DNA from: a virus
Reading direction: 5' to 3' (one strand)
DNA: 27,676 bases
Virus record (IMG/VR): IMGVR_UViG_3300021959_000305
Span: 1 to 27,676 of that record
Below, one piece after another: positions 1-27,676 of the stretch; the stretch's first letter is position 1, and every line of letters starts with the position of its first letter. Under the pieces are notes generated by a model. It saw only the letters and a program-made list of their open reading frames with translations. It ran no database searches and was not told the DNA's origin. A program made the position numbers and the translations under genes.

Positions 1-2
1 TT

Positions 3-260
3 GTAATAATGACCGCTCGGGACGAATCATTCAGAGACGTGACCATGAGTTGGCTCAACATGAATGACATCCCATTCAACCATCTGTTGATGAGGCCAGC
101 AGGTGACAAGCGCAGAGACGACATTGTTAAGCGAGAATTGTTTAGTGCCAACTACAAAAAAGAACAAGTCTGGTTTGCTCTGGAAGACCGCAAAGTTTGC
201 GTTGACATGTGGAGAGATGAGGGCATAACTTGCCTGCAGGTTCAGGAGGGAAATTTCTGA
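3..260 (+). CDS. Polynucleotide kinase 3'-phosphatase, C-terminal HAD domain (5' end outside window)
   Basis: This is the C-terminal part of a T4 PseT-like end-healing enzyme, whose HAD domain removes 3' phosphates from nucleic acid ends. The frame is open to the left edge, and V-I precede the first in-window Met, so that Met is internal (it sits in the VIMTARDE segment). Family landmarks in order are MTARDE (HAD motif II region), RPAGDKRRDDIVKRELF (the conserved block with the Lys before the acidic loop), and ALEDRKVCVDMWR followed by GITCLQV (motif IV and the family's typical ending). The kinase half, if present, lies outside the window. The stop codon overlaps the next ATG (TGATG), so the gene is co-translated with the following small gene. 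The order of motifs makes the family assignment firm; whether the whole protein is bifunctional cannot be seen. Confidence 0.85.
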   Translation, partial: VIMTARDESFRDVTMSWLNMNDIPFNHLLMRPAGDKRRDDIVKRELFSANYKKEQVWFALEDRKVCVDMWRDEGITCLQVQEGNF

Positions 261-439
261 TGGAACTTAGATTGATCGGCAACGACATTGAATTTGACAG
301 GCAAAAAGTTGCAAGGCTTTTTGACCTCAGCCCTGCTCTGAGGATGTCTCTGGAGGAGGCTTTCAAGAAGTCCAACGAGCACGACGAATCCGTCGATGTA
401 GCATACCAAGAAGGGAGAGCCGAAGGTGAGCAGTCCTAA
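260..439 (+). CDS. Small hypothetical phage protein (59 aa)
   Basis: No family is recognised. The start chosen is the ATG that overlaps the preceding TGA, because an AGGAGGG ribosome site lies 9 bases upstream (244-250); a longer in-frame start at 230 would place that site inside the gene. The product has a basic/hydrophobic N-terminal part (IGNDIEFDRQKVARLFDL), a predicted helical middle and a strongly acidic, charged tail (EGRAEGEQS). The end overlaps the next gene by 14 bases, consistent with translational coupling within the replication operon. No signal peptide or membrane segment is visible. Confidence 0.6.
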   Translation: MELRLIGNDIEFDRQKVARLFDLSPALRMSLEEAFKKSNEHDESVDVAYQEGRAEGEQS

Positions 440-722
440 AGACCCATCAGACATTCTGCAAGAGATGGCAGACACATTCCGAGAGCGAAATAAAGTCTAC
501 GGCGACAACTACAAGACTGTCGGAGAGGTGATGATCAGCTTGTTCCCCAATGGGGTGCAGCTCAACACAGTCAGCGATTACAACAGCTGGCATCTTTTTG
601 AGTTGATGATTGTCAAGATCACTAGGTTCGCAAACAGCAACCTGAAACACAAAGACTCAATTCATGATGCAGCCGTTTATGCGGCCATGGTTGAATATCT
701 CATCAAGGAGGAGAAAAAGTGA
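426..722 (+). CDS. DUF6378/DUF1599-like small protein
   Basis: A 98-residue all-helical protein starting at GTG 426. The pattern RERNKVYGDNY near residue 20, a central LMIVKITRFANS helix, and a closing KHKDSIHDAAVYAAMVEYL match what I recall of the DUF6378 family (compact phage proteins with YGD, KxxR and KDSxxDxAxYAA motifs). The related DUF1599 family has been called a nucleotide modification associated domain. The conserved acidic and His residues resemble all-alpha nucleotide pyrophosphatases, but a catalytic role is inference. It ends in a GTGA overlap with the SDR gene and carries that gene's AAGGAGG ribosome site (705-711) in its last codons. Placement between an end-healing enzyme and the polymerase fits a nucleotide-linked role. 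Confidence 0.65.
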   Translation: MSSPKDPSDILQEMADTFRERNKVYGDNYKTVGEVMISLFPNGVQLNTVSDYNSWHLFELMIVKITRFANSNLKHKDSIHDAAVYAAMVEYLIKEEKK

Positions 723-1396
723 GCAACATTTTAATCACAGGCACAGGCAAAGGCTTGGGCAAGGCAATGAAAGAAAAGCTGATCAGCCAAGGCCACAAAG
801 TGATCAGCTTCAATCTTGAGGATGGCAGGGATGTCCGCAGTCCAGACATTTCCGACGTCTGGCGTCAAAAAATTGACGTGTTGATAAACAATGCTGGCGT
901 CAACATAATCGACTGGCTTGAAAACTTCGAGGAATCAGACTGGGACAAAGTCATGGACACCAACGCCAAAGGCATCTACATGATGACCAAGGCTTGCTTG
1001 CCAGGACTGATCAAAAGCAAAGGCACAGTCATCAACATCGTCAGCAATGCAGCCCACATGCCTATGACTTGTTCTTTGGCCTACAATGCGTCCAAAGGTG
1101 CTGCCCACATCATGACGTTGCAGATGGCCAGAGAGCTGACCAAGAAGCATGGCATAACAGTTTTTGGGATAGCCCCTAACAAACTCTCCGGCACTGGCAT
1201 GAGTGATGACATCGACAACCAAGTGGTTGCCACTCGTGGCTGGACCAAAGAGCATGCCCAGCAGTATCAACTCAATGGTCTGTTGACAGGCGAAGAAACG
1301 CCACCAGAAAGGCTGGCAGAATTTGTCGCTTTTTTACTTCAATCAAAAGATCACCACAAGTACCTGACTGGGTGCATCCTTCCATATGGAGCCTGA
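719..1396 (+). CDS. Short-chain dehydrogenase/reductase (SDR)
   Basis: A classical SDR of 225 residues, close to the usual 250. The Rossmann dinucleotide motif TGTGKGLG lies at residues 7-14, the NNAG motif at 57-60, the catalytic Ser at 109, and the Tyr-x3-Lys pair at Y122/K126 (YNASKGA). All catalytic elements are therefore intact, and the 13-residue Ser-Tyr spacing is typical. It should be an NAD(P)H-dependent oxidoreductase acting on a hydroxyl or keto group; the substrate cannot be read from sequence. The GTG start overlaps the previous stop and follows a strong AAGGAGG site. The enzyme is an unusual passenger in a phage replication operon and sits directly before a VOC-fold protein, so it may be an auxiliary metabolic gene or part of a base or sugar modification step; both are inference. 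Confidence 0.85.
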   Translation: MSNILITGTGKGLGKAMKEKLISQGHKVISFNLEDGRDVRSPDISDVWRQKIDVLINNAGVNIIDWLENFEESDWDKVMDTNAKGIYMMTKACLPGLIKSKGTVINIVSNAAHMPMTCSLAYNASKGAAHIMTLQMARELTKKHGITVFGIAPNKLSGTGMSDDIDNQVVATRGWTKEHAQQYQLNGLLTGEETPPERLAEFVAFLLQSKDHHKYLTGCILPYGA

Positions 1397-1397
1397 A

Positions 1398-1877
1398 ATG
1401 AAATTCCAAATTGAACAAATAGCAATCGTCCCGAAAGATCCAATCGCAGCCAAGAAGCTGTTGTCAGAGATTGGGGCAACTGATTGGGCTGAAGATCACG
1501 TTGTCGCAACTGGCAATGTTTTCGGCGTTCGCGACACCAACGAAGCTGACTTGTCTTTCAACTATGACCTGTTCTCCGGCAAAGAGTTTGAAGTTTTGGA
1601 TTATACTTCTGGCCCCAACTGGATTGATTCAAGAGGATCAAGGAACACAGTCAGCCACCTAGGGATGCATTGCAGTGCAGAAGATCTTGTGCATTGGCGA
1701 GCGTTCTTCGCAAACCGTGACATCGAAGTGGCGCAAGAAGTTTTCACCGACTCCCACACCAATCCCGTGATTGCAGGAAAACGATCTTACAATTACGTCA
1801 TATTCGACACGAAGAACATACTGGGCGTTGACCTCAAATTCATCGTTAGGATAAATAAAGATGCTGATAGTCTTTGA
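1398..1877 (+). CDS. VOC-superfamily (glyoxalase/dioxygenase fold) protein
   Basis: The start at ATG 1398 is preferred over the in-frame ATG at 1386, because GGAG at 1388-1391 is then correctly spaced. The 159-residue product looks like a vicinal oxygen chelate fold: an opening beta strand (FQIEQIAIVPKDP) followed by a helix, then later VSHLGMHCSAEDLVHWRAFF and a closing NYVIFDTKNILGVDLKF strand with Asp/Glu-type ligand candidates. VOC proteins are metal-dependent lyases, isomerases, dioxygenases or resistance binders; substrate and metal use cannot be assigned. It begins one base after the SDR stop and overlaps the exonuclease gene by 17 bases, so the SDR-VOC pair is translated as part of one operon. 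Divergence from well-known glyoxalases makes this a fold-level call. Confidence 0.6.
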   Translation: MKFQIEQIAIVPKDPIAAKKLLSEIGATDWAEDHVVATGNVFGVRDTNEADLSFNYDLFSGKEFEVLDYTSGPNWIDSRGSRNTVSHLGMHCSAEDLVHWRAFFANRDIEVAQEVFTDSHTNPVIAGKRSYNYVIFDTKNILGVDLKFIVRINKDADSL

Positions 1878-2397
1878 TCTAGAAACCACAGGTCTGCCCA
1901 AAGCGGAAGGTTCTGATCTTGACATGCAGCCCAAGATTATTGAATTCGGTGCGATCAAGCTTACTGAAGAGCTCATTGAGGTTGATCGCCTTGAATTCTT
2001 TTGCAACCCCAAGCACATGCTCGATCCAAAGATCACCAAGATCACAGGCATAACCGACGACATGCTCAAAGACCAAAAGCCATTCATCGCACACCTCGAC
2101 AGATTGAATGAATTCTTTTTGGGAACCAAGCGGATGTTTGCCCACAATCTTGGCTTCGACAGAAAGATCTTGAAATTTGAGCTTGAGAGGCTAGACAAGG
2201 TCACAAGCTTCCCTTGGCCTTATGAGCACACCTGCACAGTTGAGGTTGGCCAGCGAGTCTGGGGTAAGATGCGCAAGCTGGGCGACATATATGAAGAGCT
2301 CTTCGAAGAGAAGATAGAAGGCTCTCACAGGTCAATGAATGATGTTGAAGCAACGCTCCGGATCATTGATTGGTACGCAAAGGAAGGACACATATAA
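1861..2397 (+). CDS. dnaQ-like: DnaQ-like DEDDh 3'-5' exonuclease
   Basis: A 178-residue proofreading exonuclease of the DNA polymerase III epsilon type. The DEDDh residues are present: FDLETTG supplies Asp6 and Glu8, AHNLGFD supplies the middle Asp, and HRSMNDVEAT supplies His156 and Asp161. The length corresponds to the catalytic core; the C-terminal tail by which bacterial epsilon binds alpha is short or absent. It lies immediately upstream of the polymerase (its stop directly abuts the next ATG) and overlaps the VOC gene. The obvious role is to remove misincorporated nucleotides for the neighbouring family C polymerase, whose own PHP nuclease site looks dead. AGGA at 1849-1852 serves the start. 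Confidence 0.88.
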   Translation: MLIVFDLETTGLPKAEGSDLDMQPKIIEFGAIKLTEELIEVDRLEFFCNPKHMLDPKITKITGITDDMLKDQKPFIAHLDRLNEFFLGTKRMFAHNLGFDRKILKFELERLDKVTSFPWPYEHTCTVEVGQRVWGKMRKLGDIYEELFEEKIEGSHRSMNDVEATLRIIDWYAKEGHI

Positions 2398-5211
2398 ATG
2401 TTGAACCTCAAGACACGCACAGAGTATTCGTTCCGCAAGGCATACGGCCCCATACAAAAGGTTGTTGAGTGTTTTGAAGACAAGGCTGTTGGAATATGCG
2501 ACACAGGAACATGGGGCCACGTCGCATTCTCCAAGCACTGCAAAAAGTCTGGCATCAAGCCTGTGTTTGGTGTTGAGATATCTGTGGTCTTAGATGCCAA
2601 TGACCGTTCCAAACAAGCCGACAATCCGATGTCATTTCTGGCTTGCAACAATGATGGGTTGGCTGAGATATATGAGCTTGTGTCCCGCAGCACATCCAAA
2701 GAGAATTTCTACTATTATCCCCGCATAAGCTATTCAGACCTGTTCGATGTCAGCGAAAACGTGATAATGTTGTCCGGATCGCACCCAGACTGGTCGATGC
2801 TTCCTTTGACCAAAAAACACAATCTTTACGTCGAGCTTGGACCAATGAGCTCTCCGAAGTCAGCTGAGTGGGCTGCTCAAAAAGGCTTCAAGACCATAGC
2901 CACCAGCGACAACTTTTATCCCAAGCCATCGGACAAAAAGGCTTACGAGGTTTTGTGTGGCCGTAACCGTACAGATCGCAGTGGGCCCATGCACATTCTT
3001 GATGAGTGGGAGTGGAAGGCTGCTGTGCCTTGGGGGACGCAAGAAGCCATCGACAACACCTACAAAGTTGCAGAGCTTTGCAATGCTGATCTGCCAGTTG
3101 CGCAAATGATCGCATTCCATTCAAAAAAGACTTTGCGAGAGCTTTGCGAAGATGGTGCTCCGGCACTGGGCGTTGACCTGAAAGATCCAGTTTATGCGGC
3201 TAGGCTCAAGCGAGAGTTGGACATGATTGCCAGCAAGGAATTTGAGGATTATTTCTTTGTGATTGCTGACATGATTCGTTACGCCAAAGAGCACATGCTG
3301 GTTGGCCCTGCTCGTGGATCTTCTGCTGGTTCTTTGGTTTGTTACCTCACTGGCATAACTGACGTTGACCCGATTGTGCACGACCTGTTGTTCGAAAGAT
3401 TCATCGACATCACCCGAGAAGATCTGCCAGACATCGACATCGACTTTCAAGATGACCGCAGAGAGATGGTTTTCCAATATCTCAGGGACAAGTACGGTGC
3501 AGAAAAAGTTGCACACCTCGGGACGGTCAGCCGCTACAAAGCCAAGAGCACAATAGCAGAAGTGGCCAAAGAGCTTGGCATCCCCGCATGGGAAGTCAAT
3601 GACCTGAAAGGTGCGATCATCGAGCGCAGTGGTGGTGACTCTCGTGCTGCGTTCTGCATCCTCGACACATTCAACGACCTCGACATAGGCAAGGCTGTCT
3701 TGGAGAAATTCCCGCAGATGAAAGTTGCGGCAAAGATGGAGAACCACGCACGACACGTTGGTGTGCATGCTGCTGGCATTCTGGTGACTGAAGACCCAGT
3801 CAGCAAATATTGCTCCGTCAGTGCGCAGACTGGTGCAGCCCAGATAGACAAAAAAGACGCTGAAGACCTCAACCTGCTGAAGATTGATGCGTTGGGCCTC
3901 AGAACACTCTCCGTCCTGCAGGACGTTTTGGATCAGGTTGGTTGGGTGCGAGACCAGCTGATAAAGTTTCCTCTGGAAGACAAAAAGGCATTCGCAATAT
4001 TGAATGATGAGAAATATGCAGGCATATTCCAATTTGAAGGCTACGCGCTGCAAGGTGTGACCAGACAAATGAAAGTGCACAACTTTGAGGACGTTGCAGC
4101 CATCACTGCCCTAGCTCGTCCTGGACCACTCAACTCCGGTGGTACGAGCCAGTTTATCAAGCGGCACATAGGAGCAGCACCAGCGGAATATATGCACCCA
4201 ATGACAGAGCCGATCACAAAGGTGACTCATGGTGTTGTGGTCTATCAAGAACAAGTCATGACCATCGGTCGGGAGATAGGCAAGCTGAGTTGGGAAGATG
4301 TTTCATTCCTGCGCAAAGCAATGAGCAAGTCTTATGGCAAAGAATATTTTGACACGTTCTGGGAGAAGTTCAAGGTTGGAGCTGCTGAGAATGGCATACC
4401 GGAAGACGTCGCACAAACAATATGGGACAACATCAACACGATGGGATCTTGGGCGTTCAACCGCAGCCACGCAATATCTTACGGGATGGTCAGCTATTGG
4501 TGTTGTGTCCTGAAGAGCAGGTTCCCACTGGAGTATGCTGCTGCTTGCCTCCGTAATGTCAAGGATGATGACCAAGCTGTCAAGCTGTTGAGGGAAGTTG
4601 TGTCTGAGGGATTGACTTACAAGCCATTCGACAAATTCAAGTCCAAGGCCAACTGGTCAGTCCAAGACAACGAATTGATCGGTGGGTTGATAGGGATCAA
4701 AGGCATCGGCCCCAAAATGGCAGAAGACATAGAAAACAGGCGCAACCTGTCCCAACCATTGACCCCACGGCAAGAAACCCTGCTGAACACAGGCACGACA
4801 CCCTATGACGATATTTTTGAGTGCGAAAGGAGATTTGGCCACATCAAGAAAGATCCCAAAGCCCACAACATCGGCTCAGCCATAACAGACATCCAAGACC
4901 TAGATGGGGACAATCCAGGAACATTCGTTTTCTTCGGCAAGCTCAAAGAGAAGAATTTGAGGGATATGAATGAAGCTGTCAACTTGGCCAAACGTGGTGG
5001 TCGCAGAGTTGATCGGAATAACCTTTGGTTGAACGTAACAGCTGAAGATGACACTGGCGCAATCATCTGCACGGTCGACAGGTTCAAGTACCAAAAGATG
5101 GGCAAGCCCATTGTGGAGGATGGAAAGCTGGGTGAATGGTACTTATTCAAAGGTGTGTTGAAGAATGGGTTCAGAAAGATCTATCTAGAAAAGATACGTA
5201 AGATGTTGTAA
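2398..5211 (+). CDS. dnaE-like: Phage family C DNA polymerase (DNA polymerase III alpha-like)
   Basis: This 937-residue replicative polymerase synthesises DNA with the DnaE-type palm. Domains in order: an N-terminal PHP domain (about 1-220), then the palm with GPARGSSAGSL and PDIDIDF (catalytic Asp347 and Asp349) and the third Asp at 497 in LLKIDALGLRTL, then fingers with FQFEGYALQGV and ARPGPLNSGG, a helix-hairpin-helix region (GIKGIGPKMAEDI) and a C-terminal OB-type segment (about 840-937). Bacterial DnaE is about 1160 residues, so the tau-binding tail is missing. The PHP metal motif, normally LHxHSxYS, reads LKTRTEYS, so its His pair is lost. The AAAGGAAGG ribosome site is 10 bases upstream. 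With the adjacent exonuclease it forms a polymerase-proofreader pair. Confidence 0.95.
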   Translation: MLNLKTRTEYSFRKAYGPIQKVVECFEDKAVGICDTGTWGHVAFSKHCKKSGIKPVFGVEISVVLDANDRSKQADNPMSFLACNNDGLAEIYELVSRSTSKENFYYYPRISYSDLFDVSENVIMLSGSHPDWSMLPLTKKHNLYVELGPMSSPKSAEWAAQKGFKTIATSDNFYPKPSDKKAYEVLCGRNRTDRSGPMHILDEWEWKAAVPWGTQEAIDNTYKVAELCNADLPVAQMIAFHSKKTLRELCEDGAPALGVDLKDPVYAARLKRELDMIASKEFEDYFFVIADMIRYAKEHMLVGPARGSSAGSLVCYLTGITDVDPIVHDLLFERFIDITREDLPDIDIDFQDDRREMVFQYLRDKYGAEKVAHLGTVSRYKAKSTIAEVAKELGIPAWEVNDLKGAIIERSGGDSRAAFCILDTFNDLDIGKAVLEKFPQMKVAAKMENHARHVGVHAAGILVTEDPVSKYCSVSAQTGAAQIDKKDAEDLNLLKIDALGLRTLSVLQDVLDQVGWVRDQLIKFPLEDKKAFAILNDEKYAGIFQFEGYALQGVTRQMKVHNFEDVAAITALARPGPLNSGGTSQFIKRHIGAAPAEYMHPMTEPITKVTHGVVVYQEQVMTIGREIGKLSWEDVSFLRKAMSKSYGKEYFDTFWEKFKVGAAENGIPEDVAQTIWDNINTMGSWAFNRSHAISYGMVSYWCCVLKSRFPLEYAAACLRNVKDDDQAVKLLREVVSEGLTYKPFDKFKSKANWSVQDNELIGGLIGIKGIGPKMAEDIENRRNLSQPLTPRQETLLNTGTTPYDDIFECERRFGHIKKDPKAHNIGSAITDIQDLDGDNPGTFVFFGKLKEKNLRDMNEAVNLAKRGGRRVDRNNLWLNVTAEDDTGAIICTVDRFKYQKMGKPIVEDGKLGEWYLFKGVLKNGFRKIYLEKIRKML

Positions 5212-5254
5212 ATGTTGAGATAAAAACTATTTCACTCAAAATTGAAAATAATGA

Positions 5255-5283
5255 TTGCCTTTTCTGGCAATAACGACGATACT
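5255..5283 (+). promoter_or_regulatory. Sigma70-like promoter candidate with overlapping inverted repeat
   Basis: In the 121-base gap after the polymerase gene, TTGCCT and GATACT are separated by 17 bases, giving -35 and -10 boxes with four matches each to the consensus. An inverted repeat ATTGCC-TTTTCT-GGCAAT (5254-5271) covers the -35 box and spacer, so it could be an operator or a weak hairpin. The expected transcript start near 5290 leaves about 43 bases before the next ATG. A very similar arrangement occurs at 6828-6856, and both sites share CGATACT. The matches are short, so this is suggestive only. Confidence 0.4.
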
Positions 5284-5332
5284 CTCTTTATCGGAAGGGA
5301 GAGGCCCTGACGGTTTGAGAAAGGAACTAACG

Positions 5333-5620
5333 ATGGAACTTACAAACAACCAGACCCGAGCGATGACTGCTCTTATCAAAAGTTGCCTCGGCAACATGGG
5401 CGGCAAAACCCTTGCTGATTTGCAAGACGACCCATTCACATGGGTTGATGCCTCTGATCTCGTTGAAGCTGGCTGGGGCCAAAAAGAAGCTGAAGGCACA
5501 TTCGGCTCACTGGTCGCTGCTGATTTAGTTTATCTTTATGACCAGCGTTCGGCCGACGATGGGGGCAACTTATATTCGCTGGCTGATGACTGGGATTCTC
5601 TCCGTAAATTTCACTCATAA
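5333..5620 (+). CDS. Small protein, possible winged-helix fold (95 aa)
   Basis: No named family is recognised. The ATG at 5333 follows an AAAGGA site at 5320-5325 and is preferred over an upstream in-frame ATG at 5255, which would fall inside the candidate promoter. The protein has an N-terminal helix (TRAMTALIKSCLGN), then a helix-turn-helix-like stretch (DASDLVEAGWG followed by KEAEGTFGSLVAADLVYLYD) ending in a beta strand, which resembles a small winged-helix DNA-binding domain. That is structural guesswork from pattern. It is acidic overall, which argues against strong DNA binding. It appears to start a new transcription unit behind its own promoter, and a strong hairpin follows directly. 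Confidence 0.6.
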   Translation: MELTNNQTRAMTALIKSCLGNMGGKTLADLQDDPFTWVDASDLVEAGWGQKEAEGTFGSLVAADLVYLYDQRSADDGGNLYSLADDWDSLRKFHS

Positions 5621-5626
5621 TCTAAC

Positions 5627-5646
5627 GGTGGGGCTTCGGCCCCACC
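5627..5646 (+). terminator. UUCG-capped GC hairpin (terminator or RNA-processing element)
   Basis: A perfect 8-base-pair stem GGTGGGGC/GCCCCACC closes on a TTCG tetraloop, the most stable class of RNA hairpin. It begins seven bases after the stop of the 95-residue gene. A true intrinsic terminator would have a T run directly after the stem. Here CACCTCC-type sequence follows and only a short ATTTT lies about 12 bases on, so partial termination, 3'-end protection or an attenuator between genes is as likely. The next gene's ribosome site begins 18 bases downstream. Confidence 0.6.
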
Positions 5647-5675
5647 ACCTCCTCAAATTTTAGAAAGGCACTATC

Positions 5676-6164
5676 ATGAACAAGCACACTCCATCTCAAC
5701 GCCCGATCACCGACTGGGTCGGCAAGCAGCGCATCACATGGTGTGGCCCATACGCCATCGCCGTTCTTTGTGGTGTGGCCTATGAGCCTGCATACCAAGC
5801 TGCCAAGCTAGTGCGCGGCAAACGCCACGCAAAAGGCATCACCAACTCCAACCTGAGAGCTGCGTGCCGGATGTTCGGTGTGAACGGCAAGTGGAAGTCT
5901 CTCGAGAAGCGCACCAAGCTCTCAAAATTCCTGCCGACACTTGAGGCTGGCAAAGTCTACGTGATCCAGATCACCAAGCACTTCCTCGTTGTCGACACTC
6001 GTGACTTCACCACCATCGATAATCAAAACCGTGAGTGGATCGCAATGGACGCGACCAAGCACAAAAACAAGTTGGTGCACAACGTGTTCGAAGTCACCAA
6101 CCCCAAATTCGACGCTGAGGATGATCCTTGGTTGATCGAGCCTCTGGCTGCTTCTGGAGCCTGA
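5676..6164 (+). CDS. C39-like/papain-like cysteine-protease-fold protein
   Basis: A 162-residue protein with the landmark order of papain-like folds: TWCGPYAIAV with Cys23 at the start of a helix, a strand with His102 (ITKHFLVVDTRD), then Asp115/Asn116 (TIDNQ). This arrangement resembles C39-type peptidases and related transglutaminase-like or amidase proteins. The Gln usually found just upstream of the Cys may be Gln18, giving a full oxyanion set. There is no signal peptide or membrane segment, so it would act in the cytoplasm. Possible targets are host or phage proteins; nothing in the sequence tells which. AAAGG at 5664-5668 serves the ATG. The fold assignment is moderate and activity is unproven. 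Confidence 0.5.
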   Translation: MNKHTPSQRPITDWVGKQRITWCGPYAIAVLCGVAYEPAYQAAKLVRGKRHAKGITNSNLRAACRMFGVNGKWKSLEKRTKLSKFLPTLEAGKVYVIQITKHFLVVDTRDFTTIDNQNREWIAMDATKHKNKLVHNVFEVTNPKFDAEDDPWLIEPLAASGA

Positions 6165-6184
6165 GCCCAATCCCTGAGCATGGA

Positions 6185-6212
6185 TTCAAACTGCTCATTA
6201 AACTTCAAACTG
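6185..6212 (+). repeat. Direct repeat TTCAAACTG x2, possible operator
   Basis: The nonamer TTCAAACTG occurs at 6185-6193 and again at 6204-6212, 19 bases apart, in the 61-base gap between the cysteine-protease-fold gene and the following OB/winged-helix gene. The spacing is near two helical turns, as expected for a protein bound to one face. No clear promoter boxes flank it. It could be a regulator site or chance in AT-rich DNA. Confidence 0.3.
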
Positions 6213-6225
6213 AGAAAGAAATATA

Positions 6226-6786
6226 ATGACAACACCAATCGAAGAAACTCAAGAGCTGCACGTCTTGATCGAGTCGGTCTCGCAGCAGCATAATTGTTTT
6301 GGCGTCACCCAAGAAGGTGAGACAATTTTCATCGGCAACCGCATCGGCAAATTCCTCAACCTCGACATCGGGGATCAGGTTCTGGCGCATGCTTTGCCGA
6401 ACTATGAAAACCACGCGAGCCGCATTGATTGGCGTGCTGTGCGTTGCGTCAAAATCTCTGAAACGCCTTCTGCGTCTTTGCCCAAAGAAGGTGATCGTCC
6501 TGTCAACGCAACTGTTGTTGCCAAGCACGGTGCCACCCAGATCCAAAGCAACATCATCGACATCCTGCGTGCGCAAGAAAATTACTTGACGACAGGGGAA
6601 TGTGATGAGGCTTATTATGAGGCGCACCCCGATCAAAAAGACAGGCTCCACCGCTCCGAGGTCAGCAATGCCTTGGCCAAGGCTCACCAATATGGTCGTG
6701 TGGTCAGGGCAGGAGTGATGGCCAGCTCAGGCAACGAGAAGGCTTCATTGGTGCTTTGGGCTAGTGACGTGAATAAATTTAAATAG
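6226..6786 (+). CDS. Hypothetical protein with OB-like N-terminus and winged-helix-like C-terminus
   Basis: 186 residues, family not recognised. The first 75 residues alternate short strands (ELHVLIESV, CFGVTQEGETIFIG, LDIGDQVLAHAL, WRAVRCVKI), which is the look of a small OB or cold-shock-like barrel. After a linker of about 25 residues, NIIDILRAQENYLTTGE, LHRSEVSNALAKAHQYGRVVRAG and a final strand suggest a winged-helix domain with a recognition helix around SEVSNALAKAHQ. Such a combination fits a nucleic-acid-binding regulator or ssDNA accessory protein. The ATG at 6226 follows GAGAAAG, a weak ribosome site. It has no membrane segments and is likely cytoplasmic. Confidence 0.65.
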   Translation: MTTPIEETQELHVLIESVSQQHNCFGVTQEGETIFIGNRIGKFLNLDIGDQVLAHALPNYENHASRIDWRAVRCVKISETPSASLPKEGDRPVNATVVAKHGATQIQSNIIDILRAQENYLTTGECDEAYYEAHPDQKDRLHRSEVSNALAKAHQYGRVVRAGVMASSGNEKASLVLWASDVNKFK

Positions 6787-6827
6787 TAAAAAAGTAGAGG
6801 TCTTTGTTTTTCAACAATTCTTTCTTC

Positions 6828-6856
6828 TTTACTTTTCGGTGGGAAAGAGCGATACT
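6828..6856 (+). promoter_or_regulatory. Sigma70-like promoter candidate
   Basis: In the 98-base gap before the 255-residue gene, TTTACT and GATACT are separated by exactly 17 bases. The -10 box and its preceding C are identical to those of the candidate at 5255-5283. The predicted start near 6863 gives a 22-base leader containing the AAAGGA ribosome site (6872-6877) before the ATG at 6885, a sensible geometry. The gap is T-rich upstream, which raises the chance of random matches, but two like elements in the only two sizeable plus-strand gaps support each other. Confidence 0.45.
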
Positions 6857-6884
6857 AAGCTATCAAATGAGAAAGGAACAAAAA

Positions 6885-7652
6885 ATGCAAATCGGTTGGA
6901 CTGATCATGACAAAGACCTCTACATGTCCCTCAAAGGTTGTGTCAACAAAGGTGGATATTTTTCCTCTGTTGGCCAAATGAATTATATGGCTCGCGTTGT
7001 GGGCCACAACTCTTATGCCAAAGACGGTGAGAGCCACTGGGATGACAGCGTTCCATCCGCAGTTGGCCAGAGCATCGTGATCCTTGAAGCTCCGATCATC
7101 GTTGAGTATGCAGGATCAACCCCATGGGCCCAAGGCACAACTGGTTGGGGTCGTCGCAGTCGTGACTTCTGCAGAGCATTCGTTGTTGACGCTGTTGGTG
7201 TGGTGGCTATGTACAAGATCCACCGCTCTTACGATGATTCAACTGGGCGGTCTTGGCCTAACCCCAAGCGCACTGAGGTGATCTTCGAGCGTGACAATTC
7301 TATGGCTGCTGAGAAGCTCGCTGAGTTGACAGTTGTGAACGACGCCAAAGCCAAAGCAATCGCGGATGAAAAAGCTGCTTCCAATTTCATCGGGGAAGTT
7401 GGTGATCGCCTAGACTTCCAAGGCACAGCACGTCTCGTCTGGAGAGGTGAGAATCAGTGGGGCACAACATACATCTACCTCATCAAGACCCAAGACGGCA
7501 ACACCATCAAGTACATGGGCAAGTGGCTTGGTGAAGGTGAGAGCTTTCCAATCAGCTTCAAAGCAACCGTCAAGAAGCACGAAGAATACAATGGCGAGAA
7601 GCAGACCGTTGTCAACCGTCCAATGAAAATTCAAGTGGGGGAGCTGGCATGA
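6885..7652 (+). CDS. Probable OB-fold single-stranded DNA-binding-like protein (255 aa)
   Basis: The start is ATG 6885, placed by AAAGGA at 6872-6877; an upstream in-frame start at 6804 would run through the candidate promoter and encode an odd Phe-rich leader. Residues 1-130 are Trp/Gly-rich and not recognised (GRRSRDFCRAFVVD in the middle). A helical stretch near 145-185 follows, then a C-terminal barrel: DRLDFQGTARLVWRG, TTYIYLIKTQDGNTIKYMG, ESFPISFKATVKKHEEYNG, KQTVVNRPMKIQ. The last block, especially GTVKKHxEYxGxKQT-like spacing, is a recurring OB domain in phage and plasmid proteins handling ssDNA. It could be this phage's SSB or an accessory factor. It is translationally coupled (ATGA) to the zinc protein that follows. 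Confidence 0.65.
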   Translation: MQIGWTDHDKDLYMSLKGCVNKGGYFSSVGQMNYMARVVGHNSYAKDGESHWDDSVPSAVGQSIVILEAPIIVEYAGSTPWAQGTTGWGRRSRDFCRAFVVDAVGVVAMYKIHRSYDDSTGRSWPNPKRTEVIFERDNSMAAEKLAELTVVNDAKAKAIADEKAASNFIGEVGDRLDFQGTARLVWRGENQWGTTYIYLIKTQDGNTIKYMGKWLGEGESFPISFKATVKKHEEYNGEKQTVVNRPMKIQVGELA

Positions 7653-7936
7653 TCCCCTGCCCAGAGTGTGAGCACACAGGCCACAAAGGCAAAGTTGAAA
7701 AGACTTTGTACCAGCGTTTCGGTGGGACGCTGGAGCCTGTTGGTGAGTGGGTTGATTGTGAGGATTGCAATGGCTCCGGAGAAGTCGAATGCGACGAGGA
7801 CAACTGCGTTGATGGGTGGATTGAGGACGAGCGTCCGGAGAGCTGTGGCAGTGGCCCCAGCGAGCATTTCCACTGGGTGATGTATCGTGACCCATGCCCG
7901 AAGTGCAAGCCAGATGAGGAAGAAGACGATGGGTGA
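7649..7936 (+). CDS. DnaJ-type zinc-binding small protein (CxxC, 95 aa)
   Basis: The protein carries CPECEHTG, CEDCNGSG, a further EVEC/DNC pair and a final CPKC. This spacing is like the CxxCxGxG repeats of the DnaJ cysteine-rich domain, which binds two zinc ions. It lacks a J domain and is very acidic at the C-terminus (DEEEDDG). Such proteins may act as protein- or nucleic-acid-binding adaptors; the function here is unknown. The ATG overlaps the preceding TGA and is preceded by a GGGGGAG site (7636-7642). The gene overlaps the next zinc protein by 8 bases, so two CxxC proteins are produced from one coupled pair. Confidence 0.7.
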   Translation: MIPCPECEHTGHKGKVEKTLYQRFGGTLEPVGEWVDCEDCNGSGEVECDEDNCVDGWIEDERPESCGSGPSEHFHWVMYRDPCPKCKPDEEEDDG

Positions 7937-8114
7937 ATATGATTGCTGCAATTGCGGGGAGGCTTTCCACCTGCACGAGCCACCATTTGATGGCTCTGAG
8001 ATTTGCGATCCTTGCCGTGAATCTTACAAATCTAGTCTGGCTGAAATGCTAGACAATCCTCTGGAGACTTTGGCCAAGCTGAACCTGCGAGGAGACAACC
8101 ATGTGGGCAACTGA
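7929..8114 (+). CDS. Small two-CxxC zinc-ribbon protein (61 aa)
   Basis: The start at ATG 7929 lies inside the end of the preceding gene. The first 30 residues form a compact zinc ribbon: CCNCGEAFHL and ICDPCRESY give two CxxC pairs about 17 residues apart. The remainder is a predicted helix (SLAEMLDNPLETLAKLNLRG). No family name can be given. Small zinc ribbons in phage early operons often bind host RNA polymerase or other replication proteins, but that is general knowledge rather than evidence here. Its last codons carry the GAGGAG ribosome site of the next gene. Confidence 0.65.
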   Translation: MGEYDCCNCGEAFHLHEPPFDGSEICDPCRESYKSSLAEMLDNPLETLAKLNLRGDNHVGN

Positions 8115-8259
8115 AATAATTAAAATTGGCGAGGGAATAAAACGTGTGGTGGAATATAAAGGCATGACATATTCCGCAGCTATGAACAGTCACAACTATT
8201 ACATGATGAGATATGTTGGCGACTACAAAACTTATTTTGTTTGGAGGGAACCACAATGA
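8101..8259 (+). CDS. Tiny hypothetical protein (52 aa)
   Basis: A short gene supported by a strong GAGGAG site (8089-8094) six bases before ATG 8101 and by overlaps on both sides: 14 bases with the zinc-ribbon gene and TGA/ATG with the hydrolase gene. Its own 3' end contains the TGGAGGG site used by the next gene. The product begins MWATEIIKIGEGIKRVVEYKG and is rich in Tyr and Met (NYYMMRYVGDYKTYFVW), with the beta-strand pattern of a small single-domain protein. No family or function is recognised. Confidence 0.65.
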   Translation: MWATEIIKIGEGIKRVVEYKGMTYSAAMNSHNYYMMRYVGDYKTYFVWREPQ

Positions 8260-8684
8260 TTGCGGAACTTTGCTTGTCGTTAGCTCTTTATCACGAGGCT
8301 CGTGGAGAGCCACTCAACGGTCAAAGAGCTGTTGCTGAGGTCATAATGAATAGGGTTGAGTCTGATCGCTTCCCTGACACCATTTGTGGCGTTGTCATGC
8401 AACCTAATCAATTCAGCTTCGTCAGCCCCAATGGTTGGGCTGGAATTCCGACAGACGGTGACTTGTGGGCTGATGCAGAAATGTTCGCTCAGGATGCCAT
8501 ATTCAATCACAAGACTGGTGAGAAATATTGGGGTGGATATTATTACCACTACCATGCCACTAGCGTTTCGCCTGTTTGGGCTGAAGAGATGTATCCTGCC
8601 ATGACGATAGGGAGCCATGTTTTCTATTCTGATAACCTAACCAAGCCAAAGAAAGTGAGGCCAAAATTACGACCATGGAAATAG
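8256..8684 (+). CDS. SleB-like cell wall hydrolase (Hydrolase_2 family)
   Basis: A 142-residue lytic transglycosylase-type murein hydrolase, the catalytic domain known from SleB/CwlJ spore cortex enzymes and from phage endolysins. The signature YHEARGEPLNGQRAVAEVI places the catalytic Glu at residue 14, and VIMNRV followed by FPDTICGVV and QPNQFSF completes the family pattern. There is no signal peptide (the N-terminus MIAELCLSLALYHEARGE is part of the domain), so release would depend on a holin. The ATG at 8256 is set by GGAGG at 8243-8247. It lies in the replication operon, far from the late lysis cluster, which has its own M15 peptidase. It overlaps the helicase gene by 10 bases. Confidence 0.88.
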   Translation: MIAELCLSLALYHEARGEPLNGQRAVAEVIMNRVESDRFPDTICGVVMQPNQFSFVSPNGWAGIPTDGDLWADAEMFAQDAIFNHKTGEKYWGGYYYHYHATSVSPVWAEEMYPAMTIGSHVFYSDNLTKPKKVRPKLRPWK

Positions 8685-10363
8685 ACAAAGCTCATGGCAG
8701 GTTCTGCCTAGCCAAAGTCAAGCTAGATGGTGATGCTATCCAGAAATTGGCGGCATTGCCAGGATTCAAGAAGTGGGTTGGCAGGGACTTGTTGTTTGCG
8801 CCAACTGGAGCCAACATAAGCCACATCAACAAGCATTGGCCTAGGGCGGTGTGGTCGGAGGCTGCTTCGCCCATCCTAGACGATTATATTGAGACAATGC
8901 ATCAAGCTGAATTGACTCGCAAAGAAAAGGCTTCAGCTCCGAAAGATCTGGGTGACTTCCTTTTCAAGACCAAGCCATTCGATCACCAGCGCAAAGCATT
9001 TTACATGAGTCGGGACAAAGAGTCTTTCGCTTTGCTCATGGAGCAGGGCACAGGCAAAACCAAAGTCATAATCGACAATGCTGCGTATCTTTATGCTTCT
9101 GGTGAGATAACTGCTTTGGTCGTCATTGCGCCCAATGGGGTGCACCGCAACTGGCTCAACAAAGAGATCCCCGACCACATGCCAGAGTGGTGCAACCACT
9201 CGTCGGCATATTATTATTCGGGGATGAAGTCCAGAGACAAAGCCAAGTTTGACGACATATTATCTGGGCAAGATGAACTGAAGATATTTTCATTCAATGT
9301 TGAGGCTTTTGTAAGCCAAACAGCTGTGGCATTGATGAACAAGATCCTCCTGAGCAACAAGGTTCTTTTGGTGGTGGACGAAAGCTCTCGGATCAAACGT
9401 CCAGGAGCCAAGCGCACCAAAACAATCCACAAGTTTGCCAAGCAAGCCAAGTATCGCAGGATCATGACAGGCACACCAGTGACCAAAGGCCCAGAGGATG
9501 TGTACAGCCAATTCAGATTTCTCGATCCTTACATCCTCGGATACGACAGCTTTTATTCTTTCAGGGCAAGGTACTGCGTCATGGGAGGCTACGAAAACAA
9601 GCAGATCGTTTCTTATCAATATATGGACGAGCTGACCAAAAGCATTGAAGGCCACTCGTTCCGAGTTTTGAAAAAAGATTGCTTGGACTTGCCGGACAAA
9701 ATATATCAACGTCATTTTGTTGATCTTTCGCCAAAGCAGCGCAAGTTGTATGATTCGCTGAAAAAAGACTTCGTGGTTGAGCTGGAAGGTGACGTAATAG
9801 ACGCACAGGAGGCCATAACAAGGCTGCTACGACTGCAACAGATAGTTTGTGGGTGGTTTCCTGCCGAAGAGAAAGCAAGACCCATAGACGACAAGAATCC
9901 TAGGCTTGAGGCTCTGAAGGATTTGCTGGGCAACATCGATGCCAAGGTGATAATCTGGGCGCGCTTCCGAGCCGACATAGCGCAGATCGAACGGATGTTG
10001 GGCCACAAGGCTGTGAGCTACCATGGTGGCGTGTCGAATGACATGAGAGCCAAAGCTGTTGACAGCTTTCAGAATGACCCTAGTGTGCGTTACTTCATCG
10101 GCCAACCCCAGTCGGGCGGCATTGGCTTGACGCTGACAGCTGCATCTTACGCGATATATTATTCCAACAGCTTCGACTTGGAAACAAGACTTCAGTCGGA
10201 AGACAGGTGCCACCGCATAGGCACAACCCAGAACGTAACATACATCGACATCGAGAGTCCCAAGACCATTGACTCAAAGATCATCAAAGCTCTGCGGGAC
10301 AAAAAGAACCTAGCAGATGTTGTGACCAAAGATCCGATGTCTTTTTTCTTGTCGGAGGAGTGA
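8675..10363 (+). CDS. SNF2/DEAD-family superfamily 2 helicase
   Basis: A 562-residue ATP-dependent DNA translocase. After an unrecognised N-terminal domain (about 1-95), FDHQRKAF is the Q-type motif, EQGTGKTK the Walker A (about residue 123), VVDESSRIK the Walker B with DES in place of DEAH (about 235), MTGTPV motif III (about 264), and QSEDRCHRIGT motif VI (about 507). The second RecA lobe includes KVIIWARFRADIAQIERML. SNF2-type phage helicases remodel or unwind DNA during replication and recombination. No strong ribosome site is visible; translation likely depends on coupling to the hydrolase gene, which it overlaps. It is followed by a small gene and a VRR-NUC nuclease, a combination frequent in phages. 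Confidence 0.93.
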   Translation: MEIDKAHGRFCLAKVKLDGDAIQKLAALPGFKKWVGRDLLFAPTGANISHINKHWPRAVWSEAASPILDDYIETMHQAELTRKEKASAPKDLGDFLFKTKPFDHQRKAFYMSRDKESFALLMEQGTGKTKVIIDNAAYLYASGEITALVVIAPNGVHRNWLNKEIPDHMPEWCNHSSAYYYSGMKSRDKAKFDDILSGQDELKIFSFNVEAFVSQTAVALMNKILLSNKVLLVVDESSRIKRPGAKRTKTIHKFAKQAKYRRIMTGTPVTKGPEDVYSQFRFLDPYILGYDSFYSFRARYCVMGGYENKQIVSYQYMDELTKSIEGHSFRVLKKDCLDLPDKIYQRHFVDLSPKQRKLYDSLKKDFVVELEGDVIDAQEAITRLLRLQQIVCGWFPAEEKARPIDDKNPRLEALKDLLGNIDAKVIIWARFRADIAQIERMLGHKAVSYHGGVSNDMRAKAVDSFQNDPSVRYFIGQPQSGGIGLTLTAASYAIYYSNSFDLETRLQSEDRCHRIGTTQNVTYIDIESPKTIDSKIIKALRDKKNLADVVTKDPMSFFLSEE

Positions 10364-10557
10364 TGCATCATGAAATTATGACTGTAGATAAAACAACGGC
10401 AAACGTCAAAGAAGCCTTAAATGCAATCTACAGGGCGCAGCTAGAATTACTTGATACAGGAGAATTTACTAATAAAACTCTTGACGAAGCCTTTAAGAAT
10501 TTGACAGGCGGGAGGATTAAGCTGGAAAAATGGATCAAGGAGAATAATGATGAGTGA
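10363..10557 (+). CDS. Small hypothetical protein (64 aa), helicase-nuclease linker gene
   Basis: No family is recognised. ATG 10363 overlaps the helicase stop (TGATG), with GGAGG at 10354-10358; a later in-frame ATG at 10378 is possible. The product is a charged all-helical protein (NVKEALNAIYRAQLELL, TLDEAFKNLTGGRIKLEKWIKEN), without cysteines or membrane segments. The codons are more AT-rich (aaa, tta, att) than those of the flanking genes, which may mark separate origin. It overlaps the VRR-NUC gene and supplies its AAGGAGA ribosome site. Confidence 0.6.
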   Translation: MHHEIMTVDKTTANVKEALNAIYRAQLELLDTGEFTNKTLDEAFKNLTGGRIKLEKWIKENNDE

Positions 10558-10960
10558 GAGCAGTTTCTGGGCATTGTTGCGGAACAACCTTCCGCTAAAA
10601 ATGTACCGTGTTGAGAACAGAGTCATGCGTGGCATGCCAGATGTTCATTATATTTTGGACGGCAAGTCTGGGTGGATAGAGCTGAAATATATCGAAGACT
10701 GGGCCAAAAGAGGCAGGTTCACCAGTGGCCTGAGATCAAGTCAAACATTCTGGGCAGAACAACACATCATTGAAGGTGGCAAGAGTTGGTTCTTGTTCCG
10801 CATTGGCAGAGACTTCATGATATTGATTGATGGCCAGAAAGGCAAAAGGCTGCTAGAAAGACCCGCCAAGAAAGATGTTGTTGAAATGGCAACGTGGCAC
10901 AAGCAAGGCAACATGTCGTCTGAAGATTGGATTGAATTGGCCAATGTGATAGCTTGTTAG
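10550..10960 (+). CDS. VRR-NUC-type PD-(D/E)XK nuclease
   Basis: The 136-residue protein fits stand-alone phage VRR-NUC nucleases. GMPDVHYIL supplies the catalytic Asp (about residue 33) and SGWIELKYIE supplies the ExK pair (about residues 44-46), with a later Gln in SSQTFWAEQHI. The family is related to the nuclease of FAN1 and cuts branched or flapped DNA, so it should act on recombination or replication intermediates alongside the upstream SNF2 helicase. Two adjacent ATGs (10547 and 10550) are possible; the second is better spaced from AAGGAGA at 10536-10542. The stop codon overlaps the stop of the convergent gene on the minus strand. Confidence 0.85.
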   Translation: MSESSFWALLRNNLPLKMYRVENRVMRGMPDVHYILDGKSGWIELKYIEDWAKRGRFTSGLRSSQTFWAEQHIIEGGKSWFLFRIGRDFMILIDGQKGKRLLERPAKKDVVEMATWHKQGNMSSEDWIELANVIAC

Positions 10961-11226
10961 AATCCACCTTTCAGCCCATCAAGAATCTCATTTAGGGTTG
11001 GGCGTTTGTCTTTCTTTTCATAAACGCAACTGAAAACTTTAGGGCACTCAGAGAAACTTTGGGTTGGGTAATGATACCCCAGCCCACCGAAACCTGCGGT
11101 GAATCGGTATACACAGATTTTCTGGTCTGTATTTGGATCTGTTATTCTTTTCCAAAGGTGACATTGAACGTGTGTCGGGTTGGCGACTCCTGCCAACGCC
11201 ACAGAAACAATCAAACTCGCTAACAT
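10957..11226 (-). CDS. Small exported cysteine-containing protein (89 aa)
   Basis: The product begins with a signal-peptide-like segment (MLASLIVSVALAGVANP), with a likely cleavage after Ala near residue 15, though it lacks a basic N-region. The remaining part has four cysteines (QCHL, ICVY, ECPK, SCVY) able to form two disulphides, pointing to a periplasmic or outer location. No lipobox is present, so it is not an o-spanin-type lipoprotein. It is the last gene of the late operon, starting in a TGATG overlap with its neighbour. Candidate roles are superinfection exclusion or lysis accessory; neither is shown. Its stop codon (TAA) overlaps that of the converging VRR-NUC gene. Confidence 0.6.
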   Translation of the reverse strand: MLASLIVSVALAGVANPTHVQCHLWKRITDPNTDQKICVYRFTAGFGGLGYHYPTQSFSECPKVFSCVYEKKDKRPTLNEILDGLKGGF

Positions 11227-11705
11227 CAGCTGATCCCCAAGTAAATAAGATAAATCCCTCCCCCTAACACTGATATGATCCCTAGCGAAAGTGCAGCTAT
11301 GGCCATATTGTTCTGAATCTGACGTTTTGCCTCCATGGCTCTGTAAACTGTCTCTTCCCGATCAGCGCGTATCTTCCGACGCATTCCAAGCATCTCGTCG
11401 TAGGTTCCCAATCCGAACCTGTAATCTAACATAAATTTTATCTCTTTTTCTTTCTCAAGCAAAGTCTTTTTTCGAACGATGATGTCCATGGCTTCTTGCT
11501 CGATGTTTTCGGAGCCATGAGTCTTTTTGTCTAGCCAAGTTGGATTTTTGCGTTGGGACTCCGCACGAGTGATGTCTGCGACTGCGCCATACCATGCACC
11601 AAGCTGTTGAGAAACATCGTGTATTTCCCTGCCAGCACCGACAAGCATTTTGACGCCTTTGAAAGCGGCATTGGCAGCAGCGAAGGCTGTGACAGGATCA
11701 ATCAT
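11226..11705 (-). CDS. Membrane-anchored coiled-coil virion-associated protein (159 aa)
   Basis: An Ala-rich N-terminal helix (MIDPVTAFAAANAAFKGVKM) is followed by a long charged helical region (about 55-130, including TLLEKEKEIKFMLDYRF and RADREETVYRAMEAKRQIQ) and a C-terminal transmembrane helix (MAIAALSLGIISVLGGGIYLIYL). Proteins of this build, starting MxDPxxAF and lying next to ejection proteins, recur in marine podovirus-like genomes as I recall, usually unnamed. It might be an internal virion protein that enters the host membrane during DNA injection. Its start directly abuts the stop of the 750-residue gene. Confidence 0.6.
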   Translation of the reverse strand: MIDPVTAFAAANAAFKGVKMLVGAGREIHDVSQQLGAWYGAVADITRAESQRKNPTWLDKKTHGSENIEQEAMDIIVRKKTLLEKEKEIKFMLDYRFGLGTYDEMLGMRRKIRADREETVYRAMEAKRQIQNNMAIAALSLGIISVLGGGIYLIYLGIS

Positions 11706-13958
11706 CTATTCTGACAGCAGAGCTGCCCTATCCTCTGCGGACAACCCTTCAATTATGCTCTGCAAAGCTGGGGAGCTTTGAGGATTGATTGTCTCGATAA
11801 CTTCTGGTTTGGCCTCAGCTTGGATTGCTGTGCTGAAGAGAGGTGCTTTGGCTCTGTCGAGGTATTGCTGAACTATCCGTTGAACTTCCCTGCGCTCGAA
11901 ACCACCTTCAATTGCTTTGACTGCGCCGCCAGCTCCAGGAACCGCGGAAACAGTATTCAAAAGACCACCCCTGCCTAGTTCCCCCAATATGGTGGTGGCT
12001 GTTCCAGATGGGTTGAGTTTTATCTCTGCCCAGAGCGTTGGCATTACGTCATTGCGGAACTTAGCTATCTGTGCGAGCTCTTCTTTCGAGAAAAGCTCAT
12101 TGATGACAGCTTTGTTCTTCCCGAAAACGTCTTTGTAATTGTTCACGATGTTCGTTCTTGTTACGCCAGACCTGCCAGTGCCAGCGAAAGCTCTTTCAAG
12201 AGTTGCGTCTTTCATCAGCCCAATGATCTCTTGGTACTCTGCAGAGCCTTCCCCGAGAGTTGACTTGAGCTTGCGGATGACAGTTGGAACCGCATTGGCT
12301 GGAGCGAACTTGTTATGACCGAACAATGCCCCGACCACCTGCTTGGGGTTGGCTTCTGTGTTCGTAATCATTTCCAAGATCTTGTTGGCTGCTCGGACTG
12401 ATGGATTCTTGCTGCTTTGTTTTCCGGTCAGGCCCATATACTTCGTGTAAATCTGCCTAGATTGCTGCAGCTGATCTATTACACTTTGATCCCCAAACAT
12501 CAACCCACGCTCTATTGCGGTGTTGTAGGCTTCGTTAAGCTGATTCTTGAGCATTGTCAGTGCACGACCTTCAGCAGCATTGCCACCAACTGACATTGCT
12601 TTTTCGATCTGGATGTTCAAAGCTCTTTGGTAGTCGTCAATAGCCTTCAGCGGTGCACCTTTGAAGTTTGGATTTTTAGCTATTTTGACTAACTTTTCTA
12701 GCTTTTTCATCTGCTTGGAAAGATTAGGCATTTCAGCACGCATCGCTGGCCCAACCTCTTTGCGCAACATCGCTATAGCGTCGCTGGCAGTTTCCATCAA
12801 TCCACGCTGAGAAAGAACTGGTTGATTAGCAGCCTCATCAACAGCTTTGTAAGATTGACCTGCTCGTGTTTTTATTTCTTGCGCTGCTCTCTGAGCTGCC
12901 GATTGTATTCCTTCAGCTGCTGCTGTGGCAGTGTCCTTTGCTTCGGTGACCATTGGGTCGCCTGAGCCCATCCTAGACCGAAGATCTTCAGCATCCCCTC
13001 GGATCTGATCCAGCTGACGCCTGTCGAATCCTCTGAGCTGGTCGCTGGCTCCAGCATCTACTCCCGCTGATCTGCGCAAAATGTCTTCACGTGCAAGATC
13101 CGAAGAAGCCAAAGTGTCCAGCTGCCCAGTCTCAGTATTAGGCAACTCACCAGACCTTTGGCCCTGAGTCATTATGTAGGGGGAGCTTTGATTCGGCGTT
13201 GGACGCATGAATCGGGGGAGTTGAACTCCAGCGACGTTAGCTGCTCCCCTGACAGGAGCCATAGCTGCCCTGCCTGCGAGCTTAAGTGCTGGTGGCAACA
13301 CAACGTCTGCGGCAACCCCAACACTTGTCGCAGTGGCCACGTCTGTGGCTATATCACCTGCTGATCTATCTTTCGCTTTGGTTGTCTCTGGAGTCAGCTG
13401 AGATTCAAGAGCTTGGGATCCAGCTTCAGTGGCTGCATAGGTTGGGATGCCTCTAAATATTGTTGAAAGGACAGTTGGCCCTCCACTGATCATAGCTGCG
13501 GGGAGCATCTTGATTGTTTCGCCAACAAATGTCCCAAAATCTTGCGAAGAAAATCCTGGCTTATTGACGTAATAAGGCTGTCCATTCCAGACAATCATAG
13601 GATTGCCGAACTTGTCTTGGAATCTACCGCCCCAACGCTCGTCACCTTTGAAAGACTTTTCCATTATTTCGCTCTTGCCGACATCGTCTCTGGCAAGGAA
13701 TATTTTTATGTTGGGGATCAACCCTTCAATCAATCCAGGAGCATCCCCACCCATGTCAGAGGCTTCTGGGATCTCTGGGAATTCAATCTCTTGGCCTTCG
13801 CCAGTGGCAGCATCTATCAGGGCAGACGGGATCTCTTGGACTTTTTCCAAAAGCGTAGAGTCATCTTCTTCTGCGAGCTCTTTCTCTTGCAGAGGCTTGC
13901 TTTTTCCTTGATTGGAGCCTACTGCTCCTGGAAGTACGAATTCATTTTCTTCTTCCAT
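11706..13958 (-). CDS. Large internal virion / DNA-ejection-type protein (750 aa)
   Basis: A long Ala/Gly/Glu/Gln-rich protein with an acidic, disordered N-terminus (EEENEFVLPG to about residue 75), a globular stretch with RWGGRFQDKFGNPMIVWNG, a hydrophobic Ala/Gly segment (about 200-240, TSVGVAADVVLPPALKLAGRAAM) and a predicted helical bundle from about 300 to 650. It matches the general build of podovirus ejection proteins, which are packed in the head and form a trans-envelope channel. No enzymatic motif is recognised, so there is no visible transglycosylase. It is co-directional with and one base from the 474-residue gene; both end the late operon, the usual site for such proteins. Confidence 0.6.
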   Translation of the reverse strand: MEEENEFVLPGAVGSNQGKSKPLQEKELAEEDDSTLLEKVQEIPSALIDAATGEGQEIEFPEIPEASDMGGDAPGLIEGLIPNIKIFLARDDVGKSEIMEKSFKGDERWGGRFQDKFGNPMIVWNGQPYYVNKPGFSSQDFGTFVGETIKMLPAAMISGGPTVLSTIFRGIPTYAATEAGSQALESQLTPETTKAKDRSAGDIATDVATATSVGVAADVVLPPALKLAGRAAMAPVRGAANVAGVQLPRFMRPTPNQSSPYIMTQGQRSGELPNTETGQLDTLASSDLAREDILRRSAGVDAGASDQLRGFDRRQLDQIRGDAEDLRSRMGSGDPMVTEAKDTATAAAEGIQSAAQRAAQEIKTRAGQSYKAVDEAANQPVLSQRGLMETASDAIAMLRKEVGPAMRAEMPNLSKQMKKLEKLVKIAKNPNFKGAPLKAIDDYQRALNIQIEKAMSVGGNAAEGRALTMLKNQLNEAYNTAIERGLMFGDQSVIDQLQQSRQIYTKYMGLTGKQSSKNPSVRAANKILEMITNTEANPKQVVGALFGHNKFAPANAVPTVIRKLKSTLGEGSAEYQEIIGLMKDATLERAFAGTGRSGVTRTNIVNNYKDVFGKNKAVINELFSKEELAQIAKFRNDVMPTLWAEIKLNPSGTATTILGELGRGGLLNTVSAVPGAGGAVKAIEGGFERREVQRIVQQYLDRAKAPLFSTAIQAEAKPEVIETINPQSSPALQSIIEGLSAEDRAALLSE

Positions 13959-13959
13959 A

Positions 13960-15384
13960 TCAGTCCCCTTGCCAATCTTTCACGACATAATAATCATCTA
14001 AGAAGCTCCCAGAGCCATCTCTTAGCCAGCCAGTATTAACAGCAACAGCTCCAGAAGGCAATGAATCCCACCAAGCTCGCAATTCAGCTGCATTATCGGG
14101 GTCACCTGTATATTTCTCGAATATTCCAGGATCGACTTCTCTCATCTTTTTGCCTATGGCAGCAGTTGAGCTGTACTTTCCAGAGGTTAATGCGTCACGC
14201 TCTATGTCGTTCAACAACACCCCAAGCTCTGCAGATCTCTTGAACGTGTAAAGAGAGATGTAGTTGGCAAGCTCTGTATTTCCAAGATCAACAATAGCTC
14301 TTTGGTATGCTTTGAATTCCATGTCCGAAGTTGAGCCAGACCCAATAGGGCGCATTTTCGGGGCCAAGAAGTTGGATGCAGCTTGCAAAGTCTGTTGGTT
14401 GGCAACAAAAGGTGCATCAGCATTGAACACATCAACCAAGAAACTCCGGAGGCCAAGCGTGGCATCTTGAAAGCCACCAGTCGGAACTCTCCCCAAACGG
14501 ATCATCTCCATCAAGCCTTCAACCCTCGGAATAACAGCATTTCGCTTGTCTATAAACCCGTCTTGAGATTTTGCAAGAGTTTCAAGACGTTTCTTTCTGT
14601 AGCCTACGAATGGAGGAGTTGAGCCTTGAACTGGGCTCTGGAGAAGATTGGTGACAACCCCATTGGTGACTTGCGGGACGAGAGCAATGTAACTGTCACC
14701 TTTGATTATCGGCATTCCAATCTGCTCATCATCTTGAGCTGTCAGATAATCAACAAAATAATCATACCGATCACTGTCCTCCGGAAGACCCAAAGAAGAA
14801 ACGTAGGCTTTTGCTTCATCTTCAGGCATATAAATAGCCTGTGATCCAGAGCCGATCGCCTTGACGTTTGATCTGGCTGTTGTAGGGGCAATAATTATAG
14901 ATGCGGGATCCATTTGGGCCAAAGCTGCAGCGTCTGGATTAGTCAGTGTCAGCCTATCTCCTGCTTTGCCGAGTCCAGGAATGTCTTTTTGTAGCTCGTA
15001 TGTTTTGATTGTTGACGAGCCTGTAGCCTTGGGTGGCTTGATCGCTTTGGCTATGTTGATGGCAGTTGCAGGAAGCTTGGCTTCAGCTTCGCGCTTGGCC
15101 ATTGCGTCTTTCATCAGGTATTGTGCTGGGACTAATGAGGCTGTTGAAGCTGCGCCCAGAGCTGTTTGTCCTGGCTTGGAGGCTTCAGCTGCCATGTTAG
15201 TGAAGAATTGAAAAGCCAAAAGAGCAGGATCAATGGGTTTGTATTCAGGAGATATCTCCCGAGCAATCTCAATGGCATCTTCCATCAAGTCTTTTCCACC
15301 CAAGCGATTCAAAGCACCTTGCGACATTCCGAGAAGGTCAGCGTAGCTGGTTCCAGCTGCTCCGATTGTTTCTTCATCTTCCAT
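13960..15384 (-). CDS. Internal virion / ejection-type protein (474 aa)
   Basis: No named domain is recognised. The N-terminal 110 residues are helical and Ala-rich (LLAFQFFTNMAAEASKPGQ). A middle beta-rich region around residues 120-270 has TYELQKDIPGLGKAGDRL and SYIALVPQVTNG. A C-terminal helical region includes ANQQTLQAASNFLAPKMRP and GSGSTSDMEFKAYQRAIVDL, a segment I associate with marine phage structural proteins next to ejection proteins. It lies between the 336-residue virion protein and the 750-residue ejection-type protein, with gaps of 9 and 1 bases, so all three are probably made together. The structural role is inference from context and composition. Confidence 0.55.
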   Translation of the reverse strand: MEDEETIGAAGTSYADLLGMSQGALNRLGGKDLMEDAIEIAREISPEYKPIDPALLAFQFFTNMAAEASKPGQTALGAASTASLVPAQYLMKDAMAKREAEAKLPATAINIAKAIKPPKATGSSTIKTYELQKDIPGLGKAGDRLTLTNPDAAALAQMDPASIIIAPTTARSNVKAIGSGSQAIYMPEDEAKAYVSSLGLPEDSDRYDYFVDYLTAQDDEQIGMPIIKGDSYIALVPQVTNGVVTNLLQSPVQGSTPPFVGYRKKRLETLAKSQDGFIDKRNAVIPRVEGLMEMIRLGRVPTGGFQDATLGLRSFLVDVFNADAPFVANQQTLQAASNFLAPKMRPIGSGSTSDMEFKAYQRAIVDLGNTELANYISLYTFKRSAELGVLLNDIERDALTSGKYSSTAAIGKKMREVDPGIFEKYTGDPDNAAELRAWWDSLPSGAVAVNTGWLRDGSGSFLDDYYVVKDWQGD

Positions 15385-15393
15385 GTCGGCTCC

Positions 15394-16404
15394 TTATCTG
15401 TTACCCATGTAATAAGCACTGGCCAGAGAACCTAGTCCACCGATTGTTTGGCCATATATTGATGGTGCTTGAGCTGTCTGTTCACCTTGCTGCAAAGAGA
15501 ATTGTCTCTGCTCATACGGAACGCCTTTGAGTGCACCGAGAGCAAAGTTAAGTTGCTGGTAGGGATATTGAGCTTGTTCTGTGTAGTCTGCGAATGCCAA
15601 GTCAAGAGCTGTCTGGTCTAGCCTCCGACGAGCCTCCCCAGCCCCTAAGAGGCCAGCTGCAGCTTGTTCTTGTAATCCTTGTACCATCGGAGCATAAGAC
15701 TGCAAAGCCTCTGCCTCCCGAACTCTTGAAGCCTCTTCAGTCTCGAAAGCCTGACGTTGCCTGTCTTCTGCGGCCATCCTGCCAGCTCTATCAGCGTCAA
15801 ACCTGCTGGCTGCGAATCCTAATCCTTCGGCTGCTGCCTTGGCTCGCAAGTCACCCGCCACCATAGCACCTTCTGAGCCTAAAAGAGCTTCTTGTATACC
15901 GAGCCTTGAGCCACCGAATGCTCCTGCTCTGGCAGCTGCAGCTCTGGCATCATTCTGTCCGAGTCTTGTTTGCCGCTCTGCCTCTCGGACTCCTGCGTCT
16001 GCTGCGCCTTGATATATGTCTAAGAAAGGTTGAGCTGATTCTAAGCTGAAGTCAGAGCCCATGAGAGTGTCGTAGTCTTGTTTGGTGTAACCTTGGCCAA
16101 GACCTTTCGCAGCATCATAAGCAGTGTCCAAATAAGTTTGGTATTTCGTGGCATTGTCTCCGGAAAGCATGCCCATCGCTTGTTGCTCTTCTGGGGTTAG
16201 CTTGCTAACTGCGCCAGTTTCCGGATCAGTGTAAGACGCTATCCTTGCCCCAGTGTATTCTGGGTATTCGCTCTTGGCCAACTCCATCGCTTGGTCGAAA
16301 AGTATGCGGCCACCAGCTGATACCCATTCTGGGATTTCTGTGCCTGAAAGAGTTGAGCTAGAAGAAGGAAGTGTTGTTGTTGTGCTTTGACATGCAGCGC
16401 CCAT
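15394..16404 (-). CDS. Alanine-rich internal virion protein (336 aa)
   Basis: The Ser/Thr-rich N-terminus (CQSTTTTLPSSSSTLSG) is followed by a helical region with EIPEWVSAGGRILFDQAMELA and YTKQDYDTLMGSDFSLE, then a long Ala/Arg/Gln-rich coiled region (about 140-260; ARAAAARAGAFGGSRLGIQE, AEDRQRQAFETEEASRVREA) and a Gln-rich end (QQLNFALGALKGVPYEQRQF). This sequence style is widespread in marine podovirus-like genomes at this spot. It is probably a capsid-internal or ejection protein. It starts one base after the stop of the GNAT gene. Confidence 0.6.
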   Translation of the reverse strand: MGAACQSTTTTLPSSSSTLSGTEIPEWVSAGGRILFDQAMELAKSEYPEYTGARIASYTDPETGAVSKLTPEEQQAMGMLSGDNATKYQTYLDTAYDAAKGLGQGYTKQDYDTLMGSDFSLESAQPFLDIYQGAADAGVREAERQTRLGQNDARAAAARAGAFGGSRLGIQEALLGSEGAMVAGDLRAKAAAEGLGFAASRFDADRAGRMAAEDRQRQAFETEEASRVREAEALQSYAPMVQGLQEQAAAGLLGAGEARRRLDQTALDLAFADYTEQAQYPYQQLNFALGALKGVPYEQRQFSLQQGEQTAQAPSIYGQTIGGLGSLASAYYMGNR

Positions 16405-16405
16405 T

Positions 16406-16849
16406 TTACGTCCCCACGAATAAAGACCCAGCTTTTACTAGGCCAAGTCTTTCAAAAAAGTTGTCTTTGCGATCCATATCGCCGGAATAAACATGCCCCA
16501 ATCGGACAGGAACTTTTGCTTCTTTTGCCATGCCAATAAAATTTTTGACTAATTCATAAGCAACTCTGGTCTTTCGGCTAGCCTCAGAGACATAAAACCA
16601 CATATCAGAAAGATGCCTTTCATCAGACCACCAGTCAGTGCTGATTGTTCCTCCGATTGATCCTGATATTTTGTTCTTTTCGTCGATCGCCACGAACACT
16701 ATGCCTCTGTGTATTGCTTCGCTGATCTTGGCGACCAGCTTTTCACTGCTTATCGGTGAGACGGGAATCTCGGTGTTTTTATGCATCTCCATAAGAAGCG
16801 CAATAATCGCCGAAATATCGAGTGGCCCAGCTCTCCGAACATCCATCAC
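16406..16849 (-). CDS. GNAT-family N-acetyltransferase-like protein
   Basis: A 147-residue GNAT-fold protein: the N-terminal strand and helix VRRAGPLDISAIIALLMEMH, the central strands IVFVAIDEKNKISGSIGG, DMWFYVSEASRKTRVAYELV where acetyl-CoA should bind, and the C-terminal FFERLGLVKAGSLFVGT typical of the fold. The pyrophosphate-binding motif is usually R/QxxGxG/A; here it reads RKTRVA, with the first Gly replaced by Arg, so cofactor binding may be weakened or altered. GNAT proteins embedded in marine phage structural operons are common, but the substrate is unknown (a virion protein, host protein or small molecule). The start overlaps the end of the 97-residue gene by 4 bases. Confidence 0.8.
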   Translation of the reverse strand: MMDVRRAGPLDISAIIALLMEMHKNTEIPVSPISSEKLVAKISEAIHRGIVFVAIDEKNKISGSIGGTISTDWWSDERHLSDMWFYVSEASRKTRVAYELVKNFIGMAKEAKVPVRLGHVYSGDMDRKDNFFERLGLVKAGSLFVGT

Positions 16850-17139
16850 ATACCGCCCAAAGCACCCATCTGCGGAGCTGCTTGTTGCGGAGCTGCTTGT
16901 TGCCCTTCAACCGCTTCTATAAGCTGCGCCAGCTCTGGGATCAACTTTATTAGGATCCGAGCAACTTCAGGAGTGATCGCTTCGTCCAGACGACCAAGCT
17001 CCTCAGGAGACATGTTCGACAATCGAGCCAAAAGAACTGCTGCGATCTCTTCGTCCGGCTGCATCATCGCTTCGCGTGCTCTCGGATCCATTCCAGCATC
17101 CATATTCGCTCCACGCATATCAGGCATTTGTTCGGCCAT
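16846..17139 (-). CDS. Small acidic Met/Gln-rich protein (97 aa)
   Basis: Composition: an acidic N-terminus (MPDMRGANMDAGMDPRAREA), a central helical domain (EEIAAVLLARLSNMSPEELGRLDEAITPEVARILIKLIPEL, written here only as its ends, about residues 30-70) and a low-complexity tail QQAAPQQAAPQMGALGGM. This resembles small linker or scaffold-like proteins found in marine phage virion operons. No catalytic residue or membrane segment is seen. It sits between the 426-residue virion protein (no gap) and the GNAT gene (4-base overlap), which indicates coupled translation. Confidence 0.55.
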   Translation of the reverse strand: MAEQMPDMRGANMDAGMDPRAREAMMQPDEEIAAVLLARLSNMSPEELGRLDEAITPEVARILIKLIPELAQLIEAVEGQQAAPQQAAPQMGALGGM

Positions 17140-18420
17140 TTAAGCCTCCTTGGTTTTGTAAAGAACAGACCAGTCTGTCTTTTTTGTGAACGCACCAACA
17201 ACCCAGCATGTTGGCTCTAATATCTTCCGGTAAATCTTGCCTAGATAGTCTGGCTTGGTTCTCTGGCCATATATGTAAGCAATCTCATTCGACCTGTGTT
17301 GGGCTAGGTGTTTCCACAAACCGACAAAGCGGCCTTTGCGCATTTGCTTGACCATCCACACTGCCCAGATATGATAACCATTGACGTGCTGCGGGGAAAG
17401 ATAGTCTCTCGTGAATCGATAGTCAAGGATCACGCTCTTCCTATCCATCAAGCCTTGGCGCATCAGCTCATTGCATATTACCCTGCCACCCAAAGCACCA
17501 CCCAGCATGCTGCCAATTACCCCTCCAAATCCTGGAAGGATAGCATTTCCCAGAGCCATGCCTATTGCTGAAGCCCCTGCAGACTTAGCTGCCTCTTTAG
17601 GCTTCCTGCCCATGAGCAGGTTTACGCCAAAAGCCATCAACCCAGCACCACCAGCTGAGGTCCAGTTGGCCTTGGCACCTTCGCCCCAAAGCCTGTTGCC
17701 CACACCTTCGAAGAATGTTGGGGCTGTTGAAGATGATGTTATTGCTTCTGCGGCTATGTTGCTTTCAACACCTTCCAAGTTTTCAAGCGCACCAGCCTCA
17801 TAAACTCTCCTGCCATTGACAACTTCTGAGCTGTCTTTGAGTGCATTATAAGCAGCCTCATTGCCAGTTGCTGCGGCTGTTGCTTTGTTCGAAAGCTCTG
17901 GGTAATAAACTGCATTGTCAGACAACCCAGTCTCTAAAATTTTGTACCCTGCCTTGGTGCTGTCCGCAACTAACTCGGAGGGAAGATCTTTGAATGCACC
18001 TTTGGCTCCTGCTAACAGCTTGGCCCCAGAATCCCCAGACATGTATGGATCAACCAAAGCTGCCCCTGCAGAAGCTCCAACTGTCTGCCCCAGCTGGCTC
18101 AAAGTGTCTCCGGTGACTTGCTTGCTGATCTGTCCTGGACCCATCATGCCTGTTGGTTGGCCTTGAGAGTCGACTAGCTTTTGATAATCCTCAAGCATCG
18201 AGTTGTCGAACTGGCTACTAGGATCAAAGCTCCGCTCACCTGTTTGGATCTGGGTCACCCAAGTCAGAGTTGGGACAGCCGCAGTTCCATACATTGTTTG
18301 GAGGTCAATGTTGGGATCTTGAGTGACTGCAGTGTTTTGGAAAACGCCATATTCAACAGGCACAGACTCCTCTTCAGTTGTCTCGCCTGTCAGTCCTGTC
18401 AATGCACCTGCTGTAGCCAT
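17140..18420 (-). CDS. Virion protein with glycine zipper and conserved C-terminal domain (426 aa)
   Basis: The N-terminal 240 residues are polar, with predicted disorder. A Gly/Ala hydrophobic stretch (about 245-310; MALGNAILPGFGGVIGSMLG and GALGG) resembles a glycine zipper able to insert in membranes. The C-terminal 110 residues form a basic domain beginning RVICNELMRQGLMDRK and including VNGYHIWAVWMVKQMRKGRF; this ICxELxRQGLxD pattern recurs in tail- or ejection-associated proteins of marine phages as I recall. Membrane-active character and position suggest a role in DNA delivery. It is preceded by the only sizeable gap of the late half, with AAAGGA eight bases before the ATG, and that gap holds a promoter-like element. 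Confidence 0.55.
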   Translation of the reverse strand: MATAGALTGLTGETTEEESVPVEYGVFQNTAVTQDPNIDLQTMYGTAAVPTLTWVTQIQTGERSFDPSSQFDNSMLEDYQKLVDSQGQPTGMMGPGQISKQVTGDTLSQLGQTVGASAGAALVDPYMSGDSGAKLLAGAKGAFKDLPSELVADSTKAGYKILETGLSDNAVYYPELSNKATAAATGNEAAYNALKDSSEVVNGRRVYEAGALENLEGVESNIAAEAITSSSTAPTFFEGVGNRLWGEGAKANWTSAGGAGLMAFGVNLLMGRKPKEAAKSAGASAIGMALGNAILPGFGGVIGSMLGGALGGRVICNELMRQGLMDRKSVILDYRFTRDYLSPQHVNGYHIWAVWMVKQMRKGRFVGLWKHLAQHRSNEIAYIYGQRTKPDYLGKIYRKILEPTCWVVGAFTKKTDWSVLYKTKEA

Positions 18421-18438
18421 GAAAGATTCCTTTGACTA

Positions 18439-18467
18439 ATTTTAGTTTATATTGCGTGAGTAGTAAA
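18439..18467 (-). promoter_or_regulatory. Possible internal late promoter
   Basis: In the 50-base AT-rich gap ahead of the 426-residue gene, the minus strand reads TTTACT, 17 bases, TAAAAT, a near-consensus -10 box. The -35 box is the same hexamer as in the candidate at 6828-6856. A start near 18432 would fall at the edge of the ribosome site (18433-18428), leaving almost no leader. This geometry lowers confidence. Confidence 0.25.
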
Positions 18468-18470
18468 TCA

Positions 18471-18800
18471 TTAACTTATCTCCAGCAATGATGCCACAAC
18501 GTGCAACCTGTTTCCTGTGGCTGCGGTGACTTTTATTATCTCACCTTCTTGAACAACCAAAGGCTGCGTCAAAAGCTCAACAGTCGCATTCGCGCCCACA
18601 GCCTTGACTTTAAATAAAGAGAAAGTCGCAGGAGATGAGGCTGCGTCTGTGATTGTGACGGTGATTGTGTCAGCATTGCCGCTATCTTCAGAAACAAGCA
18701 ATGACTTGATTAATGTGGTAGTCGCGCTTGGAGCTGTATAAAGGACAGTCGCTCCTGTTCCCGTCAAATCAACTTTCGCGTTTTTATAGTTGTTAGCCAT
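18471..18800 (-). CDS. Small beta-rich structural protein (109 aa)
   Basis: The start at ATG 18800 (MANNYKNAKVDLTG) is preferred over an upstream in-frame start at 18815, because it overlaps the preceding stop (TAATG). The sequence is an alternating beta pattern (ATVLYTAPSATTTLIKSLLV, TITVTITDAAS, VVQEGEIIKVTAATGNRLHV), the build of a small jelly-roll or Ig-like decoration or tail protein. Similar short proteins accompany gp10-like proteins in marine podoviruses. It has no signal or membrane segment. The function remains a structural guess. Confidence 0.6.
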   Translation of the reverse strand: MANNYKNAKVDLTGTGATVLYTAPSATTTLIKSLLVSEDSGNADTITVTITDAASSPATFSLFKVKAVGANATVELLTQPLVVQEGEIIKVTAATGNRLHVVASLLEIS

Positions 18801-18988
18801 TACCCAATGAACCACGCTGTAGCTTCAGCTTGCTCTATGGCTGAATTCAGACCTGCTGAGTTAGCAAAATAAGTTGCCTGTTTTTCTAACTCGATTGTGT
18901 TGGTCAAGCGTGCCATATAACTCCGGTGATACTCCTCTGGAGGAGTTGGCAACCTTAAGACTGCTAGTGGGGCTGCTGGCTGTGTCAT
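18800..18988 (-). CDS. Small hypothetical virion-operon protein (62 aa)
   Basis: No family is recognised. The sequence begins with a Pro-rich stretch (MTQPAAPLAVLRLPTPPEEY) and continues with a single predicted helix (LTNTIELEKQATYFANSAG). Its start overlaps the end of the gp10-like gene by 4 bases and its stop overlaps the next ATG by 1 base, so it is firmly embedded in a translationally coupled chain. It is probably a small tail or head-closure component; no direct evidence. Confidence 0.6.
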   Translation of the reverse strand: MTQPAAPLAVLRLPTPPEEYHRSYMARLTNTIELEKQATYFANSAGLNSAIEQAEATAWFIG

Positions 18989-20895
18989 CTTGGGCCATCC
19001 TGTCTTAAGTCAATTCTAAAGTCTCCAAGCTGCCATTCGTCTTGGGTTCCTGTGCTTTGAAACTTTAAAGCTATCTGACGACCTTTTGCTCTGGTGCTGA
19101 TCTTTTCAGTTGTGGAGGTTATGTTGAATGGGCCTTTGGAAGTCTCGGAAGCATTCGGGAACTTGCGAGTATTCATGAAAACTGAAACTGTGCTGTTGGC
19201 TCCCATTGTAATATCTGGGATTATCCTGTCAACCATATAAAGATTGTTGCCTTCTGTCGTTATTTCTCTTGGCGAGCCTTCAATGAAGCAATTCATCGCT
19301 GCGCCATCTGCGCTTGTGCCTGTCTCTTGATTATACAAATGACCACCTGCATCAAATGCGAATGGTTTTTCTCGAGAGCCAAACGCATCATTCCAGACTG
19401 TCCTGTCCATAGATCCAATTGACCAAGCATTTTCAGCATAGTTATAAGAAACATAACTGTCTGGCTCAGGATCATCAGCAGCTGTGTTCTGGTCAGAGAC
19501 ATAGAACCAAGTGACCTCGTTGAATTCAACATTATGACCGACTGCAGTCTTGTCGAAATAACGGCCTTGCATTCTGTCGAAAACAAAATGTTTTACGGAA
19601 CAAGGAATCTCTTTGACAACACCATCATAAACGTAAAAAGATCTGTTGCTCATCCAATATACATTGCCATCAATAGCGATCATCGAGTTTATGCCATTGG
19701 CACCAACTCCAGTGGCCAGCAATCGAAAAGAGAATATGAATGGTGCACCAACGAACGTCATTCCATAGATAGCCTCGTCGGTGCTTATTATAGTTTCTTC
19801 TCGGGTATTGACCATTGTGATTATTTTTGTGCCAACTTCCAACCGTTGATCGCCAGCTGTGTTGGTTGCTGTTGGTGCAAACTTCGTAAAGTCTTCTTGA
19901 GTTGACCATCGAACCAACATCGGATCCAAGTCACCAGAGCTTCCATCAGCTGCGACGTAAACGCTGGCCCCACCAGCTATAAAGTGTCTGTCTGGAAAAC
20001 TAACGACAGAGGTTCTTATTTGAGCTGGGACAGAAGCTGCCTCGGCTATTGATGACACCAAAACTGCTCTGCTCGTAACATTAGAAGATGTGTCCCAATA
20101 ATAAACATCATGGCCTCTAACTGTTGCAAGAAGATCTTCTCCCCAAAGATTCAAGCTCCAAACAGAACTTTCAAGACTGACTTGAGACAAAGACAAAGAT
20201 CTTGGTGTGTTCCACGTTGATTCGCCCCAACCACCAACACCCCAACCCAAAGCTGGGGCAGCACTCTGGGTTCCCAATCCATCATTAGAGCCAATCAGGT
20301 ATTTTATGTCTATTGTCGTGCCGCCGCCTGTGGCTCCGCTTGTTGCAGCTGTTGGAGACTGTATGGAATAAGAATTAGAGTCAATGAAAGTTATTTGGTA
20401 GCCAGACATTCTGTTGATCGTGTCTGCAGGGATCCCTCCTGTAGCGGTGGCAGAGTTTATTACAACCCAATCACCGTCTGAAGCTCCATGCGAATTATCG
20501 GTTATAGTAATGGTTGTGCTGCCATTGGTCACGACCAAAGGATTAGAGAGGTTGCTCGTGGTTTTTCGCAATGGCGTAATGTCATAAATTGCGTTGTTTT
20601 GAATTATGTAGAGATGATTGTGTGTACCGACAGCTATTCGATCTGTACCATCTACACCTCGCCAAAAAACCATTTTTCGGCCAATGCCAGTCAGCGTGGC
20701 TTCAGTAGATGTTGTTTCCCCATCCGAATCTAATGCGTAAAATGGGTCTTTTTGCCAGCCTCCAATTTTCTCTGGGTAACCATTGACAAAACGAACAAGA
20801 TCACTGTCAACGTAAAATGGCCCATTCTTGCCAGCAGAATATTCTGTGGTGTCTTTAACAATCCCTGAGTTATATTTTATCAGAGAAAAAGTCAT
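18985..20895 (-). CDS. P22 gp10-like tail hub / packaged-DNA stabilisation protein
   Basis: A 636-residue beta-propeller-like protein. The opening (FSLIKYNSGIVKDTTEYSAG, then LVRFVNGYPEKIGGW) matches the gp10-type stabilisation proteins that close the podovirus head-tail channel and hold packaged DNA. Repeated blade-like strands follow (KMVFWRGVDGTDRIAVGTHN, SVVSFPDRHFIAGGASVYVA, EETIISTDEAIYGM, FVFDRMQGRYFDKT). An inserted region near 135-190 looks like an extra Ig-like or carbohydrate-binding module. A Trp/Gly motif GWGVGGWGESTW is shared with the repeat fibre at the right edge. One base separates its start from the endolysin stop. Confidence 0.75.
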   Translation of the reverse strand: MTFSLIKYNSGIVKDTTEYSAGKNGPFYVDSDLVRFVNGYPEKIGGWQKDPFYALDSDGETTSTEATLTGIGRKMVFWRGVDGTDRIAVGTHNHLYIIQNNAIYDITPLRKTTSNLSNPLVVTNGSTTITITDNSHGASDGDWVVINSATATGGIPADTINRMSGYQITFIDSNSYSIQSPTAATSGATGGGTTIDIKYLIGSNDGLGTQSAAPALGWGVGGWGESTWNTPRSLSLSQVSLESSVWSLNLWGEDLLATVRGHDVYYWDTSSNVTSRAVLVSSIAEAASVPAQIRTSVVSFPDRHFIAGGASVYVAADGSSGDLDPMLVRWSTQEDFTKFAPTATNTAGDQRLEVGTKIITMVNTREETIISTDEAIYGMTFVGAPFIFSFRLLATGVGANGINSMIAIDGNVYWMSNRSFYVYDGVVKEIPCSVKHFVFDRMQGRYFDKTAVGHNVEFNEVTWFYVSDQNTAADDPEPDSYVSYNYAENAWSIGSMDRTVWNDAFGSREKPFAFDAGGHLYNQETGTSADGAAMNCFIEGSPREITTEGNNLYMVDRIIPDITMGANSTVSVFMNTRKFPNASETSKGPFNITSTTEKISTRAKGRQIALKFQSTGTQDEWQLGDFRIDLRQDGPR

Positions 20896-20896
20896 A

Positions 20897-21349
20897 TTAA
20901 AAAGCTAACTCAAAATGCGGTGCATCTATGAATGGCCTACGACCTTGTGATCTGCGAATGTCAATGTAGCTGTTCATCGCATTCTCCGCAGTGCCCTCCC
21001 AATCTCCAAGAGAGTCAACTGTCCAAGCTGCGCCCCACTTGATCTTAACTCCAGAGGCTGCAGCAGCTTCTTTCATCGCATCAGCAATCTCGTCGTAAAG
21101 GTTGAGCTCCCAACGACCACCATCAACGTAAGCCATCAAGTCAACAGCGTTGCCGTGGATGTGCTTGCTTTTCATTGTTTGGCTGGCACCTTTAGCGACA
21201 AGAGCTTTTTGCTCTTCCATCGTCCTCAATCCGCAAATCACTGAAAAGTCTTGTTTCGTAACGCCGATGGCGTACTTCACGACAGTTACCAGATTTTCGT
21301 TGACACCTTCTAGCCTTGATAGGCTTCGTTTTCCTAACTTGTATCCCAT
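20897..21349 (-). CDS. M15 L-alanyl-D-glutamate-type endopeptidase (endolysin)
   Basis: A 150-residue zinc peptidase that cuts peptidoglycan stem peptides, of the T5 endolysin/CwlK kind. SKHIHGNAVDL fits the SxHxxGxAxD motif with zinc ligands His63 and Asp70, APHFEL gives the third ligand His145, and SVICGLRTMEEQ supplies the conserved Arg. The ATG at 21349 is chosen because translation from the longer in-frame start at 21439 would add an unrelated basic leader; GGGAAG lies just upstream. No signal peptide is present, so export relies on the neighbouring holin candidates. It is the last gene of the lysis cluster and precedes the gp10-like gene by one base. Confidence 0.88.
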   Translation of the reverse strand: MGYKLGKRSLSRLEGVNENLVTVVKYAIGVTKQDFSVICGLRTMEEQKALVAKGASQTMKSKHIHGNAVDLMAYVDGGRWELNLYDEIADAMKEAAAASGVKIKWGAAWTVDSLGDWEGTAENAMNSYIDIRRSQGRRPFIDAPHFELAF

Positions 21350-21351
21350 GG

Positions 21352-21804
21352 CTACTTCCCTGCATACTTCGTGATCGCACGATTCCCAAACCAGAAAGCC
21401 AAGACCGCACTGAACAGTCCGGACGTTTCTCCATCCCACATCAAGTCAACTGCTTGCATCCAATCACCACCAGCTTGCGTGACTTTGACCATGATCACAA
21501 CTTTCGTGGCTACGAACAATCCGAAAAAGGCATAAGTAATGATAGGGCGAACGCTGCCCCTGAGAGCGTTGACAAAGCCTCCAGCGTCAATAGATCGGTC
21601 ATGTGCATACAACCCTTTTGTTTCTTCGATGTCTGCCTTTTTATCTAGCTCGACCAGCTTCATTTCGCTGCGTCTTTGAGCAAGATCTGTTTCTATTTGC
21701 ATCATTTCAATGCGGTGTTTTTGTTGCTGGTTTGCCTTGAAGTAATCCAGAACTGACGGCAAAAACGATGATCCGAAACCTAGAAGGCTCCCTAGCAGTG
21801 CCAT
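21352..21804 (-). CDS. GTA-type 3TM holin-like protein
   Basis: A 150-residue protein with an N-terminal hydrophobic segment (ALLGSLLGFGSSFLPSVLDYF), a charged coiled-coil region (QQQKHRIEMMQIETDLAQRR through KADIEETKG) and two C-terminal membrane segments (RPIITYAFFGLFVATKVVIM and SGLFSAVLAFWFGNRAITK). The RPxIT...FWFGxRA ending matches the three-transmembrane holin family described from gene transfer agents and marine phages. It should form the lesion releasing the M15 endopeptidase, whose gene is two bases downstream. Start at 21804 or 21807: an ATGATG pair overlaps the upstream stop. Confidence 0.75.
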   Translation of the reverse strand: MALLGSLLGFGSSFLPSVLDYFKANQQQKHRIEMMQIETDLAQRRSEMKLVELDKKADIEETKGLYAHDRSIDAGGFVNALRGSVRPIITYAFFGLFVATKVVIMVKVTQAGGDWMQAVDLMWDGETSGLFSAVLAFWFGNRAITKYAGK

Positions 21805-22004
21805 CATTTCTCTGATCCTAACCATACTGCGAAGGCACCTGTCATAGCACCTGTCACAGTGGCAGTCAATGCAGTGGCCTGAGTGCTGACAACGTCCTGT
21901 GGGAGAGACATGAACCACTCAATAACACGAATGTACATAACCGTCATCACCAACATCATAAATCGAGGCATAATCTTCCATGCCAGAAACTTTTCCATAG
22001 TCAT
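21804..22004 (-). CDS. Small two-TM holin-like protein (66 aa)
   Basis: This protein has two membrane segments: PRFMMLVMTVMYIRVIEWFM and ATALTATVTGAMTGAFAVWL, separated by a short SLPQDVVSTQ loop, with a basic N-terminus (EKFLAWK) and a short charged C-terminus (GSEK). The size and topology suit a class II holin. It lies in a row of three membrane proteins directly upstream of the endolysin, so it could be the true holin with the 3TM protein as partner, or an antiholin. Which of the two forms the pore cannot be read from sequence. Confidence 0.7.
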   Translation of the reverse strand: MTMEKFLAWKIMPRFMMLVMTVMYIRVIEWFMSLPQDVVSTQATALTATVTGAMTGAFAVWLGSEK

Positions 22005-22008
22005 GCTC

Positions 22009-22203
22009 TTACCCCATTTTTGTTAGCACAGTTATAAGCATCAAGATAATCGCCGCACTGGCACCGATCATAATTGCTTCCAGACGCTTCACCCTCGTAA
22101 ACAACTCTTTGTGTTGTATGGTCACCTCTGTGCGAAGGGATGCAAATGTGATATTTAAATCATCAATTCTACTATGTGCAGAGGCTACAGTTCTTTTATC
22201 CAT
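22009..22203 (-). CDS. XhlA-like coiled-coil membrane protein (64 aa)
   Basis: The ATG start at 22203 (the base before is part of a TTG that would add one residue) overlaps the preceding stop. The N-terminal two thirds form a coiled coil (SRIDDLNITFASLRTEVTIQ, HKELFTRVKRLEAI), and the C-terminus is one membrane helix (MIGASAAIILMLITVLTK), leaving most of the protein outside the membrane. This is the architecture of haemolysin XhlA-type lysis helpers, which support holins. An alternative reading as an inner-membrane spanin fails, because the membrane anchor is C-terminal. Confidence 0.65.
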   Translation of the reverse strand: MDKRTVASAHSRIDDLNITFASLRTEVTIQHKELFTRVKRLEAIMIGASAAIILMLITVLTKMG

Positions 22204-22373
22204 CAACTAGGCTCCGTGGGCCACACCACTTCTGGCGGTGTTACTTCTGGAGCAGGCGGCAACAAAGCCTCAAGTTCAACTTTATATTGCTCTTGAGCGC
22301 TGGTTAAAGGTGGGACTAGCTCACTTAAAAGCCTATCTCTTTTTATAACATTGTCTTCTGCTGTTACTGTCAT
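22203..22373 (-). CDS. Small Pro/Glu-rich protein (56 aa)
   Basis: I read this gene directly: ATG at 22373, with AGGA seven bases upstream inside the end of the adhesin gene, and a TGA (22203-22205) overlapping the next ATG. The product begins MTVTAEDNVIKRDRLLSELV and ends in a proline-rich acidic tail (LLPPAPEVTPPEVVWPTEPS). It lies between the glycine-rich adhesin and the lysis proteins. Small genes right after a receptor-binding adhesin can encode fibre chaperones, but nothing in this sequence proves that. The proline-rich tail would be extended and exposed. Confidence 0.6.
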   Translation of the reverse strand: MTVTAEDNVIKRDRLLSELVPPLTSAQEQYKVELEALLPPAPEVTPPEVVWPTEPS

Positions 22374-22382
22374 TAAATTTTC

Positions 22383-23339
22383 CTAAACTGAAACGACCAC
22401 GGTTCCGTACCCTGTCTGATACCCAACGGCTGATCCTCCATATGAACCGCCGCCGCCACCTTTTGTATTTGGGTTACCACTTGAAGTTCCAGTGTAGCCA
22501 CCAGTGTAGCCACCACCACCACCAGAACCCCATTGTCCGCCTGCACCTCCACCAAAGCCACCAGTTCCGAGTCCCGCAAAACCATTGCTAAAAGTGCCAC
22601 CACCACCACCGTCACTCAACGTTACAGTTGTAGAACCAGCAGTCAGCCAACCTCCTGCGCCAGCCTGTATAGCGGTATTTATATTATTACTAGCCCCCGG
22701 AGCGCCATTTCCTGTGTTGGTGTTTATTCGTGTAGTCCCATTGGTGTTAGTGCCGCTGCTAACACCGCCAGTTGAGTCGGTGCCTGACCCAGCATTATAG
22801 CCACTTCCCATACCACCAACAGGCTGACCAGTATTATTATAATAGCCTCCACCGCCTCCGCCACCGCCACCCGCGACGAGGAGGGTTCCATCTTCTCTTG
22901 CAACAAAAGAACCACCTCCACCACCAATATAATAAGCACCTGCACCACCCACAGACCCAGCTATTATAATGAATTTTTCTCCTACGGAAGCAGAGACTGT
23001 TATCGATCTTACATATCCAGAACCACCACCAGTTCCGTATCCAGCACCACCAGAAGCTCCCGCCGCACGAAATGTGAAATCCCCAGCGTAAGGCACTGTC
23101 CAAAGATAATAACCGTTTCGTTGTGAACCATTAACAGTAGCTAGATCAAGCGCCCTGCTGTCATTTGCCCAAGTTTCGCTGGTGGAACTATTGAGATCAG
23201 AACGCATAGAACTAAGGTCAAGCCCAGTGGCTCTTGCACTTGCGCCATTTTTAAAAGTAACTGGAAAGCTCATATCATAAGTGAAACCACGACTAGGGAA
23301 TGACCCAAAACCACTGACATTATAGCCAAAACCTGTCAT
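22383..23339 (-). CDS. Glycine-rich tail-fibre adhesin-like protein
   Basis: A 318-residue protein. The first 80 residues are ordinary structural sequence (PVTFKNGASARATGLDLSSM). Then YLWTVPYAGDFTFRAAGASG opens a classic ALK-type glycine-rich domain, with GSGYVRSITVSASVGEKFII, a SFVAREDGTLLVAGGGGGGG block and many polyglycine runs ending in GGSYGGSAVGYQTGYGTVVV. Polyglycine-II sandwiches of this type form the receptor-binding tip of T4-like gp38 adhesins. Function: probable host-surface recognition at the end of a fibre. The domain is prone to slippage and variation because of GGN runs. The gene lies directly after the long fibre gene and before the lysis cluster. Confidence 0.75.
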   Translation of the reverse strand: MTGFGYNVSGFGSFPSRGFTYDMSFPVTFKNGASARATGLDLSSMRSDLNSSTSETWANDSRALDLATVNGSQRNGYYLWTVPYAGDFTFRAAGASGGAGYGTGGGSGYVRSITVSASVGEKFIIIAGSVGGAGAYYIGGGGGSFVAREDGTLLVAGGGGGGGGGYYNNTGQPVGGMGSGYNAGSGTDSTGGVSSGTNTNGTTRINTNTGNGAPGASNNINTAIQAGAGGWLTAGSTTVTLSDGGGGGTFSNGFAGLGTGGFGGGAGGQWGSGGGGGYTGGYTGTSSGNPNTKGGGGGSYGGSAVGYQTGYGTVVVSV

Positions 23340-23348
23340 TTTTTGCTC

Positions 23349-24770
23349 CTACGCATCATTTGCCGCATCTGTGGTAAATAATATCTTGATGCCAATTAAC
23401 CGTGCCGCTCCACTTTGTGTATCAGCACTAATGTCTCGGTTAATCTGGAAAAAGCACATATCATTTGCTGCTGGACTTCCAGCTATAGTCACAGCACCAC
23501 TTTCTGCCGAAACCATCAAGTCATTTGATGTTCCAGAAAAAGCCAAAGCAGTTGTAGCTACTTGTGTTCCAAAAGCTGTGTTAATACTTTCGTCATTTGT
23601 AATCGCCACCGCCGCAAGCTGCCAAGCAACCGTTCCAGTGTTTGTGCCTGTCACTGTCCAGAAAGGCTGGAACGTAACTGTGCCTTCGTTCCAAGATTTA
23701 GGGAATGCTATGGTAAATTGAGCAAAATCGTCTGCACCATCAGCAAAATCCAAAACTTTTAAATCAGGTCGAAGTGCTGTTGTTTCAACTTGCGTTAAAT
23801 CAGAGCATGGGTTTGTCGTGCTTGGATACATTGCCGCCGCAGGGACATAAATACTTTCCTTGCCAGCAACTTTGACTGCTGCACCGCCAGAGGTAATGCT
23901 AGAGTTAAAAGCAGCCGCACCAGCCGCAGACATATCAAGCGTCAAAGCAGTTATTCCAGCACCACCATCATCGCCTTTAAACAAAATGTCTTTGTCTTGC
24001 ACATTTGCTTGGATGACAAAATCACTAGAACTATTTGTGAATTGACCAATAGATGTGCCGCCATCTTTAAATATTACATCTGCACCATCAGCATCAAGAA
24101 CGATGTCACCAGCACTGTCTAAAGTGATAGTTGTTGCGGTGGCTGTAAAAGTGCCGTCAGCCGTAATAGATATGTCGGCTGCTGCTGCTGCTGCGTCTGT
24201 TGTGGCTATTGCCAACGCACCATCTGCTGCAACAGTTATTGTGGCTGTGTCGCCTGATGACCCAGTCATCGTAATGACTTTGCCATTTAAATCGATATCA
24301 TCGACGGTGGCTTGGTTCGCAGTTATAATGTCAGTTACAGTTGTCCCAGCCAGATTTACGTCTGTCAAAAGATCATAAATTACTGCACCTGATCCTGCGC
24401 CATCTGTGGCAATCATTTTGACCTGACCAGCAAGCACTGCAACATTGGCTCCAGAGCCTTGAGTGAATGTCAGAGTATAGCTAGTTGCATTCTCAATCAT
24501 CCAAACTTTTGAAACGGTGTTTGGTGCAAGTGTGACTGTGCAAGCCTGACCACCGCCTGTGCATTTGAGATAGAACCTTCGTTCATCACCCTTGGCACCA
24601 TCTGGGACAGTGACCGTATGTGTAGAGGCATTCGCAATAGCTTCAGTGCCGTAAGCAAATGCCTCTGCAATCATTTCCAAGTTTAGGTTTGTGACTGTTC
24701 CCCATGATCCCGACTGATCGCCAGTCGCCATTTCATTGAGGCGTAAGTCGTTTACATAGGTTGAAGCCAT
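23349..24770 (-). CDS. Long tail fibre / structural protein (473 aa)
   Basis: The N-terminal region (STYVNDLRLNEMATGDQSGS, WGTVTNLNLEMIAEAF) looks like a virion-attachment domain with beta strands after it. The central part (about 135-300) consists of beta-repeat strands (TITLDSAGDIVLDADGADVI, FKDGGTSIGQFTNSSSDFVI, GAGITALTLDMSAAG), typical of fibres from marine phages. The C-terminal region (KESIYVPAAAMYPSTTNPCS, LKVLDFADGADDFAQFTIAF) is a conserved beta-rich head. It should form a trimeric fibre carrying or followed by the adhesin. The AT-rich + strand wobble in GCT/GCA Ala codons agrees with neighbours. No sign of frameshift. Confidence 0.65.
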   Translation of the reverse strand: MASTYVNDLRLNEMATGDQSGSWGTVTNLNLEMIAEAFAYGTEAIANASTHTVTVPDGAKGDERRFYLKCTGGGQACTVTLAPNTVSKVWMIENATSYTLTFTQGSGANVAVLAGQVKMIATDGAGSGAVIYDLLTDVNLAGTTVTDIITANQATVDDIDLNGKVITMTGSSGDTATITVAADGALAIATTDAAAAAADISITADGTFTATATTITLDSAGDIVLDADGADVIFKDGGTSIGQFTNSSSDFVIQANVQDKDILFKGDDGGAGITALTLDMSAAGAAAFNSSITSGGAAVKVAGKESIYVPAAAMYPSTTNPCSDLTQVETTALRPDLKVLDFADGADDFAQFTIAFPKSWNEGTVTFQPFWTVTGTNTGTVAWQLAAVAITNDESINTAFGTQVATTALAFSGTSNDLMVSAESGAVTIAGSPAANDMCFFQINRDISADTQSGAARLIGIKILFTTDAANDA

Positions 24771-24771
24771 T

Positions 24772-25212
24772 TTAGTCGATCCTTACAATTGCATTGTTTG
24801 CAGTTGCTGCTGGGAATACAATTTTAAAAGTACCACCAGAAACAGAAAAGTCACCGCCAAAATCAAGAATTGCGATTGCACCTCTTGAGTTTGAAGATGC
24901 ATCGCCCAGCGTCTTGTTGTAGATCAATGCGCCACGGGCTGTGAATGTTGCGCTTGTCCATTCTGGGTCAGCCGCATCAAAAACACCGCTTGTGCTGTTT
25001 TCAGTTACCGCCTTGCTTGTCAATGCAATACCAGTAGTGGCGTATCCATTGCCGTTGGCAACTTCATTACTGGTTATATAACCATCCGTTGCCGCGCTCA
25101 GTGTCGCGCTGCTAGTATACAGCGCAATATAAATACTGTCGCTGTCGAGATGATGGTCGCCCAACAATACGTCTTTTTTAAAGAGCGTACTCATTGCTTG
25201 TGTGATAGCCAT
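24772..25212 (-). CDS. Tail-associated beta-rich protein (146 aa)
   Basis: The sequence begins AITQAMSTLFKKDVLLGDHH and then shows beta strands DSIYIALYTSSAT, GYITSNEVANGNGYATTGI, TFTARGALIYNKTLGDA and RGAIAILDFGGDF-like elements. Proteins with this beginning occur beside fibre genes in marine phages as I recall and appear to be collar, baseplate or fibre-base components; no experimental name is known to me. The start directly overlaps the adaptor gene's stop (TAATG). It has no membrane or enzyme motif. Confidence 0.6.
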   Translation of the reverse strand: MAITQAMSTLFKKDVLLGDHHLDSDSIYIALYTSSATLSAATDGYITSNEVANGNGYATTGIALTSKAVTENSTSGVFDAADPEWTSATFTARGALIYNKTLGDASSNSRGAIAILDFGGDFSVSGGTFKIVFPAATANNAIVRID

Positions 25213-25838
25213 TATATGCCTCCATTGTATTCTGCTGCGTAGTCACGTTGCATCTCTTGTACTGTAAGTTGGACTGCTTCGTCAAACTGGGTTTTATACA
25301 GAGATAAAGTTTCTGGCGCTTTTAAAAACGCAGAAGCCTCGTACAGAGCCGCAGCAAGAAGAACTGTGGAGGCGTTAGTGTCAATCCAAGTATTTGGATT
25401 GGCATTACTTAGCCCCGTCTCAGGGGCGATAAAATCTACGCTATAGGCCAATGCCGCAGAGGGTGTTGGCGCTAATGTAATGACTGTCCCAGCCGTTCCT
25501 GCGCTATCTGTGCTGTACATTCGTGGGGTGCCTTGCGTCGCCGCATTGGGCCAATAGTCTCGAATGTAAGAATCAATCCTATGGTCGAGATACGTCACAA
25601 CATTTGTGTCGGTAATTGATACCTGTCGAATCATTCTCGCCGTGGGAATTGTGTATGACGCTGTGCCTTGCACAAGATTAGCCGCAGCAGACGTTTGGCG
25701 AAAACATGGCATATTTGGCAGTCGCTGAAATACCATTTCTTCAGCCTGCGCTATTATTGTGTCAATTGATGCGACAAACTCTGTCGAGTCATCTTCCAAA
25801 AAATCTTGGATTTGGGCTTTGAGTGTTGTGTAACTCAT
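25212..25838 (-). CDS. Head-to-tail adaptor (SU10-type / tail tube gp11-like)
   Basis: A 208-residue adaptor protein. The N-terminal helices (TLKAQIQDFLEDDSTEFVAS, IDTIIAQAEEMVFQRLP) followed by a beta domain (ASYTIPTARMIRQVSITD, MYSTDSAGTAGTVITLAPTP, YSVDFIAPETGLS) and closing helices (STVLLAAALYEASAFLKAPE) follow the pattern of podovirus adaptors that bind the portal and form the first tail ring. The function is to join portal and tail hub. It uses a GAGG ribosome site (25847-25850) eight bases before ATG 25838. Its location beside fibres, not beside a portal, suggests the portal and capsid genes lie past the right edge. Confidence 0.75.
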   Translation of the reverse strand: MSYTTLKAQIQDFLEDDSTEFVASIDTIIAQAEEMVFQRLPNMPCFRQTSAAANLVQGTASYTIPTARMIRQVSITDTNVVTYLDHRIDSYIRDYWPNAATQGTPRMYSTDSAGTAGTVITLAPTPSAALAYSVDFIAPETGLSNANPNTWIDTNASTVLLAAALYEASAFLKAPETLSLYKTQFDEAVQLTVQEMQRDYAAEYNGGI

Positions 25839-25848
25839 TTATTTATCC

Positions 25849-27676
25849 TCAATTCCATGTTCCTTCGCCATAGCCACCTTGACCCCAAGTTGTTATCAGC
25901 AAGACAGAAGTCGTTCCAACGCCGCCTGTGCCGTTTACACCAGATGGATGTGGCCTGCCAGCAATGTCTCCCCAAGTTCCATCGCCCCACGTTCCAACAC
26001 CCCAGCCAAACTCTTCTTCTGGAACGGCACTTCCAACGCCGCCTGTGCCACCAACCCCAGTTTCAACGATTGATAGCTCTGGTGTTTCTGATCCAACTGC
26101 TCCTGTGCCACTGACGCCAGTTTCTGTTATAATCGCATCCGCTTGGATGCTTTCATTACCAACACCACCTGTTCCAGACACACCAACTTCAACGATTTCT
26201 AGCTGAATTGCTTCAGCGCCTACGCCGCCTGTTCCAGAAACTCCAGTAGTTTCTTCAGTTCCTTCTTCAGTTATTGTGCCAACACCACCTGTGCCAGAAA
26301 CGCCTGATAAGGCTGCTGATGATATATCAATGTTTTCTGATCCGACCCCTCCAGAGCCAGAAACTCCATTTTGGCTTGGGAAGAGTTGAACAATTTCTGC
26401 ACCAACCGCTCCTGTGCCAGCAAGACCAGTGGAATTTTTGTTCGTCTCTATTGCCTCTGATCCAGTTTCACCATCACCAGAAACTCCAGAAACGCCAGTT
26501 TGCAAATCAGCAATATATATCGAATTTCCGATTGCACCCGCGCCACCAACCCCAGTTTCATTAATTGATATTTCAAGAGCTTCAACGCCAACCGCGCCTG
26601 TACCACCACCACCAGAAACTCCGCTTGGGTGTGCGACAGGAATTTCAACACCAACACCACCGCTTCCAGCCACGCCAGATTGAGGTTTGGTTAATTCAAA
26701 GCTAGACGTTCCAACACCGCCATTGCCAGCCAACCCAGAAACAGCTTCTGACATTTCTGGAGTTTCTGCACCGATTGCTCCTGTTCCAGAGACCCCAGTC
26801 GCATCTTCAGTGCCTTCTTCGGTTATGTTTCCAACACCGCCTGTGCTTCCAACGCCAGTTTCAGCAATTGATATCTCTGGTGTTTCAGAGCCTACATCAC
26901 CATTTCCAGATACACCATTTGGTGTTGGCATGACTGATGGAGTTTCAACGCCGACTGATCCTGTGCCACCGCTTGCAGAAACTCCTGTCACATGAACAGC
27001 AGGAATTTCATCACCAACACCACCAACGCCAGCCACTCCTGTTAGTGATGTATTTTCTAATTCTATGGAAACAGAAGCAAATGGTGGTGTGTTAGCCGTT
27101 CCCCCCATTCCACTATGTACCGAACAATAATAATAAAGTGTCGGTGCAGAATTTGCGACAACTATCTGGGTGTAAGCATTTGCCTGTCCCGGCGTTCCTG
27201 ACGTTGTCACTCCTGTGGTGTATTCACTTCCCCCAGCGTGCGTTCCGTTTGGAGTGGATGAGAACCTGAGTGGATGCCCAGAATTGCTGTTTGCTGATTG
27301 ATCAAAATAATACGTTCTGCTTTCCATCAATTCCAGCGTGTCTTGCTGAACGCCAGCGATGAAGTATTTGTTTGCCCCGCCAACATTTTGAACCGTCACT
27401 GCCAGCGTCACAACTTGGGCAGGATCAACAGCAACACCGCCAGTTCCAGAGATACCACTTACAGCAGGATCAAGCTGAACAATTTCATCCCCAATTCCTC
27501 CTGAACCACCAACGCCATTTACATCTAAATTTGTGTTAATAATTAAAGATGAAAGTCCAGAAAACGCTGTGCCAGAAATTCCAACATTAGTTGTTAATCT
27601 GCGATCAGCAAATATGTCGTAATTAAATCCAATAAATATTTCTACATTTTCTGGGTCGTTGTCTGGCCGTGGATTA
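25849..27676 (-). CDS. Repeat-rich tail fibre with cupredoxin-like domain (5' end outside window)
   Basis: The frame remains open to the right edge, so the GTG at 27411 is internal and at least 88 further residues precede it (ENVEIFIGFNYDIFADRR and so on); the true start lies outside. About 608 residues are visible. Two short Gly/Val repeats (GVGGSGGIGDE, SGISGTGG) come first, then a cupredoxin-like domain at 27090-27411, then about 18 tandem Gly/Val repeats of roughly 20 residues (TGVSGTGGVGxExxE type), and a Trp/Gly end (GWGVGTWGDGTWG). The build suggests an extended virion fibre or stalk. Irregular repeat lengths and synonymous divergence argue against recent slippage. It is first in the visible part of the late operon. 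Confidence 0.7.
   Translation of the reverse strand, partial: NPRPDNDPENVEIFIGFNYDIFADRRLTTNVGISGTAFSGLSSLIINTNLDVNGVGGSGGIGDEIVQLDPAVSGISGTGGVAVDPAQVVTLAVTVQNVGGANKYFIAGVQQDTLELMESRTYYFDQSANSNSGHPLRFSSTPNGTHAGGSEYTTGVTTSGTPGQANAYTQIVVANSAPTLYYYCSVHSGMGGTANTPPFASVSIELENTSLTGVAGVGGVGDEIPAVHVTGVSASGGTGSVGVETPSVMPTPNGVSGNGDVGSETPEISIAETGVGSTGGVGNITEEGTEDATGVSGTGAIGAETPEMSEAVSGLAGNGGVGTSSFELTKPQSGVAGSGGVGVEIPVAHPSGVSGGGGTGAVGVEALEISINETGVGGAGAIGNSIYIADLQTGVSGVSGDGETGSEAIETNKNSTGLAGTGAVGAEIVQLFPSQNGVSGSGGVGSENIDISSAALSGVSGTGGVGTITEEGTEETTGVSGTGGVGAEAIQLEIVEVGVSGTGGVGNESIQADAIITETGVSGTGAVGSETPELSIVETGVGGTGGVGSAVPEEEFGWGVGTWGDGTWGDIAGRPHPSGVNGTGGVGTTSVLLITTWGQGGYGEGTWN
25858..27060 (-). repeat. Tandem Gly/Val-rich ~60-base coding repeats (about 18 copies)
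   Basis: Degenerate in-frame repeats, each encoding T/S-G-V-S/G-G-T/N-G-G-V-G followed by an acidic variable tail of about 8-12 residues; unit lengths range from about 18 to 24 residues, with longer tails near the 3' end. A higher-order duplication is visible: an EEGTE-containing unit occurs near 26253-26289 and again near 26805-26840, 552 bases apart (184 codons, about nine units). Third-position differences between copies suggest old expansion. The repeats extend the fibre or stalk. Confidence 0.8.
27090..27411 (-). other. Cupredoxin-like domain with type-1 copper ligand set
   Basis: Within the repeat fibre, strands KYFIAGVQQDTLELMESRTY, an SGHPLRF segment, and LYYYCSVHSGMGG form a plastocyanin-like beta sandwich. 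Potential copper ligands are His (codon 27274-27276), then Cys (27124-27126), His (27115-27117) and Met (27106-27108), the last three as C-x2-H-x2-M. This is the classical His-Cys-His-Met set in order. Cupredoxins normally carry electrons; here the domain sits inside a structural protein, so copper could stabilise the fold, bind host surface groups or be lost. The TTGVTTSGTPG linker is also a common feature of this phage domain. Confidence 0.65.

Follow-up and report, generated by a model that had tools for sequence, protein, structure and literature searches.

Copper proteins encoded by marine phages have a precedent in the plastocyanin auxiliary metabolic genes (petE) of cyanophages, whose product, an electron carrier of host origin, is made inside infected cells and forms no part of the virion. 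Metals in the tail fibres themselves also have a precedent, since the entry of phages by way of an iron Trojan horse is a published hypothesis, and T4 gp37-type sites have, like the domain described here, metal ligands in tail fibres and have been proposed for marine phages, although they consist of repeated His-x-His motifs, bind iron and have a fold unrelated to that of the phage domain (PMC11705849). Cupredoxins as such are known already, and one phage example, a fibre of P-SSM2, could be flagged by automatic annotation. What is new is the predicted use, by many marine phages, of a cupredoxin domain that has all the type-1 ligands as a module of their virions; it is counted as new because no paper found in the open-access literature connects cupredoxins or blue copper with virions or with the fibres of phages.

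The window (the whole stretch of viral DNA that was analysed, 27,676 nucleotides) ends in a minus-strand ORF that is open at its edge and reads ...NSGHPLRFSSTPNGTHAGGSEYTTGV...APTLYYYCSVHSGMGGTANTP...; complete relatives have about 76 additional in-frame residues upstream, and the full protein begins MAKYARGKKSQAISDRSG. Based on homology and gene position, the ORF is predicted to be a tail-fibre-type protein of a marine tailed phage: it matches PHROG tail families, there are structural neighbours, and its relatives include gp9 and virion proteins. Most of the PHROG profiles that match the domain itself describe tail components, among them tail fibres, the baseplate wedge and the gp9-type fibre connector. 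The features of the ORF are as follows.

25849 to 27675, minus strand: tail-fibre-type repeat protein, 608 residues, N-terminus lost at the contig end (PHROG tail fibre families phrog_693 and phrog_30742)
27430 to 27582, minus strand: N-terminal Gly/Val repeat units ahead of the domain (ORF sequence)
27073 to 27420, minus strand: predicted cupredoxin-fold domain, ORF residues 86-201 (AlphaFold2, Foldseek against PDB, homologue alignment)
27274 to 27276, minus strand: His134, putative ligand 1 (SGHPLRF), directly ahead of model strand 53-56
27124 to 27126, minus strand: Cys184, putative ligand 2, final residue of model strand 97-101
27115 to 27117, minus strand: His187, putative ligand 3 (ORF sequence, homologue alignment)
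27106 to 27108, minus strand: Met190, putative ligand 4, axial position (ORF sequence, homologue alignment)
25906 to 27039, minus strand: GVSGTGGVG-type array of roughly 20-residue repeats after the domain, with a WGxGTWGDGTWG segment near its end

An earlier note on this DNA had picked out residues in the order His...Cys-x2-His-x2-Met within a domain flanked by Gly/Val repeats, and both observations held: the residues are H134, C184, H187 and M190, and units of the GV(S/A)G-GGVG kind lie on either side. The start it had quoted, 27411, is no more than an internal GTG that occurs there by chance, and the domain itself extends from about 27420 to 27073. Cys184 is the sole cysteine of the 608-residue ORF, and the array behind the domain contains 14 matches to one repeat pattern, mostly spaced about 20 residues apart. 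A structure prediction of the whole ORF, from 14 sequences (the window and 13 close homologues), reached a pLDDT of 26, so no claim is made on the repeats or on an oligomer. Elsewhere in the window there are genes for a DNA polymerase III alpha subunit of the bacterial type (2398-5211; PHP, alpha NTPase and finger domains) and, adjoining it, an RNase T-type exonuclease (1861-2397), as well as one for a short-chain dehydrogenase, possibly a metabolic gene (719-1396).

Modelled on its own from 62 sequences (the window and 61 homologues), the domain was predicted by AlphaFold2 to be a confident beta-sandwich (pLDDT 94.9, pTM 0.87) with eight strands (residues 5-15, 18-23, 38-42, 53-56, 73-76, 85-89, 97-101 and 108-112), which places the model in the cupredoxin fold, a Greek-key beta-sandwich of 7-8 strands. 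The ligands are His51 (H134), Cys101 (C184), His104 (H187) and Met107 (M190) in model numbering. As is typical of type-1 copper sites, the first His of the model stands before a middle strand, just ahead of residues 53-56, and the Cys closes the penultimate strand (97-101), while His104 and Met107 are located in the loop preceding the final strand (108-112); in the model, strand order and ligand placement match the arrangement of plastocyanin. A Foldseek search of the PDB produced 10 matches at E<=1e-3, all of them cupredoxin-fold copper proteins, namely the nitrite reductase (CuNIR) of Hyphomicrobium, rusticyanin and the multicopper oxidases McoA and CueO; the matches are of moderate quality (TMq 0.47-0.61), and the aligned rmsd is high (4.7-7.3 A). 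The sandwich anticipated in the earlier note was therefore returned by the prediction, with copper proteins as its best solved relatives.

The window copy had no Pfam or NCBIfam match, and the Pfam profile for plastocyanin-like proteins, PF00127 (Copper-bind), was passed only by distant members of the family and not by the window copy: the P-SSM2 fibre exceeded the cut-off (23.3 vs 21.2 bits), as did HPFYIK-type domains from two bacterial genomes, L401 and L399 (scores of 32.1 and 34.3 bits). These two, from a marine Bacteroidetes (L401) and a Prochlorococcus single-cell genome (L399), look intermediate between plastocyanin and the phage type, and the Copper-bind domain of L399 has the plastocyanin loop, C-x2-H-x4-M. 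Broad profiles of the family placed copper proteins first when searched against the PDB (best E 3.4e-5 for A1, an alignment too diverse for use in contig scans, and 5e-6 for A3), the matches including nitrite reductases, rusticyanin, plastocyanins and amicyanins, and even a single phage-type domain (L194) had 43 matches there, weak ones (best E 0.009) and nearly all to copper proteins. Neither the window copy alone nor A2, the profile of its near relatives, retrieved cupredoxins convincingly; the link is drawn from the fold together with the distant members. Alignment with hhalign to plastocyanins put the H, C and H of the domain in register with the H, C and H of plastocyanin. Weak matches of 15 of the 62 homologous domains in A3 to Pfam PF25489 (At5g54830-like domain) hint at a plant relative.

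The 320 unique domains were reduced to 100 representatives less than 75% identical, and all four ligands were kept in 90 of these, with the caveat that some of the homologue scans used peptide patterns partly containing the ligand loop. Met, the second His and the Cys rank first, second and third in conservation among the 94 model columns (0.99, 0.98 and 0.97) and the first His ranks fifth (0.94), by which a chance motif was ruled out. One representative has His in place of Met; the other nine are without the Cys and second His jointly, seven of them also without the Met, with three of the nine retaining the first His and two retaining only the Met (N-A-Q-M and F-S-Q-M). In no case was the Cys alone or the second His alone lost, and the concern that homologues might lose either freely, raised in the earlier note, can be set aside. 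Representatives from plain tblastn phage matches (12 of 19 with all four ligands, and seven paralogue copies without ligands) displayed the same loss en bloc as the pattern-based set. Among cyanophage fibres, five paralogues (L093, L097, L098, L100 and L101) have retained the domain, while the whole Cys-His-Met loop has gone from them in one piece. Both synonymous codons occur for His (CAT/CAC) and for Cys (TGT/TGC), which places the constraint at the level of the protein. Of the 90 representatives that bear the ligands, 88 have the loop spacing C-x2-H-x2-M; the remaining two have one added residue (C-x2-H-x3-M) and still keep the Met. Pro follows the first His (H-P) in 85 of the 90. With a single Cys in 83 of the 90 domains, an internal disulfide was ruled out as the cause of its conservation, and H146, a further His that the window copy has within THAGGSEY, gained no support as a ligand, being common to only 27 of the 90 and gapped in 46.

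The impression recorded in the earlier note that similar domains occur in other marine phages was confirmed by tblastn over 50,697 phage records, at least 331 of which have the domain. Almost all carriers are phages of Synechococcus or Prochlorococcus, the others including pelagiphages, Methylophilales phages and marine contigs; at the sensitivity of that tally there were no enteric phages among them, and no match to the domain was found in plasmids. A related type of domain is present in one Actinomycetia phage, and Pithovirus proteins came up in addition when models of viral proteins were searched by fold. The carrier proteins are gp9 baseplate wedge tail-fibre connectors, proximal subunits of long tail fibres, fibres and other virion proteins, several of which bear two or three copies of the domain. 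The carrier protein of S-TIM61 adjoins head genes, one virion structural protein is encoded close to a portal gene, and the S-SCSM1 record itself labels the carrier a virion protein; the S-SCSM1 paper reports a mass-spectrometric virion proteome (PMC9602691). Outside phages, a giant surface protein of a Bacteroidetes (L375:715-12282; more than 3856 residues, with DUF285, FG-GAP and Ig-like repeats) has one phage-type domain with the HCHM set, and similar matches were seen in two further Bacteroidetes genomes (L372 and L376). The isolate Vibrio thalassae CECT8203 has the domain in an ORF of 1262 residues (L387) and is a possible laboratory system.

Computation thus establishes the presence of the domain, its fold prediction, the near-invariance and block loss of its ligands, and its spread through virion proteins. 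From these we consider it probable that the domain is a compact cupredoxin with bound copper, acting as a structural or adhesive knob that the metal stabilises; taken on its own, the stabilising or adhesive role has about an even chance of being correct. The cupredoxin domain would be inserted near the N-terminal end of the Gly/Val-repeat fibre protein, where His134, Cys184 and His187, together with the axial Met190, would form a putative type-1-like site, most likely holding one copper ion per domain. An amicyanin-like C-x2-H-x2-M loop would close this site beside the last strand, the copper would lock the ligand loop, and the whole might have been copied between virion proteins as a knob or adhesion module. 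Behind the first His, the phage domain has Pro where the aligned plastocyanin-type sequences have Asn; this exchange would abolish a known second-shell hydrogen bond to the Cys sulfur and may tilt the site towards Cu(I). The variety of carrier proteins and of hosts speaks against a single specific electron-transfer partner; electron transfer and copper scavenging, both suggested in the earlier note, are conjectural uses.

Several other explanations have to be weighed against a copper-stabilised knob. Copper could be used for adsorption, with the loaded domain being recognised by a copper-uptake or other outer-membrane receptor of the host; the location of the domain in fibres and the gp9 fibre connector, and the oligotrophic marine hosts that the carrier phages infect, are consistent with this, and it might be viewed as the copper counterpart of the iron Trojan-horse hypothesis (PMC11705849). 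However, the domain is not confined to receptor-binding tips, since baseplate gp9 and proteins encoded next to head genes (S-TIM61) bear it too, and hosts as diverse as cyanobacteria, SAR11 and OM43 are not known to share a receptor, making this use of copper unlikely. A site that holds Zn, Fe or Ni in the particle, with copper only the metal bound by its ancestor, is likewise unlikely: sites made of Cys and two His can bind Zn or Ni in vitro and free copper is very low in seawater, but the most conserved residue of all is the Met, which fits copper and not zinc, and the solved relatives with significant fold scores are copper proteins only.

It could also be argued that no metal is involved and that the domain is an Ig-like spacer whose residues are kept for folding or by recent common descent. 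The nine representatives that lack the Cys and second His are still recognisable, which suggests that the fold is usable, and probably can do, without metal; it follows that the metal must confer something worth keeping in the other lineages. On the other side, mean pairwise identity among the ligand bearers is only 0.39, as against ligand conservation of 94-99%, the ligands disappear together and not singly, and the codons vary synonymously; we regard the spacer as improbable. Least credible, to the point of being very improbable, is the idea that the pattern resembles the Tyr-Tyr-Cys motif of immunoglobulin domains by chance. Antibody chains were weakly matched by A2 (E 0.085 or worse), and some by A3, but these weak profile matches are all there is to it: no antibody was among the 50 fold matches listed, the partner Cys of the Ig disulfide is absent, and the His and Met ligands are near-invariant. 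Copper binding by a structural or adhesive knob is accordingly retained as the best explanation.

Hundreds of marine phages have the domain, so copper may be present in their particles, and since carrier phages, among them S-SCSM1, S-TIM5 and S-RIM2, are in culture the question is directly testable. Should the sites be occupied by copper, viruses that rank among the most abundant in the sea have a redox-active trace metal built into the apparatus with which they adsorb. Copper would then stand beside iron as a metal of phages, with a bearing on host recognition and virion stability, and also on marine copper chemistry, in which the strong copper ligands are only partly identified. Taken to its furthest extent, the particles of many marine cyanophages and pelagiphages would be assemblies of copper metalloproteins, whose fibres and baseplate connectors hold type-1-like Cu(I) sites by the tens that aid adsorption, and among the strong organic copper ligands of seawater virions would form a pool that has so far gone uncounted, a proposal that we put forward as a long shot.

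Measured against the cupredoxins, the description of the site as plastocyanin-like in the earlier note is right in part. Plastocyanin and its Pfam family PF00127 share with the phage domain the predicted fold, the four ligands with H/C/H in register, and the order and placement of those ligands, whereas the loop of plastocyanin (C-x2-H-x4-M) is two residues longer, and the His-Asn at the first ligand, invariant in the plastocyanin-type sequences aligned here, is mostly His-Pro in phage domains; by both features the domain is not a plastocyanin proper. Rusticyanin, among the best fold and profile matches, likewise has no Asn after its first ligand, which is followed by Ser (GHSFDI) in a sequence near to the phage GHPxRF/I, but it is longer than the phage domain and is a periplasmic electron carrier of iron oxidisers. 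In ligand order, spacing and the presence of the last strand after the loop, the domain is like amicyanin, other C-x2-H-x2-M cupredoxins and the cupredoxin domain of a CuNIR (6hbe), with the difference that amicyanin-type cupredoxins are electron carriers, small and soluble or fused to enzymes, whereas the phage domain is a module of virion proteins.
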